From Larkinella terrae (GTDB taxonomy: Bacteria > Bacteroidota > Bacteroidia > Cytophagales > Spirosomataceae), in the NCBI RefSeq assembly GCF_009668025.1, contig NZ_WJXZ01000012.1, positions 1 to 64,000 of the forward strand: DNA of 64,000 nucleotides, read 5' to 3'. The position numbers were made by a program, and so were the translations under genes. Below, one piece after another: positions 1 to 64,000 of this stretch (within the stretch, counting starts at the first letter, position 1; every line of letters begins with the position of its first letter). Under the pieces are notes generated by a model, which worked only from the letters and a program-made list of their open reading frames with translations, was not told the origin of the DNA and searched no databases.

Positions 1-70
1 GGTGCCGGGCTGTAATCGTTGTGCCAAAGCCCGGCACCGGCCGCCCGGCCTTTAGGGGGTTGGGGGCGAT
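1..70. repeat. Composite palindromic repeat cut by window edge
   Basis: Positions 1-11 and 28-38 form a perfect 11-bp inverted repeat (GGTGCCGGGCT / AGCCCGGCACC). It is followed at about 40-69 by sequence matching one arm of the dispersed CCTTTAGGGGGTTGGGGGC element seen complete at 14287-14350. The left partner arm is presumably outside the window. The rest of the 243-base leader (71-243) shows no gene and no clear promoter. Confidence 0.6.
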
Positions 71-243
71 CCGAGAACAGTTGTAATTTCATTTTTAGAC
101 AGGCTTCAAGAGATGAGACAAAAGAGCAAAGACAAGCCTGTATAATGCTGTTGGGCTGAATTCACACCCGGACGGGCCAAATTCACATTGCGCCGGATTC
201 CCATTCAAAAAGGGCTGTTATTTGTTGCCATAATTCCGACAAC

Positions 244-1869
244 ATGAAAAAGACAGTCTTAATAAGTCTGGCGGGGTTGCTAACCCTCGCTTCGGCGCAG
301 GCGCAAATCAACTGGGGCGACTATTCGCAGAGCTTTCCGAGTGAGGTCGGCGACAATCCTGCAGCAGTGGGGTTAATTCTGGCCATCCGGAAAGAGAATA
401 ATTCGTTTTGGGACATTCGGAAAAATAGCGCCCATTTTGATTCACTTGACAAGGACCCGGCTTTTCGGCAGATCCGGCCCCGGGAAATCCTGGCCCGCAC
501 TACGTTTGATACCGCCCGCGCCCAGTTTTTTCTGCACGGTGTGAACCCGCAAAATGCGCAGCGGTTTCAGTTTCGGGTTACCGAATACCCCGGCAACCGG
601 GTTTTGGTGCCCTGGCACGCTGTCGACCGATTTTCCGATTCAAGCCTGGTCCACGACTCCGGCATGCCGAAGATGGCTTACCTGGGCGGCTACCGAACCG
701 GTCTGGGAAAGCTGCTGATTATGGACGTACGGACCACCGAAAGTAATCAGATTGTGGCCACTTCGCTGATTGCCTGGGAGTCGGTCAAACCGGTCATAAC
801 CAACATCTATACATCCGAAACGATTGATGAATTCTTTCAAAAGCTGCAATTTCCCTGGTTGCCCAGCCAACAATCCCCCGGTCGATTTTCGCCCGTGTTC
901 ACCGTCCCTTCTACGAATACCAACCTGATCTTTTTACTGGAAAACGGGCGGTTTATTAAAAACCAGATTCAGTACGAACTGGTCCGGGACGGCAGCGTTT
1001 ACACGCCCTGGCGTAACAATGAGTATGACAATAACTTTGTCTGGATCAAAGATTCTCCACCCGGCCAGTATACAGTCAGAATCCGGTATTCTGCTCAGCC
1101 AGGGCACGTTACTGAGTACCGTTTTGACATCGAACCCGCCTGGTACCAAACAAACCGGTTCCGCTTCCTGGCCGGTCTGCTTGCCGCTGCTTTACTGGGA
1201 TTCTGCCTTTTTCTGTTCCTGTTTGTTCGCCAAAGACGGAAAACCCGCCAGGAACAAGCGGGCCGGGCCAAATTACAGCTCGAATTAAAGGCGATTTACG
1301 CCCAGCTAAATCCGCATTTTGTCTTCAATGCCCTCAGCTCGATTCAGAGTCTCATCAACACCGACGATAGCAAAGGCGCCAACACCTATCTGTCCGACTT
1401 CGCCCGGCTCGTGCGGGAGTCGCTCCATCACAGTCAGAAGGACGAATTGTCACTCCACGAGGAAATTCAGACCTTAGACACCTATCTGAAGCTGGAGCAA
1501 CTGCGGTTCGGCTTTCAGTATGCCATCCGGGTCGATTCGTCGATCAATGTCTACGAAACGAACATTCCGGTGCTGCTTTTACAGCCTCTGGTTGAAAATG
1601 CGGTCAAACACGGAGTTGCTTCGTTGCAGAACAAGGGAGATATTGCCGTTGAATTCAAGCGGTCGAACCAGGCTCTGATCGTTACCATAACCGATAACGG
1701 CAGCGGTTTTACGGAGGATCCATCAGCCAGCGGTTTGGGATTGCGGCTCACCCGCGACCGGATCGACCTTTTGAATAAACTTCATTCCGATTGGCGACTT
1801 ACGTTGGCAATTCGGAATGCCAGCCCGGCGGGGACGCACGTTTCGCTCACTTTCGAGTCATGGTTTTGA
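244..1869 (+). CDS. LytS-type sensor histidine kinase (His_kinase family)
   Basis: 541-aa membrane sensor kinase that should autophosphorylate and pass phosphate to the overlapping LytTR regulator. An N-terminal signal peptide (about 1-21, ending AQAQ) is followed by a periplasmic region of about 280 residues. Its last part (about 240-300, with the phrase DIEPAWYQT) resembles the three-Y sensor fold of Bacteroidota hybrid sensors. One membrane helix lies at about 306-328. The cytoplasmic part has the His_kinase box NPHFVFNALSSIQS with His358, then N-box LVENAVKHG and G-box DNGSGF / GLGLRL of the HATPase domain. Length and order are normal for the family. The stop codon overlaps the start of the next gene (TGATG), so the two are surely co-translated. 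The periplasmic ligand cannot be read from the sequence. Confidence 0.93.
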   Translation: MKKTVLISLAGLLTLASAQAQINWGDYSQSFPSEVGDNPAAVGLILAIRKENNSFWDIRKNSAHFDSLDKDPAFRQIRPREILARTTFDTARAQFFLHGVNPQNAQRFQFRVTEYPGNRVLVPWHAVDRFSDSSLVHDSGMPKMAYLGGYRTGLGKLLIMDVRTTESNQIVATSLIAWESVKPVITNIYTSETIDEFFQKLQFPWLPSQQSPGRFSPVFTVPSTNTNLIFLLENGRFIKNQIQYELVRDGSVYTPWRNNEYDNNFVWIKDSPPGQYTVRIRYSAQPGHVTEYRFDIEPAWYQTNRFRFLAGLLAAALLGFCLFLFLFVRQRRKTRQEQAGRAKLQLELKAIYAQLNPHFVFNALSSIQSLINTDDSKGANTYLSDFARLVRESLHHSQKDELSLHEEIQTLDTYLKLEQLRFGFQYAIRVDSSINVYETNIPVLLLQPLVENAVKHGVASLQNKGDIAVEFKRSNQALIVTITDNGSGFTEDPSASGLGLRLTRDRIDLLNKLHSDWRLTLAIRNASPAGTHVSLTFESWF

Positions 1870-2615
1870 TGAAAGCACTGCTGATTGACGATGAGCAACC
1901 GAATCTGGAGAACCTGCAGGCGCTCCTGAAAGCGTACTGTCCGCAGGTGAACATTTGTGGTACGGCCCTGAACGCCGGGACGGCTAAAAACCTGTTGCAG
2001 GCTCATCAACCCGATCTGGTTTTTCTGGACATTCAAATGCCCCAGCAAAATGGGTTCGATCTGTTGCGCAGTCTCCCCGCCTACAATTTTGAAGTCATTT
2101 TTGTAACGGCGTATGACCAATATGCCATCCAGGCCCTGCGCTTTGCTGCGGTTGATTATTTGCTGAAGCCCATTGCAATCGATGAATTACAGGCGGCCGT
2201 AGAAAGAGCCCACCAACAGCGTCAGTTAAAAGAACAGAATCAGCTTTTGCAAAACCTGCTGCACCTGCTGAAAGCCGGTCCGCAGCAGGAAGAACCCCGC
2301 ATTGCCCTGGCAACGGCGAAGGAAACCCGTTTTGTAAAAACCAGCGAAATCATCCGCTGCGAATCGTCAAACAACTATACAACTTTTCACCTGTCCGGTG
2401 GCGAAACCCTGCTGGTTTGCAAACCCATTTTTGGGTACGACGATTTATTAAAGGGCTACGGTTTTATTCGCTGCCATCAATCCCATCTGGTCAATAAAAA
2501 CTTCATCAAGAGCTGGAAAAAGGAATTCGGCGACTTTCTGGTCTTGACAGATGGCTCTGAAGTTCCCATTTCCCGGGCCAAGAAGGAAGAGCTTAAAAAG
2601 GCGTTGCGTTTGTAA
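1869..2615 (+). CDS. LytTR family response regulator
   Basis: 248-aa two-component response regulator and DNA-binding protein. The receiver domain (1-120) has the acidic pair Asp7-Asp8, the phospho-acceptor Asp54 in VFLDIQMP, Thr80 and Lys100 in LLKP. The C-terminal LytTR domain (about 150-245) has the characteristic IIRCESSNNYTTFH and the IRCHQSHLVNKNFI stretch. An in-frame ATG at 1860 and further upstream codons exist, but the ATG at 1869 gives the exact receiver start and the stop/start overlap with the kinase. The partner kinase is the gene upstream. Its target promoters are not evident here; the efflux genes next door are convergent, which gives no hint of direct control. Confidence 0.93.
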   Translation: MKALLIDDEQPNLENLQALLKAYCPQVNICGTALNAGTAKNLLQAHQPDLVFLDIQMPQQNGFDLLRSLPAYNFEVIFVTAYDQYAIQALRFAAVDYLLKPIAIDELQAAVERAHQQRQLKEQNQLLQNLLHLLKAGPQQEEPRIALATAKETRFVKTSEIIRCESSNNYTTFHLSGGETLLVCKPIFGYDDLLKGYGFIRCHQSHLVNKNFIKSWKKEFGDFLVLTDGSEVPISRAKKEELKKALRL

Positions 2616-2642
2616 AAACTCCCACGTCCCCCGCAATGAAGA

Positions 2643-2694
2643 TAGACAAGAGAACTGAGACTGAATTAAATAAAAGTCTCAGTTCTCTTGTCTA
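2643..2694. terminator. Bidirectional terminator, perfect 20-bp stem
   Basis: Arms 2643-2662 and 2675-2694 are perfect reverse complements separated by a 12-base A/T-rich loop. The element lies between two convergent genes (regulator ending at 2615, TolC gene ending at 2699) and so can stop both transcripts. Confidence 0.85.
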
Positions 2695-2698
2695 AATT

Positions 2699-4036
2699 TC
2701 AAATTCGCCCCAGCACTTTGTCCAGTTCGACCGAAGCGGTCAGGAAGTCATAAATGGCCTGCAAATAATTGGATTTGGCCTGCGTTAGCGAAAGCTCGGC
2801 GTCGGAAAGGTCCAGCCGCGACGCGATGCCCTGCTTCCAGCGGTCGCGGGTGATGCGGTAACCGAGTTCGGCGACCGAGACGGTTTGCTGCTGGGTGGCA
2901 ATGCGCTGCCGGGCTTCGTCCCGCCTGGAAAGGCTGATTTTCACCTGCGCACGCACCACTTCTTTCAGGTTCGTCAGTTGCGTTTCACTTTGCTGTCGCG
3001 TAATAACCGCCTGCTGAATTCGGGAAGTCGTACGAAACCCATTGAAAATCGGCACGTTCAGTTGCAAGCCAATGTACGAACTGAGCGGCCAACTGTAGTT
3101 GTCAAGCCGCAAATTATTGGCCTGCGCCTGCGATTGCAGCAAACCAATGGCCGATAGCTTGGGCGCCCGTTCGGCGGTTTGCAGCGTAATTTGCTCCCGG
3201 TTCAGCTTTTCCGTCAACTCCAGCCGATGGACCTCGGGGCGGTTCTGAACGGCTTCGAAAAATGCGTCGGTTTCCGGGGCAGGAACGGCGTTCTGGTCAT
3301 ACCGCAACGAGTCCTGCAAATCGATCGCTTCCTGCTCGTCCAGCCCCATCGTCCGTTTCAAAACCGTCCTGGTGATTTCCACCTGGTTGTTCAGTTGGTT
3401 GATCGTCGGACGCAGGTTTTCGACCGACACAAACGCCCGCAAGGTATCGACCCGCGACGCCCGGCCCTGCGCCAGCAGCGATCGCGCATCTTTCAGCGCC
3501 TGCACGTTCCGCGCCAGACTCTGCTCCTGCAACCGGAGTTGCTCCTGCGTAATCAGCACATCCAGATACGCTTTTTTGACGTCGGTGACCACGTTGGCCC
3601 GCACTTCGTTCCGTTCTTCCACCGACGCTTTTTCGTAAAGCTGCGCGGCCCGAATACCCGAACCAATACCGGCCTGAAACAGCGGCTGCGAAACCGCTAC
3701 CCCACCCAGAAACGCGTTGGAACCACCCACGCGGAAAGTCGCCAGGTCGTTTTCACCCAAACCAACAAAACTACCCGGCAGGAAGGAGACTTGTTTCAGC
3801 GGGAAATATAAATATTGTGCCGAAGCCGAAACCGTCGGCAAGGCATAACTCCGGGCTTCCCGGACTTTCTGGACCGATTTAGCGGTTTCCAGCGTCGCGA
3901 CCTGCAAGTCCCGGTTTTTCTCCAGCGCCAGTTTCACGGCGTTCTCCATCGTCAGCGGCTGAACCTGCGCAAAAGCCGGTTTTCCGGAGATCAGGAGAAA
4001 GAGAAGAAGGATTATTTTATAAATGAGCGGTTTCAT
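2699..4036 (-). CDS. TolC family outer-membrane efflux channel
   Basis: 445-aa outer-membrane factor of a tripartite efflux pump. It has a signal peptide (MKPLIYKII...PAFAQ) and two OEP repeats rich in long helices, beginning LTMENAVKLALEKN and ending with the helical stretch RLDLSDAELSLTQAKSNYLQAIYDFLTASVELDK, here given only as a description of its position near the C terminus (about 405-440). The periplasmic tunnel helices and barrel segments occur twice, as in TolC and OprM. It is the last gene of the leftward operon: fusion protein, RND pump, this channel. A dispersed palindrome (4054-4126) fills the gap to the pump gene. The substrate is unknown. Confidence 0.92.
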   Translation of the reverse strand: MKPLIYKIILLLFLLISGKPAFAQVQPLTMENAVKLALEKNRDLQVATLETAKSVQKVREARSYALPTVSASAQYLYFPLKQVSFLPGSFVGLGENDLATFRVGGSNAFLGGVAVSQPLFQAGIGSGIRAAQLYEKASVEERNEVRANVVTDVKKAYLDVLITQEQLRLQEQSLARNVQALKDARSLLAQGRASRVDTLRAFVSVENLRPTINQLNNQVEITRTVLKRTMGLDEQEAIDLQDSLRYDQNAVPAPETDAFFEAVQNRPEVHRLELTEKLNREQITLQTAERAPKLSAIGLLQSQAQANNLRLDNYSWPLSSYIGLQLNVPIFNGFRTTSRIQQAVITRQQSETQLTNLKEVVRAQVKISLSRRDEARQRIATQQQTVSVAELGYRITRDRWKQGIASRLDLSDAELSLTQAKSNYLQAIYDFLTASVELDKVLGRI

Positions 4037-4053
4037 GAGAATTGTTTTGTTTA

Positions 4054-4126
4054 CCCCTAAATCCCCTAAAGGGGACTTTATTAATTCGAATTAGGCGCGT
4101 CCAAGTCCCCTTCAGGGGATTTAGGG
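4054..4126. repeat. Dispersed palindrome, family A copy
   Basis: Arms 4054-4078 and 4103-4126 are near-perfect inverted repeats (CCCCTAAATCCCC... / ...GGGGATTTAGGG). Each arm holds its own short palindrome around CCCCTAAAGGGG or CCCCTTCAGGGG. It is a relative of the elements at 7241, 14287, 19501, 34380 and 42091, and it sits inside the efflux operon. Confidence 0.8.
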
Positions 4127-4150
4127 ACAAATGAGAATAATAAATGAGGT

Positions 4151-7100
4151 TCAAACCAGTTCCAGCACCTCTTCTTGTTTCGGTTTTGGAACGCGGGAGA
4201 AATACGAATACACGGCCGGAATGACGTAGAGCGTCAGCAAACCGGCGAAGAGCAAACCGCCGACGATCACCGTTCCGAGGGAGTTACGGCTGTTTTCGGT
4301 GAGCGCAATCGGAATAGCGCCGAAAATCATGGCCAAACTCGTCATCAGAATCGGGCGGAAACGCGAGGCTGCGGCTGCTTTGGCGGCTTCCAGCGGACTC
4401 AGGCCCTGCTCCTTGCCGTGGTTGGCAAACTCGACAATCAGAATCCCGTTTTTGGTGATCAACCCGATCAGCGTAATAATCCCGATCTGGCTGAAAATAT
4501 TCAGCGTTTGCCCGAACAGCCAGAGACTAAGCAGTGCGCCGGTCATCGCCATTGGCACCGTCAGCAGAATGATGAACGGATCGACCAGACTTTCGAACTG
4601 AGCCGCCAGAATGAGGTAAATCAGCACCAGCGCGAAAATAAAGGCAAACAACAAACTCGACGAGCTTTCCGAAAAATCGCGCGATTCACCGGCCAATGAC
4701 GTTTTGATGCTGGGCGGCAGCACTTTCCGGGCAATCCGGTTCATCTCGGCTACGCCGTCGCCGATGGTTTTGCCGGGTGCCAAACCGCCCGAAACCGTGG
4801 CCGAAATCGATTGGTCGTAGCGGTAAATAGCTGCCGGACTGATGCTTTCCTTGAACGAAACCAGGTTATCGAGCGACACCATCTCGCCGGTTCGGGTCCG
4901 AACATAAAGGGCTTTCAGGTCATACGGCGTGTCACGTTCCTGCCGTTGCAGTTGCCCGATCACTTCATATTGCCGGTCGTTGTAAATGAAATAACCGTAG
5001 CGTTGCCCGCTGAGCGCCAGTTGCAGACTCCGGGCGATTTCGACGGTGGAAATCCCCAGTTCGGCGGCTTTATCGCGGTCGATTTTCAGGACGAGTTCCG
5101 GTTTATTCACTTTCAAATCCGAATCGACAAACCGCAGGACTTCACTTTTTCGGGCCTCGGCCATGAATTTGGGCAGAACATCCGTCAGCGTCGCCAGATT
5201 CTGGGCCTGCAACACATACTGAACGGGTTGCGCCTGTCCAAACCGGCTCCCAATCGTCGGTGGCTGCACCGGAAAAACCAACACGCCCCGGAATTGCTGC
5301 GCGTTGCGGGCGTAAATCTGGAAAACGTCGGCCTGTGTGGTGGTCCGCTCCTCGGCTTTTTTCAAGAATGTGTTCTGAATCGCGATATTGACCGGCGCGG
5401 GTGGTCCGAACGTCAGCGCCAGAATCGAATACGTCTGGAACAAACCGGGCGTCGAATCGACCGAAAATTTGGCAATCTCGTTCATGTATTTCTCGGTGTA
5501 TTCGTACGACGAGCCTTCGGGCGCAATAACCGCCAGACTGATCTGCGAGCGGTCTTCCAGCGGGGCCAGTTCCGACGGGAGTTGTTTGCCAATGACGTAA
5601 ATCAGGCCAAAGGTGCCCGCCAGCGCGATGAAAGCCGTCCAGCGATACCGCAGAAACCAGCCGAGCGATTTTTCGTACGCCTGGTTCAGGCCGATAAAAT
5701 ACGGTTCGGTTTTCCGGTACAGCCAGTTCGGTTTTTCCTGGCGTTTCAGCAGGTAGGCGCTCATCATCGGTGACAACGTCAGGGCGACGAAGGCCGACAC
5801 CAGCACCGAACCCGCGACGACGATGGCAAATTCCTGAAAGAGTTTTCCGGTAATGCCGGGCAAAAACAGGATCGGGAGAAAAACCGCAGCCAGCGTAATC
5901 GTGGTTGAAATAACGGCGAAATAGATTTCCGACGAGCCTCTGAAAGCCGCCTGCAACGTGCTCATACCTTCCTCGACTTTGGCGTAAATATTTTCCAGCA
6001 CCACAATGGCGTCATCGACCACCAGCCCTATCGCCAGTACTAACGCTAACAACGTCAGGATGTTAATCGAATATCCGGCCGCGTACATAATGAAAAAAGC
6101 CGAAATAATGGAAACCGGGATGGCAACAACCGGGATGATGGTGGAACGCCAGTCGCGGAGGAAGATGAATAGAATCAGGATGACCAGTCCGAACGCAATG
6201 AACAACGTTTCTTCCACTTCCGAAATCGACGCCCGGATCGGTTCCGTGAAGTCTTTTCCGATGGTTAGTTCGTAGTCCGATGGGATCTCTTTCCGCAGTT
6301 CTTTCAGCCGCCGGTAAAACTCGTCGGCGATGGCAACGGCGTTGGCACCCCGCTGCGGTTCCACAAACGCCCCAATGACCGGCGAATTCCCTTTCAGGCT
6401 GTTCAGAATGGCGGTTCGCTCGTTTTCGGCGCCCAGTTCGGCGTACCCAATGTCCTTAAACCGGATGATGGTGTTGCCTTCCTGGCGGATGATCATGTTG
6501 TTGAAATCTGTTTCCTGCGTGAGTCGGCCGAGCGTCCGAACGGTCAGTTCGTTTTGGTCTCCTTCGACCCGGCCCGAGGGCAAATCGACGTTTTCCTTGC
6601 GCAGCGCCTGTTCAACGTCCGAAGGAGTTAGCTGGTAAGCCGCCAGTTTAGCCGGATCGATGCGCAGCCGCATGGCGTATTTTTTCTCCCCGGCAATCCC
6701 GACGCGTTTCACGCCCGGAATGGTTTGCATCCGTTCTTTGATCACCGTCGAGGCAATGTTGCTCACTTCCAGGATGTTCCGGGTTTTGCTTTCGATGGCC
6801 ATGAAGATGACAATATCACCCGCATTGGCTTTTTCCACAATCGGTGGATCGACGTCGGCGGGCAGCAACCGCCGGGCTTTGGTGACTTTGTCGCGCACGT
6901 CGTTGGCGGCCGCTTCCAGATCCGCATTGAGGTTAAACTCGACGGTAATGACGCTGGCGGCTTCGCGCGAAACCGACGAAATGGTGCGGATGCCGTTCGC
7001 TTCGCCGATGGATTCTTCGAGCGGTTTGGTGATCTGGTAGGCAATCACGTCGGGGCTCGCGCCCGGATAGGTGGTCGTAACGGTGACAATCGGCGAATCC

Positions 7101-7219
7101 GTCACCGGATATTCCCGGATGCCGAGGTACGAAAACCCGACAATTCCGAACAGAATAATCAATACGGAGAGTACACCGGCCAGCACGGGCCGCTGAATAC
7201 TAATTCCTGATAAACTCAT
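4151..7219 (-). CDS. RND efflux pump, HAE-1 (AcrB/MexB) family
   Basis: 1022-aa inner-membrane proton/substrate antiporter that drives export through the adjacent TolC channel. It starts MSLSGISIQRPVLAGV, the usual HAE-1 N-terminal helix. It has the two internally repeated halves, each with six membrane segments and a large periplasmic loop. TM4 carries the proton-relay motif IGLVVDDAIVVLENI with the paired Asp residues. The second half has the typical GIITLIGLITKNGILIVEFAN segment. Length is normal (about 1020-1050). The Asp pair argues for the hydrophobic-drug HAE-1 class rather than heavy-metal CzcA pumps. It lies between the fusion protein and TolC genes on the same strand. Actual substrates are unknown. 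Confidence 0.94.
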   Translation of the reverse strand: MSLSGISIQRPVLAGVLSVLIILFGIVGFSYLGIREYPVTDSPIVTVTTTYPGASPDVIAYQITKPLEESIGEANGIRTISSVSREAASVITVEFNLNADLEAAANDVRDKVTKARRLLPADVDPPIVEKANAGDIVIFMAIESKTRNILEVSNIASTVIKERMQTIPGVKRVGIAGEKKYAMRLRIDPAKLAAYQLTPSDVEQALRKENVDLPSGRVEGDQNELTVRTLGRLTQETDFNNMIIRQEGNTIIRFKDIGYAELGAENERTAILNSLKGNSPVIGAFVEPQRGANAVAIADEFYRRLKELRKEIPSDYELTIGKDFTEPIRASISEVEETLFIAFGLVILILFIFLRDWRSTIIPVVAIPVSIISAFFIMYAAGYSINILTLLALVLAIGLVVDDAIVVLENIYAKVEEGMSTLQAAFRGSSEIYFAVISTTITLAAVFLPILFLPGITGKLFQEFAIVVAGSVLVSAFVALTLSPMMSAYLLKRQEKPNWLYRKTEPYFIGLNQAYEKSLGWFLRYRWTAFIALAGTFGLIYVIGKQLPSELAPLEDRSQISLAVIAPEGSSYEYTEKYMNEIAKFSVDSTPGLFQTYSILALTFGPPAPVNIAIQNTFLKKAEERTTTQADVFQIYARNAQQFRGVLVFPVQPPTIGSRFGQAQPVQYVLQAQNLATLTDVLPKFMAEARKSEVLRFVDSDLKVNKPELVLKIDRDKAAELGISTVEIARSLQLALSGQRYGYFIYNDRQYEVIGQLQRQERDTPYDLKALYVRTRTGEMVSLDNLVSFKESISPAAIYRYDQSISATVSGGLAPGKTIGDGVAEMNRIARKVLPPSIKTSLAGESRDFSESSSSLLFAFIFALVLIYLILAAQFESLVDPFIILLTVPMAMTGALLSLWLFGQTLNIFSQIGIITLIGLITKNGILIVEFANHGKEQGLSPLEAAKAAAASRFRPILMTSLAMIFGAIPIALTENSRNSLGTVIVGGLLFAGLLTLYVIPAVYSYFSRVPKPKQEEVLELV

Positions 7220-7240
7220 GGTTGTATTGAGATACGTTGG

Positions 7241-7314
7241 CCCCTAAATCCCCGGAAGGGGACTTTTTAACTCGTATCAAGTTGATTTCAAGTCCCCTTC
7301 CGGGGATTTAGGGG
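7241..7314. repeat. Dispersed palindrome, family A copy
   Basis: Arms 7241-7265 and 7290-7314 are perfect or near-perfect inverted repeats of the CCCCTAAATCCCCGGAAGGGGACTT type. It lies between the pump and fusion-protein genes, so it would form a stable hairpin in the operon mRNA. Confidence 0.82.
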
Positions 7315-7374
7315 TAAACAGGCAGAAGGTAGTTAACTACAGAATTTATAACGCTAATCAGTATACGTATTCCA

Positions 7375-8466
7375 TCAATTGACACTCGCAGCTCTAACGG
7401 CAACGCCCGGTTCCAGGCGCAACAGGTTGGTGGTCAAAACCGTATCGCCCTGCGATAACCCGCTCAGAATCTGAACGGTGCCTTTGGTGCGGCTGCCGGT
7501 TTTCAGTTCGCGTTGTTCCGCTTTTCCGTTTTTGAGCGCAAACAGCGAATAGCCTTTGGCGTTCGGAATCAGGGCTTGCGTTGGAATCAGAATGCCGTCG
7601 TTGGTGGTGCGGAGCGTAAACGCAATTTTGGCCGACGAGCCCGGAATCAGTTTCCCACTGCGGTTTTCACTGATGGCTTTGACGAGCAGACTCCGCGTGT
7701 TCAGATCGGTTTTGGGCTCCGTAGCCAGCACTTTTCCCCGGAAAGGCTGGTTGCTGTTTTCGGTCGTAAACTGGATGATTTGCCCGATCCGAACGGCCGA
7801 AGCGTATTTTTCGGGAATCGTGAACGACACTTCCACCTGGCTCACATCATCTAGCGAAGTTAAAACCGTTGACGGCGTCACGTAGGCACCCACATCGACC
7901 TTGTTCAGACCCAGTTTCCCGGAAAATGGTGCGCGAATTTCGGTTTTCCCCAGATCGACGTCCACCATGGCCAGTTCGGCCTGCAGCACGTTCAGGTTGG
8001 TCGCAATCTGGTCGTATTCCTGCTGGTTGACCGATTCGGTCGCCAGCAGTTCACGAAACCGCTTTTCATCCAGTTTGGCCAGTTTTTCCTGAAGGGCGAT
8101 TTTTTTCTTTTTTGCCACTAAATCGGCATCGTCCAATTTAAAGAGCAAGGTTCCCTGAGTAACGTAGCTGCCTTCGCGAGCGTAAATCCGGGTCAGTTTG
8201 CGGGCCACTTCGCTCACCAGATCCACTTCCTGATTGGCGGCAATGGTGCCGGTGGTTTGAAGCTCGTCGGCAATCGTTTCCGGTTTCACCACAAACGCAT
8301 CCGCCAAAATGCGCGAATCGTTTTCGGCGACGGCCGCAGCGGTTAGTTTTTTAACGGGAGCCGCTTTATTGGAAAATAGTTTGGGCGTGAAGACGAAAAA
8401 CGCGACCGTCAGCACGAAAATCCCGATCATTAACGAGGTTGCCCGGCTTGATTGTTGAGATTCCAT
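7375..8466 (-). CDS. RND periplasmic adaptor (HlyD/MexA-type membrane fusion protein)
   Basis: 363-aa adaptor that links the RND pump to TolC. An N-terminal membrane anchor (about 12-30) is followed by a barrel-sandwich/lipoyl half (IAANQEVDLVSEVARKL), a helical hairpin (KKKKIALQEKLAKLDEKRF...), the second lipoyl half (TEIRAPFSGKLGLNKVDVG), a beta-barrel domain and a membrane-proximal domain. Domain order and length are those of MexA/AcrA relatives. It is the first gene of the operon. The roughly 200-base gap to the divergent ArsR gene should hold its promoter, and ArsR is the obvious candidate repressor. The start at MESQQSS precedes the anchor directly. Confidence 0.92.
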   Translation of the reverse strand: MESQQSSRATSLMIGIFVLTVAFFVFTPKLFSNKAAPVKKLTAAAVAENDSRILADAFVVKPETIADELQTTGTIAANQEVDLVSEVARKLTRIYAREGSYVTQGTLLFKLDDADLVAKKKKIALQEKLAKLDEKRFRELLATESVNQQEYDQIATNLNVLQAELAMVDVDLGKTEIRAPFSGKLGLNKVDVGAYVTPSTVLTSLDDVSQVEVSFTIPEKYASAVRIGQIIQFTTENSNQPFRGKVLATEPKTDLNTRSLLVKAISENRSGKLIPGSSAKIAFTLRTTNDGILIPTQALIPNAKGYSLFALKNGKAEQRELKTGSRTKGTVQILSGLSQGDTVLTTNLLRLEPGVAVRAASVN

Positions 8467-8500
8467 GATTTATTTCTATTGTTTTAATGTTCTATACTTA

Positions 8501-8544
8501 TCGAACATAAATGTTTTATGGTTGTCGAACAAGACATACCTTTG
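8501..8544. promoter_or_regulatory. Candidate promoter and TCGAACA repeats between efflux operon and ArsR gene
   Basis: TACCTTTG at 8537-8544 matches the Bacteroidota -7 box TAnnTTTG, reading towards the ArsR gene; no good -33 box was found. Two copies of TCGAACA lie at 8501-8507 and 8524-8530, the second inside the dyad TTGT-CGA-ACAA. Their place between divergent regulator and target suggests an operator, but only two copies are present and the assignment is inference. Confidence 0.35.
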
Positions 8545-8667
8545 TTGGGTTCCTTGGGTAGAAAAAAATAATTGAATTTTTTTGTGGAGAATAATCGTTG
8601 TATTGGCAATTGATGTAACTACTTCATTCTAAAAAGTGGTTACACCCTGACATTTGAAGTAACGGAA

Positions 8668-8997
8668 ATGAAACAATATCAGCATCCTAGCCCCGATCAG
8701 ATTACGCTGACGGGGGTTTTGCACGCACTCAGCGATCCGGTTCGGCTGAATTACGTGCAGTGTTTAGCCCGGGAGTTGCGCGAATGTCCCTGCGGGGCCA
8801 TTCCGACGCCGGTGGCCAAATCGACCATGTCGCACCATTTGCGGGTGCTGCGCGAAGCCGGTATCGTGCGCGTGCGGACGGAAGGAACTCAAAGTCTGAC
8901 ATCGCTGCGGCTGGAGGAACTGGAAGTTAAATTTCCGGGCGTTTTGCAGACGGTTTTGAAAGCCGCCAACGAAAGCCCGGTGATTGAGAACAGTTGA
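8668..8997 (+). CDS. ArsR family winged-helix repressor
   Basis: 109-aa DNA-binding protein. The ArsR core runs from ALSDPVRLNYVQCLA through the recognition helix region KSTMSHHLRVLREAGIVRVRTEG, that is the standard helix-turn-helix followed by the wing. A Cys pair in ELRECPCGAIP sits before the recognition helix; in some relatives cysteines here bind metal or sense thiol stress, but this is not proof of metal sensing. It is divergent from the RND efflux operon, so the likeliest job is local control of that operon. A TCGAACA repeat pair in the shared upstream region is a possible binding site. Confidence 0.9.
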   Translation: MKQYQHPSPDQITLTGVLHALSDPVRLNYVQCLARELRECPCGAIPTPVAKSTMSHHLRVLREAGIVRVRTEGTQSLTSLRLEELEVKFPGVLQTVLKAANESPVIENS

Positions 8998-9045
8998 GGA
9001 AGTTGCAGGAATATTGGAGTAACGAAGCCGAATTCGGCGGATCGA

Positions 9046-9555
9046 TCAGAATGCCAGCCCGAACTGAAAGCCCAGCGTAACACTGGCGGGATGATCGTTC
9101 CCAAACCGCACCGGAATCGGCACGGCCACAAAATACCCGCTGTTCCTGTTCTTTTTGACGATTTTGTTCAACACGGGGGTAAAACCGTAGCGGCCCGCCG
9201 TTTCAAAAGCCGCCCGGCCCGCAAACGTAAAACCGTGTCCGAGATTGACCAGCACACCGGGGTGAAACAACAGATTCGACACCTTGCTGGCTCCATTTTC
9301 GGCCTGGACCAGCGGCACAACTTCGACGGAAAAGCCAATTTTCGGGCTTTTCCAGATGTTGATGCCGGTCGGTAAGCCTACGATGTAGTAGTTTTTAAAA
9401 TTCGTGACGGTTCCCTCGCTGCTGAACGTCACAATCGGATGCAGAATGCCGACGTATCCGGCGACACGGGGATAAACCGGAGGAGTTTCCTGAGCGGATG
9501 CGGTTTTTAAAAAAGCGGCCAATACCAGCCCAAGCAGGGCCATTCTTCTGAACAT
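9046..9555 (-). CDS. Small predicted outer-membrane or periplasmic protein, unknown function
   Basis: 169-aa protein with a clear signal peptide (MFRRMALLGLVLAAF...ASAQ). The rest alternates short hydrophobic strands and glycine/aromatic turns and ends in FQFGLAF, a C-terminal aromatic pattern typical of outer-membrane beta-barrels; about eight strands are possible. The reading frame is open up to 9621, but the extra N-terminal residues look like untranslated leader, and the ATG at 9555 places the signal peptide correctly. It is the last of a run of leftward genes after the ChrB/AraC regulator (gap about 107 bases). I do not recognise a specific family. Confidence 0.65.
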   Translation of the reverse strand: MFRRMALLGLVLAAFLKTASAQETPPVYPRVAGYVGILHPIVTFSSEGTVTNFKNYYIVGLPTGINIWKSPKIGFSVEVVPLVQAENGASKVSNLLFHPGVLVNLGHGFTFAGRAAFETAGRYGFTPVLNKIVKKNRNSGYFVAVPIPVRFGNDHPASVTLGFQFGLAF

Positions 9556-9662
9556 AAACACAACAATCAACACATTTTGGTGAACTAATCGGATGTTCGT
9601 CGCTGGCGCAACCATCCTCACCGCAATGCTATGAAGCCCGGAGTTCGCAAAATAGAACAGAA

Positions 9663-10526
9663 TTATCCTTTGGAATCGGCTTTACGTTTTGCCAGATTTT
9701 TTCGGAATTCCGACGGTTTTTTACCCGTATGTTGCCGGAAAATCCGGGTAAAGTGACTCTGATCCGAAAAACCGGTCAGGTACGCAATTTCCGACAGTGT
9801 ATTTTGGGAAGATTCGAGCAATTGAATCGCCTTCTCGATCCGGGCCTTTCGGATGTATTCGCCGAAGGAGAGATCATCAAAATACCGGGAAAACTCCCGC
9901 GACAAATAGGTCGGATTGATGTTCAGATCTTCCGAGACGGTTTTCAGACTCAGGTTCAGGTTCGTATCGACGTGATTCTGAATGAGATCCCGCAGTTCAA
10001 TTGTCCAGATCGGCGCTTTGGCTTTCTTTCTGCCTTTCTGGGATAAATACGTTCGATGAATCTGTAGAAGCAGGTTTTCCACCGGACTTTGCACGTGCTT
10101 GGCCTGCGGCAGATACTTCGCCCAGCTATAGAGCGAATCATAGATCAGCATTCCTTTTTCCACCAATTCGTGGTCGTCGCGGATCATGAAAGCCATGCCC
10201 GCCGAAATGGCCCACAAACCCGCCGACTGACTAGCCACGGAATGATCGTCGGTGTCGGCGCCCCGAATAATCGGCGCCATGATGTGCAGCGCCGGGTCTT
10301 TCAGCTCGTACTTTTCGAGAAAGTAGTCGAATGTACACCGGTTTTCATAATGGGTAAATTCGACGCCAGGAACGTCAAACGGAATTGCCTGTAGCACTTC
10401 TGCCTGCACTTTCACCTGAGAATCAGGCACAAAAATAATTTCGGCATCGCGGTCAATAAATCGCTTAATCAGCCAGGGGCAGGCAATTCGGTCAATCTTA
10501 GGACGCTCGCGGGTAATCCATTTCAT
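9663..10526 (-). CDS. ChrB-like domain fused to AraC family DNA-binding domain
   Basis: 287-aa protein. Residues about 1-145 match the chromate-resistance (ChrB C-terminal) domain: KWITRERPKIDRIACPWLI, then FDVPGVEFTHYENRCTFDYF and the IIRGADTDDH block. Residues about 180-285 are an AraC/XylS double helix-turn-helix with NINPTYLSREFSRYF and the signature AYLTGFSDQSHFTRIFRQHTGKKPSEFRK. ChrB is normally a stand-alone sensor/regulator beside chromate transporters, so here the sensing domain seems to be wired to an AraC reader. It lies just upstream of the small outer-membrane protein gene and downstream of a hypothetical gene on the same strand. No ChrA transporter is in the window; the TauE/SafE anion exporter nearby is a possible partner by inference only. 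Confidence 0.85.
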   Translation of the reverse strand: MKWITRERPKIDRIACPWLIKRFIDRDAEIIFVPDSQVKVQAEVLQAIPFDVPGVEFTHYENRCTFDYFLEKYELKDPALHIMAPIIRGADTDDHSVASQSAGLWAISAGMAFMIRDDHELVEKGMLIYDSLYSWAKYLPQAKHVQSPVENLLLQIHRTYLSQKGRKKAKAPIWTIELRDLIQNHVDTNLNLSLKTVSEDLNINPTYLSREFSRYFDDLSFGEYIRKARIEKAIQLLESSQNTLSEIAYLTGFSDQSHFTRIFRQHTGKKPSEFRKNLAKRKADSKG

Positions 10527-10553
10527 AGCCTGAAGATACGGGATTGAAAGCCA

Positions 10554-10823
10554 TCAGTCCAGAATCGAATCCAGCGAAATCCGATCCGTATACGGTTTCA
10601 ATTCGTCCGTATCCGAAAAACCGCGTACCAGCGTCACATCCAGCCGACGCTGACAAACCCACATTTCGACGAAGAAGGAATTGACGGCGTACAGATGAAG
10701 CCAAAAACCGGGCAACCGCTTTGTGTCCAGCAGGATACCGGTCTGCCAGACGACATTCAATTGGTCTTGAAAGGAAAGATTTCGGAAGTACGTCAATCCT
10801 TTTTTCTCCTGTTCACTTTTCAT
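10554..10823 (-). CDS. Hypothetical 89-aa protein
   Basis: Short cytosolic-looking protein (MKSEQEKKGLTYFRNLSF...) without signal peptide or membrane segment. It has mixed hydrophobic and charged residues and an acidic tail ending DSILD. It lies 27 bases upstream of the ChrB/AraC gene and 31 bases downstream of the thioredoxin-like gene on the same strand, so it is probably co-transcribed with them. Composition matches neighbouring coding sequence, which favours a real gene. I do not recognise the family. Confidence 0.6.
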   Translation of the reverse strand: MKSEQEKKGLTYFRNLSFQDQLNVVWQTGILLDTKRLPGFWLHLYAVNSFFVEMWVCQRRLDVTLVRGFSDTDELKPYTDRISLDSILD

Positions 10824-10854
10824 GAAAAACCACAGCCAGTAGTGGTGAAGTCAC

Positions 10855-12093
10855 TTATTTCTCCACGGATTTAATTGACGCTTTTGCCGGGCCAGATTTC
10901 AGCAACTGATCAAGATCGGCGTTGAATTCCTTCACAAATTCTTCGTAATACGCGCCGGTTGCCGGGCCGGTATAGCCGGTATGTATTTTGGAGACTTCGC
11001 CCTGGCGATTGATGTAGATGGTAGTCGGAAAGGAGAGCACTTCACTCAAAGCGGGCAAGGCGGCCGAGGCTAGTTTTTTATCGGCCAGTCCCGCAAACAG
11101 AATGTCATAGTCCACGCCAAAGCGGTTTTTCAGCGTTTGCAAACGGGTTTTGGCAAAAACCGGGTCGTCTTTGCGTTCAAAGGCAAGCCCGATAATTTCG
11201 ACGCCCCGCTGCCGATTGGCCTGATACCAGGGCGCCAGAAAGGCGGTTTCGTCAACGCAATTCGGGCACCAGCTGCCCAGAATGGTTACAATCACCACTT
11301 TACCCCTGTATTTTGGGTCTTTCAGTGAAACCGGTTTTCCGGTAAACGCATCCGGAAACGTAAAATCGAATGGAACGCCTTCTTTGATTTTTGTCAGTGT
11401 GTAGGCGTCTGGTAATGCCGCCTGGGCGTTGCGGGTTCCCTGCACCGGTTGTGCATTGCGGGCGTTGATCAATTCGGCGGTCAGCTCGTTGCCGTTCACC
11501 GTTCCCTTGATGAGCGAAGGGCTGGAACCGCTGAAAGCCGACAAGGCAAATTCGTTGCCCTGAACGGTCCCTTCGTAGTACCGAAAGTCGCCGGTTGTGG
11601 TCAGGAACGTACCCGTTACTTTATTGCCGATCTGCTCGAATACACCCACCGTTTTGTTGTCTTTTCCGATCGTAACGTCCCATTTCCCTTTCAGACTGAC
11701 GGCGGCCGCAGCGGGTTTTTCAACAAAACGATACCGCTTCCCGAATTCGGCCCGAAACGGAATACCTGGATCTACAACTTTGGTATTCAGACGCTTAAAG
11801 ACACCCGACAGGGTTTGGTTCGGCTCAATTCCAGCGGACAGCAGGGCATCGTAAATATCAACCGGAATAAAAAGGGAATCGCCTTTCTGGGTAACGCCTT
11901 TCAGCTCAAACCGCTCCGAACCGTTCAGCAGCCAGGCCGTCGGCCCTTTTAGTTCAAAGTTGAACGGTGCTTCCTGGCCATTGGCGACGGCAAACGTGCC
12001 CCGCCAGAAACCGTCTTTAGGCTTTGTTTGTGACTGGGCGCTGAAGCCCGCCAGCAGCAAACCGGTCAGGGTGAAAATGGCAATACGTTTCAT
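10855..12093 (-). CDS. Exported TlpA-like thioredoxin-fold protein
   Basis: 412-aa exported protein with a signal peptide ending FSAQSQ. Residues about 25-235 form a beta-rich region unlike thioredoxin, with two related-looking segments (FWRGTFAVANGQ and GKWDVTIGKDNK). Residues about 240-400 are a TlpA/ResA-type thioredoxin domain with the redox pair Cys276 and Cys279 in GSWCPNCVDE, followed by the usual FLAPWYQ helix. Such proteins reduce or rearrange disulfides in the periplasm and often serve cytochrome c or cell-envelope maturation. It begins 43 bases after the TauE/SafE gene on the same strand. Confidence 0.88.
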   Translation of the reverse strand: MKRIAIFTLTGLLLAGFSAQSQTKPKDGFWRGTFAVANGQEAPFNFELKGPTAWLLNGSERFELKGVTQKGDSLFIPVDIYDALLSAGIEPNQTLSGVFKRLNTKVVDPGIPFRAEFGKRYRFVEKPAAAAVSLKGKWDVTIGKDNKTVGVFEQIGNKVTGTFLTTTGDFRYYEGTVQGNEFALSAFSGSSPSLIKGTVNGNELTAELINARNAQPVQGTRNAQAALPDAYTLTKIKEGVPFDFTFPDAFTGKPVSLKDPKYRGKVVIVTILGSWCPNCVDETAFLAPWYQANRQRGVEIIGLAFERKDDPVFAKTRLQTLKNRFGVDYDILFAGLADKKLASAALPALSEVLSFPTTIYINRQGEVSKIHTGYTGPATGAYYEEFVKEFNADLDQLLKSGPAKASIKSVEK

Positions 12094-12136
12094 CTTGTTC
12101 AGGTTATTTTTATAGTTTGGTGAATGAATCAGTTGC

Positions 12137-13018
12137 TTAGAACAAGCCCCAGATGTTGCGCAGGCTTAGTCCGATAATCACGAATCCGACGATAATCATC
12201 AGAACTTTCGGATTGATTTTTCCACAGACAAAAGCCGCGAACGGCGACGCCAGCACCCCGCCGAGCAGCAGGCCCGCCGTAACCGGCCAGTCGCCCGTTC
12301 CAATCATCAGGATGAAGGTTCCGGCTCCGGCGGCAGCGATAAAAAACTCCGCCAGATTCACCGAACCGATCGTATAGCGCGGATTGCGCCCCTGCCCGAT
12401 CAGCGAAGAGGTAACCACCGGGCCCCAGCCACCCCCGCCAACGGCGTCGATAAAACCGCCCAGCAACGCCAGCGGTCCGACGTAACGCGTTTTCTGTTTG
12501 GCTTTCTTTTTCATCAATGCTTTCCGGATGATGACTAATCCCATGAAAACCAGGTAGAACGAGATGTACGGTTTAATCGCGTTGCCGTCGAACGAACTCA
12601 GGATATAAGCGCCGATGATGGCCCCGGCAACGCCCGGAAGAACCAGTATTTTGAAGAGCTTTTTATTGACGTTCCCGAATTTCCAGTGCGATAAACCGGA
12701 CGCGCCCGTTGTAAAGACTTCCGCAATGTGCACGCTGGCACTGGCCGCAGCCGGACTCACGCCCATGCTCAGCAACAACGACGTGGAACTAATGCCGTAC
12801 GCCATTCCCAACGCGCCGTCGATGGTTTGGGCCAGAAAACCGGCCGCTACAAACAGCCAGAAAGTCGGTGTAAGTAGTTCATCGACAACCGGTTGCACGC
12901 GAATGTCGAGAAATTCCCAGGCGGCTGCGCCAATAAGCAGAACGAGCAGGGCAATGCCTAAAATCAAGAGCCGGGGATTGGCAAGCTGGGGCCGACTTTG
13001 GGTTTGAGTATCAATCAT
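12137..13018 (-). CDS. TauE/SafE family sulfite/organosulfonate-type exporter
   Basis: 293-aa inner-membrane protein with about eight hydrophobic segments. The family's repeated motif appears as AQTIDGALGMAYGISSTSLLLSMG in the first half (described here by its first residues at about 63) and as GGFIDAVGGGGWGPVVTS in the second half, both typical of TauE/SafE. Members export sulfite, sulfoacetate or other small anions. Its position just beyond the sulfatase operon and its terminator makes sulfur-anion export attractive, but the substrate is inference. A hairpin terminator at 13075-13096 separates it from the sulfatase operon, so it probably has its own promoter in the A/T-rich 13019-13070 region. 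Confidence 0.88.
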   Translation of the reverse strand: MIDTQTQSRPQLANPRLLILGIALLVLLIGAAAWEFLDIRVQPVVDELLTPTFWLFVAAGFLAQTIDGALGMAYGISSTSLLLSMGVSPAAASASVHIAEVFTTGASGLSHWKFGNVNKKLFKILVLPGVAGAIIGAYILSSFDGNAIKPYISFYLVFMGLVIIRKALMKKKAKQKTRYVGPLALLGGFIDAVGGGGWGPVVTSSLIGQGRNPRYTIGSVNLAEFFIAAAGAGTFILMIGTGDWPVTAGLLLGGVLASPFAAFVCGKINPKVLMIIVGFVIIGLSLRNIWGLF

Positions 13019-13074
13019 AATCTGAATTAAAATATATATCCTATGTATTAAATAGATAATTATCTGAAAAACAG

Positions 13075-13096
13075 AGCCAGAGGTGCTTCTCTGGCT
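13075..13096 (-). terminator. Terminator at the end of the sulfatase operon
   Basis: Stem AGCCAGAG (13075-13082) and CTCTGGCT (13089-13096) with a 6-base loop. On the minus strand it is followed by a T-rich tail (complement of 13066-13070). It lies about 125 bases after the FGE gene. A second, A/T-rich hairpin at 13148-13172 (CTTTTTTCG / CGAAAAAAG) lies between. Confidence 0.6.
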
Positions 13097-13219
13097 TGAT
13101 TCTACAAACGTCCGTTAAAAAAATCTATTTACAAATAAGGCGGTTGTCTTTTTTCGGAATTCTCGAAAAAAGCCTACAAATAATCAAAATAGCATTATAT
13201 CGAAGCCGAACTCCATTCC

Positions 13220-14281
13220 TTATTGATTTCTGACACACCGAAAACCCAGGTTATCACTCCCGCTACTGACTTCGCCCTTGCCGCGACTCCCTGCTTTGTA
13301 CCGGATGCAATACTGGTCGCTGCACAGAAACGAACCGCCCCGCTGCACGTATTTCACCGCACCGGGTTCGTCCGGGTCGTAGCTGTCGGTCGGGCCTTTG
13401 GGGTTTTCTTTCGGGCTATTCCGGTAGTAATCAGGGCGATACAGATCCTGGCACCATTCCCAGACGTTGCCGTCCATGTCGTATAAACCGTACGGATTGG
13501 CGGGAAACGAGCGAACCGGCGCAATTCCCGCAAAACCGTCTTCCTTTGCGTTTTGGTTCGGGAAATTGCCCTGATAAATGTTGGCAATCCACTTGCCACC
13601 CGGTTTCAGTTCTTCACCCCAGTAGTATTTCCGGTTGCCTTTGCCGCCCTGCGCGGCAAATTCCCATTCGGCTTCGGTCGGCAGGCGTTTTCCGGCCCAC
13701 TTGGCATAGGCTGCGGCATCTTCATACGAGACGTGCACAACCGGCTCATTTTCATGCCCCTGAATGGTGCTTTGCGGACCCGCCGGGTGTTTCCAGCTCG
13801 CTCCGGCGACATACTGCCACCAGGCCAGCGGGTTTTCCAGTGAAATCTGCTGATTGGGGGGCGTAAAAACCGCCGAGCCCGGCACCAGTTTATCCGCCGG
13901 AACGCCCGGGTAATCTTTCGGATTCAAGGGCCGTTCGGCCACGGTTACATACTTGGTAGCTTCCACAAACCGGGCGAATTCGGCATTCGTCACCTCGTGT
14001 TTGTCCATCCAGAAACCGTCGACTTTGACGGTATGCAGCGGGCGGGAATCGGGAAATTCATCGGAACCCATCTGAAACGTACCGCCCGGAATCAACACCA
14101 TATCCTCCGTGCCGGTTTCACCCGAAGCCGTTACCAGTGCCGCCTGCCGGATAGCCCCCGAGCGCGACGGCATGCCTTTCGCGACGCAATGCGCCCCGCT
14201 ATCGGTTTCGGCGGTTTGCTCGCTGGTCGATTTCGTTTCGGAATTGCAGCTGATCGCCAAAAAGGTAATTACTACTACCAT
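13220..14281 (-). CDS. Exported formylglycine-generating enzyme (SUMF1/FGE family) lipoprotein
   Basis: 353-aa protein predicted to oxidise the active-site Cys of sulfatases to formylglycine using O2 and copper. The N terminus MVVVITFLAISCNS is a lipoprotein signal with a lipobox Cys. The FGE-sulfatase domain starts at MVLIPGGTFQMGSDEFPDSR and includes HEVTNAEFARFVEAT, RLPTEAEWEFAA and NVWEWCQDLY. Both catalytic cysteines of true FGE are present in RGGSFLCSDQYCIRYKAG (Cys320, Cys325), which separates it from EgtB/PvdO relatives. The frame stays open upstream to 14392, but that stretch reads through a dispersed palindrome and the sulfatase 3' end, so the start is set at 14281. It is the last gene of the operon, after two sulfatases. 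Confidence 0.88.
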   Translation of the reverse strand: MVVVITFLAISCNSETKSTSEQTAETDSGAHCVAKGMPSRSGAIRQAALVTASGETGTEDMVLIPGGTFQMGSDEFPDSRPLHTVKVDGFWMDKHEVTNAEFARFVEATKYVTVAERPLNPKDYPGVPADKLVPGSAVFTPPNQQISLENPLAWWQYVAGASWKHPAGPQSTIQGHENEPVVHVSYEDAAAYAKWAGKRLPTEAEWEFAAQGGKGNRKYYWGEELKPGGKWIANIYQGNFPNQNAKEDGFAGIAPVRSFPANPYGLYDMDGNVWEWCQDLYRPDYYRNSPKENPKGPTDSYDPDEPGAVKYVQRGGSFLCSDQYCIRYKAGSRGKGEVSSGSDNLGFRCVRNQ

Positions 14282-14286
14282 CAATT

Positions 14287-14350
14287 GCCCCCAACCCCCT
14301 AAAGGAGACTTTTTACGACTCAGTAAAGTCCCCTTTAGGGGGTTGGGGGC
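14287..14350. repeat. Dispersed palindrome, family A copy (GGTTGGGGGC variant)
   Basis: Inverted arms GCCCCCAACCCCCTAAAGGA... and ...CCCTTTAGGGGGTTGGGGGC fill the gap between the FGE gene start and the end of the upstream sulfatase, ending 8 bases before the sulfatase stop. The same arm appears at the left edge of the window. Confidence 0.8.
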
Positions 14351-14357
14351 GAACCAC

Positions 14358-15920
14358 TTACTGCCCGCTTTCCACAATTTTGAGTGCTTCATCGTCCTTG
14401 TACTTCCGAATTTGGTCTTTGAGTTTCGTTTTCAGATCGGCGGTCACCGCTTCATATCCTTTAACGCCGTAAATGTTGTGAAGTTCCTGCGGATCTTTTT
14501 TCAGATCATACAGCTCCCAAAAATCTTTTGGACCATAAAACCGCACTAGTTTATATTGACCACCGCGCAATCCGAAGTGCGGATAAACGTGGTGCGGCAC
14601 CGGATATTCGTAATAATGATAATACGCTTCCTGGCGCCAGGGCACTTTTTTACCCGTCAGCAGCGGCAGAAACGATTCGCCCTGAATGTCTTTCGGAATG
14701 GCGGTCCCGGTCAGGTTCAGCAAAGTCGGCGCCCAGTCGATATTGGAAATCAGCTCATTAATCTGCGTTCCCGGTTTAATTACACCCGGATACCGAATCA
14801 CAAACGGCGTTTTCAGCGATTGTTCGTAAATAAACCGCTTATCAAACCAGCCGTGTTCGCCCAGATAAAAACCCTGATCGGACGCATAAACGACCACCGT
14901 ATTTTTCGCCAGACCGGATTTATCCAGGTAATTAAGCAGTTCGCCAATGTTGCGGTCCAGCGCGTTCGCCGTGGCTAAATAGTCCTTTAAATACCGCTGG
15001 TATTTCCACTCGACCAGCGCTTTACCCGTCAGCTTTTTCTCATCAAATTCCTTGCTGATTTTGTTCTCGTAATACTCATAAAACACTTTTTTCTCTTCGG
15101 GCGAAAAGCGTTTATAAACCGCATTTTTGACGTAATCGGCGTGTACTTTCAAATCCTCTTTCAGGCGCATCGTTTTATCGATGGTCATGTCCTGATCTTT
15201 GGCGGCTTCCCGACCTTCGTAGTTGTCGTAAAATGTTGCAGGGAGCGGAAAATTCACCTTGTCGTACGCGCCCAGATCGCGCAAATCGGGTAGCCATTCG
15301 CGGTGCGTGGCTTTGTGGCCCACCACCATAAAGAACGGTTTTGACTTGTCCCGCTGATTGAGCCAATCCAGCGAAAGTTTCGTAATCACGTTGGACACAT
15401 AACCTGGATACCGAACCGTATCGCGTTTGGAATTGATAAAATCCGGACTGTAATAATGCCCTTGACCCGGCAAGACGTTCAGGTAATCAAAGCCGTTCGG
15501 CAGCGTACCGAGGTGCATTTTACCAACCCAGGCGGTTTGGTAACCATTCTTTTTCAATTCTTCCGGGAAAACCGACTGATTGACGGCAAACTTGCCCTCG
15601 TTGGCTTTGTAACCGTTCAGGTGGCTGAATTTACCGGTCAGCAAAGTCGCCCGGCTGGGTCCGCAAATCGAATTGGTGACGACGTTGTTGTGCAGAATGG
15701 CTCCCTCCCGCGCAATCCGGTCGATGTTCGGCGTTTTGGTCAGCTTGCTGCCGTACGCGCTGATGGCCTGATAAGCGTGGTCGTCGGAGAAAATAAAGAT
15801 AATGTTGGGCCGGTTGGCCTGCTGAACTTCGGTTTCTTTCGGAGCATAACCCGGAACGACAATCAAAGCTGCCAGGGCCGAGAAGAGGCCTAATATGCAA
15901 ATTCCAAGGCGTATATTCAT
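14358..15920 (-). CDS. Type I sulfatase (exported)
   Basis: 520-aa alkaline-phosphatase-fold sulfatase that should hydrolyse sulfate esters on an imported or extracellular glycan. A signal peptide or anchor covers about 1-25. The metal-binding start is PNIIFIFSDDHAYQAISAYG. The formylglycine site is Cys86 in NSICGPSRATLLTGK, matching C-x-P-S-R, so it needs FGE, which is encoded next in the operon. Further metal and active-site blocks are GKMHLG and YASDQGFYLGEHGWFDKR. A C-terminal subdomain ends with the usual ELYDLKKDPQELHNIY motif. Length is normal. The exact substrate class (heparinoid, GlcNAc-6S, or other) cannot be fixed by eye. Confidence 0.92.
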   Translation of the reverse strand: MNIRLGICILGLFSALAALIVVPGYAPKETEVQQANRPNIIFIFSDDHAYQAISAYGSKLTKTPNIDRIAREGAILHNNVVTNSICGPSRATLLTGKFSHLNGYKANEGKFAVNQSVFPEELKKNGYQTAWVGKMHLGTLPNGFDYLNVLPGQGHYYSPDFINSKRDTVRYPGYVSNVITKLSLDWLNQRDKSKPFFMVVGHKATHREWLPDLRDLGAYDKVNFPLPATFYDNYEGREAAKDQDMTIDKTMRLKEDLKVHADYVKNAVYKRFSPEEKKVFYEYYENKISKEFDEKKLTGKALVEWKYQRYLKDYLATANALDRNIGELLNYLDKSGLAKNTVVVYASDQGFYLGEHGWFDKRFIYEQSLKTPFVIRYPGVIKPGTQINELISNIDWAPTLLNLTGTAIPKDIQGESFLPLLTGKKVPWRQEAYYHYYEYPVPHHVYPHFGLRGGQYKLVRFYGPKDFWELYDLKKDPQELHNIYGVKGYEAVTADLKTKLKDQIRKYKDDEALKIVESGQ

Positions 15921-15952
15921 GTCAATTACTCGTTGATTGATCGTTAATTGAG

Positions 15953-16065
15953 CGGTTTTCGGTATCTGGTACCACGGACTGCCAGTCCGTGTGAGATAAT
16001 TCCGCCCATTAGGTAAAATAAACTCACACGGACTGCCAGTCCGTGGTACCAGATACCGAAAACCG
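15953..16065. repeat. Large palindrome, family B
   Basis: About 43-base inverted arms (15953-15995 and 16023-16065). Each holds the inner dyad CACGGACTG/CAGTCCGTG. It fills the gap between the two sulfatase genes and ends one base before the stop codon of the upstream one. A smaller relative is at 38692-38783. Confidence 0.8.
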
Positions 16066-16066
16066 T

Positions 16067-17614
16067 TTATTGCAATGCTTCGTCCGGCCAGGCTACCGGT
16101 TTACCGGTTTTTTTGAACGTCGGCATCTGCGCATTCCAGACCTTCAATTGCTTAGTAAGCAGCGAAGCTAGCTGTTTTACTTTGTCCGGCTGCTCAGGAG
16201 CCCGGTTTTTTTGTTCGCCAATATCATCCTTCAGGTTGTAAAGTTCCAGTTCCGAAGTTCGGTGATCGTAGATGAGTTTCCAGTCGCCCTGCCGGATGGC
16301 GCTCGCCCAGTGCAGCCGCGGCCCTTCGGCCGCAATCCAGCGATTCGGGTGGTGCCAGACGAGCGTTCGCGCGTTGTCGGTCAAGCCCGGATTTTTCAGC
16401 AGCGGTACGAACGATTTTCCGTCGATGGTCTGAACGGTAGACGTTTTTTTTACCCCGGCCAGCTCCAGAATGGTTGGAAAAAAGTCTTCCACAATCAGGT
16501 ATTGATCCGTCACTCCGCCCGGTGTGACCACGCCCGGCCAGCGCACCAGCATTGGCTCCCGAATGCCACCCTCGTAGACCGAACCTTTGCCCGCCCGCAG
16601 CGGCAGGTTGTGCGTGTGTTCGGGACCACCCCGCTGCGGTTTGGTGCTCAGCCCGCCGTTGTCCGACATAAAAATGACCACGGTATTGTTCGCGATCTGG
16701 CGGTCGTCCAGGTAGTTGAGCAGATCGCCCAGGCTTTTGTCCATGCCTTCCACGAGCGACGCGTATTTTGCTTCGATGCTGTCCAGACCGGCTTTCAGGT
16801 ATTTATCCAAAAACCGCTTGTCGGCCATAATCGGCGTGTGGACGGCGTAGTGACCGAAATACAAAAAGAACGGCTGCTTTTTCTGAACCGGCACGTCCAG
16901 CGCTTTGATGGCTTCCAGCGTCAGGGCTTCGCTCAGAAAAACGTCCTTGCCATGGTAGGCTTCCAGCCCCGGAACCGCATTGCGACCCGGTTTGCCGTTC
17001 GTTGGATGGTCGTAATTTTCGGTGCCCAGATAGCTGCCCGGATGCCCGATTTCATTGCCCGCGATATTCACCCGAAAACCCAGATTTTTGGGGTCCGAGC
17101 CCGGAGTTCCCGCCGAACCGAAATGCGCTTTCCCGGTATGAATCGTGTAATAACCGCTCTGGCTCAGCAGCGTCGGCAGGGGCGTTGCGTGAAACGTGTG
17201 CTCGATTCCCGCGACCGGACTCAGGCCGTTGATGTTCCAGTCCACGGAGTTCATCGTGGTGTCCGCAAAATCCGTGTTTTTATTCTTGTTCGGTGAAGTC
17301 CAGTGCGTAATCCGGCTGTGGGCGGCATTCACTCCGCTCAGCAAGCTCGTGCGGGTGGGCGTACAAACCGGCATCGCGTAGGCATTCGTAAATTTCAGCC
17401 CTTCCTTCGCCAGGCGTTCCATGTTGGGCGTCCGATACCGCCGGTTCAGGTCCGTCACCTGTTTCCAGAACGGCACCGACGTATCCTGCCAGCCCATGTC
17501 GTCCACCAGAAACACCACGATGTTCGGCGGGGCCGGTTTTTGGGCAACCGAACTACTGATTGCAGCCCATAGAAAGCCCATCAGCATCTGGATTCTCAAA
17601 GAAAACTTGTACAT
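16067..17614 (-). CDS. Type I sulfatase, arylsulfatase A-like (exported)
   Basis: 515-aa second sulfatase of the operon. From the chosen ATG the signal peptide reads MYKFSLRIQMLMGFLWAAIS...VAQ; an ATG at 17641 adds nine residues and is less typical. The core begins PNIVVFLVDDMGWQDTSVPF. The formylglycine site is Cys84 in MPVCTPTRTSLLSG (C-x-P-T-R). Other active-site blocks are HTGKAHFG, FGHYAVHTPI and FMSDNGGLS. The C terminus has the ELYNLKDDIGEQKN block. It differs clearly from the neighbouring sulfatase, so the two should remove sulfates at different positions. It probably also needs the FGE at 13220-14281. The upstream gap to SusD holds a tandem array. Confidence 0.92.
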   Translation of the reverse strand: MYKFSLRIQMLMGFLWAAISSSVAQKPAPPNIVVFLVDDMGWQDTSVPFWKQVTDLNRRYRTPNMERLAKEGLKFTNAYAMPVCTPTRTSLLSGVNAAHSRITHWTSPNKNKNTDFADTTMNSVDWNINGLSPVAGIEHTFHATPLPTLLSQSGYYTIHTGKAHFGSAGTPGSDPKNLGFRVNIAGNEIGHPGSYLGTENYDHPTNGKPGRNAVPGLEAYHGKDVFLSEALTLEAIKALDVPVQKKQPFFLYFGHYAVHTPIMADKRFLDKYLKAGLDSIEAKYASLVEGMDKSLGDLLNYLDDRQIANNTVVIFMSDNGGLSTKPQRGGPEHTHNLPLRAGKGSVYEGGIREPMLVRWPGVVTPGGVTDQYLIVEDFFPTILELAGVKKTSTVQTIDGKSFVPLLKNPGLTDNARTLVWHHPNRWIAAEGPRLHWASAIRQGDWKLIYDHRTSELELYNLKDDIGEQKNRAPEQPDKVKQLASLLTKQLKVWNAQMPTFKKTGKPVAWPDEALQ

Positions 17615-17679
17615 ACTCTGATAGAATTTATACCACCACATAGAATTTTACAACCACCTTTTACAGCCCGTCCGCCAGG

Positions 17680-18033
17680 CCAGCCCGAAGGGCTGAACGT
17701 TGGATAACCCCGGATGCAATCCGGGGCAGCAACGGATCCATCTGATACCAACCCGGCGGGATTGACTTATATCGATACGGATTACCTGGCTTCTACTGCC
17801 CGTCGGCCACACTACTCCCCGTCGGCCACACTACTGCTCGGCCACACTACTCTCCGTCGGCCACACTACTGCCCGTCGGCCACACTACTGCCCGTCGGCC
17901 ACACTACTGCCCGTCGGCCACACTACTGCCCGTCGGCCACACTACTGCCCGTCGGCCACACTACTGCCCGTCGGCCACACTACTGCCCCGGGTTGCACCC
18001 GGGGTTATCCATAGTGAAGTCCTCCGGACTTTT
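17680..18033. repeat. Inverted REP-like pair flanking a tandem array
   Basis: This gene-free stretch is a composite element. Left arm: hairpin CAGCCC-GAA-GGGCTG (lying just before 17698), then a GGATAACC tract, then hairpin CCCCGGAT-GCA-ATCCGGGG (about 17708-17726) and CAG. Right arm, inverted: the same CAG, hairpin CCCCGGGT/ACCCGGGG (about 17986-18004), GGATAACC, then hairpin AAGTCC-GGA-GGACTT (about 18016-18031). Stem bases differ between the arms but the changes are paired, so the hairpin shape is conserved. The 19-bp array lies between the arms. Confidence 0.7.
17801..17987. repeat. Tandem array of a 19-bp unit, about ten copies
   Basis: The unit CGTCGGCCACACTACTGCC starts at 17801, 17820, 17855, 17874, 17893, 17912, 17931, 17950 and 17969, with one shortened, degenerate copy at about 17839. 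Later units are identical or nearly so, as expected of recent slippage or unequal crossover. There are no spacers, so this is not CRISPR. The array lies between the SusD and sulfatase genes. Confidence 0.88.
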
Positions 18034-18050
18034 AGGTCGTTTTTATGGCT

Positions 18051-19472
18051 TTATTTATACCCGTCGTTCTGCTTCAGACTCGGATTGCGGTCGATTTCGC
18101 TTTGCGGCAACGGAAACAATACCTGGTAATCAAAAGCAACTTTGCCCCGCGCTTTGGCATATTCGATGAATTTGCCGTGCCGGATCAGGTCCTGCCGACG
18201 AAGTTCTTCCGAGAAAAATTCCCAGCCGCGTTCTTTCAGCAAGTGCGCCCGCAAGGCATCTTTGGATGCAAAATCGCCGGTTTTCAAAGCCGTCACGCCC
18301 GCCCGCGACCGCACCTGATTGATCAGGTCGATAGCTTCCTGCGTCGGGCCGTTCAGTTCGTTCAACGCTTCGGCGCGGGTCAGCAGGATGTCCGCGTAGC
18401 GATACACCGGAAAATCGTTGCCCATTACCTCGCCGGTCGCGCTCAGATCTTCTTTGAACTTGAAACTCCGCACATCGTCGGTGCCGAGCTTGATGATTTT
18501 CCCGTTGATATCCTCGTATTCCGTGATGATGGCCTGCCGCCGTTGATCCGCCGGATCGAAGGTATTATAAAAACCGGACAAGGTTTTCAACTGCGTGGCA
18601 TAATTGGTTTTCGGAGCGGTTTTGAATTTGTAATTCGGGGGAGCTGCGTGGGGCAGGTAGTTGTCGCCCAGACCGGGTTGAGCTAGGCTCGGCCGGATGT
18701 AAATGAACTCGGTATTTTTCTCGTTGGCAATGTCGAACAAATCGGTCCGGTTGGCTCCGCTGAACAGTTTATATACCCCCAGATCGACCACTTTCTGGGC
18801 GGTTTCGGCAGTTTCCTTCCATTTTTTATTGTTCAGGTAAAACCGGGTCAGCAACGATAAGGCGGCACCCTTGGTTGCCCGGCCGTATTGGGTGGCAACC
18901 GTCGGCAGGACGTCGGCCACGGCTTTGAATTCCGTTTCCACGAAGGCAATAAATTCTTCCCTTGTTGGGCGGCTGGGCCGGTCGTCGCTGCTGGTGGTGC
19001 TGCTCGTAATCAGCGGAACCGGGCCGAAAAGGTCGTACAAGGTCTGGTAGGCGCTGGCCCGCAAAAACCGGGCTTCGGCCAGAATTTGGGCCTTCCGGGT
19101 TTCGTTCATTGAAATGGCTGGCGTCTGATCCAGAATCAGATTCGTCCGGTAGATTGTCCGGTAATGCGTGGTCCAGGCGGTTTCGAAAAACTCGTGCGAC
19201 GCGTTCCAGGTAAAGTCTTCCAGCGGCTGGGCCAGGCTTCGCAAACCGCCTTCCCGGTCGATCAGCAGATCGGTATTGACCTCGGCCATCAACAGGTAAT
19301 TCCGAAAACCCCGGCGTTGTTCCACCGAATAGGCCGAATTGAGCAAACCTTCGGCGTCGTCGGCTTTCTGGAAAAAATTGTTAGGCCCGAAAGCGGAATA
19401 CACTTCTTCTTCGAGCGGATTGGCGCAGCCCGTCAATAGGCCAATGATTGCTAAATAGAATATCTTTTTCAT
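18051..19472 (-). CDS. SusD/RagB family glycan-binding lipoprotein
   Basis: 473-aa surface lipoprotein that caps the SusC transporter and binds the glycan. The lipobox is in GLLTGCANPLEEEVY, where Cys16 becomes the lipidated N terminus after cleavage. The SusD-like N-terminal domain has QRRGFRNYLLMAEVNTDLL and the helical TPR-type part ILAEARFLRASAYQTLYDLFG, a strong SusD marker. The C-terminal RagB/SusD domain has PVYRYADILLTRAEALNELNG and LLKERGWEFFSEELRRQDLIRHG as family blocks. Length is slightly below the usual 500-550. It follows SusC by about 140 bases that hold a dispersed palindrome. Together with two sulfatases it points to a sulfated glycan as ligand. Confidence 0.94.
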   Translation of the reverse strand: MKKIFYLAIIGLLTGCANPLEEEVYSAFGPNNFFQKADDAEGLLNSAYSVEQRRGFRNYLLMAEVNTDLLIDREGGLRSLAQPLEDFTWNASHEFFETAWTTHYRTIYRTNLILDQTPAISMNETRKAQILAEARFLRASAYQTLYDLFGPVPLITSSTTSSDDRPSRPTREEFIAFVETEFKAVADVLPTVATQYGRATKGAALSLLTRFYLNNKKWKETAETAQKVVDLGVYKLFSGANRTDLFDIANEKNTEFIYIRPSLAQPGLGDNYLPHAAPPNYKFKTAPKTNYATQLKTLSGFYNTFDPADQRRQAIITEYEDINGKIIKLGTDDVRSFKFKEDLSATGEVMGNDFPVYRYADILLTRAEALNELNGPTQEAIDLINQVRSRAGVTALKTGDFASKDALRAHLLKERGWEFFSEELRRQDLIRHGKFIEYAKARGKVAFDYQVLFPLPQSEIDRNPSLKQNDGYK

Positions 19473-19500
19473 GTTGATTCGATCGTTCGTTTTGTCGGAT

Positions 19501-19605
19501 TTGCCCCTAAATCCCGAGACGTCGGCCCGGCCTAAAAGGGACTTAAAACACCAGGATTCAAAAGTCCCCTTTAGGCCGGGCCGACGTCTCGGGATTTAGG
19601 GGCAA
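19501..19605. repeat. Dispersed palindrome, long family A copy
   Basis: Roughly 44-base inverted arms starting TTGCCCCTAAATCCCGAGAC and ending in the complement. They carry an inserted block GAGACGTCGGCCCGG in each arm that is absent from the short copies. The same block occurs at about 28094-28110. It lies between the SusC and SusD genes. Confidence 0.82.
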
Positions 19606-19613
19606 CCCGTCGA

Positions 19614-22600
19614 TTAAAAAGTCAGATTTAGTCCCACCGTATACGTCCGCGTCAGCGGGTACGCGTTGTAATCCGCCCGAACGTTGGACGTGCCAAACGC
19701 GCTCACTTCGGGATCAGAACCGGTGTAGTTCGTGATCGTAAACAGGTTCTGGCCGGTAACGTACACCTGGGCACTACGGATAAACTTCAGCTTTTCCAGC
19801 GGCACGTTATACGCTAACTGAATGTTTTTCAGTCGGATAAACGAGGCATCTTCGACGGCCCGGCTGTTGATGTTGGTCGCGTAGGCCACTTTGGGGGCAA
19901 TTCCGGAGGAGTTGGCGTTGGTCGGATTCGTGGGCGTCCAGCGGTCGGTGTACGACTCCGCCAGACGGTTGCGCCGGAACGAAATCGGATTTTCGGATTC
20001 CGTGCGGTTCAGGTTGAAAACGCTGCTGCCCTGCACACCCTGCAAAAAGAACGAAAGCGTCAGCGGACCATAGGCAAAGTCGTTGTTGATCCCGAACGTA
20101 TAATTCGGGAACGGCGAACCCAGAATGGTGCGGTCGGCGGTTGTGATCTGGCCGTCGCCGTTGACGTCGCGGTAACGGTATTCGCCGGGGTTCGCCAGCG
20201 GCTGCGGAGACGATTTGATGTTGTCGCCCAGTTGATACACGCCGTCGATCACATACCCGAAAAACGAGTTCAGCGGTTGGCCTTTCTGAATGATGCTGAA
20301 GTCCTTCGAAAAACCGGCTTCGCCCTGCAAAATGTACGGCAGCCCAGCCAGATCGGTCACTTCGTTGCGAATCAGCGAGAAATTGACCGACGACCGCCAG
20401 GTCAACGGTTTCTGAATGTTGACGGTATTCAGCGTAATTTCCAGCCCCTGATTTTTCATGCCGCCTACGTTTTTAAAGGTTGTCGAAAAACCGGAAGTGC
20501 GCGGAATCGGAAGCTGGAGCAATAAATCCTGGGTATTTTTGTGAAAATAGTCGATCGAGCCGGTCAGGCGGTTTCCGAATAAACCAAAATCCAGTCCTAG
20601 ATCCAGTTGCGCGGTGGTTTCCCACTTCAGATCGGGGTTCGGCAACTGCGTGGTCGACACACCGACGTACGAAACGCCGTCGAAAATGGCATTCCCCTGC
20701 GGCCCCAGCAACACCAGCGATTTGTAACTTCCGATGTCCTGATTCCCGGTCAAACCGTAGCTGCCACGCAGTTTCAGGTCCGACAAAACCGCCACACTTT
20801 TCAGGAAATTTTCTTCCTTAACCCGCCAGCCAAGCGCGACCGAGGGGAAAAAGCCAAACTTGTTGTTCTGCCCAAACCGCGACGAACCGTCGGCCCGGAA
20901 CGAAGCCGTCAGCAAATATTTATCGAGCAGGTTGTAATTGACCCGGCCCAGATACGATTGCAACTGGTTCTGGTTGCGGCCCGAACCCACATCGAAGGTC
21001 GAGCGGGCACCAGCCGCTAAATTATTGACGGACAAGGCATCCGACGAGAAATTCTGCGAACCCGCGCCCACGTAGTCGTTCTGAAACTCCTGATAGGTAT
21101 AACCGCCGAGTACTTCCAGTTTATGGTTTTCGTTGAAGGTTTTGCTGTAACGCGCCGTCAGTTCGACCAGGTAGTTGCTGGCGTTGCTCACCTGGACGTC
21201 GGCAATTCCGTTCGTGGCCTGTCCGCGCCGGGTCTGGCGCGAAATGTAACTGTCGCGACGTGCGCTCTGACGGTCGGTTCCGGCGTTGATTTTCACCGAT
21301 AATTCCGGCAAAATGAAGTATTCGGCGAAGAGGTTGCCGAACGTGCGGTTGGTCTGGGCCACATCGGTTACTTCGTTGGCCAGCGCCACCGGATTTTCGA
21401 GGTTCACGATGAGCGTCTGGGCGTAATTGCCGTTAGCGTCCCGAATGGGCAGCGTCGGGTCCTGAAAAATGGCGGTATTGACCACCCCGGCGCTTTCGTT
21501 GATGCTGACGCCGTTCGGCACAAAATCGTCTTTTACCAGACTGGTATTCAGGTTCAGGCCAAATTTGAATTTGTCGTCGTTGTAGATCAGGTTCGCCCGA
21601 CCGATGTATTTTTTGATGCCGGAACTGATAATGACGCCTTTCTGGTCGTAAAAATTCACCGACGCGTAGTAGTTGAACTTGTCCTGCCCGCCCGAAAATG
21701 CCAGTTGGTGGTTGCGGGTATAACCGGATCGGTAAATTTCCTTCTGCCAGTTGGTTCCGTCACCAATGGCGGCAATTTGCTCCGAGGTAAACTCCGGTGC
21801 CAGCCCCTGGTCTTTTTTCAGATCGTTCAGCAAACCGATGTACTGCTGGGCGTTCAGCATCGGGATGGTTTTGGTCACTTCCTGAAACGAGGTGCTGCCG
21901 TTGTAGTTGACTTTCAGTTTCCCTTTCGAGCCTTTTTTCGTGGTCACCAGAATGACGCCGTTGGCCCCGCGTGACCCGTAAATCGCTGTCGCTGAGGCAT
22001 CTTTCAGGATTTCGATGCTTTCAATATCTGCCGGATTTAGCGCGTTCAGCGGATTGCGAACGGCGCCGTCGGTAATGACCGGCGAGTTGGGCACCACCGG
22101 CGAATTGTCGATCGGCAAACCGTCGATCACGTACAGCGGTTCGTTGTTGGCGTTGATGGAGTTAGCACCCCGAATGCGGATCGTGACGCCCCCGCCCGGT
22201 TCGGCGCTGGCCTGCGTGACCTGAACCCCGGCTGCCCGGCCCGCAATCAACTGATCGACCGAGGTTTGCACGCCTTTGTTGAACTCCTTCGCATCGAGCG
22301 AGCTGACGGCACCGGTCAGGTCACTTTTTTTCTGGGTTCCGTAACCGACCACCACGACCTCGTTCAACTGCCGCGTGTCCACCAGTAACTTAATATTGAG
22401 CTGGGTTTTGCTGTTCACCGGTACTTCTTGACGCAGGAATCCGACTCCTGAAAACACCAGAACGGCCTCGCTCCCGGCCTGAAGCTGGTAATTTCCGTCG
22501 CTGTCGGTCACGGTTCCCTGCGTGGTATTTTTAATGAGGACATTGATGCCCGGTATGCCGGAACGCTCGTCTTCCGAAGTCACTTTCCCCCGGATCGTTT

Positions 22601-22697
22601 GCTGGGCATGCGTTCCTAAACTGGTTAGAAGCAGAAAAACCGGCAACAGAAACTTAAGCGTAATCCGCTCGTAGTCAATTTGGTATAAAATTTTCAT
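19614..22697 (-). CDS. SusC/RagA family TonB-dependent glycan transporter
   Basis: 1027-aa outer-membrane transporter. The signal peptide ends GTHAQ. Then come the carboxypeptidase-regulatory-like domain (IRGKVTSEDERSGIPGINVLI), the SusC-specific box LNEVVVVGYGTQKKSDLTGAVSS, the plug domain (VTIRIRGANSINANNEPLYVIDGLPID, about residues 172-200) and a 22-strand barrel ending GLNLTF with the expected C-terminal aromatic. Length is typical. It is the first long gene of the sulfated-glycan operon and is preceded at about 140 bases by a short Cys-rich open frame. No ECF sigma/anti-sigma pair is adjacent, so regulation may be by the leader or by a distant regulator. Confidence 0.95.
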   Translation of the reverse strand: MKILYQIDYERITLKFLLPVFLLLTSLGTHAQQTIRGKVTSEDERSGIPGINVLIKNTTQGTVTDSDGNYQLQAGSEAVLVFSGVGFLRQEVPVNSKTQLNIKLLVDTRQLNEVVVVGYGTQKKSDLTGAVSSLDAKEFNKGVQTSVDQLIAGRAAGVQVTQASAEPGGGVTIRIRGANSINANNEPLYVIDGLPIDNSPVVPNSPVITDGAVRNPLNALNPADIESIEILKDASATAIYGSRGANGVILVTTKKGSKGKLKVNYNGSTSFQEVTKTIPMLNAQQYIGLLNDLKKDQGLAPEFTSEQIAAIGDGTNWQKEIYRSGYTRNHQLAFSGGQDKFNYYASVNFYDQKGVIISSGIKKYIGRANLIYNDDKFKFGLNLNTSLVKDDFVPNGVSINESAGVVNTAIFQDPTLPIRDANGNYAQTLIVNLENPVALANEVTDVAQTNRTFGNLFAEYFILPELSVKINAGTDRQSARRDSYISRQTRRGQATNGIADVQVSNASNYLVELTARYSKTFNENHKLEVLGGYTYQEFQNDYVGAGSQNFSSDALSVNNLAAGARSTFDVGSGRNQNQLQSYLGRVNYNLLDKYLLTASFRADGSSRFGQNNKFGFFPSVALGWRVKEENFLKSVAVLSDLKLRGSYGLTGNQDIGSYKSLVLLGPQGNAIFDGVSYVGVSTTQLPNPDLKWETTAQLDLGLDFGLFGNRLTGSIDYFHKNTQDLLLQLPIPRTSGFSTTFKNVGGMKNQGLEITLNTVNIQKPLTWRSSVNFSLIRNEVTDLAGLPYILQGEAGFSKDFSIIQKGQPLNSFFGYVIDGVYQLGDNIKSSPQPLANPGEYRYRDVNGDGQITTADRTILGSPFPNYTFGINNDFAYGPLTLSFFLQGVQGSSVFNLNRTESENPISFRRNRLAESYTDRWTPTNPTNANSSGIAPKVAYATNINSRAVEDASFIRLKNIQLAYNVPLEKLKFIRSAQVYVTGQNLFTITNYTGSDPEVSAFGTSNVRADYNAYPLTRTYTVGLNLTF

Positions 22698-22756
22698 AGC
22701 AGAAAATAAGTTAGTTTTGATTTAAACTCATATTTAATCCACAGATTAACAAGATT

Positions 22757-22800
22757 AGTAAACACAATAGAGGTTTACTCTCCGGTCCAGGGGAAGAGAG
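22757..22800 (-). promoter_or_regulatory. Possible overlapping attenuator hairpins between leader peptide and susC
   Basis: On the minus strand, after the Cys-rich leader, CTCTC pairs with GAGAG (22796-22800 with 22778-22782) and, further on, AGTAAAC pairs with GTTTACT (22773-22779 with 22757-22763). The two stems share bases 22778-22779, so they exclude each other, which would suit a switch. Stems are short (5 and 7 bp) and no strong U-tract follows, so support is weak. Confidence 0.3.
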
Positions 22801-22836
22801 ACGGCATTCTATAAAAAATGGAGCAAATGAGGTAGC

Positions 22837-22950
22837 TTACGAACCGCAACAACAGCAGGCAGAAGTTGCTGCTGGAAGAGACGGCAAATCAGGAATTACA
22901 GACCCAACGGCCCGTAGAGAAAGCATACGTAAGTAGGTAGAATTTTTCAT
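22837..22950 (-). CDS. Short Cys-rich leader peptide (37 aa) ahead of the SusCD/sulfatase operon
   Basis: The frame starting at ATG 22950 encodes MKNSTYLRMLSLRAVGSV and onwards, ending ATSACCCCGS before TAA: four consecutive Cys codons just before the stop. The frame is open further up to 23037, but the chosen ATG gives a compact basic-start peptide. It ends about 140 bases upstream of the SusC start on the same strand. Known parallel: in Actinobacteria, short upstream frames ending in clustered Cys codons attenuate sulfur genes in response to cysteine. By inference this peptide could couple charged tRNA-Cys supply to expression of a sulfate-releasing operon. It could also be a small secreted or modified peptide. 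No homology claim can be made here. Confidence 0.55.
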   Translation of the reverse strand: MKNSTYLRMLSLRAVGSVIPDLPSLPAATSACCCCGS

Positions 22951-23175
22951 GACATCCATTCCAGTAAAGAAACAGAATTTAAATCTTCTTATTCCAGCAA
23001 TTAAGTGGAGTAACAAAGGAATGGTTAATTTGGGCATAAATCAAAATAATAGTGACAAAGCATTAAAAAGTTAAACAGAAAGACAATAAAGTACAATGAA
23101 CTTAAAAAGTGCAGCCGAAGTAGCCAGAATAAAGTTATATCGCAGACAGGAACGTCCGCGAACTATTATTTTACC

Positions 23176-24603
23176 GTGAATAGAACTGAATTTGACGCTA
23201 TTGTCGTTGGCTCCGGTCCCAATGGACTGGCAGCCGCCATCACCCTGCAACGGGCCGGGCTTTCGGTGTTGGTGCTGGAAGGGAAGACGGAGATTGGGGG
23301 CGGTTTGCGTTCAGCGGAGTTGACCTTGCCCGGTTTTATGCACGACACCTGTTCGGCTATTCATCCTCTGGCGGTCAATTCGCCGTTTTTCCGGACGTTG
23401 CCACTCAGCGCTCACGGTCTGGAATACATTGAACCGCCCGTTGCCGCTGGCCATCCGTTCGACGACGGTACGGCGGCACTGCTAACCCGGTCGGTGGCGG
23501 AAACCGCTCATTCGCTGGGTGCGGATGAAAAAGCGTATCTGAACCTTTTCAAACCGTTAATTGATCAGTGGCCCCGCATCGACGCCGACGTTTTAGGTCC
23601 GCTGACCTTTCCGAGCCATCCAATCGATTTTGCCCTTTTCGGGCTTAAAGCCCTGCCCCCGTCGACCTGGCTCGCGCACAGGTTTCAGACCAAACAGGCC
23701 AAAGGGTTGCTGGCAGGCATGGCGGCCCATTCGATCCAGCCGCTGACCAATTTCGCGACCTCGGCCATTGCCGTTGTGCTGATGACGGCGGCTCACGTCC
23801 GCGGCTGGCCGTTGCCCAAAGGTGGTTCTTACCAGATTGCCAGTGCGTTAGCGTCGTACTTCCGGTCGCTGGGGGGTAAAATAGAAACCGGTTTTTACGT
23901 TTCAGACCTCGCCCAGCTTCCTTCTTCCCGGGTGGTTTTGTTTGACATTACTCCCCGACAGCTTTTGCAAATTGCCGGACACCGGTTTTCATCGATTTAT
24001 CAGTGGCAACTGAACCGGTACCGCTACGGTATGGGCGTTTTCAAAGTGGATTGGGCGCTGGACGGCCCGATTCCGTTTACCGCCGAAGGATGTCGCCGGG
24101 CGGGAACGGTTCACCTCGGAAACACGCTGGAAGAAATCGCTGATTCGGAACGACAGGCCACCAACGGTCGCCATCCCGAAAAACCGTATGTTCTGCTGGC
24201 GCAACAAAGTCTGTTCGATTCGTCGCGGGCACCGGCGGGCAAACACACGGCCTGGGCGTATTGCCACGTTCCGAACGGTTCGACGGTCGACCGAACAGCC
24301 GCCATCGAGCAACAGATTGAGCGGTTTGCTCCCGGTTTTCGCGATCGGATTCTGGCCCGACACACGATGAATACCGCTCAGATTCAGGAGCATAACCCCA
24401 ACTACATCGGCGGAGATATCAACGGCGGTATCATCGACATCGGCCAGCTTTTTACGCGGCCCGCCCTGCGCTGGTCGCCCTACCGGACTTCCGCTAAAGG
24501 GCTATACATCTGCTCATCGTCGACACCACCGGGGGGCGGTGTTCACGGCATGTGCGGTTTTCATGCCGCCCAACGCGCTTTGAAAGATGTTTTTGGCCGG
24601 TGA
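23176..24603 (+). CDS. FAD-dependent oxidoreductase, phytoene-desaturase/PYROXD2-like
   Basis: 475-aa flavoprotein. The N-terminal dinucleotide-binding motif is DAIVVGSGPNGLAAAITLQR, followed by LVLEGKTEIGGGLRSAEL, the standard FAD-binding start of the phytoene dehydrogenase and amine oxidase superfamily. The C-terminal FAD contact is GLYICSSSTPPGGGVHGMCG. It lacks the membrane-binding hydrophobic region of CrtI and looks closer to the pyridine-nucleotide-disulfide oxidoreductase-domain 2 group. It stands alone, divergent from the glycan operon and convergent with the M81 peptidase gene only 17 bases away. The substrate is unknown. The ATG at 23176 follows an A/T-rich leader. Confidence 0.85.
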   Translation: MNRTEFDAIVVGSGPNGLAAAITLQRAGLSVLVLEGKTEIGGGLRSAELTLPGFMHDTCSAIHPLAVNSPFFRTLPLSAHGLEYIEPPVAAGHPFDDGTAALLTRSVAETAHSLGADEKAYLNLFKPLIDQWPRIDADVLGPLTFPSHPIDFALFGLKALPPSTWLAHRFQTKQAKGLLAGMAAHSIQPLTNFATSAIAVVLMTAAHVRGWPLPKGGSYQIASALASYFRSLGGKIETGFYVSDLAQLPSSRVVLFDITPRQLLQIAGHRFSSIYQWQLNRYRYGMGVFKVDWALDGPIPFTAEGCRRAGTVHLGNTLEEIADSERQATNGRHPEKPYVLLAQQSLFDSSRAPAGKHTAWAYCHVPNGSTVDRTAAIEQQIERFAPGFRDRILARHTMNTAQIQEHNPNYIGGDINGGIIDIGQLFTRPALRWSPYRTSAKGLYICSSSTPPGGGVHGMCGFHAAQRALKDVFGR

Positions 24604-24620
24604 TTCAACGCACGAAATGA

Positions 24621-26204
24621 TTACTTCGATTCGCCGGAAAGGGGCACCAGTTTGGCCGATAAGTCCGGCGTTTTCATGTCCGGGTTAAAAGGGAAAATGG
24701 GCCGGTTAATCCGTTTATAGGTCAGCCGAAACAGATCCTGATCGACTCCACCGGGTGTCAGGGCCATGATCCAGTCGGCCTGCATGGCGTATAATTCGGG
24801 CTCGAGATAGCCGATTTTTACCACGACGATATCGGATTTTCGGGGATTCAGGTTCAGACGGGTAAAATCGATTTCCTTGTGGTACGGTTTCCGTTTCTGC
24901 GTTACAATGACGCGGACACTACCTACCTTCACAACTACCTCTACTTCAGCGTCTTTGTCGCCGTAAACGATCGATTCGACCGTGCCTTTCAGCGGAACCG
25001 GCGGAGCAAACCGGGCGTCGACAATCGCCCCCGCCGTGCCGTCCACTTTGCCGCCGACACCCGCTGCAATGGCTTTTTTCACCAGACCCGGATCGGGAAT
25101 GGACGCATAAATCAACGACGGACCATCCGCCCGCTGGAACTCCGGGCGCGCCAGAATCTGCGTGATCGTCCAGGTCACGTCACCGGCCCCGCCCGCCGTT
25201 GGATTATCGCCGGTATCGCTGATAAAAAAGGGACGTTTCTGACTGGGAATAGCTTTCGCCAGCACCTCATCGAGCGTGCCGGTCGGGGCCACGAAATCGA
25301 ACTGTTTCCGGACGTTCCAGAAAGCCTGGGCCAGCTTCTCGGCCGACTGGGTTACTTTCGCTTTATCGTCGCCAACCACCATGACAACGGCGTGATTACG
25401 AGGCTCATCCGCCCACGCGTAGCTAATCCACATGCCCGCGTCGACAATCCCCGCGTTGTGGTCGGCAATGGGCGCCACCTGCTGATAAAGGCTCTTTCCC
25501 GGTTCGATGCGCGTGCTGGTTTTTTCGCCCGGCAACAGAATCGGAACAGCAATCCAGGCTTTGTAAGCGGGTTTCCCTTTGCCACTTTTAATCCGCTCGA
25601 TCAGATTGACCACGGCCCGTTCCTTGGTTTGCATGGCATCCTCGTGCGGAGCCAGCCGGTAACAGGTGATCAAATCCGTATTCTGCGCCAGTCGCCAGGA
25701 CACGCAACCGTGCAAGTCCATCGAAGTGGAAATGAGCGTTTTATAGCCAATCACCTTCCGGATTCGGGCGATAAAATCACCTTCCGGATCGTCGAGTCCT
25801 TTGACGCTCATGGCGCCGTGAATATCAAAATACAGCCCATCGTAGGGAGCGTATTTTTTGAGCGAATCCAGCGTTTTGTTGACCAGCGATTCGTAGGCTT
25901 CCCGGGTTACGGCCCCGCCGGGCAGCGATTTTCCCACGATTGTCGGAACCCACATCGCCTGTTTACGCAGGGGCGAAACCGGCAACATAAACGGATAGGC
26001 ATTGAAGACTTCGGGGCCATAGCGGGCGTGAAAGGCTTCTTCCTGTGTAACCGCCGGGGAAAATGTACTCGATTCAATTCCCAAACCCGCAATGGCAATT
26101 CGGGGCAATTTTGCTCCATTCGGGTTGGCGGTCGATTGGGCCAATCCACTACCAAGAACCGAAAACCAGGCCGTTAGGGCCAATAGAAGATGTTTCATAC
26201 CCAC
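24621..26204 (-). CDS. M81 family metallopeptidase (MlrC-like), exported
   Basis: 527-aa exported protein of the microcystinase C family. The signal peptide ends GSGLAQ. The N-terminal DUF1485/MlrC domain starts PRIAIAGLGIESSTFSP. Putative metal ligands are in LYFDIHGAM, TSMDLHGCVS and YRLAPHEDAMQ. The C-terminal MlrC domain has FFISDTGDNPTAGGAGDV and the block VVVKIGYLEPELY. Members cleave linearised microcystin in sphingomonads, but most relatives have unknown peptide or amide substrates, so a microcystin role should not be assumed. It is divergent from the M28 peptidase gene. The start MGMKHLL has an alternative ATG two codons later. Confidence 0.87.
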   Translation of the reverse strand: MGMKHLLLALTAWFSVLGSGLAQSTANPNGAKLPRIAIAGLGIESSTFSPAVTQEEAFHARYGPEVFNAYPFMLPVSPLRKQAMWVPTIVGKSLPGGAVTREAYESLVNKTLDSLKKYAPYDGLYFDIHGAMSVKGLDDPEGDFIARIRKVIGYKTLISTSMDLHGCVSWRLAQNTDLITCYRLAPHEDAMQTKERAVVNLIERIKSGKGKPAYKAWIAVPILLPGEKTSTRIEPGKSLYQQVAPIADHNAGIVDAGMWISYAWADEPRNHAVVMVVGDDKAKVTQSAEKLAQAFWNVRKQFDFVAPTGTLDEVLAKAIPSQKRPFFISDTGDNPTAGGAGDVTWTITQILARPEFQRADGPSLIYASIPDPGLVKKAIAAGVGGKVDGTAGAIVDARFAPPVPLKGTVESIVYGDKDAEVEVVVKVGSVRVIVTQKRKPYHKEIDFTRLNLNPRKSDIVVVKIGYLEPELYAMQADWIMALTPGGVDQDLFRLTYKRINRPIFPFNPDMKTPDLSAKLVPLSGESK

Positions 26205-26367
26205 AAGTTAATCCATTCACCAGAGCAGGCCAATAGTTTTAGCTTTTTCATGCGGCAGAATCCCGGCCGTCGGTGCCGAAGCCGCTTCTAGCATCAGAAA
26301 GCGGGCGTTCAATCATGCCGCTTTTCTTTTTTTAGTAACTTAGTTGTTTGAATAATTGCGACTGACC

Positions 26368-28035
26368 ATGAAAACCGTCTTAACCTTAAACTTTTTACTG
26401 CTCAGCATGGCCATTGCCTCCGCGCAGGACAAGTCCGGCATTCCGGTCGAAGCCCGCACGGCGGCTCAATCCGTCAAACCGGAAGCCATTCGCGCCCACA
26501 TGCGGTTTCTGGCTGACGATGCGATGGAGGGCCGGAAACCGGGAACGCGCGGGTATCGGCTGGCGGCCAATTACGTCATTTCGCAGTTTGAAGCGCTGGG
26601 TTTGCAGCCTGCGGGCGAGCAACAAACGTATTTGCAGAAGGTGCCGCTGCGCCAGTGGCGCGTGAATGAAGAAAACAGTTCGCTGACACTCATTGACAAA
26701 AAAGGCGAAAAACCGCTCGTTCTCGGAAAGAACTACAACCTGAGTCCGGTTTACGGCAGTGAAAAAAGTGAGGTCACGGCGCCCGTTGTTTTCGTCGGTT
26801 TTGGCGTCACGGCGCCCGATCTGAATTACGACGATTACAAGAATGTCGACGTCAAAGGCAAAATTGTGGCGTATTTCAACGGCGCTCCGGCGGCTTTTCC
26901 GTCCAACCAGCGGGCCTACCACGGTTCGGCCAAGCTGGAAAATGCGGCTGCCCACGGCGCGGTCGGGGTGATTTCGTTCAGCCTGCCGACCGACGTTCGA
27001 AACCGCATGGAAGCCTCGGCCACGCGGGCGCGGCAGGGTACCTACCGCTGGCTCGACAAGGACGGCAAACCGCAGCGGGTTTATCCGGAACTGAAAGCCG
27101 TGGTTTCCCTGGGCGATTCAACGGCGCGGGCGGTTTTTGCCGAATCCGGGCATTCGCTGGCGGACGTGATCGCTGCGGCCAACAAGAGCATTCCGCAAAC
27201 GTTTCCGCTCAATTTCTCGGTGCGGGTCAAAACCGAAACGCGTTCCGGTGGCGACATTGCCGGGTATAATGTCGTCGGTTTGTTGCCCGGTTCGGACCCG
27301 GTTTTGAAAAATGAGTACGTCGTTTACGTTTCCCACCTCGATCACCTCGGCGTGGGGCGGCCCGTCAAAGGCGACTCGATTTTTAACGGTGCCCACGACA
27401 ATGCGTCGGGCGTTGCCATCAACCTCGAAGCGGCCCGGATGTATACCTCGCTGCCCCAGCATCCGAAGCGATCCATTCTGTTTGTGGCCGTAACGGCGGA
27501 GGAAATGGGTCTGCTCGGTTCCGATTATTTCGCCAGCAATCCGACGGTTCCGCAGGAGAACATCGTCGCCAATCTGTGCCTGGATATGCCTTTTTTCTTC
27601 CATCAACTGGTGGACATTGTGCCCTACGGCTCCGAGCATTCGAGCATGGCGAAAGAGGTCAATACGGTGGCGAATTACCTGGGTGTGAAGGTTGCCAAAG
27701 ACCCGATTCCGGAGCAGGTGGTGTTTATGCGCAGCGACCATTTCAGCTTTGTCCGGCACGGTATTCCGGCCATTTACATCAAAAGCGGCACGCAAACCGG
27801 CAATCCGGAACTCGACGGGTTGAAGCTGAACCTCGACTGGCGGGCCACGATCTACCACTCACCCCAGGATGAAATCAACCAGCCGTTCGATTTCAACGCG
27901 GCCGCCAGACACGCCCAGCTCCAGTTCCTGATCGGATACCTGACCGCCCAGAATCCGAACCGCCCCACCTGGAATCCGGGCGATTTCTTCGGGAATAAGT
28001 TTGGGAGAAAACCGCAGACGGATAGCGGAAAGTAG
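26368..28035 (+). CDS. M28 family zinc aminopeptidase with PA domain, exported
   Basis: 555-aa exported peptidase. The signal peptide is MKTVLTLNFLLLSMAIASAQ. A protease-associated (PA) insert covers about 125-250, with VVFVGFGVTAPDLNYDDYK. The dinuclear zinc site has all expected ligands: His and Asp in YVSHLDHLG and GAHDNASGVA, the catalytic and bridging Glu in VTAEEMGLLGSD, Asp in LCLDMP and His in RSDHFSFVRHG. Length and order match secreted M28 enzymes of Bacteroidota. An upstream TTG extends the frame slightly, but the ATG at 26368 starts the signal peptide. It stands alone and probably digests extracellular peptides. Confidence 0.92.
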   Translation: MKTVLTLNFLLLSMAIASAQDKSGIPVEARTAAQSVKPEAIRAHMRFLADDAMEGRKPGTRGYRLAANYVISQFEALGLQPAGEQQTYLQKVPLRQWRVNEENSSLTLIDKKGEKPLVLGKNYNLSPVYGSEKSEVTAPVVFVGFGVTAPDLNYDDYKNVDVKGKIVAYFNGAPAAFPSNQRAYHGSAKLENAAAHGAVGVISFSLPTDVRNRMEASATRARQGTYRWLDKDGKPQRVYPELKAVVSLGDSTARAVFAESGHSLADVIAAANKSIPQTFPLNFSVRVKTETRSGGDIAGYNVVGLLPGSDPVLKNEYVVYVSHLDHLGVGRPVKGDSIFNGAHDNASGVAINLEAARMYTSLPQHPKRSILFVAVTAEEMGLLGSDYFASNPTVPQENIVANLCLDMPFFFHQLVDIVPYGSEHSSMAKEVNTVANYLGVKVAKDPIPEQVVFMRSDHFSFVRHGIPAIYIKSGTQTGNPELDGLKLNLDWRATIYHSPQDEINQPFDFNAAARHAQLQFLIGYLTAQNPNRPTWNPGDFFGNKFGRKPQTDSGK

Positions 28036-28089
28036 CGATCAAAAGACGGTTTTGCTGAACTTTAAAATTCTCTCATTCGAATCTGCCCC

Positions 28090-28156
28090 AACCGAGAGAC
28101 GTCGGCCCGGTGGCGCAGGCTGCCAGTACAACAGCGCGACTGCCTGCGCCGGTCGG
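28090..28156. repeat. Partial dispersed repeat with inverted GCGCAGGC arms
   Basis: The block GAGACGTCGGCCCGG (about 28095-28110) is shared with the long family A palindrome at 19501-19605. It is followed by an imperfect inverted repeat GGCGCAGGC / GCCTGCGCC spanning about 28112-28150. It lies in the 165-base gap between two convergent genes and looks like a mosaic or decayed copy. Confidence 0.5.
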
Positions 28157-28203
28157 AATATGACCGTCTTCTGGTGTTTGCGCAGGAACACGCGGGCCAA
28201 TGA

Positions 28204-28743
28204 TCAGGATTTGGTAATTACTTCCAAAACCCGCTCCATTCGTTCCGTAACGGTTGTATCACCTTCAATGGTCAACACCGGGCAGGTTACTTTCCGGAGC
28301 CAGTTCAGGTGCGAGCTTAACGTGCGTCCCTGAGCCGTATCGTTGTCGTAACCGGCGGCCCATTCAATGAATTCTTCGTAGGTTTTTCGCCGTTCGCCGT
28401 CCGTCAGAATGACGTCACCGAAGCGTTCAAACTCCCTTTTGCGCAATCGCTCGATGCGGATCTCCGGCGGAATCCGGAGGAACACCACCAGATCGAAGCG
28501 GTTTTCCCAGCCATCACCCCAATTGCTGACGGAGCCACCTAAAATACAATCGGGATGACCGGCCAGTGCTGCTTTACACAGGCGGTTTCGTTCGTCAGGA
28601 TGGCGTCGGTTCTGGTAAGGTGGTTCCGTTTTGATCCAGAAAAAATCGTCGCTGTCAAAATAGGGGATAGCCAGTTTTTGGGCTAACTGACGGCCAAAGG
28701 TGGTCGATCCCGCACCGGAAGCGCCCATAATGTGAATGCGCAT
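28204..28743 (-). CDS. P-loop nucleotide kinase-like ATPase (adenylate kinase-like family)
   Basis: 179-aa soluble P-loop protein. It starts MRIHIMGASGAGSTTFGRQL: a Walker A-like loop in which the usual Lys is replaced (GASGAGSTT), as I recall for this small family. Then come YFDSDDFFW, LGGSVSNWGDGWENRFDLVVFL (the Walker B-like strand at about 70-90) and an Arg-rich lid RIERLRKREFERFGD. It ends with a strand, CPVLTIEGD. Members are annotated as adenylate kinase or AAA-family ATPases without a proven substrate. It follows the permease-binding protein gene by 3 bases, so it belongs to the ABC importer operon. Confidence 0.8.
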   Translation of the reverse strand: MRIHIMGASGAGSTTFGRQLAQKLAIPYFDSDDFFWIKTEPPYQNRRHPDERNRLCKAALAGHPDCILGGSVSNWGDGWENRFDLVVFLRIPPEIRIERLRKREFERFGDVILTDGERRKTYEEFIEWAAGYDNDTAQGRTLSSHLNWLRKVTCPVLTIEGDTTVTERMERVLEVITKS

Positions 28744-28746
28744 GCT

Positions 28747-30306
28747 TTATTGATCCAGGTATCGTTTCAGTTCCGAGTTGGTTCGGATGCCCAGTTGTCC
28801 GGCCTGCGATTCGCGCATCATCAGCGCGTAGGTGTTGTTGAAACCCAGCGGTTTTTGCCAGCTGAGTTGATACTGCCGCCGAAATTCGGTACTGACATAG
28901 TCATAAACTGCTTTTGTGTCCACTTGCAGCGAATCGGAAACGGCCAGGGGCGGCTGCAAAATCACGAGTAAACCGGTGCCGGTGTATTCGGGATACAGGT
29001 CGATGCTCCCGGCATTCAGCGCGTCGAAGCAGATTTTGGTGCCGCCCAGACCGGTTTTGGTAACCACCGCTAAGGCCGTCCGGTTTTCCACCAGTTGCCG
29101 CAGAATTTCGACCAGAATGTATTGTTCCGTAAAAATCATGGCGCCCACCACCAGCTTGCCCTGCCGCTTGCCGACGTACGGTTTCTGCAGCAAACCAGTC
29201 TGGTTCAGAAACTCCCGGGCGACGGCTTCGGGCGACTTGTGCAAATAATCGACCTGGTAATTCAGCTCGGTCATCGACGAATCCGACAGTTGTCCGGCGA
29301 GCAGATCCAGCGTCGGCTGAAGCTCCGGGTATTTTTTCAAACTGGCTTCGCGAACCACAAACGCGGCCTGATAAGGTGGAAAGGCGTGTTTATCGTCGGC
29401 CAGCGTCCGGAGGTTAAAGGCTTTAATGCGCCCGTCGGTTGAATAGCCGCTGATGATGTCAACGAGATCAGTATGAACCGCTTCGTACATCAGATTCTGG
29501 TCGATCAGCCGCGCGGCCAGGTGCAGGTCATACGTGCGGATCAGGGCCGGATAGCCGTCGGCGCGGCCGTAAAACTCGTGGGCAAAACCGGCGTGCAAAC
29601 GGGGCTGACCGCCCGCCGGATACCAGTAAAACGACGATAAAACCGGGGCCAGCAGGAAAAATACAATCATCACCCGATACCGCCACAAGCCGCGCAGGTT
29701 CTGCAAACGCGCCAGTCCGGCATCGAACAGAATGGCCAGCAGGGCCGACGGAATCGTTCCGGCCAGAATCATATTCGTGTTGTTGAGCGCAATACCGCCG
29801 AAAATAAACTCGCCCAGACCGCCAGCTGCCAGGTAAGCCGCCAGCGTGGCCACGCCCACATTGATCACGGTGGCCGTGCGGATTCCGGCGAAAATAACTG
29901 GCAGCGCCAGCGGCAATTCGAGCCGGAACAGTATCTGCCAGCGGGTCAGGCCCATGCCCCGGGCGGCTTCTTTCAGCGCCGGACTCACTTCCCGAATGCC
30001 GACGTACGTGTTTTGAACAATGGGCAGCAGCGCATACAGAAACAGGGCCACAATGGCCGGTCCCGGCCCAATGCCCAGCAGCGGAATCATGAACCCCAGC
30101 AGCGCAATGCTCGGAATGGTTTGCAGCACGCCCACCGATCCGAGCGTAAAACCGACCAGCCGGGGCCGGAAGGAGATCAGGATGCCCAGCGGAATGCCAA
30201 TCACCAGCGCGACGCACAACGACAGAAACGTCAGCCCGATGTGCGTCAGGGTTTGTTCGGCCAGTTTATCGGCGTGTTCAACGATGAATTTGAAAAACTC
30301 CTGCAC
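28747..30306 (-). CDS. Opu-type ABC permease fused to its substrate-binding domain
   Basis: 519-aa fusion typical of compatible-solute importers (glycine betaine, carnitine or choline). Residues about 1-215 are the membrane part with the BPD permease signature EAARGMGLTRWQILFRLELPLALPVIFAGIR (about 110-140). A hydrophobic link at about 215-235 leads to an OpuAC-type binding domain (about 245-519) with VVGAMIFTEQYILVEILRQ and SIDLYPEYTGTGLLV, a common OpuBC/ProX-like phrase. The ATPase gene is 12 bases upstream and the kinase-like gene 3 bases downstream. A close paralogue without ATPase is at 42181-43740. Betaine-type substrate is inferred from family, not shown. Confidence 0.9.
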   Translation of the reverse strand: MQEFFKFIVEHADKLAEQTLTHIGLTFLSLCVALVIGIPLGILISFRPRLVGFTLGSVGVLQTIPSIALLGFMIPLLGIGPGPAIVALFLYALLPIVQNTYVGIREVSPALKEAARGMGLTRWQILFRLELPLALPVIFAGIRTATVINVGVATLAAYLAAGGLGEFIFGGIALNNTNMILAGTIPSALLAILFDAGLARLQNLRGLWRYRVMIVFFLLAPVLSSFYWYPAGGQPRLHAGFAHEFYGRADGYPALIRTYDLHLAARLIDQNLMYEAVHTDLVDIISGYSTDGRIKAFNLRTLADDKHAFPPYQAAFVVREASLKKYPELQPTLDLLAGQLSDSSMTELNYQVDYLHKSPEAVAREFLNQTGLLQKPYVGKRQGKLVVGAMIFTEQYILVEILRQLVENRTALAVVTKTGLGGTKICFDALNAGSIDLYPEYTGTGLLVILQPPLAVSDSLQVDTKAVYDYVSTEFRRQYQLSWQKPLGFNNTYALMMRESQAGQLGIRTNSELKRYLDQ

Positions 30307-30318
30307 GGCAGCTGCGGT

Positions 30319-31272
30319 TTAGACGGTTTGTTTCTGGAGTAATTGCCCCAACGCGGGCCAGATCGTTGCCGATTGGACGGCGACAAAATGCTGACCGGTT
30401 TTAAAAGCGATGGCTTCGGGGCCGGACAGTTCATTCAGCGCATCGGCGAGCTGAGTCTGGGCCGGAAATAGCCGGGCTTCCGGTGGCGGAGCGGTTTCGT
30501 TGGGCAGATACGGCGCTAAATCCTGCAGCGAAAAGACGTGCAACTGCAGCGACAGCCATTGGTCGGCGAAAAAATTGCGCACGAAGTCATTGACTGGCTG
30601 CAAAAGCAGTTCTTTGGGTGTACCGATCTGCTGAATGCGTCCGCCGTCCATCAGGGCCACGCGGTCGCCGAGTTCAAACGCTTCCCGAATGTCGTGCGTC
30701 ACCAGAACGATGGTTTTCTGGCGGAGTTCTTCCAGATTTTTGAATTCCCGTCGAATGGCGCTCCGTGTCACGGGATCGAGCGCGCCCAGCGGTTCGTCCA
30801 TCAGCAGAATCGACGGTTGCGCGGCCAGCGCCCGGGCGAGTCCGACCCGCTGCCGTTGCCCTCCGCTCAGCTGATTGGGATAAACATTCAGATACGTTTC
30901 GGGCAAGCGGAGCATGGCCAGCAGTTCGCGGATGCGGTTTTGAATCCGCCGTTCGTCCCACTCCAGCAGCCGGGGCACCAGCGCGATGTTTTCGCCGATG
31001 GTATAATGCGGAAATAAACCGGTTTCCTGAATCACGTAGCCGATTTCCCGGCGCAGTTCGTGCAGCTTTCGCTCGCGGCTGTCACGGCCGTTGATCTGAA
31101 TCGTTCCGGACGTCGGCTCGATCAGCCGGTTGATCATTTTCAGGGTGGTGGTTTTGCCGGAACCGCTGGTCCCCAGCAGCACCAGCGTTTCCCGTTGCCC
31201 CACCTCAAAAGAGACGTCATCGACGGCCAGGTGAGTTGGATACTGCTTGGTTAGCTGACGAACCGCAATCAT
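30319..31272 (-). CDS. ABC transporter ATP-binding protein, OpuCA/ProV type
   Basis: 317-aa ATPase energising the permease fusion next to it. Walker A is LLGTSGSGKTTTLK, the Q-loop is YVIQETGLFPHYT, the signature is LSGGQRQRVGLARAL, Walker B is ILLMDEPLGALDP and the H-loop is VLVTHDIREAF. After residue 240 there is a C-terminal extension of about 75 residues in the place of the CBS osmosensing tandem of OpuCA. It is long enough for about one CBS-like unit, so osmotic gating may be reduced or altered. It is the first gene of a three-gene operon. The upstream gap holds a composite repeat (31348-31503). Confidence 0.9.
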   Translation of the reverse strand: MIAVRQLTKQYPTHLAVDDVSFEVGQRETLVLLGTSGSGKTTTLKMINRLIEPTSGTIQINGRDSRERKLHELRREIGYVIQETGLFPHYTIGENIALVPRLLEWDERRIQNRIRELLAMLRLPETYLNVYPNQLSGGQRQRVGLARALAAQPSILLMDEPLGALDPVTRSAIRREFKNLEELRQKTIVLVTHDIREAFELGDRVALMDGGRIQQIGTPKELLLQPVNDFVRNFFADQWLSLQLHVFSLQDLAPYLPNETAPPPEARLFPAQTQLADALNELSGPEAIAFKTGQHFVAVQSATIWPALGQLLQKQTV

Positions 31273-31347
31273 AGGTATATAAATAGTTGAACGGTTTTTA
31301 GTATATGGTTTATAGTTTTAATTACCCATTGATTAAGACCTAACTAA

Positions 31348-31503
31348 GTGCCATCGGCACGATATGTTTGTAGCCATTATGGTCGCTCAATTTCTCCGCG
31401 TGCCTTTAGGTACGCAACGATTGTCACAGGTTGCGTACCTAAAGGCACGCGAGTCCTGGATCCTAAATGGATAATTTTCTACAAACGTTTGACCGCTAAG
31501 CGG
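31348..31503. repeat. BIME-like element: two inverted REP hairpins around a long palindrome
   Basis: The left unit is hairpin GTGCC-ATC-GGCAC (31348-31360) followed by GATATGTTTGTAG (to 31373). The right unit, inverted, is CTACAAACGTTT (31479-31490) followed by hairpin CCGCT/AGCGG (31493-31503). Both share the GTTTGTAG tail. Between them 31397-31418 and 31430-31451 form a 22-bp perfect palindrome with GTGCC / GGCAC at its base. The remainder of the 306-base gap (31273-31579) shows no gene. Confidence 0.7.
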
Positions 31504-31579
31504 CCAATAATCTCATGGTTAATCGATTATGTATTAAATGTTTCGTTAACTCGAAATCCATTTTTTACAAATCCCGGTT

Positions 31580-32140
31580 TTATTCCGTGATTTCCCGAAT
31601 CACGCGGCAGGGATTTCCGGCGGCAAAGACATTGGCGGGAATATCGCGCGTTACGACGCTGCCCGCTCCGATGGTGGTGTTGTCGCCGATGGTCACACCC
31701 GGGCACACGACAACGTTGCCGGCCAGCCAAACGTTGTTGCCAATCGTGATCGGTTTCGCAATATCGGACCCTTTCTGAATCCGGTGACTGGCCAGCAGCG
31801 GATGACTCGCAGCATACAGACTCACGTTGGGGCCGATCAGGACATTGTTGCCAATCGTAACCGGGCAGTAATCCAGGATGGTGCAGTTGTAGTTGATAAA
31901 AACCGTATCGCCCAGGTGAATGTAATCGCCATAATCGCAGTAAAAAGGCGGTTGCACATCCGGATTTTTGCCCACCGATCCAAGCAAAGTGCCCAGAATT
32001 TCCTCCCGAAGCGGTTGTTCGCTGTTCAGCGTCTGGTTATACCGCATGAATAGCTCCCGGGCGCGGGCGCGCATGGCCAGCAACTCGGGGTCGTTGGCCC
32101 AGTACCACTCGCCGGCCAGCATTTTTTCGCGTTCGGTCAT
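31580..32140 (-). CDS. Sugar O-acetyltransferase (maltose/galactoside acetyltransferase family)
   Basis: 186-aa left-handed beta-helix acetyltransferase using acetyl-CoA. The N-terminal Mac domain is MTEREKMLAGEWYWANDPELL (about 1-55, with RELFMRYNQTL). The hexapeptide repeats follow: PPFYCDYGDYIHLGDTVFINYNC, then VTIGNNVLIGPNVSLYAASHPL with the catalytic His in the ASHPL loop, then GNNVWLAGNVVVCPGVTIG and GAGSVVTRDIPANVFAAGNPCRVIR. Length is exactly that of Maa/LacA. It is a single gene with an open gap on both sides, divergent from the sensor kinase gene. Confidence 0.93.
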   Translation of the reverse strand: MTEREKMLAGEWYWANDPELLAMRARARELFMRYNQTLNSEQPLREEILGTLLGSVGKNPDVQPPFYCDYGDYIHLGDTVFINYNCTILDYCPVTIGNNVLIGPNVSLYAASHPLLASHRIQKGSDIAKPITIGNNVWLAGNVVVCPGVTIGDNTTIGAGSVVTRDIPANVFAAGNPCRVIREITE

Positions 32141-32367
32141 ACGTTGGTTTAGGTAGAAATACCGTCACAAATCAAGCCAATATCATACGATTTTCCGCAC
32201 AAATTATCCTGTCCCTGAAAAAGATAGCGAGCGGTTCTTTCTCCTCCGGGTAAAAAGTGCAACGAATGCCCCCAGGCAAAAACCGATCGCTCAATTTAAC
32301 CCGCCAAAATGGACTTTTTATCCTTTTTCAGAACGGGTTTCTTTATCTTGAAGAAACTAATGTCAGT

Positions 32368-34266
32368 ATGGTTTCCGCTACTTCCGTTAGCAAAGCTTTC
32401 CTGCTCCTTCTGGTGGGCCTGCTCCTGGTAAGTCCACTTCTGGCCCAGCGGCTGGTTTATCCGTTTGGCTCGACGCAACAGGTTGACCTGCCTGCCGCGC
32501 AAACCCCATCGCAGCAAACCACCGAACACCGGTTTGTTGTGATAAACCCCGGTTCGCAACCCGCGCCCGTAGTGATCGAGGTTGGGGACTTTGCCGACTC
32601 GATCCGGCTGTATCAGGAACGGGGTAATGCGCTGATCTTACTTGATTATACGGGTCAATTGACCGCGACCCGCCCCCCGCCGGATCGAGTGATGCCTTAC
32701 CTGCGCGACAAAAATCTGGTTTTGTTTACCCTGGAACCGGGGCAATCGGCGGCATACCGACTCCAGATTTTGAACAGGACGCGGGTATACGCCCGATCGT
32801 TTCCGGTCCGGCTATTCACCCCGGCGGCTTATAAGGCCAAAGAAGCGCTCTGGCTCTACGAATCCAAATACCGAAATCGCTCGGGTGAAACGTTTTTCTG
32901 GGGCATTATCCTGATGATGTTTCTCTTCACCAGCGCCCAATTCTTCCTGCTGCGTGAGCGGATGTATCTGTATTATGCCCTCTATCTATTGCTGGTGTTA
33001 GTCCGGTTGCTGATGCTCGACGGGTTCATCGTCGTTGACACCTGGCCGGTTTTTCGGGAGATCGGCTTTACCGGACGTGCCTCATTAACCATGTTTTTCT
33101 GGTCTTTATCGGCCTATACGCTTTTTGTGCGATCTTACGTGCAACTGGACACCCGTGCACCCCATCTAAACCGGATTTTTTACTGGATGGGCTGGATTTT
33201 GTTCGGCCTGGGCGCTTTCGACCTCTTCATTACCATCAAGCGACTGCTGAGTCCATTCCTGATTGTTACCTACAGTTTCCTCGAAGTCAGCCTGATGGTT
33301 TTCGGTCTGTTTACGCTCTGGGTCTTGTGGCGTTTTTACGACGCGACGATTAAATACCTATTTTGGGGAATGGTTTTTTTCCTCACCGGCGGGCTGATCA
33401 GTTTTATCAATCAGCAGGTGTTTTATGACGTGCCCGGTCAGGATTTCCGGGAAGTTCTGATCTGGGCCACCAGCTACATTGCCGAGTTGCTGGCTTTCTC
33501 GATCGGTCTGGCGAAACGGCAACAACTGGCGATGCAGGAAAAATTGCAGACGCAGACGGCACTGGTCGAACAACTGAAGGAAAATCAGCGTAAACAAGAT
33601 CAATTACTTCAGATCCGAGGCGAAATCGCCCGCGATCTGCACGACGAACTCGGTTCCGAACTAAGCGGGATCAGCATCCTGAGCCAGGTGGCGATTGGGC
33701 GGCTGGCGCACCAACCCGCGCTGGCCCAAACCGCCCTGACGACCATCGGCGAAACCGCCCGGCACATTATGGAGCGGATGCGCGACATTGTCTGGAGTTT
33801 GACGCTCCATCAAACCAAAACGGACCCTGCCGCGAATCGTCTGCAAAATATTGCCGACAGTCTTTTTGAGCATACCGGCATCCGTCCGGTACTGGAAATT
33901 TCCACCCATCACCTCTCGCTCCTGCCACCGGATCAATGGCGGAACCTGTCATTGCTTTACAGGGAAGCCCTGTATAACGTTGTTAAACACGCCCGGGCGA
34001 CGGAAGTCACCATCCGGCTGGTAGTCGAAGACGCCCATACCCTTTGCCTGACCATCCACGACAATGGCATCGGTTTTTCGCCCAATGCGCTATCGATGGG
34101 TACGGGGCTACAGAATCAGCAACACCGGGCGGCTGCGCTGGACGGGACCGTACAAATCGATTCGAAACCGGGCCAGGGCACCCGCGTAATCCTGCGGTTT
34201 CCGGTTCCGTCTACCAGCCGGGTAGAAACGCAAATGCCTCACCCTTATGCCGATTCGAGCTTATAA
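32368..34266 (+). CDS. 7TM-DISM sensor histidine kinase (HisKA_3), orphan
   Basis: 632-aa membrane sensor kinase. The signal peptide ends SPLLAQ. The extracellular 7TMR-DISMED2 beta domain covers about 25-165, with TTEHRFVVINPGSQPAPVVIE near its start. Seven membrane segments span about 175-385, then a coiled coil (MQEKLQTQTALVEQLKENQ). The HisKA_3 box is EIARDLHDELGSELSGIS with the phospho-accepting His. The HATPase has LYREALYNVVKHA and GTGLQNQQHRAA. Such kinases normally pair with a NarL/LuxR regulator encoded right after, but none follows. Upstream in-frame codons to 32257 are open, but ATG 32368 starts the signal peptide. Confidence 0.92.
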   Translation: MVSATSVSKAFLLLLVGLLLVSPLLAQRLVYPFGSTQQVDLPAAQTPSQQTTEHRFVVINPGSQPAPVVIEVGDFADSIRLYQERGNALILLDYTGQLTATRPPPDRVMPYLRDKNLVLFTLEPGQSAAYRLQILNRTRVYARSFPVRLFTPAAYKAKEALWLYESKYRNRSGETFFWGIILMMFLFTSAQFFLLRERMYLYYALYLLLVLVRLLMLDGFIVVDTWPVFREIGFTGRASLTMFFWSLSAYTLFVRSYVQLDTRAPHLNRIFYWMGWILFGLGAFDLFITIKRLLSPFLIVTYSFLEVSLMVFGLFTLWVLWRFYDATIKYLFWGMVFFLTGGLISFINQQVFYDVPGQDFREVLIWATSYIAELLAFSIGLAKRQQLAMQEKLQTQTALVEQLKENQRKQDQLLQIRGEIARDLHDELGSELSGISILSQVAIGRLAHQPALAQTALTTIGETARHIMERMRDIVWSLTLHQTKTDPAANRLQNIADSLFEHTGIRPVLEISTHHLSLLPPDQWRNLSLLYREALYNVVKHARATEVTIRLVVEDAHTLCLTIHDNGIGFSPNALSMGTGLQNQQHRAAALDGTVQIDSKPGQGTRVILRFPVPSTSRVETQMPHPYADSSL

Positions 34267-34357
34267 GTACCTCCGGCTGGAATTTCAGAAGCTGGACGAT
34301 ATCGAAACCGCCGAAATCCGGAATAATAACAAGCTGGTGCAAAATCCGGGGTATTGA
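34247..34357 (+). CDS. Possible small overlapping frame, 36 aa
   Basis: A short frame starts at ATG 34247 inside the 3' end of the sensor kinase gene and reads MPIRAYKYLRLEFQKLDD... to TGA at 34355-34357. The overlap position is where a response regulator gene would start in many relatives, but the peptide does not resemble a receiver domain. It may be a remnant or chance frame. Confidence 0.2.
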   Translation: MPIRAYKYLRLEFQKLDDIETAEIRNNNKLVQNPGY

Positions 34358-34379
34358 AAATGGAAAGTGCCCCAACCTC

Positions 34380-34462
34380 CGCGTGATGCCCCCAACCCCC
34401 TGAAGGGGGCTTAGCTCCGCCAGCTTTAAAAGCCCCCTTCAGGGGGTTGGGGGCATCACGCG
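34380..34462. repeat. Dispersed palindrome, family A copy (GGTTGGGGGC variant)
   Basis: Long inverted arms beginning CGCGTGATGCCCCCAACCCC and ending in the complement, separated by a roughly 18-base loop (TAGCTCCGCCAGCTTT region). It lies between the sensor kinase gene and the ThuA gene and may also act as a transcription barrier. Confidence 0.8.
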
Positions 34463-34556
34463 GGTAAAACCGGTTAAAATTCAAATTTATGGGTATATTC
34501 GGCGACCAATCGACTTATCATAAAGAGTTTCCCCGAAACCCAAAACCGTACTTTGC

Positions 34557-35462
34557 ATGAAAACTAAACGCAGAGCTTTTTTGCAACAGACCTCCGGCTT
34601 GCTGGGCCTGACCGGCCTGCTGAGTCTGGCCGAAAACGAAGCCCTCGCCGAAAGCCTGAAAGCCCTCCCGGCCAAAGCCAATAAACCGTATGTCGTTTTT
34701 GTTACTGGTGACCACGAATACAGCGGGGAGTTGACCCTGCCGCTGATTGCCGCCGAACTGGAAAAAAACTACGGCATGCGGACGAAAGTCCTGAAATCTG
34801 TACCCGATTACAACGGCGAAAAAGACATTCCGGGTCTGGAAGTCCTGCGCGAGGCCGATCTGGCGGTTTTTTACCTGCGCTGGCGGCTGCTTCCGCAGGA
34901 ACAACTCGATTACATCGACGCTTACCTCAAATCCGGCAAACCGGTCGTCGGTTTCCGGACTACCACCCACGCCTTCAACTACCCGGAAGGTGACCCCCGG
35001 GTCCGCTGGAATTCCTTCGGTGAATTTGCGTTCGGCAGTCCGCCGGGCTGGGGCGGAGCGGCCAAACACACGCACTACGGCCACAAGAGCACGACCGACG
35101 TCACGATTATTCCCGAAGAAGCCAAAAATCCGATTCTGACGGGCGTTGCGCCTTCGTTTCACGTGTCGTCCTGGCTGTACCGCGTCAAGCCCGATTACCC
35201 GGCCAAAGGGGCTACGCTCCTGCTAACCGGCAAATCCGTTAATCCCGACAAAGCCGACATCGAAAACCCGGTGGCCTGGACCTGGAAAAACCAGTGGGGC
35301 GGCCGCGCTTTCATGACAACGATGGGCCACCCGGAAGATTTTCAGGTCGAGTCGTTCCAGCACCTGGTCATTAACGGCATTCACTGGGCGCTGGGCAAAC
35401 CGGTTCCGAAAAAATGGAAGGGCAAAATTGACATCAACGTTCCGTACGGCCACCCGAAATGA
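34557..35462 (+). CDS. ThuA-domain protein with Tat signal
   Basis: 301-aa exported protein. The N terminus MKTKRRAFLQQTSGLLGLTG has the twin-Arg pattern RRAFLQ plus a hydrophobic stretch, so export by Tat is likely. The rest is a ThuA/glutamine-amidotransferase-like fold: YVVFVTGDHEYSGELTLPLI, LAVFYLRWRLLPQEQLDYID, GKPVVGFRTTTHAF, and the C-terminal GGRAFMTTMGHPEDF plus LVINGIHWALGKP. The catalytic Cys of amidotransferases is absent, as usual for ThuA. Members are found in sugar and glycan catabolism loci of Bacteroidota and Planctomycetes. The next gene, a large cytochrome-type protein, starts 55 bases downstream and is likely co-transcribed. Confidence 0.9.
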   Translation: MKTKRRAFLQQTSGLLGLTGLLSLAENEALAESLKALPAKANKPYVVFVTGDHEYSGELTLPLIAAELEKNYGMRTKVLKSVPDYNGEKDIPGLEVLREADLAVFYLRWRLLPQEQLDYIDAYLKSGKPVVGFRTTTHAFNYPEGDPRVRWNSFGEFAFGSPPGWGGAAKHTHYGHKSTTDVTIIPEEAKNPILTGVAPSFHVSSWLYRVKPDYPAKGATLLLTGKSVNPDKADIENPVAWTWKNQWGGRAFMTTMGHPEDFQVESFQHLVINGIHWALGKPVPKKWKGKIDINVPYGHPK

Positions 35463-35517
35463 GGGCGGTTTTTGTACGTCTGCGTGACCAACTACCTATA
35501 GCTAAACCCATTAACTA

Positions 35518-38500
35518 ATGAAGAATAAATCCCGCATATTCAGCCTCGTCGGTCTGGTGGGCGTGGCTGGATTGGCCTTTATTGCGTTCACGGCTTTCCA
35601 AACCGGCCCACCGACGCTGACGCTCCAGAAAGGTTCGCACATCATGCTGCTCGGCAACAACCTGGGGTCGCGGATGATGAATTACGACAATTTCGAAACC
35701 GAACTGCACGTCCGTTACCCGGAAAATTCGCTGCACATCCGCAACATGTGCGACGGGGGCGACACGCCCGGTTTTCGGCCCCACGCCAGCCGGAATTCGC
35801 CCTGGGCATTTCCCGGTGCCGAAAAATTCCAGACCGAATACGCCAATCCATCTCAGAGCGAAGGCCATTTTGAAACGCCTGATCAATGGCTCACCCGGCT
35901 GAAAACCGACATCATTATTGCGTTTTTTGGCTACAACGAATCGTTTCAGGGACCGGAAAAGCTGGAAAACTACAAGGCCGAACTGGATGCGTTCATCAAA
36001 TGGACACTGAGCCAGAAATACAACGGGACTTCGGCCCCGCAACTCGCCATCGTGTCGCCCATCGCGTTCGAGGATTTGTCGGGTAAAATGGATGTGCCGA
36101 ACGGCAGGAAGGAAAACGAGAACCTGGCCATGTACACCAAAGCCATGAAGGAAGTTGCCGACAAAAACAAGGTACTTTTTGTCGATGCCTTTACGCCTTC
36201 GCAGCAATGGTACGCCAGCATGGCGGGCGATCTGACCATCGATGGCTCGCAACTGAACGAAGAAGCGTACAAAAAACTGGGCCTGCTGCTGGTCGATCAG
36301 ATCTTTGGAAAAGCGCCGAAGAAAGCCGAAGCCAACCGGGCGCTGATTCACGACGCCGTGAACGAGAAAAACTGGATGTGGCACAACGACTTCAAGATTC
36401 CGAACGGCGTACACGTTTACGGTCGGCGCTACAATCCGTTCGGACCGGACAACTACCCCGCCGAAATTCAGAAAATCCGCGAAATGACCGACATCCGCGA
36501 TCAGGCGGTTTGGCTGGCGGCATCGAAAGGGCAAAAAACGGACCTCGCGGTTGCGGATAAAAAAACGTCTCCCCTACCGCCCGTCAAAACCAACTTCAAT
36601 CCGGAGAAAAACGGGAGCCTGACCTATCTCTACGGCAACGACGCGCTCGCCAAACTGAAAGTGCCGCAGGGCTACAAAATTGAACTGTTTGCGTCGGAGC
36701 AGGAATTTCCGGATCTGGCCAAACCGATGCAGATGTCGTTCGACAACAAAGGACGTCTGTGGGTGGCCTGTATGCCGAGTTACCCGCACTACAAACCGGG
36801 CGACACGAAACCGAACGATAAAATCATTATTCTGGAAGATACAAACGGCGACAACAAGGCCGACAAACAGACGGTTTTTGCCGATCACCTGCACCTGCCG
36901 CTCGGTTTTGAGATTGCCAAAGAAGGCGTTTACGTGTCGCAGGGAACCAACCTGAAGCTATTTACCGATACGAACGGCGATGAAAAAGCCGACAAGGTAG
37001 AAATCCTGCTGAGCGGTTACGACGACCACGACACCCACCACAACAGTCACGCGTTCACCGTTGATCCGTCGGGAGCTATTTATTCAGGCGAAGGGGTTTT
37101 CCTGCATACCAACGTCGAAACCTCGTATGGCCCGGTTCGGGCGACCAACGGCGGTTTTTACCGGTATACGCCCCAGCGCCACAAACTGGAGCGCACCGCC
37201 CAGCTTTCGATTCCGAACCCCTGGGGGATTGCCTTCGATGACTGGGGCCAGCCGTTTTTCGCTGAAACCTCCAGCCCGGATGTGCGCTGGATGATGCCGG
37301 GTTCGGTGTTGCCGCGCTACGGCCAGGCAACGCACAAGTCGGTGCAATTGATCGAAGAAGCGCACCGCGTTCGTCCGACGTCCGGTCTGGAATTCGTGTC
37401 GAGCCGCCATTTTCCCGACGAAATTCAGGGGGATATGCTGATTAATAACACGATCGGTTTTCTGGGAATGAAAGAACACACGCTGGTGGACGACGGAACC
37501 GGTTACAAAAGCCGCCACCGGGCGGATCTGATCGTGAGCGAAGACCGCAACTTCCGGCCCGTTGACATGGAGTTTGCGCCCGACGGTTCGCTGTACGTCA
37601 TCGACTGGCACAACATTCTGATCGGGCACATGCAGCACAACGCCCGCGATCCGCTGCGCGACCACTCCCACGGCCGGGTGTACCGGATTACGTATCCGTC
37701 GCGGCCGCTGGTCAAACCGGCGAAAATCGACGGCGCAAGCATTGAAGAACTGCTCGACAACCTGAAACTGCCCGAATACCGCACCCGCTACCGCACCCGG
37801 CGCGAACTGCGCGGGCGGGATGTGAATCAGGTTCTGACGAAACTGAACACCTGGGTCGCCAAACTCGACAAAAATGATCCGCGCTATGAACACCACGTTC
37901 TGGAAGCGTTGTGGGTAAGCTGGGGCATGGACAAAGTCGATCAGAAACTGCTGCGGCAAATGCTGAAAGCCAGGGATTACCACGCCCGGGCCGCTGCCGT
38001 TCAGGTGGTTCGGTACACGGGTCATCAGGTTCCCGATCAGGCCGATCTGCTGATGCAGGCCGTGAAAGACGACAACAGCCGGGTTCGGCTCGACGCCATC
38101 GTGGCTTCCTCCTGGATCGGACCGGAAAAAGGGCTGCCGATTCTGGCCGAAGCCGCCAAAAAACCGCTGGACGACTGGATGGTGCATGCCTACGAAACCG
38201 CCGTGGCCCACCTGAAAGGCGAGAATGTCAAACCGATGAAGGAAAAAGTGACGGCATCCACGCTGAAAGGTCCGGAACTGGCGCTCTACAACGCGGGCAA
38301 GGAAATTTACGGCAAAGAAGGCTATTGCACGACCTGCCACCAGGCCGACGGCAAGGGGCTGGCCGCTTCCGGTTTTCCGCCCCTGAACGGCACGCCCTGG
38401 GTAATCGGTAACGAAGAGCGTCTGATCAAAATCGCCCTGAAAGGCTTGCTGGGACCCATTGAAGTGGCGGGTAAAAACTACCCCGGCCAGGTACCGATGA

Positions 38501-38688
38501 CGCCCTTTGCCGGTTTGCTGAACGACAACGAACTGGCGGCCGTCCTGACCTACGTCCGGAATTCCTTCGGGAATCAGGCGTCGGCCATCACCCCGGAGCA
38601 AGTGAAGAAAGTGCGGGCCGCGACGGAAAGCAAGAAGGATTTCTATTCGCCGGATCAGTTGCTGAAAGCGCATCCGCTGGAGAAATAA
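35518..38688 (+). CDS. SGNH-hydrolase / PVC-type dehydrogenase / HEAT / cytochrome c fusion protein
   Basis: 1056-aa exported multidomain protein. An N-terminal signal or anchor covers about 5-27. Residues about 35-265 look like an SGNH/GDSL hydrolase (MLLGNNLGSRMMN, IIIAFFGYNESF, DGSQLNEEAYKKLG). Residues about 370-735 are the PVC-type membrane-bound dehydrogenase propeller (GYKIELFASEQEFPDLAKPMQM, GLEFVSSRHFPDEIQGDML, EDRNFRPVDMEFAPDGSLYVIDW). Residues about 740-900 are helical, HEAT-like. The cytochrome c domain has the heme site CTTCH at 937-941 and a likely axial Met near 994 (VPMTPF). By family, this is an electron-transferring oxidase of sugars or alcohols. The paired ThuA gene fits a sugar-modification pathway. 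Confidence 0.88.
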   Translation: MKNKSRIFSLVGLVGVAGLAFIAFTAFQTGPPTLTLQKGSHIMLLGNNLGSRMMNYDNFETELHVRYPENSLHIRNMCDGGDTPGFRPHASRNSPWAFPGAEKFQTEYANPSQSEGHFETPDQWLTRLKTDIIIAFFGYNESFQGPEKLENYKAELDAFIKWTLSQKYNGTSAPQLAIVSPIAFEDLSGKMDVPNGRKENENLAMYTKAMKEVADKNKVLFVDAFTPSQQWYASMAGDLTIDGSQLNEEAYKKLGLLLVDQIFGKAPKKAEANRALIHDAVNEKNWMWHNDFKIPNGVHVYGRRYNPFGPDNYPAEIQKIREMTDIRDQAVWLAASKGQKTDLAVADKKTSPLPPVKTNFNPEKNGSLTYLYGNDALAKLKVPQGYKIELFASEQEFPDLAKPMQMSFDNKGRLWVACMPSYPHYKPGDTKPNDKIIILEDTNGDNKADKQTVFADHLHLPLGFEIAKEGVYVSQGTNLKLFTDTNGDEKADKVEILLSGYDDHDTHHNSHAFTVDPSGAIYSGEGVFLHTNVETSYGPVRATNGGFYRYTPQRHKLERTAQLSIPNPWGIAFDDWGQPFFAETSSPDVRWMMPGSVLPRYGQATHKSVQLIEEAHRVRPTSGLEFVSSRHFPDEIQGDMLINNTIGFLGMKEHTLVDDGTGYKSRHRADLIVSEDRNFRPVDMEFAPDGSLYVIDWHNILIGHMQHNARDPLRDHSHGRVYRITYPSRPLVKPAKIDGASIEELLDNLKLPEYRTRYRTRRELRGRDVNQVLTKLNTWVAKLDKNDPRYEHHVLEALWVSWGMDKVDQKLLRQMLKARDYHARAAAVQVVRYTGHQVPDQADLLMQAVKDDNSRVRLDAIVASSWIGPEKGLPILAEAAKKPLDDWMVHAYETAVAHLKGENVKPMKEKVTASTLKGPELALYNAGKEIYGKEGYCTTCHQADGKGLAASGFPPLNGTPWVIGNEERLIKIALKGLLGPIEVAGKNYPGQVPMTPFAGLLNDNELAAVLTYVRNSFGNQASAITPEQVKKVRAATESKKDFYSPDQLLKAHPLEK

Positions 38689-38691
38689 TAT

Positions 38692-38783
38692 GTACCCACG
38701 GACTGTTAGTCCGTGAGATCCCATACATCTCAGGTCAATACCTCTAGATTGGAGGATTTCACGGACTAACAGTCCGTGGGTAT
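38692..38783. repeat. Palindrome, family B copy
   Basis: Inverted arms (about 38694-38716 and 38759-38782) contain the inner dyad CACGGACTG/TTAGTCCGTG. It is a relative of the element at 15953-16065. It lies right after the stop of the cytochrome-type gene. The rest of the 300-base gap to plsY holds only a possible promoter. Confidence 0.75.
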
Positions 38784-38878
38784 ACGATTAAAATATTGTT
38801 AAATGAATATTTTTGATGGGTTCTGTGTTATTAAACGGTAACGCAATCATTTTTTTATGTAGATTTGTCGTTCAGAAG

Positions 38879-38910
38879 TTGTCCCAACCCACCAAGAATC
38901 CCTACTTTTA
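38879..38910 (+). promoter_or_regulatory. plsY: Possible Bacteroidota-type promoter of plsY
   Basis: TTG at 38879-38881 and TACTTTTA at 38903-38910 are spaced by 21 bases, close to the -33 TTTG and -7 TAnnTTTG pattern. It would give a leader of about 75 bases. The -7 box deviates at its last base. Confidence 0.3.
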
Positions 38911-38989
38911 AGTCTCTGCGCACCTTTTTAGGTGAATTTGGTATTTAGTACTCAATGTTACTCGCACCGCCGAAGCGGTAGATTCTTGA

Positions 38990-39649
38990 ATGAACGTGTT
39001 ATTGATCATTGCAACGACATTATTGGCTTACATGCTGGGTTCCATTCCGACTGCCGTTTGGTATGGAGAAGGTTTCTTTGGATTAGATATTCGTCAATAC
39101 GGAAGTGGGAACGCGGGCGCGACCAACACGTTTCGCGTGCTGGGCAAACGGGCCGGAACGATCGTGATGCTGATCGACGTGCTGAAAGGTTATACCGCCA
39201 CGATTTTATCTTCGCTGCTGTGGTATTTCGACGTCATCGGCACCCACGAAATCCTGACGTTTAAACTGGTTTTTGGCCTTGTCGCCGTAATTGGGCACGT
39301 TTTCCCGATCTGGGCCGACTTTAAAGGTGGCAAGGGCGTTGCTTCCCTGTTGGGCATGGTTCTGGCCATTCACCCCGAAGTAGCTGCGGTTTGCATCGCT
39401 ATTTTCCTGGTTGTCGTGATTGCTTCGCAATACGTTTCGCTGGGTTCGATGATGGCCGCCTTAGCCTTTCCGGTGCTGTTGCTGCTGCGGGCTTTTGGTC
39501 AGAAAGAACATCCGCTGCTGATCGTATTCGGCGTTCTGGTTTTTCTGTTTGTGGTGTTGACGCACCAGAAAAACATCACCCGACTCCTGAATGGCGAAGA
39601 AAACCGGACGCGGCTCATCAAATTTCGGAAGAAAGAGGAAGAAGAATAA
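38990..39649 (+). CDS. plsY: Acyl-phosphate:glycerol-3-phosphate acyltransferase PlsY
   Basis: 219-aa inner-membrane enzyme that transfers an acyl group from acyl phosphate to glycerol 3-phosphate, the first step of phospholipid synthesis. The three conserved motifs are visible: LGSIPTAVWYGEGFFGLDIRQYGSGNAGATNTFRVLG at about 15-55, of which the GSGNAGATN core is diagnostic, GHVFPIWADFKGGKGVA in the middle, and the later VSLGSM segment. Five hydrophobic segments are evident. Length is normal. The start at 38990 follows a leader without other frames, and a strong terminator follows the gene at 39674-39710. Confidence 0.95.
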   Translation: MNVLLIIATTLLAYMLGSIPTAVWYGEGFFGLDIRQYGSGNAGATNTFRVLGKRAGTIVMLIDVLKGYTATILSSLLWYFDVIGTHEILTFKLVFGLVAVIGHVFPIWADFKGGKGVASLLGMVLAIHPEVAAVCIAIFLVVVIASQYVSLGSMMAALAFPVLLLLRAFGQKEHPLLIVFGVLVFLFVVLTHQKNITRLLNGEENRTRLIKFRKKEEEE

Positions 39650-39673
39650 GTTTCAAGCCATACCGATTGCATG

Positions 39674-39710
39674 ACGCCCCGAAGTGATTAACTTCGGGGC
39701 GTTATTTTTT
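39674..39710 (+). terminator. Rho-independent terminator after plsY
   Basis: Perfect 12-bp stem ACGCCCCGAAGT / ACTTCGGGGCGT with a 5-base loop, followed by TATTTTTT. Confidence 0.92.
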
Positions 39711-39752
39711 GGTAGTATTCCCTTTGTCAACCCGACAAAAACCGGTAAACCC

Positions 39753-41132
39753 ATGTTATCAACCTATTTTGCGGAACATAAAGAGCGGTTTCTGAACGAA
39801 CTCTTCGACCTTTTGCGGATTCCGTCCGTCAGCGCCGATTCCAAATTCAAACCGGACATGAGCCGGGCGGCCGAGTTTGTCAAAGAAAAACTGACGGCGG
39901 CCGGTCTGGACAAGGCCGGAATCCACGAAACACCGGGACATCCGGTCGTCTACGCCGAAAAAATCATCGACGATTCCCTGCCGACAGTATTGGTCTACGG
40001 TCACTACGACGTCCAACCCGCCGACCCTTACGAACTCTGGAATACGCCCCCGTTTGAGCCCACGATCCGCAACGAGCGCATTTACGCCCGCGGTTCCTGC
40101 GACGACAAAGGCCAGTTTTACATGCACGTCAAAGCCCTCGAAGCCATGCTGGCGACCGACGGTTTGCCCTGCAATGTGAAGGTGATGATCGAAGGCGAAG
40201 AAGAAATCGGGTCGGATCATTTGGGCAAATTTGTGGCCGAAAACCGCGAGATGCTCAAAGCCGACGTGGTGCTGATTTCCGATACCAGCATTATTGCCAA
40301 CGATGTACCGTCGATCGAAGCCGGTTTGCGCGGTCTGTCGTACGTCGAGGTGGAGGTGGTCGGTCCCAACCGCGATCTGCATTCGGGCGTGTACGGCGGT
40401 GCGGTGCAGAATCCGCTCAACGTGTTGTGTCAGTTGATTGCTTCGCTGCACGACGAGAAAGGCCGCATTACGATTCCCGGTTTTTACGATAAAGTAGAAG
40501 AATTAAGTGCCGAAGAACGGGCTGCCCTGGCCGAAGCGCCCTTCGACGAAGAAGAATACGAACGGGATTTGGGCCTGAAGGCGGTTTTCGGCGAAGAAGG
40601 CTACACCTCGCCCGAACGGGCTTCCATCCGGCCCACGCTCGACGTGAACGGAATCTGGGGCGGTTACATCGGCGAAGGCGCCAAAACCGTATTGCCCGGC
40701 AAGGCGCAGGCCAAAATCAGCATGCGGCTGGTGCCAAATCAGGACCCCGACGAGATTACGGAACTGTTTACGAAACACTTTGTCGCCATCGCTCCGCCGA
40801 CGGTTTCGGTAAAAGTTACTCCACACCACGGCGGTCAGCCCTACGTAACGCCCACGGATTCGGTCGAATTTGAAGCCGCCCGACGCGCGTTCCGCGAATC
40901 CTGGGGCAAAGACGCCATTCCGACCCGGGGCGGGGGCAGCATTCCCATCGTGGCGCTGTTTGAGAAGGAATTGGGCATTAAATCCATCCTGATGGGTTTT
41001 GGACTGGACATCGACGCCCTGCATTCGCCGAACGAAAGCTACGGCCTGTTCAATTTTTACAAGGGAATCGAAACCATTCCGTATTTCTACAAGCACTACG
41101 CCGATTTGAAAAAAACGGTCGTTGATGCCTGA
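39753..41132 (+). CDS. M20 family dipeptidase
   Basis: 459-aa cytosolic zinc dipeptidase. Metal-site blocks are TVLVYGHYDVQPADP, ARGSCDDKGQFYMHV, VMIEGEEEIGSDHLG and ISDTSI, giving the His, Asp, Glu-Glu and Asp ligands; the last His is expected in the LHSPNESY segment near the C terminus. The lid/dimerisation domain contains DLHSGVYGGAVQNPLN. There is no signal peptide. The frame is open to 39684, but those codons lie over the plsY terminator tail, so the ATG at 39753 is the sensible start. A terminator follows directly, so it is monocistronic. Confidence 0.93.
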   Translation: MLSTYFAEHKERFLNELFDLLRIPSVSADSKFKPDMSRAAEFVKEKLTAAGLDKAGIHETPGHPVVYAEKIIDDSLPTVLVYGHYDVQPADPYELWNTPPFEPTIRNERIYARGSCDDKGQFYMHVKALEAMLATDGLPCNVKVMIEGEEEIGSDHLGKFVAENREMLKADVVLISDTSIIANDVPSIEAGLRGLSYVEVEVVGPNRDLHSGVYGGAVQNPLNVLCQLIASLHDEKGRITIPGFYDKVEELSAEERAALAEAPFDEEEYERDLGLKAVFGEEGYTSPERASIRPTLDVNGIWGGYIGEGAKTVLPGKAQAKISMRLVPNQDPDEITELFTKHFVAIAPPTVSVKVTPHHGGQPYVTPTDSVEFEAARRAFRESWGKDAIPTRGGGSIPIVALFEKELGIKSILMGFGLDIDALHSPNESYGLFNFYKGIETIPYFYKHYADLKKTVVDA

Positions 41133-41154
41133 AAATAACCGCTAACGAATTCTC

Positions 41155-41184
41155 CCTCCGGCACAAAACCGGAGGCTTTTTATT
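41155..41184 (+). terminator. Rho-independent terminator after the dipeptidase gene
   Basis: Stem CCTCCGG / CCGGAGG with loop CACAAAA, followed by CTTTTTATT. It ends 5 bases before the next start codon. Confidence 0.88.
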
Positions 41185-41189
41185 GCGCG

Positions 41190-42086
41190 ATGAAGAATTT
41201 TCTACTGCCTTTTTTTGCCCTGATCGGGTCAATGGGCGCGTGGGCGCAGGGAACGCCCGACACGCTGGTAATTCGCACCGCGATGATTACCGAGCCGGAG
41301 TTTCCGCGTCGTGAATTTCTGCCGAAAGGCCACCTCTTCGAGCCCATTTTACTTGATCCCCTCGAAGCCCAAACCAGCGTCAGCGTGTTGCCAGGCTACT
41401 GGACGGAAGGTAAAAAGTACGACGGCAGCATCGTTCCGTTTACTTTTGGACTCCGAAAACCGATCATTCGCTGGTATAAATCGGCCGAGCGCAGTACCGA
41501 ACTCTCGTTCGACGTCGCTTCGTTTACGCAGTTTGAAGTCTACCACGACGATAAACTGAACAAGCAAAAGCGGCAGTTGATGAATACCGATTACCGCATC
41601 AGTTTTCTCTACAACATCAGGGTCCGGAACCACAGCTGGCGGTTGCGGTTGTATCACCTGTCGTCGCACCTCGGCGACGATTACCTGTTCCGCAATCAGA
41701 TCAATTATTACCTGCCCAATCCGGTCAATTACGAACTGGTCGATGTGACGTATAGCCACGAGAAGAACGGTTTGCGGAAATACGCGGGCATCGGCATTGG
41801 TTTGCGGAAACCGGAAGAACGCAAGCGACTGAGCGCCGAAGCCGGTTTTTATTACCGAAAACCGTCGCAGGCGTTTGCGCGGTTCGTCGGTGGAATCGAC
41901 CTGAAACTCTGGCAGCAAACCGATTTCCGGCCCGGTATCAAAGCCGGTTTGGGACTGGAACTGGGCCGCACGGCCAATAACCTGACGTTCCTGATCGAAA
42001 CCTACACCGGTTTTCGGCCCTACAGCGTCTACGAAAACCAGAAAACCCGCTGGTTGGGCATTGGCGTGTATTTCAATCCCATTTAG
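41190..42086 (+). CDS. DUF1207-like outer-membrane protein
   Basis: 298-aa exported protein with a signal peptide ending GAWAQ. The rest is strand-rich with many aromatic residues and the block WRLRLYHLSSHLGDDYLFRNQINYY (about 148-172), whose YHxSSHLGD core I associate with DUF1207 proteins. It ends with GIGVYFNPI, consistent with an outer-membrane barrel. Function is unknown. It follows the dipeptidase terminator closely but probably has its own promoter or relies on read-through. A dispersed palindrome separates it from the ABC permease fusion downstream. Confidence 0.75.
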   Translation: MKNFLLPFFALIGSMGAWAQGTPDTLVIRTAMITEPEFPRREFLPKGHLFEPILLDPLEAQTSVSVLPGYWTEGKKYDGSIVPFTFGLRKPIIRWYKSAERSTELSFDVASFTQFEVYHDDKLNKQKRQLMNTDYRISFLYNIRVRNHSWRLRLYHLSSHLGDDYLFRNQINYYLPNPVNYELVDVTYSHEKNGLRKYAGIGIGLRKPEERKRLSAEAGFYYRKPSQAFARFVGGIDLKLWQQTDFRPGIKAGLGLELGRTANNLTFLIETYTGFRPYSVYENQKTRWLGIGVYFNPI

Positions 42087-42090
42087 AGAT

Positions 42091-42166
42091 GCCCCTAAAT
42101 CCCCCGAAGGGGACTTGGAATCAGCCTAATCTGGTTGCAAAAGTCCCCTTCGGGGGATTTAGGGGC
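42091..42166. repeat. Dispersed palindrome, family A copy
   Basis: Arms 42091-42116 and 42141-42166 are perfect inverted repeats of the GCCCCTAAATCCCCCGAAGG type. It ends 14 bases before the next start codon. Confidence 0.85.
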
Positions 42167-42180
42167 AATTACCTGCAATC

Positions 42181-43740
42181 ATGCTGGAATTCTTCGACTT
42201 TGTGGTGCAACAGCGGGAGAAACTGGTCGAACAAACCCTGACGCACATCGGCCTGACGTTTCTGTCGCTTTGTCTGGCGTTGCTGATCGGTTTGCCGGTG
42301 GGAATCGCCATCACATATCGCCCGAAACTGGCGACTCTGGTGCTCGGAACAGCGGGAATTCTGCAAACCATTCCAAGCGTTGCCCTGCTCGGTTCGCTCA
42401 TCCCGATTCTGGGCATTGGCGTCGGGCCTGCCATTTTTGCGTTATTCCTGTACGCGCTGCTCCCGATTGTTCGAAATGCTTACGTCGGCATTCAGGAAGT
42501 CAATCCGATGCTGAAAGAAGCGGCTCAGGGCATGGGCATGAACGCGTGGCAGACGTTAATTCGGCTGGAATTGCCGCTGGCGCTACCGGTTATTTTTGCC
42601 GGTATTCGGACGGCTACGGTCATTAACGTGGGTGTGGCCACGCTGGCGGCTTACATCGCGGCTGGTGGTCTGGGTGAGTTTATTTTTGGCGGAATTGCGC
42701 TCAATAACACCCCAATGATTCTGGCGGGAGCCATTCCGGCAGCTTTGCTGGCCCTCCTGCTCGACTTTTTACTGGCCCGATTGCAGCAGTTGCAGGGACT
42801 GAGGTTACGCCGGGTTGCTGCTATTTTCCTATTCATAACGCCCGTGTTATCAGCATTTTACTGGCTGCCCGGAGGCCGTCAGGCGAAATTGACGGCCGGA
42901 TTTGCGCACGAATTTTACGGGCGGGCCGACGGTTATCCGGGGCTGGTTCGGGCTTACGGTTTGCAGCTAACACCCCGGCTCATCGACCAGAATCTGATGT
43001 ACGAAGCGGTTTTTCGCGAACAGGTCGATCTTATCAGCGGGTATTCGACGGACGGGCGAATCAAGGCCTTTGACTTGCGGGTTCTGGAGGACAATAAACA
43101 CGCGTTTCCGCCTTACGAAGCCGCGCTGGTGGTTCGGCAAGGCGTTCTGAATCAGTATCCTGAAGTACCCAAAACGTTGCAGCTGCTGGAAGGAAAACTG
43201 TCGGATTCGGTGATGACGGAGTTGAATTACCACGCCGATTTCCTGCACGAGTCGCCGGAAGCCGTGGCCCGGCGGTTTCTGCAAAAAACCGGGTTGCTGA
43301 TTCCGTCGGTATCGCCCAAACGGCAGGGAAAGATCGTGATTGGCAGCAAGATTTTTACGGAACAATACATTCTGGCCGAGCTGCTGCGGCAGTTGCTCGA
43401 AAACCGCACGGCGCTGGAAGTGGTCACCAAAACCGGTCTGGGCGGTACCAAAATCTGTTTCGACGCGCTCAATGCCGGGAGCATCGACCTCTATCCCGAA
43501 TACACCGGTACCGGTTTGCTCGTCATTCTGCAGCCGCCCCCGGCTCAGGCCGATTCACTGAAATCCGATCCCAAAGCGGTTTTTCAATACGTCAGCCGTG
43601 AATTTCAAAACCGCTACAAATTAAACTGGTTACCACCGCTGGGGTTCAACAATACGTATGCGCTGATGATGCGCCGGAAGCAGGCCGAACAGTTGGGTAT
43701 TCGGTCGATCTCGGATTTGAAGCGGTTTTTGGATCGCTAG
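42181..43740 (+). CDS. Second Opu-type permease/substrate-binding fusion, no adjacent ATPase
   Basis: 519-aa paralogue of the protein at 28747-30306, with the same length and near-identical blocks: EQTLTHIGLTFLSLC at the start, LELPLALPVIFAGIRTATV in the permease and FTEQYILAELLRQLLENRTA plus SIDLYPEYTGTGLLVILQ in the binding domain. The permease part covers about 1-215 and the OpuAC-like domain about 245-519. No ATPase gene is next to it, so it may share the ATPase encoded at 30319-31272. The similarity implies a duplication within about 12 kb. Divergence between the binding domains may reflect different substrate preference. Confidence 0.9.
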   Translation: MLEFFDFVVQQREKLVEQTLTHIGLTFLSLCLALLIGLPVGIAITYRPKLATLVLGTAGILQTIPSVALLGSLIPILGIGVGPAIFALFLYALLPIVRNAYVGIQEVNPMLKEAAQGMGMNAWQTLIRLELPLALPVIFAGIRTATVINVGVATLAAYIAAGGLGEFIFGGIALNNTPMILAGAIPAALLALLLDFLLARLQQLQGLRLRRVAAIFLFITPVLSAFYWLPGGRQAKLTAGFAHEFYGRADGYPGLVRAYGLQLTPRLIDQNLMYEAVFREQVDLISGYSTDGRIKAFDLRVLEDNKHAFPPYEAALVVRQGVLNQYPEVPKTLQLLEGKLSDSVMTELNYHADFLHESPEAVARRFLQKTGLLIPSVSPKRQGKIVIGSKIFTEQYILAELLRQLLENRTALEVVTKTGLGGTKICFDALNAGSIDLYPEYTGTGLLVILQPPPAQADSLKSDPKAVFQYVSREFQNRYKLNWLPPLGFNNTYALMMRRKQAEQLGIRSISDLKRFLDR

Positions 43741-43762
43741 CGGTTTTTAAAAACCCGACTTT

Positions 43763-44866
43763 CTAAATCCGGTATGACTTCAGCCATTGTTTCAAAACCG
43801 CATCGTCCTGAAAGGCCTTCAGGTCATTTTTGAGGTTTTTGATGCTTCGTTTCAACTCCTGCACATCGGTTTTGAAGCTTGATTCCAGTGCGCCGGGCGA
43901 AGAAACGTAGTAAAGCGGTTTTCCACTCAGCGACGAAAGTTGCGATTGCAGGTTATAAAGTTGTTCTTCCAGTTCCCGCGCCTGCTGTTTCAGAATCTTG
44001 TTGTAATACGTCAACTGCTCTTCGGCCAGCGTTTCGAGATGGTTCTGATCGATGCGGTTATATTCCAGTTGCAGCCGCAACAACGCCAGCAGATCGCTCT
44101 TTTCGTAGGCTTCCGTAATCCGCTTCATCACTTCGGTTTTGCGTACCTTTTCATCTTCGTCCGGTTCGCGGTCCGGGTGAAACGCTTTCACCAGATCCAT
44201 GTAAACCGTCCGCACGGCTTTCGTGATGCTGCGTTCTTCCGTCGCTTTTTTGGCTTCCCGCTCCAGTTGCTTTTTCGTTTTCGGCCGTTGCGCACGCCGT
44301 TCTTCGGTTTGCCGCCGGTTTTCTTCGTAAGAAGCCTGTTGTTCTTCCAGCTTTTGCCGCAGCTGTTCGGCTAGTTTTTCCGGCGAACTCAGGTCCGCAT
44401 CCGCATCGAATTCAACCCCAAACATTGCGCCATACATCTGTTTCAGGGTATCCGACGCCAGGTCATCGGCTTCGGCATTGGTGGCGTCGTAACCGTCGGA
44501 ATCGTATTTGTCGTAGATCGGTTTCAGTTCGTCCAGACCGTGTTCGGAAATGAGATCGAACGCCAGATTCAGAATAATGTAGGCCAGTTTTTTGCGTTCG
44601 TTGGCTTTGAAAGGGCCGGAGTCGTGGGCGCGGTCGAAGACGCGAACCAGGTTGGCGCGTTGCTGGTCGTATTCCGTCTGCAACGGCACCAGGTCCTTCT
44701 GAATTTGCTGCTGAATGCGGGTTGCGGTTTCGCGGTAAGTGACCAGGTCTTTCTCCAGCGTCTCGATTTTCCGGGTCAGGCGGTTAAATTCCTTCTGCGA
44801 TTTGGATAACGAATCCGCGTCTTTGGCACTTCCGATTCGGATGATCTGTTGGTGTTGCAGCGCCAT
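43763..44866 (-). CDS. J-domain-like coiled-coil protein
   Basis: 367-aa soluble protein. Residues about 18-75 and 160-215 are long charged helices likely to form coiled coils, and 280-350 has another (EEQLYNLQSQLSSLSG). In the middle, VRTVYMDLVKAFHPDREPDEDE (described from residue 218) followed by RITEAYEKSDLLALLRLQLEY is a J-domain core with the His-Pro-Asp triad at 230-232, which stimulates Hsp70/DnaK ATPase. There is no Gly/Phe or zinc-finger region, so it is not DnaJ itself but a specialised J-protein. It borders the AT-rich island and is transcribed away from it. Confidence 0.8.
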   Translation of the reverse strand: MALQHQQIIRIGSAKDADSLSKSQKEFNRLTRKIETLEKDLVTYRETATRIQQQIQKDLVPLQTEYDQQRANLVRVFDRAHDSGPFKANERKKLAYIILNLAFDLISEHGLDELKPIYDKYDSDGYDATNAEADDLASDTLKQMYGAMFGVEFDADADLSSPEKLAEQLRQKLEEQQASYEENRRQTEERRAQRPKTKKQLEREAKKATEERSITKAVRTVYMDLVKAFHPDREPDEDEKVRKTEVMKRITEAYEKSDLLALLRLQLEYNRIDQNHLETLAEEQLTYYNKILKQQARELEEQLYNLQSQLSSLSGKPLYYVSSPGALESSFKTDVQELKRSIKNLKNDLKAFQDDAVLKQWLKSYRI

Positions 44867-45193
44867 TGGGGATCAGATTGGATATTTGCAAAAGTAAGAA
44901 AAAGGAAAAGGACAGTTAGGCCAAATTTTTGTTTTCCAGGATTATAGGTTTAATGTGTGATAGACTTGGATCGGTAAAGGCATACGATTACCTCCGATCG
45001 CAAATCGTATGTGAAGATCATCACTTCCGGTCAATCTTTGCTAAATAATTTGCATGTCGTTACAATTCACCTTCTCATTTTGTAAAAAAAACATAAATTG
45101 ACAGTCTAATCAATTTAGTAGCTAGCATTGGAAGATGCTATTGTAATCTTCGGTACCGTTTGCCATTAGTCCCACCAAAAAGTTAAGACGACG
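44867..45193. other. A/T-rich non-coding stretch upstream of the island genes
   Basis: No gene seen. It contains a 9-bp inverted repeat CATACGATT (44981-44989) / AATCGTATG (45003-45011) with a 13-base loop and no T-tract, so an operator is more likely than a terminator. The base composition becomes clearly more A/T-rich here than in the preceding gene. It should hold the promoter of the 907-aa gene, but I see no exact TAnnTTTG box. Confidence 0.4.
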
Positions 45194-47917
45194 ATGTTCG
45201 ATTTGAATAAAGACATTGACAAGTACAAGGGTATCCCTCCGTATGCAAGCGAACACTATGGTGTATATCAACCGTTGTTAGGCTGGACATCAAAATTATC
45301 CACACAATGGGTTCGAAATGGTGGTACGATAGTCGATTCGCGAATTAAACAAATTTTAGATGGCAGAATCACGCCTGGGCCACTGGAGGTAAAAAATGCT
45401 TCTGACCCTCGCGAATGGATGGTTACCCCTCTGGGGATTGGGCAAAGCACCTCCCCTTATAAAGTATTTATAACCAAAGATTTAGATAGCGTATTATTAA
45501 AGCTTGTATTAATTCCGCTACAAACCTATGTGAACTCTAATGGGAAATTGCCACTAGGAGATAAGTGGGCTCAAGTTGTTGGGAAAGACATTATCATGCA
45601 CCCTCAAAATGGGCTTTTGCTCCAAGCTAATAACATTCATCGATCCCGGCTCTATCAAGAAATGATAGCTCAGTCCGCTGGGCAGCCCATTACCGACCAA
45701 ATGCGAATCAGTGTTTCGGCAAAGCATCTCAAACTCATGCAGTATGAGTCTCAGATTGCTACTTTTCTGCTTTTTTGCCTAGAAAGTCAGGAAAATTTGA
45801 GCCCGAGTGAGCTAAATCAACTTTTTTCGGTGCAGGTTGCTCCACCTCTGAGTGATTTATTTCGTTCAACTGATCCTTTATCAACGATTGACCCAAATGA
45901 TAAAAGTGGCTCTTTATCTCCGGTCGGTTTTGTACATCTGTTCCGTCAATATTTTTTTGATCTGGGAACGTTTCTGGGAGAACCGGTTGAGCATGTATGG
46001 CTGGCACCGGGAACATCCATCGAGCTTATTGAAGTAAGTACCCGCAAAACCATCGTGGAGCGTACACAGGAGCAATTTCAGGAAATGACTACCCGTACGG
46101 AACAAAGTACTGAGGTTAAAGATGAACTCAGCGACGCTGTTAAAACCGAGAACAGTCGTAGCACCAAACTCGGCATAACCACAACGCAAAGTATCACCTA
46201 TCCGGTTTATCAGGGTACTGCAACAGCCAGCTTTGGCACAGAAACGACCCGTAAGGACGCCCGTGAAACCAGTCACAAACAAAATCGTGAACAAGCCGAA
46301 AAACTCTCCTCAGAAATTAAGCAAAGTTTTAAATCGGTCTTTAAAACGACTACCGAAATTACGGATACGCGAAGCCGACGTTACTTACTTCAGAATCAAA
46401 CTGGCAATCTGATCAATTATGAATTACGGCGTAAGATGCGTCGGGTTGGGGTTCAGATGCAAGATTTGGGTACACGGTTGTGCTGGCAGGTATTTATCGA
46501 TGATGCTGGAGCTAAGCTGGGACTTGCCGAACTGGTTCACTTTGCGGAATCGCCGGATTTGGCCGATCTAAAGCAACCCGAAATAGGTCCACCTCCGGCT
46601 AATATTGTAAAAAAAGTAACCTTGCCAATTCCATTCTCTCCGATTCTCAACTATAGCAACTGGAAGGCGAACTATGAATATTGGCATCAGGATCTTTCAG
46701 GAAACTACGCTGGCAAGCATATTGGCTTGATCAAAGGTGATGATAATGATGATGACAGTAACATCATTATGGGACCATTCAATTTCAAGTTCGATCCGCC
46801 CCAAAGTAATTATGAACTCACTGATGACATCCGTATTCTGGGTCCCCAGAACAACAAACAATGCATTGTTAAAGAAGTAAAACGCAAAACGGACGGTTCA
46901 TTTGATCTAATCCTGCAGTTCGTAAATTTTGGGAGTGAAAACAGCCTTAATCTGGATGTAGAACTCGTTTTCAAGCCCCAATCTACTGCTTTTACGGATT
47001 ACGTAGCCAACAAGAAAGTAGCTCAGGCCAAATATGACGCAGAAAAGAGTCAGTTAATCAGAAAAAGCTTTTTAGAGAATGTGCGTGAGCGGATTAAAGA
47101 TGCGAGGAGTATCAAAGAACGCCCATCCTGGGATTTGAGGGAAGAAGAACGGACTATTATCTATCGAAATCTGATTCAAAAATTGATGCTTGACAGTTGG
47201 GCCATTGCAACGAATAATCCTAAGGATGAAGCTAACTCCCGACTTAGCCATGTCCGTTCAGAAATCATTCGCGCCATATTCGATGTAGACGGTATGCTTT
47301 ATTTTGTCGCCCCAGAATGGTGGATGCCCCGTCGACATGCTAGCCAGTTCAATCCGGGCGTCAACGTGGGTGACGCCACTATTAATCTCACCGATAATGA
47401 CGTCGTTAAATGGGACGATATTGAGACGCGACCCGACAACTATAAAATTACGGAGGATTCGCCTACGGCCAAATTGGGCAGCTCTTTAGGCTGGTTACTA
47501 CAACTTGACGGCGATAATCTCAGAAATGCCTTTTTAAATGCGCCCTGGGTTAAAGCCGTTATTCCGATTCGGCCCGGCCGGGAAAAAGCCGCTCTGAATT
47601 GGCTCAGAACCATTGAAGGACATGAAAATGACGGATGGGATAGCCCTTATCTGGGTAACGCTGACGAAGATGCCGAGTTTATTGGCAAAACCGTCGGAGA
47701 AGTTTTGGAAATTGTAGCGGACCGAATGGAGAAGGAAAATGGCTCTATCAAGAGCGTGCTGGAAACTGATAAGGTTTTTGAGACGGGTTTCAATTACCTC
47801 GCCGGCGGTTTTGACGCTGGCTTACCAGCAAATCAGGTGTTTAGTCAATGGATTTCCATTCTTCCAACAGACCAGATTGTTGCGGCTGACTATAAACCCA
47901 CCGATCTGGAAATATGA
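45194..47917 (+). CDS. Large protein of unknown function (907 aa) in an AT-rich island
   Basis: No signal peptide or membrane helix is obvious. The N terminus (YKGIPPYASEHYGVYQPLLGW) looks conserved-like. At about 268-290 a proline/glycine turn, WLAPGTSIELIEVSTRKT, is followed by a Thr/Ser/Glu-rich stretch (about 290-395) with heptad-like charge patterning. Then comes a compact basic block LRRKMRRVGVQMQDLGTRLCWQ (from about 411) and DAGAKLGLAELVHFAE. A second charged helix region lies at about 605-650, and Trp/Pro-rich VAPEWWMPRRHAS at about 700. The middle part recalls long fibre-like or pore-forming proteins, but I do not recognise a family. The next gene follows on the same strand after 91 bases. 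Codon use is more A/T-rich than in neighbours. Confidence 0.8.
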   Translation: MFDLNKDIDKYKGIPPYASEHYGVYQPLLGWTSKLSTQWVRNGGTIVDSRIKQILDGRITPGPLEVKNASDPREWMVTPLGIGQSTSPYKVFITKDLDSVLLKLVLIPLQTYVNSNGKLPLGDKWAQVVGKDIIMHPQNGLLLQANNIHRSRLYQEMIAQSAGQPITDQMRISVSAKHLKLMQYESQIATFLLFCLESQENLSPSELNQLFSVQVAPPLSDLFRSTDPLSTIDPNDKSGSLSPVGFVHLFRQYFFDLGTFLGEPVEHVWLAPGTSIELIEVSTRKTIVERTQEQFQEMTTRTEQSTEVKDELSDAVKTENSRSTKLGITTTQSITYPVYQGTATASFGTETTRKDARETSHKQNREQAEKLSSEIKQSFKSVFKTTTEITDTRSRRYLLQNQTGNLINYELRRKMRRVGVQMQDLGTRLCWQVFIDDAGAKLGLAELVHFAESPDLADLKQPEIGPPPANIVKKVTLPIPFSPILNYSNWKANYEYWHQDLSGNYAGKHIGLIKGDDNDDDSNIIMGPFNFKFDPPQSNYELTDDIRILGPQNNKQCIVKEVKRKTDGSFDLILQFVNFGSENSLNLDVELVFKPQSTAFTDYVANKKVAQAKYDAEKSQLIRKSFLENVRERIKDARSIKERPSWDLREEERTIIYRNLIQKLMLDSWAIATNNPKDEANSRLSHVRSEIIRAIFDVDGMLYFVAPEWWMPRRHASQFNPGVNVGDATINLTDNDVVKWDDIETRPDNYKITEDSPTAKLGSSLGWLLQLDGDNLRNAFLNAPWVKAVIPIRPGREKAALNWLRTIEGHENDGWDSPYLGNADEDAEFIGKTVGEVLEIVADRMEKENGSIKSVLETDKVFETGFNYLAGGFDAGLPANQVFSQWISILPTDQIVAADYKPTDLEI

Positions 47918-48008
47918 AAAGCCTTTATAGAATTTTATAGCTTTCAATAGTTTTCGTTAAGTGTAAAATGGGCAATAATAATTCAGAACTTAATCATTCG
48001 TCGCTAAA

Positions 48009-49292
48009 ATGGATAAAAGTAATGATAAATCCTTAGAGTTTGATGCCTATTTTATTGATGAATTCGGCCTGATTAATGACTCGACTAATGTAAATGAGCC
48101 GGAAAGAATTGGGCTACATAAAAATATTTTTACCGGACTTATCAAATCCGGCACAGCAATTATAGAAGAGGGCCAGTCGGGAAAGATTGAGCTGCCCAAT
48201 ATGGCTGATCCTGTCAGCAATCCTATGTTGAAAGGAAAATCTACTTATACGCGCAACCCCATTGAGAAGCATGGATTAAAGCACACTTTTCACTATTATT
48301 TCGGAAAAGAAGTACAGGACTATTTTGAAACCTTAAAAAAAAATAAAGCAGCTAAATGGGATTCCAAGCAGGTTATACATTTATCATTACTATTTGCTGT
48401 AGGGACCGAATTGAACCGACATGGTTTACGAACTTTCTTCAAAAATACCACTGAATTAACAGGTGTTATTGTTATCCCGGGAATCGAACCAGGATTTTAT
48501 AATAACAAAGGCAGATGGGGAATCGCTATTAGCGACAGTAAAATCAAAGACTTATTAAACAATTATTTTCAGCAAGATGTGCCTTATGAGATCAATATAA
48601 TTGCGGCTTACAGTACGGGTATCAATGGGATCAACCAGGCCGTCCTGAATGATATTATCGATCTAAAGCATATAAAAAGAGTAATTTTTTATGATTGTCT
48701 CTCTGCTCAGTTTGAATCTGGCTTTGCGGAAAAAACTATTAAGAAATTAAAAAAAAATAACCCCAAAATACATGTTATAATTTACTGGACTTCCATTGAG
48801 GGAAACACGATAACACCAGACAAAAATCACCTGATAGTTGTCCAGAACCTAAGGCCAACTGTTTCTACTTTTGAGAATGTAATTAAGCTTCAAGGTCTTA
48901 AATGGTATCGCTGCTTAATCTGCAGCCGGATCATCCAGGCGGGTATTCAAGAAAACCTTCTTAATTTATCATCCCAAGCTAAAGATAATTTTCTTGAACT
49001 GGAAGCAACATTACCCCCCCGAGGTTCTATGATTAGTGATGAAGCTATCTTTAAACGCTTTCAAGGTTCAACTCTAGCTTCAAATAAGACGGTTTTAGAG
49101 AATTGGTACAACAAAAACAAAGCAATAGTTGAAAAATTTTATCGCTTTCTCGATAATTCGTCCGGTAATTTCCCCCCTATTATAAAGCAAATCTGGAACA
49201 ACGCCATGTTAGGTTATTACGGGAATGTTGCTGAAGAAGTCCATGATTTATTATTGCCCGAATTTGGGTGGGAGTATTTACCTTATTCATGA
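48009..49292 (+). CDS. Unknown 427-aa protein, possible hydrolase-like fold
   Basis: Strongly A/T-rich gene downstream of the 907-aa gene and probably co-transcribed. There is no signal peptide. A Rossmann-like stretch runs GVIVIPGIEPGFYNN (about 152-166), YEINIIAAYSTGINGINQAVL (from 193, containing A-Y-S-T-G at 200-204, like an alpha/beta-hydrolase nucleophile elbow with Ala in place of the first Gly), then RVIFYDCLSA (224-233) and HVIIYWTSIEG. This order of strands with Ser then Asp fits a serine hydrolase, but a catalytic His is not assigned and the match could be chance. The pair could be an effector with a delivery or structural partner; this is speculation. Confidence 0.75.
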   Translation: MDKSNDKSLEFDAYFIDEFGLINDSTNVNEPERIGLHKNIFTGLIKSGTAIIEEGQSGKIELPNMADPVSNPMLKGKSTYTRNPIEKHGLKHTFHYYFGKEVQDYFETLKKNKAAKWDSKQVIHLSLLFAVGTELNRHGLRTFFKNTTELTGVIVIPGIEPGFYNNKGRWGIAISDSKIKDLLNNYFQQDVPYEINIIAAYSTGINGINQAVLNDIIDLKHIKRVIFYDCLSAQFESGFAEKTIKKLKKNNPKIHVIIYWTSIEGNTITPDKNHLIVVQNLRPTVSTFENVIKLQGLKWYRCLICSRIIQAGIQENLLNLSSQAKDNFLELEATLPPRGSMISDEAIFKRFQGSTLASNKTVLENWYNKNKAIVEKFYRFLDNSSGNFPPIIKQIWNNAMLGYYGNVAEEVHDLLLPEFGWEYLPYS

Positions 49293-49317
49293 TATTACAT
49301 GGAGCACATCAACTGAT

Positions 49318-50436
49318 GAAATTTCCTGGAAGTATGCGCAGCGACCGCTGTTTCAACCCCGGTTTTTGCGGCTGATCCGAAACCCGCCCCACGCGACAAA
49401 GTCCCTGCCGAGGTCAATTTTACCGGCGACAGCATCCACCTTTCGCCCGCCGAATACGCTCAGTTACTCGCCCAGTTGACCCAGAAAGGCACGGTTCAGG
49501 CCGATTTGTATTCCCTGCACGGCTGCGTGGCAGAACTGGGAACCAAATTTGCCCGAATGCGGGGAAAACCGAGTGCTATTTTTATGTCCACCGGCACGTT
49601 AGCCAACCACCTGGCTATCCGGACGCTGGCGGGAAAGAACAGCCGCGTGATTGTGCAGAATGAAAGCCATGTGTATTGTGATACCGGCGATAGTAGCCAG
49701 ACCCTGAGTCAGTTGAATCTGATCCCGTTGGGCGCTAACAAGGCTACTTTTACATTGAAAGAAGTGCAGGAGGTACTGGAAAAAAACGCTATCTGGCGCG
49801 TGGCGCGGAAAGTGGGCGTTATTTCGATCGAATCGCCCGTTCGTCAGCGACGCGGGGAGCTTTTTGATCTTCAACAGATGAAAAAACCTGCGAGTTTGCC
49901 CGATTAAACTTCACCTCGACGGTGCCCGGTTGTTTATGGAGTCGGCCTACACCGGTATTTCTCCGGCCGACTATGCGGCTCCCTTCGATACGGTGAATGT
50001 GTCGCTCTATAAATATTTCAATGCCGCTTCGGGGCAATTCTGGTCGGACCGAAGGAGTTGATCGAGCCAATGTACCATGACCGGCGAAGGTTTGGGTCGG
50101 GTTTACCGCAAGCCTGGCCGTTTGCGCTGCATGACGCCGACGGTTCTCAGGAACGGTATCAACAGGCCGTCAAAACGTCGGAGGAACTGATCCAGAAGTT
50201 GAGCAAACACTCCGGTTTTGAGGTCGAGCGTGTACCGTCCGGCAGTAATATTTTTTCGCTGGTGGTCAAAGACAGGGATTTGAAAGCCTATGCAGCTCAA
50301 TTTAAAAAAACGGGGCGTTACGGTTTTGCCGCCCGCAACACCGTCCAATCGGCTCACGATGCAGGGCAACAAAACCGTCGGCCAGTTGTCGGCGCAGCAA
50401 TTGGAAGGCATCTTTGTGGAATCGCTGATTTGTTAG
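49318..50436 (+). pseudogene. Threonine aldolase family pseudogene, 5' truncated, three frameshifts
   Basis: Remnant of a PLP enzyme of the beta-eliminating lyase/threonine aldolase family. It starts inside a signal peptide (AATAVSTPVFAADPKP) with no start codon. The frame runs through LYSLHGCVAELGTKFARMRG and FMSTGTLANHLAIRT to a stop at 49907. The next frame continues KLHLDGARLFMES and VSLYKYFNAASG, which holds the PLP Lys, to about 50033. The third frame continues ILVGPKELIEPMYH to about 50310. The fourth continues VTVLPPATPSNRLTMQGNK to TAG at 50434-50436. Shifts near G and A runs suggest single-base losses. The missing 5' end abuts the AT-rich island, so the island probably replaced it. 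Confidence 0.85.
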
Positions 50437-51323
50437 CCAACTCTCTTCGCAATATAAATCTGGACAATCACCAGAACGGCGACGCCGTATTCAAGCCAGC
50501 CAATCGTTTCACCCAGGAGCCAGGCCGAAAAAGTCAGGGTTAAAAACGTTTGTAAAAGCTGCACCTGCGACACCAGCGCAACACCACCCAGCGCCAACCC
50601 TTTGTACCAGGGCACAAAGCCAAAAAGCTGGCTCAGTAAGGTCACGTAAATCATGGCGATAACCGCCGAATCGTGGATGACAACCGGCGGTTGATACACC
50701 CACGAAACCGCCGTTGCAGGCAGGCTGACGGGCAGCATAACGACCAGCGCCCCGCAAATGACGTCCAGGCCGGAGAGGCTTCGGGTAAGTTTTGCCCCCA
50801 GCGTGTAGCCAACTGCCGCCGAGAGAGCCGCTCCGAGCAGAAGCAGATCGGCAGCCTGAAGCCGGACCTGATCGCGAAGCATCACGTACGCCAAAACCGT
50901 CAGACAACCGCTGGCCGAAACGATCCAGAAAGCGGTCCGGTGCGACTCGCGGTTAATAACCGCTCCCAGAATGGCCGTGATCAGCGGCAACAGCGCCAGG
51001 ACAATTCCCGCGTGGGACGAGGATGTTGTATGCAATGCCAGGCTGGTGAGCAACGGAAAACCGAGGGCCACACCCAGCGAAATGCCCGCCAGCGTCCGAA
51101 AATGCCGTTTTATCAGATGCAACCGGCCCTGTCGGACCAGCAGGGCAAATGACACCAGACCCGCTCCCGAAACGCGGCCGAAGGTGAGAAGCCAGGGATT
51201 GAAACTGGCGAGCGCCAGCTTGGTCATCGGCATGGTGAAACTAAAACAGACGACCCCAACGAATCCCAGCAGCAAACCCAATTGTTTCGACGTCAACCCC
51301 CGATCGACTACTCCCGTTTTCAT
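50433..51323 (-). CDS. EamA/DMT family transporter
   Basis: 296-aa inner-membrane protein with ten hydrophobic segments in two related halves, each an EamA domain: LGLLLGFVGVVCFSFTMPM at the start of the first (about 14-32) and LLLLGAALSAAVGYTLGAKL at the start of the second. Members move small metabolites such as amino acids or their derivatives; the substrate here is unknown. The frame is open to 51389, but ATG 51323 (MKTGVVDRG) begins just before the first segment. Its stop overlaps the end of the convergent aldolase pseudogene by four bases. Confidence 0.88.
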   Translation of the reverse strand: MKTGVVDRGLTSKQLGLLLGFVGVVCFSFTMPMTKLALASFNPWLLTFGRVSGAGLVSFALLVRQGRLHLIKRHFRTLAGISLGVALGFPLLTSLALHTTSSSHAGIVLALLPLITAILGAVINRESHRTAFWIVSASGCLTVLAYVMLRDQVRLQAADLLLLGAALSAAVGYTLGAKLTRSLSGLDVICGALVVMLPVSLPATAVSWVYQPPVVIHDSAVIAMIYVTLLSQLFGFVPWYKGLALGGVALVSQVQLLQTFLTLTFSAWLLGETIGWLEYGVAVLVIVQIYIAKRVG

Positions 51324-51446
51324 GCGCCCAAGGTACGGAGAATGCGTCGATCCGACCGAACAAAAATCGAAAATCCTGGTCAGCACCAAGATTTTCTACC
51401 AAAACCGGGTGCAATTTTGCTTCGTAAACAAACAACTACGAAGAAC

Positions 51447-51863
51447 ATGCAAACGCAAAAAATGGTAAATCGGGCGGCCCAAGGCTTTATTCTTTTGTCG
51501 GCGCTGGCCCTGCTGTCGGTCAGTGTCATGGCTTTTTTCAATCCGCAATCGGTCATGGATCTGGTGCACGTTCAGCTCCAAAACACGGATGCCTTCAGCT
51601 CGATCCGGGGCGTCTACGGCGGGGTTGGCCTTACATTATTCATCAGCCTGATCTACCTGATGATCACCGATGTAAACAAAGGATTGGCCTTTCTGAGCCT
51701 GTTGTGGGGATTTTACGCGCTCTCCCGCACCATCACGGTGTTTGTCGAAGGCGCTTTGGGCGATTTCGGCCAGCAGTGGCTCGTCACCGAATCCGTCTTT
51801 TTTGTCATCGCCCTTGCGCTGCTACGAGCAAACACCCGGGCAAAGGCGGTTTTCGCTACGTAA
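51447..51863 (+). CDS. DUF4345-like small membrane protein
   Basis: 138-aa protein with four hydrophobic segments and the block FFNPQSVMDLVHVQLQ followed by SSIRGVYGGVGLTLF, typical of DUF4345 as I recall it. Function is unknown. The frame is open upstream to 51282, but those codons overlap the divergent EamA gene. ATG 51447 follows a short leader. A palindromic repeat follows the stop directly. Confidence 0.78.
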   Translation: MQTQKMVNRAAQGFILLSALALLSVSVMAFFNPQSVMDLVHVQLQNTDAFSSIRGVYGGVGLTLFISLIYLMITDVNKGLAFLSLLWGFYALSRTITVFVEGALGDFGQQWLVTESVFFVIALALLRANTRAKAVFAT

Positions 51864-51866
51864 AGA

Positions 51867-51939
51867 AATGAACAATGAATAATGAACAATGAAAAAGCGC
51901 TCGCTTGAATTCATTGTTCATTATTCATTGTTCATTTCG
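51867..51939. repeat. Palindrome with ATGAACAATGAATAATG arms
   Basis: Inverted arms of about 28 bases built from repeats of AATGAACAATGA, around a short GC-richer centre (AAAGCGCTCGCTTGAA). It lies between convergent genes (DUF4345 and desaturase) and may serve as a bidirectional terminator. Confidence 0.75.
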
Positions 51940-51945
51940 TTCCCC

Positions 51946-53016
51946 TCACCCTGCCACCACCGCAGCTTTCACCGGGCTCCATTTCGGAATGGGCCGGACG
52001 CGGCATTTCATTAATTCAATGATTTCCTGTTCATTCTGAAACGCATCGTTGACGTTGACGACGTGTTTGGCCAGCCGGTCATACTGTTTACTTAACAGCA
52101 AACCGAACACCTGCCCGTAGTCAAGTCCATCGAAAATGATGGCTTTATTGGCCGCGTACTTGTCGAGGGTTTTGGTAAAAAACTGGGGGTGTTCGCTCCA
52201 GTGCATGGCCGGGCGGCAGTGGTGACTAATGTGATAGCCGTCGTTCCAGCACATGCGGTTATACTTGACGTTGATGCAGGTAATGCTGTTTTTGTAGGCA
52301 TTCGCCGGATCGTCCTTGTCGATAAAGGCGTGCTGCGTCCAGTTGCCGATCATGCCAAACACCCGTGTCAACACAAACGGCAGCAGAAATACCACAATAG
52401 TGGCCGGGGCATTGACCCAGAGCAGAATGGCGCACATCACCAGAAAGAGAATCTCCCCGCTCATAGCCTTCGTCGCCATTTTTTGGCGGTTTTTCTTTTT
52501 GAGATAGCCAATCAGCGTAATCACGCCCAGAAAGAAGAAATTGGCCAGATAGAGCAGGAACTCCCGGACGCTGTCGCGTTTGTAGGTCATCGTGCTGCTC
52601 AGGTCCTCCGGCATGTTGTTTTCGGGGTGGTGCATGCCGATGTGGTGACTCTGGTATGTATCCGGCGACATGCCGAAGAAAAGCGCCAGAAAGGTCGGCA
52701 TGTAATAGTTCAGGCCGCTGTATTCCCGCTTGAACAGCGGGCGGTGGGCCGCGCAATGAACCATCAGCCCAAACGGCCCTTTATAAATGGCGTACGACGC
52801 AAAACAGGCCAGCGCCAGTGTCCACCATATCCAGCCGGTGATGGCCGGAACAAACAGCAAAATGCCCAGCGGAACCAGCGTAAACGTAATTTTCAGTGTC
52901 AGGTAAAGAAACGGCAGATCACGGCTGTCCCGGATATACCGCATTAAAAACCGGTCGAAAGTGGTAGCAGGTTGACTAACAAAACCAGGGTCCTGAATCG
53001 GCGGAAGTTTTCTCAT
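51946..53016 (-). CDS. Membrane fatty acid desaturase
   Basis: 356-aa integral-membrane di-iron enzyme that inserts a double bond (or hydroxylates) in acyl chains or related lipids. The three histidine boxes are present: HCAAHRP (about 112-118), HHIGMHHPENN (about 146) and HISHHCRPAMHW (about 255-266). Four or more hydrophobic segments lie around them. There is no signal peptide. The first half resembles FA_desaturase. The regiospecificity and the lipid substrate cannot be read. It is a single gene between a palindrome and the divergent intergenic region at 53017-53099, which also ends the TonB-dependent receptor gene. Confidence 0.9.
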   Translation of the reverse strand: MRKLPPIQDPGFVSQPATTFDRFLMRYIRDSRDLPFLYLTLKITFTLVPLGILLFVPAITGWIWWTLALACFASYAIYKGPFGLMVHCAAHRPLFKREYSGLNYYMPTFLALFFGMSPDTYQSHHIGMHHPENNMPEDLSSTMTYKRDSVREFLLYLANFFFLGVITLIGYLKKKNRQKMATKAMSGEILFLVMCAILLWVNAPATIVVFLLPFVLTRVFGMIGNWTQHAFIDKDDPANAYKNSITCINVKYNRMCWNDGYHISHHCRPAMHWSEHPQFFTKTLDKYAANKAIIFDGLDYGQVFGLLLSKQYDRLAKHVVNVNDAFQNEQEIIELMKCRVRPIPKWSPVKAAVVAG

Positions 53017-53099
53017 TGACGGTTTAATTGCTTAAAAGGTCGGGTAAGATAGGCATTTCCCCAAAAGAAGCAAGTCAGTCGCCAATAATACTCAACCGC

Positions 53100-55571
53100 T
53101 TACCCCTGTTTGCCGTCGTCGTTGGAAATTTTCTTTTTCTCGCGATCTTGTCCCGCATTCATTTTTCCAAACCGCCAGTTGACCGACAACCGGATGTTCC
53201 GAATCACGTTGTAGTTCGATCCGTCCGAAACGAAGGTCGGCGTGCGGAGGAGGTTCTCAATGGTATTGTAGCGCCGGAAGGGGTTCTCGAAGTTGGCCGT
53301 GATCGTCACTTTCTGCTTCTTGAATTCTTTCCGGCCCGAAAAACCGTAGTAGTAAAAACCGGACGACTGCCCCTGCAGCTGAATCCGGCGCGACGTGTAG
53401 GAACCGTTGGCCTGCACGCTGATGTCGTGCGGCAACTGCAGGGACGAATTCAGGTTGAACTGATAACTCCAGTTCTCGTTTTTAATCTGCAAGGCACTGC
53501 TGTTCAAAATAGTGTAGTTCAGCCCGAACGATCCGCTGATGTTCCATTGTTTCACCGGCCGGGCCGATCCGAACAGGTTCATGCCGTAGGTCGAATTCCG
53601 GGCAATGTTCCGGTAGGTGCTGCTCGAAACTCCGCTGGTATCGACGGTCGTAATGCGCTCGATGGCGTTGTTGGTTTGCCGCCCGAAGAGCATCGCATTG
53701 ACGGTGGTTCCTTTTTTGGTAAACGTGCTGTACGACAACTCGACCGAGTGCGCCAGTTCCGGGTCCAGGTACGGGTTACCGGTTTGAATATTTTTTGGAT
53801 CGGACGAATTGACGTACGGGTTCAGGAAGAAAATGGAGGGCCGCTGAATCCGCTGGCTGTAGTTGAGTCTCAGCCGCCGTTCTTCCCCAAACCGCTGCGA
53901 AATGGTGATATTCGGCAGAAAATTCTGGTAGCGGTCCGTAAATTTCGTGCTGGTCGAAATAAAATTGGCGTTGATGTTCGTCATTTCCATCCGCCCGCCC
54001 AGGCTGAAACCCCACATTTTATTGATCCGCATCCGAAACGACGCATACGACGCCCAAACCAGTTGCTGATAATCGAAGGTGTTCGCCCGGCTGGGATCTT
54101 CCTGGTAATTCAGCGAACCGTCGGGGGCGTTTTCCAGCCGGTAATCACTGCCGACATTCCGTAGAATGGCCTTCGTTCCGACCTCCAGCAACCGCCGTTT
54201 CACCGTTGAAAAGGGGTATGTAAAATCGGTCTGGAGCGTAAATTCCTTCTGCTGATTGTCGTTGTTGTTGCGCTCGCGGTAGTCGATCACCTCGCTTTCG
54301 GGCAGCGGATACTGGTTCAGCGAGTAATTGCTGTGGTTTTTATTCTGGTTGTATTGCGCCAGAAACGTGTATTCCTGCTCCTTGCTCCGCTTGAACGTTT
54401 TCGTGTAATTGAAATTGACGTCCATGTTCCGGTTGCGGTTTTGGGTATGATTATACCGCCGGAAATTCTGCGGATCGTCGGACGTCACTTTCGTATCCCG
54501 CGTCGAATTCGTATTCCGGCCTTCCCCGCCCAGGCTGAAATCAACCCCGATGCGATTTAAGGTATCCAGGTCGTAATCGATGCTCATTGACCCAAAACCG
54601 GAACGCCCCTTGTTTTTATAGGCATTCAACTGCTCGATGGTGCTGATCACCTGACCGTTTTGCAGGTTTTGCCGTACCGATTCCGAGCCACCGTAATAAT
54701 TATTGACGTTGCCGCCCCCGTAGGCGGTGACGCTCAGTTTGTCGCGTTTGTAATTAAAATTCCCGCCGAGGTTGTTCCGCCGGCTTCCGACCGACGCGTT
54801 CACCCCGCCCGTCAGGCCCTGGAGCTGGTTTTTCGTGATAATGTTGATCACCCCGGCGGTTCCTTCCGCGTCGTATTTGGCCGAGGGTGCCGTTACAACT
54901 TCCACCGATTTGATCAGTTCCGCCGGAATCATTTGCAGGGCTTCGCTGATGCTGCGCGCCATGATGCTCGACGGTTTGTTGTTAATCAGCACTTTAATGC
55001 TGCTGCTCCCTTTCAGGCTCACCGTTCCGTCGGGATCGACCGTCAGCAGCGGCACTTTTTTCAGGACGTCGATGGCCGTTCCGCCGGAATTGGTCGCGTC
55101 TTTGTCCGCGTTGTAAACCATTCGGTCGTCCTTGTCTTCGACGAGCGGTTTTTCGGCCGTTACGACAACTTCGTTGAGCGTCCGCGAATCCGTTTGCATC
55201 TGCACCACGCCCAGCGCCACTTCGGTTCCTTCCGTGCCCACATTGACGTTATTGATGGTCTTGTTTTCGTACCCGATAAAGCTAATCACGACCCGGTAAG
55301 TGCCCGCATCGACCCCGCTGATGGTAAATTTGCCGGATTCGCCGGTGGTGGTTCCGCCGATGATTTTTTCGGTTTTGGGATTCAATAAGGCAACTGTAGC
55401 AAATTCGACCGGTTTATGCTGGGTCACGTCCATCACCGTCCCGCTGATTTTCGCTTTTAAGCTGGCTTTGATGTTGGTCTGAATCGCGGGCAATTGCGGC
55501 ATATTGGCCGGATTTTGCGCCCGAACCGAAACAACTATGCCTAATAATAGCGGGAGTAGGATTTTTTTCAT
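53100..55571 (-). CDS. TonB-dependent outer-membrane receptor (non-SusC)
   Basis: 823-aa outer-membrane protein. The signal peptide is MKKILLPLLLGIVVSVRAQ. A carboxypeptidase-regulatory-like domain (KISGTVMDVTQHKPVEFATVALL) is followed by a TonB-box-like region and plug (LNEVVVTAEKPLVEDKDDRMVYN, LLTVDPDGTVSLKGSSSIKVLINNKPSSI, both described by position 125-205) and an outer-membrane beta-barrel family domain rich in aromatic strands. The C terminus is a charged tail, EKKKISNDDGKQG, rather than the usual terminal aromatic. No SusD partner is adjacent, so the role may be in uptake of peptides, siderophores or other small ligands. It is a single gene. Confidence 0.9.
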   Translation of the reverse strand: MKKILLPLLLGIVVSVRAQNPANMPQLPAIQTNIKASLKAKISGTVMDVTQHKPVEFATVALLNPKTEKIIGGTTTGESGKFTISGVDAGTYRVVISFIGYENKTINNVNVGTEGTEVALGVVQMQTDSRTLNEVVVTAEKPLVEDKDDRMVYNADKDATNSGGTAIDVLKKVPLLTVDPDGTVSLKGSSSIKVLINNKPSSIMARSISEALQMIPAELIKSVEVVTAPSAKYDAEGTAGVINIITKNQLQGLTGGVNASVGSRRNNLGGNFNYKRDKLSVTAYGGGNVNNYYGGSESVRQNLQNGQVISTIEQLNAYKNKGRSGFGSMSIDYDLDTLNRIGVDFSLGGEGRNTNSTRDTKVTSDDPQNFRRYNHTQNRNRNMDVNFNYTKTFKRSKEQEYTFLAQYNQNKNHSNYSLNQYPLPESEVIDYRERNNNDNQQKEFTLQTDFTYPFSTVKRRLLEVGTKAILRNVGSDYRLENAPDGSLNYQEDPSRANTFDYQQLVWASYASFRMRINKMWGFSLGGRMEMTNINANFISTSTKFTDRYQNFLPNITISQRFGEERRLRLNYSQRIQRPSIFFLNPYVNSSDPKNIQTGNPYLDPELAHSVELSYSTFTKKGTTVNAMLFGRQTNNAIERITTVDTSGVSSSTYRNIARNSTYGMNLFGSARPVKQWNISGSFGLNYTILNSSALQIKNENWSYQFNLNSSLQLPHDISVQANGSYTSRRIQLQGQSSGFYYYGFSGRKEFKKQKVTITANFENPFRRYNTIENLLRTPTFVSDGSNYNVIRNIRLSVNWRFGKMNAGQDREKKKISNDDGKQG

Positions 55572-55758
55572 ACTTCAGTCAACACCTTCGACCAACGGGA
55601 ATGGAATTAATAAGCGAACAAGTCAATTAAACCGCTAATTTACTGATCAGTTTCCAAATAGTATACGAATGTTAGTTACTGGAACTTATAATAATAAGAC
55701 TACCGGTTTTTTGGACTTTGTGCGGTTTTTTATCGGCTAATCATCCGTGCGCAAATTC

Positions 55759-56661
55759 CTACGGGGTCATCAGACCGGTTTGGACAAGCCAGTGCCGAAT
55801 CCGCCCGAACCACTCGTCGAAAGCGGGCGTTTTCAGGTAACCGTGTTCGCCTTTGGTATAGATATGGAGGTCGGCCGGGACGCCGTTTTGTTGCAGGGCT
55901 TCGTAAAAGAGAATGCTGTTTTTGACCGGAACAACGGTGTCGTCGCTGGCGTGCGTGAGGAAGGTCGGCGGAGTGTTTCTGTCGACCTGTAATTCGTTGG
56001 AATACAGCTTGATCTGCTCCGGTTTCGGTGTCGTACCCAGCAGATTTTTTCGCGTGCCGGAATGGGCCATGGGTTCCGTAAAGGTGATAACCGGATAAAT
56101 CAATACCATAAAATCCGGCCGAACGCTGACGCCTTCCGGATTCCCGATCACCTTTTGGTTAAAGTGCGTTCCGGCCGTCGACGCCAGGTGGCCGCCCGCC
56201 GAAAAGCCCATAATTCCGATTTTTTTCGGATCGACGCCCCATTCCGCAGCCCGTTGCCGGACGGTTTTGATGGCCTGCTGCGCATCCTGCAACGGACCGA
56301 TGGACGGATCGATCATGGTTTTTTCGCTCGGTAAGCGGTATTTCAGCACAAAAGCCGTTACCCCCATTTTGTTGAACGCTTCGGCCACGTCGTACCCTTC
56401 GCGCTTCATAACCAACGCGCCATAGCCCCCACCCGGACAAACGATCACCGCCGTTCCGTTGGCGGTTCCCTTCGGCGGCAGGTAGATCGAAAGCGTCGGG
56501 TTAATAACGTTGGTTGCTACCTGATCGGACCGTTTGACTTCCCTGACATCCGATGCTTTCGCGTTCGGAACCGGTCCGTTATAAAGCGGTATTTCCTGTT
56601 GAGCCAGGCCAATAAGTGCTGAAAAGCCGCAGGAGAGGCTCAGCAGAAGTTTCTTGATCAT
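55759..56661 (-). CDS. Exported alpha/beta-hydrolase (esterase, BD-FAE/Axe-like)
   Basis: 300-aa exported hydrolase with a signal peptide ending IGLAQ. The oxyanion-hole motif is VIVCPGGGYGALVMKREG (HGG-type variant), the nucleophile elbow is IGIMGFSAGGHLAST (GFSAG, catalytic Ser), and the acid and His lie in LTHASDDTVVPV and YTKGEHGYLKTPAF. Such enzymes de-acetylate or de-feruloylate plant polysaccharides. Length is normal. It is a single gene; the 180-base leader region at 55572-55758 contains no further gene. Confidence 0.92.
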   Translation of the reverse strand: MIKKLLLSLSCGFSALIGLAQQEIPLYNGPVPNAKASDVREVKRSDQVATNVINPTLSIYLPPKGTANGTAVIVCPGGGYGALVMKREGYDVAEAFNKMGVTAFVLKYRLPSEKTMIDPSIGPLQDAQQAIKTVRQRAAEWGVDPKKIGIMGFSAGGHLASTAGTHFNQKVIGNPEGVSVRPDFMVLIYPVITFTEPMAHSGTRKNLLGTTPKPEQIKLYSNELQVDRNTPPTFLTHASDDTVVPVKNSILFYEALQQNGVPADLHIYTKGEHGYLKTPAFDEWFGRIRHWLVQTGLMTP

Positions 56662-56706
56662 TCTTTGAAGGGCTTAGGGGAGTTTGGTAACCGGTAAATG
56701 GTAAGT

Positions 56707-57102
56707 TTACCAAATCACATTTACTAAATCACTATAATAGGTGAATTTACTGTCAATAGAGACTAGGTCCAATTCTTCAGCATACGCCGTCGCGATCAAA
56801 AGCCGGTCGAACGGATCCCGATGTTCATTTAGCAAAGGCACGAGTTGATAGGCATCCAAATGCGAACGAGCGATTGGCAACAGTTGTATTGCCAATCGCT
56901 GCATTTCCTGTATAATTTCAGTAGCGGTTCGTTGAGTTTCCAGTTTACCCAGCTTTGTTTTAATAGCAATTTCGAATAAAGAAACCGCACTGACGTAAAC
57001 TTCATTGGCAGTGTTGCGAATTAATTGATGCGCCTTAGGAGACAGTTGAGGATCAGCTTCAAGAACCCACAACAAGGCGTGTGTATCCAGCAAAAGCCGC
57101 AT
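56707..57102 (-). CDS. PIN-domain toxin, VapC family
   Basis: 131-aa ribonuclease toxin. PIN motifs: MRLLLDTHALLWVLE (first Asp), VYVSAVSLFEIAIKTKLGKLE (Glu) and HRDPFDRLLIATAYAE (acidic cluster), giving the metal-binding site. Such toxins cut tRNA or rRNA when not held by the antitoxin. It overlaps the antitoxin gene by one base (TAATG), typical of VapBC. The target cannot be read from sequence. Confidence 0.92.
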   Translation of the reverse strand: MRLLLDTHALLWVLEADPQLSPKAHQLIRNTANEVYVSAVSLFEIAIKTKLGKLETQRTATEIIQEMQRLAIQLLPIARSHLDAYQLVPLLNEHRDPFDRLLIATAYAEELDLVSIDSKFTYYSDLVNVIW

Positions 57103-57320
57103 TACATATACTCCTTTAAATCGTCCAGCGGCTCATTGAAATCGGACGAGAGTTTAAAACTCCCTTTCATTGTTCCGAAGGGGCGCTCCGCTAACGTTGA
57201 TTCTTCGGCTTCGTTATCATCCAGAAAAGTCACAATAACTTTCTGTTTTTTCTGCGACTTAGGAGGTTCTTCCAGAATTACGCGTCCATTTTCGTAGATG
57301 CCAGTTACGGAGGTCAGCAT
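57102..57320 (-). CDS. DUF2281/VapB-type antitoxin
   Basis: 72-aa antitoxin partner. The N-terminal half MLTSVTGIYENGRVILEEPP is an AbrB/MazE-like DNA-binding strand pair, and the C-terminal tail ending PLDDLKEYM is the usual DUF2281-type toxin-binding end. The frame is open to 57383, but ATG 57320 gives the normal length. It would bind its own promoter together with the PIN toxin encoded next. Confidence 0.85.
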   Translation of the reverse strand: MLTSVTGIYENGRVILEEPPKSQKKQKVIVTFLDDNEAEESTLAERPFGTMKGSFKLSSDFNEPLDDLKEYM

Positions 57321-57392
57321 ATGGTTTTTCGTTGGGTGCTCTAAATTAACAATCCTTTTCAAATATACCCGCAAGTAAAGCACCGAAAGCTT

Positions 57393-59450
57393 TCACTGCC
57401 AAACCTCCGCCGGGAACGGTTTTTCCAGCAAATACTGGTAAATAAACCGGGCAGTTTCGGCCTGCGCGTGTTTGGCCTTGCCAGTGGTGCCAAAACCGTG
57501 TCGTGCTCCGGGATACACCATGAACTCGAAGTGTTTGTTCAGGTTTTCGAGCTTGTCGACCAGCTGAATCGAATTCTGCATGTGCACATTGTCGTCCATC
57601 GTTCCGTGGACAATCCGCAGGGTGCCCTTCAACTGATCGGCGTAGGTCAGTACGGAGCTTTCTTTGTAACCGGCCGGGTTTTCGGCGGGCGTGTCCATGA
57701 ACCGCTCGGTGTATTCACTGTCGTACAGCGACCAGTCCATGACGCCGAAGTTGGCAATTCCGTGCGTAAAGACGCCCGCTCCGCGCGTCAACGCCAAAGC
57801 CGTTACGTAACCGCCGTAACTTCCGCCCGTGATGGCTATTTTCTTCGGATCGGCCAGGCCCTTGTCAATCAGCCACTTCACGGCGGTACTGTAATCGTCG
57901 ATTTCCCACTTTCCGAGATTCCGGTGCATGAAATTCTGACCGGTTTTGCCAAAATGGCCCGACGCCCGGTGGTCGATGGCAACTTGCAGCAACCCTTCCT
58001 GCGCATACCATTGCGAGGGGGCGGCATACGCCCAGCGGTCGTACACCGAACCGGCGTTGGGCCCGCCGTAAATACTGATCAAAACCGGGTAGCGCTTGTT
58101 GGGATCGAAATTCGTGGGGTATTTGATCGTTATCGGCAACTGAAAACCGTCGGCCGTCGGCACGCGCACCAATTCCGTTCTGGCAACGCTGAACTTATCA
58201 AAATCGGTGCCTTTCGCATCGCCCAGTTCCCGAATCAGCTTGCCGTTGTTGTCGAGCAGCGCCATTTTGGGCGGAGTTTGTAAATTGGAATAGGTCGTGA
58301 TGAAATAGTTGCCGCCGGGCGAAAACTGCACCTGGTGACTGAACTCCCCGAACGTCAGCCGCTGCAGGCCTTTGCCGTCCAGTTTCACTTTATAGAGGTC
58401 CGTCCGGGCCGAATTTTCCTTGCGGGCGGTGAAATAAACCAGTCCGTTTTTGGCGTAAATGTGGGAAACTCCGGTAACCGTATACGCGCCACTGGTAACC
58501 GGATTTTTTAGCTTTCCGTCCATCGTATGCAGATACAGGTGCATCCAGCCGGATTCATCGCTCTGGCGGATAAACTGCCTGCCGTCAATCAGGAAATGAA
58601 CCGTCGTCAGCCAGTCGACCCAGGTTTTCTGGCTTTCGCTGACCAGCTCGGTTTTGCGGCCCGTTGCCGGATCGACCGCAACCAGCTTCAACACATCCTG
58701 CCCCCGGTTTTTCCACTGCATCCAGAGCGATTTCGAGTCGGGTGTCCAGAAGGGCATTCCAAAATAGTGGTCGGCATTGGCGTCGTAGTCCGCCCAGACG
58801 GTTTTTCCGGTGGCCACTTCCACGATTCCCATTTTCACCAGTGGATTCGGATCACCCGGTTTTGGATACCGCTGGCTTTCCAGATACCCGTGTTGCCCGG
58901 TTGCTCCGGCAATCGGAAAAACCGGCACTTTTGCCTCATCGAACCGCATGAAAGCCAGATACTTACTATCGGGCGACCACCAGAACGCTTTGTGCTGTGT
59001 ACTCCGGCCCAGCACTTCTTCCCAATACACCCAGGCGGCATAGCCGTTATACACCGTTTCGGAACCGTCGGTGGTGAGTTGTTTTTCCTTGCCGGTCGAG
59101 TCAGTCAGGTAGAGGTTTTTTCCGTCACGTGTGTAAGCAGCCCATTTTTGATTGGGTGAAAAAGTCAGGTTTTGAGAACCTTTTGCATTTGATGGCATAC
59201 TGGGTGGAGACATGACTTTTTCCCCGTCTACCTTGTTTTCTTTTTCCTGACCGGTTTTCACGTCGACAATAACCGTTTTCCCGTTTTTCGTGAGCAGATA
59301 ATGCGTATTGTCGGCCCAGCCTGCGGTCGGCAGGGTTTGCAGAACGGCCGTTTTTTCGTTTTTGAATAATTGAGCAGCGGTGAAGGGTTGTTTTTGGGCG
59401 TAAACAAGCCCGGTAAGCAGGCAAAAAAGCAGGCAAATCTTGACTGGCAT
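57393..59450 (-). CDS. Dipeptidyl peptidase IV-like S9 peptidase, exported
   Basis: 685-aa exported serine peptidase. A signal peptide (MPVKICLLFCLLTGLVYAQ) is followed by the DPP-IV N-terminal propeller (about 20-450, with YAAWVYWEEVLGRSTQHKAFWWSPDSKY containing the expected Glu pair region WVYWEEVL). The S9 hydrolase domain has nucleophile elbow ITGGSYGGYVTAL (GGSYGG), with the acid in HGTMDDNVHMQ and the His in YPGARHGFG. It probably releases X-Pro-type dipeptides from oligopeptides in the periplasm. Length is slightly short of 720 but no gap is evident. A single gene. Confidence 0.93.
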   Translation of the reverse strand: MPVKICLLFCLLTGLVYAQKQPFTAAQLFKNEKTAVLQTLPTAGWADNTHYLLTKNGKTVIVDVKTGQEKENKVDGEKVMSPPSMPSNAKGSQNLTFSPNQKWAAYTRDGKNLYLTDSTGKEKQLTTDGSETVYNGYAAWVYWEEVLGRSTQHKAFWWSPDSKYLAFMRFDEAKVPVFPIAGATGQHGYLESQRYPKPGDPNPLVKMGIVEVATGKTVWADYDANADHYFGMPFWTPDSKSLWMQWKNRGQDVLKLVAVDPATGRKTELVSESQKTWVDWLTTVHFLIDGRQFIRQSDESGWMHLYLHTMDGKLKNPVTSGAYTVTGVSHIYAKNGLVYFTARKENSARTDLYKVKLDGKGLQRLTFGEFSHQVQFSPGGNYFITTYSNLQTPPKMALLDNNGKLIRELGDAKGTDFDKFSVARTELVRVPTADGFQLPITIKYPTNFDPNKRYPVLISIYGGPNAGSVYDRWAYAAPSQWYAQEGLLQVAIDHRASGHFGKTGQNFMHRNLGKWEIDDYSTAVKWLIDKGLADPKKIAITGGSYGGYVTALALTRGAGVFTHGIANFGVMDWSLYDSEYTERFMDTPAENPAGYKESSVLTYADQLKGTLRIVHGTMDDNVHMQNSIQLVDKLENLNKHFEFMVYPGARHGFGTTGKAKHAQAETARFIYQYLLEKPFPAEVWQ

Positions 59451-59713
59451 GAATCAATGCGTCGTTTAGGTTGATGAATTGGGCCGGGATGATTCCGGCA
59501 AACAAAAATTACTTTTTTCTCCCAGATAACCAACAGCGAATTGGCTGGACCGAAAACCGGTTTATCGAATTTGCGTCCACCGGTGCGGTTTGTGCGGCAC
59601 CGGTTTGGGCTCACCAACAAAGAAAATAATTATTTTACATGTAGATACAAGGATTTTTTAGTATTATTAGGCGCTCTAAAACCAAGCTATTTTTAATCAA
59701 ATCCTGAAATTTT

Positions 59714-60283
59714 ATGAAAAAAGTCACGCTGTTTACGGCATTTCTCTTTGCATCAGTAGCCACCTTTGCTCAAACCTGGAAACTGGATAAAGCCCACGCC
59801 AAAGTCGGTTTTACCGTTACGCACTTACTGGTTTCGGAAGTCGATGGTAATTTCAAGACATTCGACGCGACCCTTACCTCCTCAAAACCCGATTTTTCGG
59901 ACGCCGTGGTTGAACTGACGGCCGACGTAAATAGCATCGACACCGACAACGAACGGCGCGATTCGGATTTGAAAAGCGACAAATTCTTCGATGCGGCCAA
60001 ATTTCCAACCCTGACGTTTAAAAGCAAAACGTTCCAGAAAGTAGAAGGTAAAAAGTATAAAGTGACCGGCGATCTGACCATGCACGGCGTGACCAAACCC
60101 GTTACGCTCGACGTGACGCTCAACGGCCCGATTCAGCACCCGATGAGCAAAAAAGACGTGGCCGGTTTCAAAATTACCGGTGAGATCAAACGCTCTGATT
60201 TCGGCATCGGACCCAACATGACCACAGCGGTTGTCAGTGACGAAATTGCCCTCCGCGCCAACGCCGAATTTGGCAAGCAATAA
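59714..60283 (+). CDS. YceI family exported lipid-binding protein
   Basis: 189-aa exported lipocalin-like protein. The signal peptide ends VATFAQ. The YceI domain covers the rest, starting WKLDKAHAKVGFTVTHLLVSEVDG and including VNSIDTDNERRDSDLKSDKFFDAAKFP and LTMHGVTKPV, the classical family blocks (described from residues 22, 77 and 118). The fold binds isoprenoid or polyprenoid-type lipids; role in vivo uncertain. A terminator follows. A single gene; the 260-base upstream gap (59451-59713) is A/T-rich and should hold its promoter. Confidence 0.93.
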   Translation: MKKVTLFTAFLFASVATFAQTWKLDKAHAKVGFTVTHLLVSEVDGNFKTFDATLTSSKPDFSDAVVELTADVNSIDTDNERRDSDLKSDKFFDAAKFPTLTFKSKTFQKVEGKKYKVTGDLTMHGVTKPVTLDVTLNGPIQHPMSKKDVAGFKITGEIKRSDFGIGPNMTTAVVSDEIALRANAEFGKQ

Positions 60284-60316
60284 GTCGTTCGCACGAATCC
60301 ACTTTTACGCAAAGAC

Positions 60317-60353
60317 AAAAAGGACAGGCCACCAACGGCTTGTCCTTTTTGTT
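60317..60353 (+). terminator. Rho-independent terminator after the YceI gene
   Basis: 14-bp stem (60317-60330 with 60337-60350) containing one G-T pair, with loop ACCAAC and a T-run at the 3' side. Confidence 0.85.
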
Positions 60354-60383
60354 AGCTTTGTGACCTGATTATTCCCCTGACTC

Positions 60384-61508
60384 ATGAAAAAACTATTCGT
60401 AGTAACCGCACTCCTTTTAAGCTTTATGACCCGCGCGCAATCGCCCAAAGAAGTTCTTTACGTCGGAACGTACTCGACCCGGGGCAGCGAAGGGGTTTAC
60501 GTCCTGGAATTCGACCGCGCCAACGGTTCGCTAAAACAACTCCAGACGGTTTCCAACGCCAAAAGTCCGTCGTTTCTGGCCATTCATCCCACCGGCAAGT
60601 ACCTGTATTCGGTCAACGAAGCGGCTGCCAACTCGGGCGGGGTGAGTTCGTACGCCATCGAACCCAAAACCGGTAAGCTGACGATGCTGAACCAGCAGTC
60701 GTCGCACGGCCGCGGCCCCTGCCACATCGCCATCGACCAAACCGGTAAACTCGCGTTTGTCTCGAACTACGGCGGGGGAACGTTCACGGTTTTGCCAATC
60801 CAGAACGACGGCAAGCTGGGCCTCGCCACCGACACGCTGAAGTACGAAGGCAAAGGCGCCCACGCCCAACGGCAGGAAAAACCGCACATTCACTCGGCCA
60901 CGGTTTCGCCCAACAACCGGTTTGTGTACGTCTGCGACCTCGGCACCGACAAGGTTTACATTTACGAGTTCGATCAGGCATCGGGCAAGGTAAAACCGGC
61001 CGCAACGCCCTACGCCAGCGTTTCGCCGGGTTCGGGACCGCGCCACATCACGATTCACCCCAACGGCAAATACCTCTATCTGGTGGAAGAACTGACCTCG
61101 TCGGTGGCTACCTTTGCGCTCAACAGCAAAACCGGTGCCCTGACGCTCCTTGAGGATAACGTGAAAACGCTGCCCGCCGATTTTAGCGGCAACAACACCA
61201 GCGCCGACATTCATACCGACCCGAAAGGCAAGTTTCTGTACCAATCGAATCGCGGGTACAATGCGCTGGCGATCCTGTCGATTGCCGCCGACGGAAAACC
61301 GACGCTCATCGGGCAGCAGCCGACGGAGGGGAAAACGCCCCGCAATTTCCTGATCGATCCCAAAGGGGAATACGCCTTTGCCGCCAATCAGGATACGGAC
61401 AACATTGTGGTGTATAAAGTTGACGGCAAAACCGGTAAACTGACGCCGACGGGCCACCAGATCAAAGTGCCTGCGCCGGTTTGCCTGAAGTTATTTACGG
61501 TGAAATGA
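60384..61508 (+). CDS. Lactonase family seven-bladed propeller (6-phosphogluconolactonase-like), exported
   Basis: 374-aa exported protein. The signal peptide is MKKLFVVTALLLSFMTRAQ. Propeller repeats contain PSFLAIHPTGKYLYSVNE, GPCHIAIDQTGKLAFVSNYGGG and GPRHITIHPNGKYLYLVEE, typical of the lactonase (PF10282-like) family that includes E. coli Pgl. Export makes a role in the pentose-phosphate pathway unlikely; hydrolysis of sugar lactones in the periplasm fits better. Its stop codon overlaps the start of the GRAS-like gene (ATGA), so the two are translationally coupled. Confidence 0.9.
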   Translation: MKKLFVVTALLLSFMTRAQSPKEVLYVGTYSTRGSEGVYVLEFDRANGSLKQLQTVSNAKSPSFLAIHPTGKYLYSVNEAAANSGGVSSYAIEPKTGKLTMLNQQSSHGRGPCHIAIDQTGKLAFVSNYGGGTFTVLPIQNDGKLGLATDTLKYEGKGAHAQRQEKPHIHSATVSPNNRFVYVCDLGTDKVYIYEFDQASGKVKPAATPYASVSPGSGPRHITIHPNGKYLYLVEELTSSVATFALNSKTGALTLLEDNVKTLPADFSGNNTSADIHTDPKGKFLYQSNRGYNALAILSIAADGKPTLIGQQPTEGKTPRNFLIDPKGEYAFAANQDTDNIVVYKVDGKTGKLTPTGHQIKVPAPVCLKLFTVK

Positions 61509-62581
61509 CGAAAACGGAACTGAGCCAACTGCTTGATTCTCTGCATAATCAATTTGCTTCTTTGGCTCTATCCGGACTGGAGGAGCAGTTGCAGGCCCAT
61601 CTTTTGGCAATTGAAACCCAACCGGAATTGTTGCTGGACGCGCTGTTTCTGAAAGCCATTCGCGATCACGTTCAGCCGCAGGCCAACTCGCACGAGCACC
61701 TGTATTTGCAGCGGTTTGAGATTCCGCAGATTGTGCTGTTCGATGTGCTGATCAACCGGATGCCGTTTGTGGTGATGAGCCACGCCATCACGAATCGGGC
61801 GATGGTAAACGCGTTGAAAACCGCCGAAAAAGCCGTGGTGATGGACGTCGGAATTGGGCGGGGAATTCAGATCGTGCGGCTGTTCGACGAGCTGATCAAA
61901 ACCGAAAACCGCCTGCAAAAACTGACCATTGTTGGCGTCGAACCGTTTGCCGAAGCCGTTGCTTTTGCCGAAACGCAGATTCGGGACACCGCCGACAAAG
62001 CCCCGTTTGCCGTCGAATTCGTTCCGCTGATCTCCCTGGTCGAAGAGCTGGCGCCCGACGCGCTGGCCCGGACACTGCCCACGGAATACGACCGGTTTGT
62101 GATCAACAGCTCCCTCACGGTTCATCACCTGCCCACGGCTCCGCAGCGGCAGGCGCTTTTTCAGCAACTCTGGTCATTGCAACCCGATTTATTCCTGCTG
62201 ACCGAACCGCACTCGGACCATCTGGAACCGGACTGGCGTCAACGGACACTGAATGCTTATAGCCATTACGGCGCAGCATTTGGCGTCATCGACGGTCTGG
62301 ACATTGACCCCACGGCCAAAAACGGCTTGAAAATGTTTTTCGGGCGCGAAATCGACGACGTTGTCGGCAATCCCGACGATCATCGGTTCGAGAAACACCA
62401 GGAAGCCGGGCAGTGGATTCAGTATTTGCACGAAAGCGGTTTTCGACTGATTCCGGAATTCGACATTCCGGTCAATTTGCCCCCCTCGCCTATTCGTTTG
62501 CGAACGCAGCCGGGCGGTTTTCTGGCGATGGAACACGAGGGGATAAATGTGCTTTCGATTTTTCAGGCAACCAGCCGCTGA
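61505..62581 (+). CDS. GRAS-like methyltransferase-fold protein
   Basis: 358-aa cytosolic protein. Its core resembles bacterial GRAS-domain proteins: helical region to about 100, then AVVMDVGIGRGIQIVRLFDELI (a glycine-rich strand-loop like the SAM or GRAS VHIID/LRITGV motifs, described from about 112), LTIVGVEPFAEAVAFAE, and the FVINSSLTVHHLPTAP block, then LFLLTEPHSDHLEPDW. It lacks classic DNA-binding motifs. Bacterial GRAS proteins are thought to bind or modify small molecules. The preceding lactonase overlaps it by four bases and a small methyltransferase gene follows after 4 bases, so all three form one operon. Substrate unknown. Confidence 0.75.
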   Translation: MTKTELSQLLDSLHNQFASLALSGLEEQLQAHLLAIETQPELLLDALFLKAIRDHVQPQANSHEHLYLQRFEIPQIVLFDVLINRMPFVVMSHAITNRAMVNALKTAEKAVVMDVGIGRGIQIVRLFDELIKTENRLQKLTIVGVEPFAEAVAFAETQIRDTADKAPFAVEFVPLISLVEELAPDALARTLPTEYDRFVINSSLTVHHLPTAPQRQALFQQLWSLQPDLFLLTEPHSDHLEPDWRQRTLNAYSHYGAAFGVIDGLDIDPTAKNGLKMFFGREIDDVVGNPDDHRFEKHQEAGQWIQYLHESGFRLIPEFDIPVNLPPSPIRLRTQPGGFLAMEHEGINVLSIFQATSR

Positions 62582-62585
62582 CCCC

Positions 62586-63113
62586 ATGCAACTCTCCGAA
62601 GCCATTCAATTGATTCGAAACGACCAGATTAGCGCGGCAACGCCCTCGGTTTGGGCAGATTTGGGTTGCGGGTCCGGTTTGTTCACGTTTGCGCTGGCTC
62701 ATTATTTACCGGCGGGCAGCCGTATTTACGCCCTCGACCAAAACAATCCGCTGAAACCGGAAATCCGGCCCAATGGGGTCGAAGTGGTGCCACGGCAGAA
62801 GGATTTTGTTCGGGACGAGCTGGAGCTTCCGGCGCTGGACGGGATTCTGATGGCCAACGCCCTGCATTACGTCGCGGATAAACCCGGTTTTCTCCGTAAG
62901 CTCCAGACGTATCTGAAACCGAATGGCCGGTTTTTGATCGTCGAATACGATACCGACAAACCAGTTCCGACCTGGGTGCCGTATCCCATCAGCTTTGCTT
63001 CGCTAACCCGATTGGTTACGACAGCCGGTTACAGCACCATTGAAAAGCTGGGCGAACGACCTTCGCGCTACGGCACCGGAAACATGTACGCGGCCTTCAT
63101 TACGCGCACCTGA
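62586..63113 (+). CDS. Class I SAM-dependent methyltransferase (175 aa)
   Basis: Small Rossmann-fold methyltransferase. Motif I is VWADLGCGSGLFTFALAH, the acidic residue after strand 2 is YALDQNN, and motif post-I/II is LDGILMANALHYVADKPGFL, followed by LKPNGRFLIVEYDTDKP. The length is at the low end for the family because the N-terminal cap is short. The start ATG at 62586 lies 4 bases after the GRAS-like gene stop. It probably acts with that protein on a common small molecule; inference from coupling only. Confidence 0.88.
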   Translation: MQLSEAIQLIRNDQISAATPSVWADLGCGSGLFTFALAHYLPAGSRIYALDQNNPLKPEIRPNGVEVVPRQKDFVRDELELPALDGILMANALHYVADKPGFLRKLQTYLKPNGRFLIVEYDTDKPVPTWVPYPISFASLTRLVTTAGYSTIEKLGERPSRYGTGNMYAAFITRT

Positions 63114-63294
63114 TCCTCTGCAAAAACCGGGTTGAAAGCATAAAACCAGCCCCTTCTTTCTTCTCTTGTCTCTTCTCTTTCTTCTAAAGAAATATTGTCG
63201 TAATTACCCCCTAACGTTGCCGTTTTCACACGCCATCAAAGTCAGAATGAGGTGGTAACTTTGTACTGTTCAACCAATTAAACAACAAAGAGCC

Positions 63295-63723
63295 ATGAAA
63301 AAGACGAAAATTTTGTACTGGGTTTTTACGGGTCTGTTTGCGTTCATCATGCTGGGTTCGGCCATTCCGGACGTGCTGGTTATGGACATGGCTGTGGTTG
63401 GTTTTAAAGACATGGGGCTGCCCGCTTACCTCGTGCCGTTCGTCGGCTGGGCCAAAGTGTTGGGTGTCGTTGCCATTCTGGTTCCCGGTTTTGCGCGGCT
63501 CAAGGAATGGGCCTATGCCGGTTTGTTCATCGACCTGATTGGCGCGACCTACTGCATTGCCAGCTCCGGTATTCCCGTAGCCAACTGGGCGCCCATGCTG
63601 ATTTTTGTGGGCATCGGAGCCGCTTCCTACGTGTTTTACCACAAAAAGGAAAAAACCGCTTTTTCCGAAAGCACAAAAACCGGTCAGCGAAACCAGAAAC
63701 CGCTGCAAACGGTTCTTAGCTAA
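63295..63723 (+). CDS. DoxX-like small membrane protein
   Basis: 142-aa membrane protein with four hydrophobic segments: KILYWVFTGLFAFIMLGSAIP, LPAYLVPFVGWAKVLGVVAIL and two more (the first described from residue 5). This arrangement and the GWAKVLG/AGLFIDLIGA phrases are typical of DoxX-like proteins. The C-terminal tail is charged and polar. Function is unknown; relatives are linked to redox or thiol homeostasis. A stable inverted repeat follows. Confidence 0.82.
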   Translation: MKKTKILYWVFTGLFAFIMLGSAIPDVLVMDMAVVGFKDMGLPAYLVPFVGWAKVLGVVAILVPGFARLKEWAYAGLFIDLIGATYCIASSGIPVANWAPMLIFVGIGAASYVFYHKKEKTAFSESTKTGQRNQKPLQTVLS

Positions 63724-63755
63724 ACTGCGTTTCCCAACTGAATTCGATTCCGTGC

Positions 63756-63799
63756 GGTGGTTGGAATCTGTGCCGACGTGCAGATTCCAACCACCTTTT
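63756..63799 (+). terminator. Inverted repeat, probable terminator
   Basis: Perfect 15-bp stem GGTGGTTGGAATCTG / CAGATTCCAACCACC with a 10-base loop, followed by TTTT. It lies 33 bases after the DoxX-like gene and may also be another dispersed palindrome. Confidence 0.7.
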
Positions 63800-63830
63800 C
63801 AGGCCATTACCCATTAGGAACAACAACTAC

Positions 63831-64000
63831 ATGAATAAACGTTTTTACGCCATTCTGGCCAATACGCTGGCCGCTTCCCTGACCAACAACTGCGTCTGGT
63901 TCGCGCTGACGTTCTGGTTATACCTCGAAACCAAGTCGGTGGTTGCCACGTCGGTCATGGCCGGAATCTACCTCGGCACGGTGGCCGTTTCCGGGTTTTT
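63831..64000 (+). CDS. MFS transporter, 5' part only
   Basis: The frame starting MNKRFYAILANTLAASLTNN and continuing with a hydrophobic second stretch (VATSVMAGIYLGTVAVSGF) looks like the first two membrane segments of a major facilitator transporter of the MFS_3/enterobactin-exporter-like type. The gene runs off the right edge of the window, so length and substrate are unknown. Confidence 0.75.
   Translation, partial: MNKRFYAILANTLAASLTNNCVWFALTFWLYLETKSVVATSVMAGIYLGTVAVSGF

Follow-up and report, generated by a model that had tools for sequence, protein, structure and literature searches.

A short reading frame that closes on a run of cysteine codons, just ahead of a sulfur-scavenging operon in Larkinella terrae, is likely, as far as sequence comparison can tell, to function in cysteine-responsive attenuation. 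It lies within a 64,000-nucleotide stretch of DNA, here called the window. We hold it quite probable that this leader is a translated peptide by which the cell reads its cysteine supply, and that ribosome stalling on it induces expression of the operon. In plain terms, the tiny Cys-ended gene would probably be a cysteine gauge that turns on sulfur-scavenging genes when sulfur is short. Comparison between genomes establishes the frame, its terminal Cys run, their conservation, their recurrence before sulfur genes, and a covarying RNA.

An earlier note on this DNA had claimed a 37-codon frame ending ACCCCGS ahead of a sulfatase/SusCD operon, and the frame is indeed present on the minus strand (22950-22837). 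Its ATG occupies 22950-22948 and its stop TAA 22839-22837, and 139 nt separate the leader stop from the susC start (22697). Leader and operon comprise the following features.

22837..22950, minus strand: leader ORF of 37 codons, MKNSTYLRMLSLRAVGSVIPDLPSLPAATSACCCCGS; frame kept in 8/9 Larkinella genomes
22846..22857, minus strand: four Cys codons TGC TGT TGT TGC, then Gly, Ser and stop; 4-5 Cys in all 8 Larkinella leaders
19614..22697, minus strand: susC, SusC/RagA family, by family-model match (TIGR04056)
18051..19472, minus strand: susD (PF07980, PF14322)
16067..17641, minus strand: sulfatase A (PF00884)
14358..15920, minus strand: sulfatase B (PF00884, PF16347)
13220..14392, minus strand: FGE-like sulfatase-modifying factor (PF03781)
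12137..13018, minus strand: TauE/SafE-family membrane protein (PF01925)
10855..12093, minus strand: TlpA-like redoxin; homologues about 45 percent identical stand behind a motif and a SAM riboswitch in genus g52

The operon runs on the same strand as the leader in the order susC-susD-sulfatase-sulfatase-FGE-TauE-redoxin. Members of the FGE family oxidise a cysteine in sulfatases. Since no glycoside hydrolase was found among the operon genes searched, sulfur scavenging fits the operon better than polysaccharide use. At the leader, no Rfam family matches at gathering or any meaningful E-value, and the covariance model of the SAM riboswitch (RF00162) likewise has no match there (L063).

The Cys run alone is no evidence. 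In the organism's own genome, four TGY codons followed within 12 bases by TRR (the stops and TGG) match 73 times, compared with 61 for the reversed pattern, which is near background; the evidence is therefore conservation. Other Cys-run places in this genome were inspected (19 places and 14 regions) and none was convincing; MICCCCL before a LysR gene (L315), for example, seems by eye to run into the start of a divergent gene.

A search with the window peptide alone against 59 genomes, its own included, returned weak matches; of the 32 given as loci, all but L007 were inspected. Two of these, L009 and L018 from two congeners, are real leaders with the layout of the window, while L012 and L021 have Cys-run ends but sit inside long ORFs; the remaining loci were dropped as chance. 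A sequence-only model built from the window leader and the two congeners (R1) finds strong matches in eight of the nine Larkinella genomes and none outside the genus, the best other E-value being 0.0016 (222 genomes). The same eight loci are given independently by a susC orthologue search, and the frame is found in all of them. The ninth genome, G007, has neither an R1 match nor a susC-orthologue locus.

Over these eight leaders frame 0 is open for 36-38 codons, the stop falls in one alignment column (223-225; TAA in five, TGA in three), and gaps within the ORF are multiples of three. The peptides start with MK or ME, and after the closing four or five Cys come at most two further residues. 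M1 and four of the Cys are the sole invariant residues, and the middle drifts. Three Cys wobble positions are invariant as well (T, T, C). The other frames offer a caution: frame +1 shuts immediately in 7/8, a weak control because the TGA within ATGA alone brings this about, and frame +2 stays open for at least 38 codons in three leaders and for 3-19 codons in the other five, which makes open frames alone weak evidence. Downstream, susC-susD-sulfA-sulfB-FGE follows in 8/8 loci, and TauE plus redoxin were seen in three (window, G005, G001). In 15 other genomes (one of genus g5 and 14 of g52, with only about 220 nt upstream for L121) the susC orthologue has no such leader, so the leader is not essential to the operon. 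Some of these leaderless orthologues in g52 (L109-L113) have TAATCTATAAACTTGGTAGAATAA or a near form upstream, overlapping the likely -33 region.

The alignment of the eight loci also outlines a promoter region and a structured RNA, whose elements in the window are these.

23042..23045, minus strand: putative -33 box TTTG, about 20 nt before the -7 box; TTG invariant in 8/8
23014..23021, minus strand: putative -7 box TTCCTTTG; TTTG invariant in 8/8
22993..23009, minus strand: inverted repeat TCCACTTAATTGCTGGA, operator-like, where transcription is predicted to start; its layout resembles the g52 motif
22850..22874, minus strand: hairpin within the leader ORF, CAGCAGC/GCTGTTG, across the first Cys codons; paired in 91 percent of cells, one-sided changes only
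22778..22800, minus strand: first hairpin of the earlier note, CTCTC..GAGAG, in a terminator-like position; present in the window, poorly kept in this register
22757..22779, minus strand: second hairpin of the earlier note, AGTAAAC..GTTTACT; present in the window, not conserved

We name the two boxes after what we take to be the promoter consensus. They are conserved and lie about 64-95 nt ahead of the leader ATG, which speaks against a leaderless start, the transcription start being a predicted one. The operator-like repeat changes from TCCA/TGGA to TCTA/TAGA in two of the eight Larkinella loci. It precedes none of the 27 SAM riboswitches of the nine Larkinella genomes, the best site agreeing at 16/24 positions. 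Each of these genomes has three SAM riboswitches, and ahead of one of them lies CTATAAAAAATATAGATTTAGTTTGG or a close variant (L294, L296-L299, L302-L305), a block that is perhaps another form of sulfur operator.

Six helices can be drawn on the 8-sequence alignment, among them one at the predicted transcription start, one in the ORF and one at the terminator position. In them 86.8 percent of cells pair and the covariation score is 0.360, a value matched by 0/500 shuffles, compared with 0.09-0.18 for slid structures, and 14 pairs carry double changes, which 5/500 shuffles attain; the alignment used for scoring is also the one from which the structure was drawn, and these numbers favour it accordingly. 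The earlier note had described two hairpins that overlap by two bases and exclude each other. Both exist in the window, but as a mutually exclusive pair they are not conserved as drawn: in the other seven Larkinella species the first keeps 0-4 of its 6 pairs and the second 1-5 of 7. A hairpin two columns over (267-289) survives in part, with 73 percent of cells paired and compensatory changes. Intrinsic terminators follow 3/8 Larkinella leaders as against 11/160 shuffles. The Cys run pairs weakly with the 75 nt downstream of the stop, and a control region further down pairs more strongly, so that no antiterminator was found.

How far does this arrangement extend beyond the genus? A profile of the eight peptides has no strong match in the family outside Larkinella. 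One weak match in g52 (E 0.012; G125, L163) is a second poly-Cys leader behind TTACTTTG-TCTATCAAATTAGTAGGA, the only one kept of the 17 weaker profile loci inspected. The motif ACTTTGTCTATCAAATTAGTAGA, allowing up to three mismatches, is found in 60/222 family genomes, including 46/48 of g52, with one match of the reversed control in the genome rows; in the window's own genome it stays at background (11 vs 13), with matches mostly inside genes. We inspected 110 motif sites, 30 given as loci and 80 chosen among the matches listed. At 41 of them an ORF of 20-50 codons with CC among its last six residues is in place (shuffles 20/5500; reverse strand 1/110), and leaders with at least three Cys stand at 30 (shuffles 3/5500). 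By this test 69 sites are without such a leader; of the 41 class leaders, 11 show no more than two Cys among their final six codons. TGC and TGT are mixed in these g52 leaders, which have a common tail but mostly differing bodies and precede unrelated genes.

The same motif stands directly ahead of an RF00162 SAM riboswitch in 12/12 loci that were chosen for their riboswitch look. The genes behind these riboswitches are redoxins (PF08534, one tested), four of which are 44-46 percent identical to the window redoxin, and members of the class-V aminotransferase family (PF00266, one tested), presumably cysteine desulfurases. The check suggested in the earlier note, a search for similar leaders at other sulfur loci, does find them, and the promoter motif ahead of them stands before SAM riboswitches too.

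The class leaders of g52 have features of their own, in counts that are not independent events, many of the leaders being orthologous: [AG]CCACC is present in the 5' UTR of 40/41, CCACC forms the loop of a hairpin whose stem has four or more Watson-Crick pairs in 39/41 (shuffled flanks 2634/8200), and GGTGG lies inside 35/41 leader ORFs (codon shuffles 619/8200). RNAalifold on a MAFFT alignment of the class UTRs gave no pair, and pairing was then counted anchored on the loop. Among 29 distinct arm pairs, 80 percent of the positions next to the 7-nt loop pair, compared with 60 percent (maximum 69) when the arms were exchanged 2000 times. We infer that CCACC and GGUGG contact each other. The hairpin occurs at 0/19 riboswitch-type sites, a group set by sequence pattern (L182, a riboswitch by Rfam, fell in the other group), and at 17/50 other sites, some with Cys clusters slightly off the stop and others without a Cys leader.

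A second sequence-only model (R2), from promoter to start codon and built from 39 class leaders, matches 67/222 family genomes at E 0.01, 46/48 of g52 among them. Over 395 genomes of the taxonomic class it has no match, in a set with no known positive. For an out-of-sample test, 20 matches were chosen among the matches listed, none of them used in R2. CCACC is present in 20/20, a CC-tailed ORF in 16/20, at least three Cys in 10/20 and GGTGG in 15/20. The 16 CC-tailed ORFs span five genera; further genera among the out-of-sample matches are four, represented by G031 (three loci), G158, G177 and G013. The G177 locus has an FGE-like gene (PF03781) with 34 percent identity to the window FGE, and the G013 locus a sulfatase (PF00884).

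Behind 57 leaders the next gene, sorted by our own sequence motifs, is a binding protein in 29 cases, FA-hydroxylase-like in nine, SusC/TonB in seven, a sulfatase in six, an FGE in one, a sigma factor in one and unassigned in four. The tie between a Cys-codon leader and sulfur supply proposed at the outset thus finds backing in two sets: homologous leaders across the genus, and their analogues at sulfatase, SusC-like, FGE and other genes. The g52 binding protein, so named from its look, belongs to no Pfam or NCBIfam family and has only weak PDB matches; no homologue appears at 1e-20 in the nine Larkinella genomes, a set that held no positive control.

Several single loci in this group are worth recording. 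Between the leader stop and the binding-protein gene, 11 aligned loci (L181, L187, L190, L204 and similar) share the largely conserved block TGATTTTCACCCTGTTACATATCATT. In L198 (G124) the leader start continues in frame into the binding-protein gene without the Cys tail, which looks like an attenuator that was lost. At L186 (G111) the gene after the motif and leader encodes a sigma-70 family (ECF-like) factor; that leader has its CC close to the C-terminus. Fatty-acid-hydroxylase-like (FA-hydroxylase-like) genes follow poly-Cys leaders in g52 at L238, L246, L249, L232 and L268 (PF04116 at 1.2e-21 for L232, below the cut-off for L238); by such leaders a lipid-modifying enzyme would come to depend on cysteine supply.

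Both types meet within Larkinella. In G003 an R2 match lies divergent from the window-type leader, where a CCACC hairpin comes first and MKRISTSFSSSLPVTQVVVFSYPKWADSAPVRSSCCCCC-stop after it, the ORF also containing GGTGGTGG. G001 and G007 have R2 matches as well. This class leader ends SSCCCCC-stop, and the gene after it, cut by the locus end, opens like a SusC/TonB receptor (CarbopepD_reg_2). The window leader itself has no CCACC between promoter and ATG, and R2 does not match it. On our preferred reading the window leader probably belongs with the sulfur-scavenging set of the family, where a sulfur-type promoter is followed by a SAM riboswitch at some loci and by a poly-Cys leader at others.

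What might the leader do? We infer its translation, its stalling under cysteine shortage and the direction of its control, namely induction. With ample cysteinyl-tRNA, the ribosome would pass the terminal Cys codons and leave at the stop, and the operon would remain low. With scarce cysteinyl-tRNA it would stall at the Cys codons, and the stalled ribosome would permit transcription or translation into susC-susD-sulfatases-FGE, whose products would free and take up sulfate. The mutually exclusive hairpins of the earlier note's mechanism are not conserved, and intrinsic terminators are not enriched in the wider class (6/56 vs 83/1120 shuffles). Because of this lack of enrichment, Rho-dependent termination or translational coupling is favoured over a trp-type terminator. 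The contact between hairpin and ORF could serve as a timing device.

Other readings of the same data have to be weighed. Control by sulfur might need nothing but a transcription factor bound to the operator, with the leader a relic or an unrelated translational enhancer. Operator-like repeats indeed precede leaderless susC orthologues and also SAM riboswitches, but the Cys tail is kept while the rest of the same ORF drifts, and it recurs before several unrelated gene classes, which leaves this explanation improbable. The ORF could alternatively encode a small Cys-rich peptide with a function of its own in trans, whether as a modified peptide or by binding metal or thiols. It is short, Cys-rich and conserved in position, and the operon encodes an FGE-like protein from a family that oxidises sulfatase cysteine. 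We nevertheless regard such a peptide as very unlikely: M1 and four Cys are all that is invariant over eight sequences, the g52 leaders have their tail and mostly not their body in common before unrelated genes, and no peptide-modifying enzyme other than the FGE-like protein was found among the operon genes searched.

Least probable to us is that a TGY-rich RNA or DNA motif, such as a protein or RNA binding site, is conserved and the frame incidental. The exchange of TAA and TGA at one column, ORF gaps in multiples of three and a frame open from ATG to stop in 8/8 are hard to reconcile with it, as is the mixture of TGC and TGT in g52; in its favour are the invariant wobble positions of three Cys codons in Larkinella, the hairpin spanning the first Cys codons and a frame +2 that is likewise open in 3/8. 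We therefore retain cysteine-responsive attenuation as the preferred reading.

Comparable devices have been described elsewhere. The mycobacterial polycysteine attenuators share with the window a poly-Cys short ORF upstream of sulfur genes; those short ORFs, in work by Canestrari from 2020 that PMC13236596 cites, reportedly have a leaderless start. The trp/his-type attenuator similarly has a run of regulatory codons near the end of a short ORF before amino-acid-linked genes, whereas its conserved alternative antiterminator was not found at the window type. In g52 the SAM riboswitch RF00162 stands where a poly-Cys leader otherwise follows the promoter motif; the window leader has no Rfam match.

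That Cys-clustered leaders stand ahead of actinobacterial sulfur genes, as the earlier note stated, is borne out by the available part of PMC1262725, where Cys-run leader peptides precede cys operons of Mycobacterium and P. acnes and cbs of B. longum. As far as that text goes, they are alike in the short ORF, the Cys codons at the stop, the sulfur genes downstream and the want of a conserved intrinsic terminator. They differ in phylum and in preceding genes that make cysteine, whereas the window-type genes scavenge sulfate esters; the window type, unlike them, has a predicted 5' UTR of about 55-60 nt with covarying hairpins, and in g52 the leader promoter motif also serves SAM riboswitches. 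The uORFC-8-2 motif before cysS, in the accessible portion of PMC8632094, is likewise a uORF with tandem Cys codons in a structured RNA; its Cys codons usually occupy positions 14-15 and it has an intrinsic terminator, while those of the window leader end a 37-codon ORF before another gene with no terminator enriched. Within Bacteroidota, leader-peptide attenuators are described for amino acid biosynthesis operons of Flavobacterium psychrophilum (PMC9723704), an account whose available part mentions no Cys leader or sulfatase locus, and the accessible text of a premature-terminator survey (PMC2965389) names none in this phylum. Our literature search, which covered few subscription papers, brought up no paper on Bacteroidota in which a Cys leader belongs to a sulfatase or SusC locus. 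A Bacteroidota sulfur-scavenging regulon built on Cys-run leaders is thus absent from the literature searched, while Cys-run leaders as such are already known from Actinobacteria.

A more tentative picture, which we put at somewhat less than an even chance, is that of a sulfur-starvation regulon in the Spirosomataceae. One operator would be joined interchangeably to a SAM riboswitch or a poly-Cys leader, the kissing contact between the CCACC loop and GGUGG would be broken by the translating ribosome, and terminator-free coupling of ribosome and polymerase would tune sulfatases, SusCD, binding protein and lipid-modifying enzyme to cysteinyl-tRNA, with the window leader as a variant. If the leader reads cysteine, it links cellular cysteine directly to the scavenging of sulfate esters via SusCD systems. 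With many natural replicates, a covarying hairpin and the swap with SAM riboswitches, the working of a terminator-less Cys leader becomes testable. All this suggests that Cys-codon attenuators may be a regulon-wide device outside Actinobacteria.
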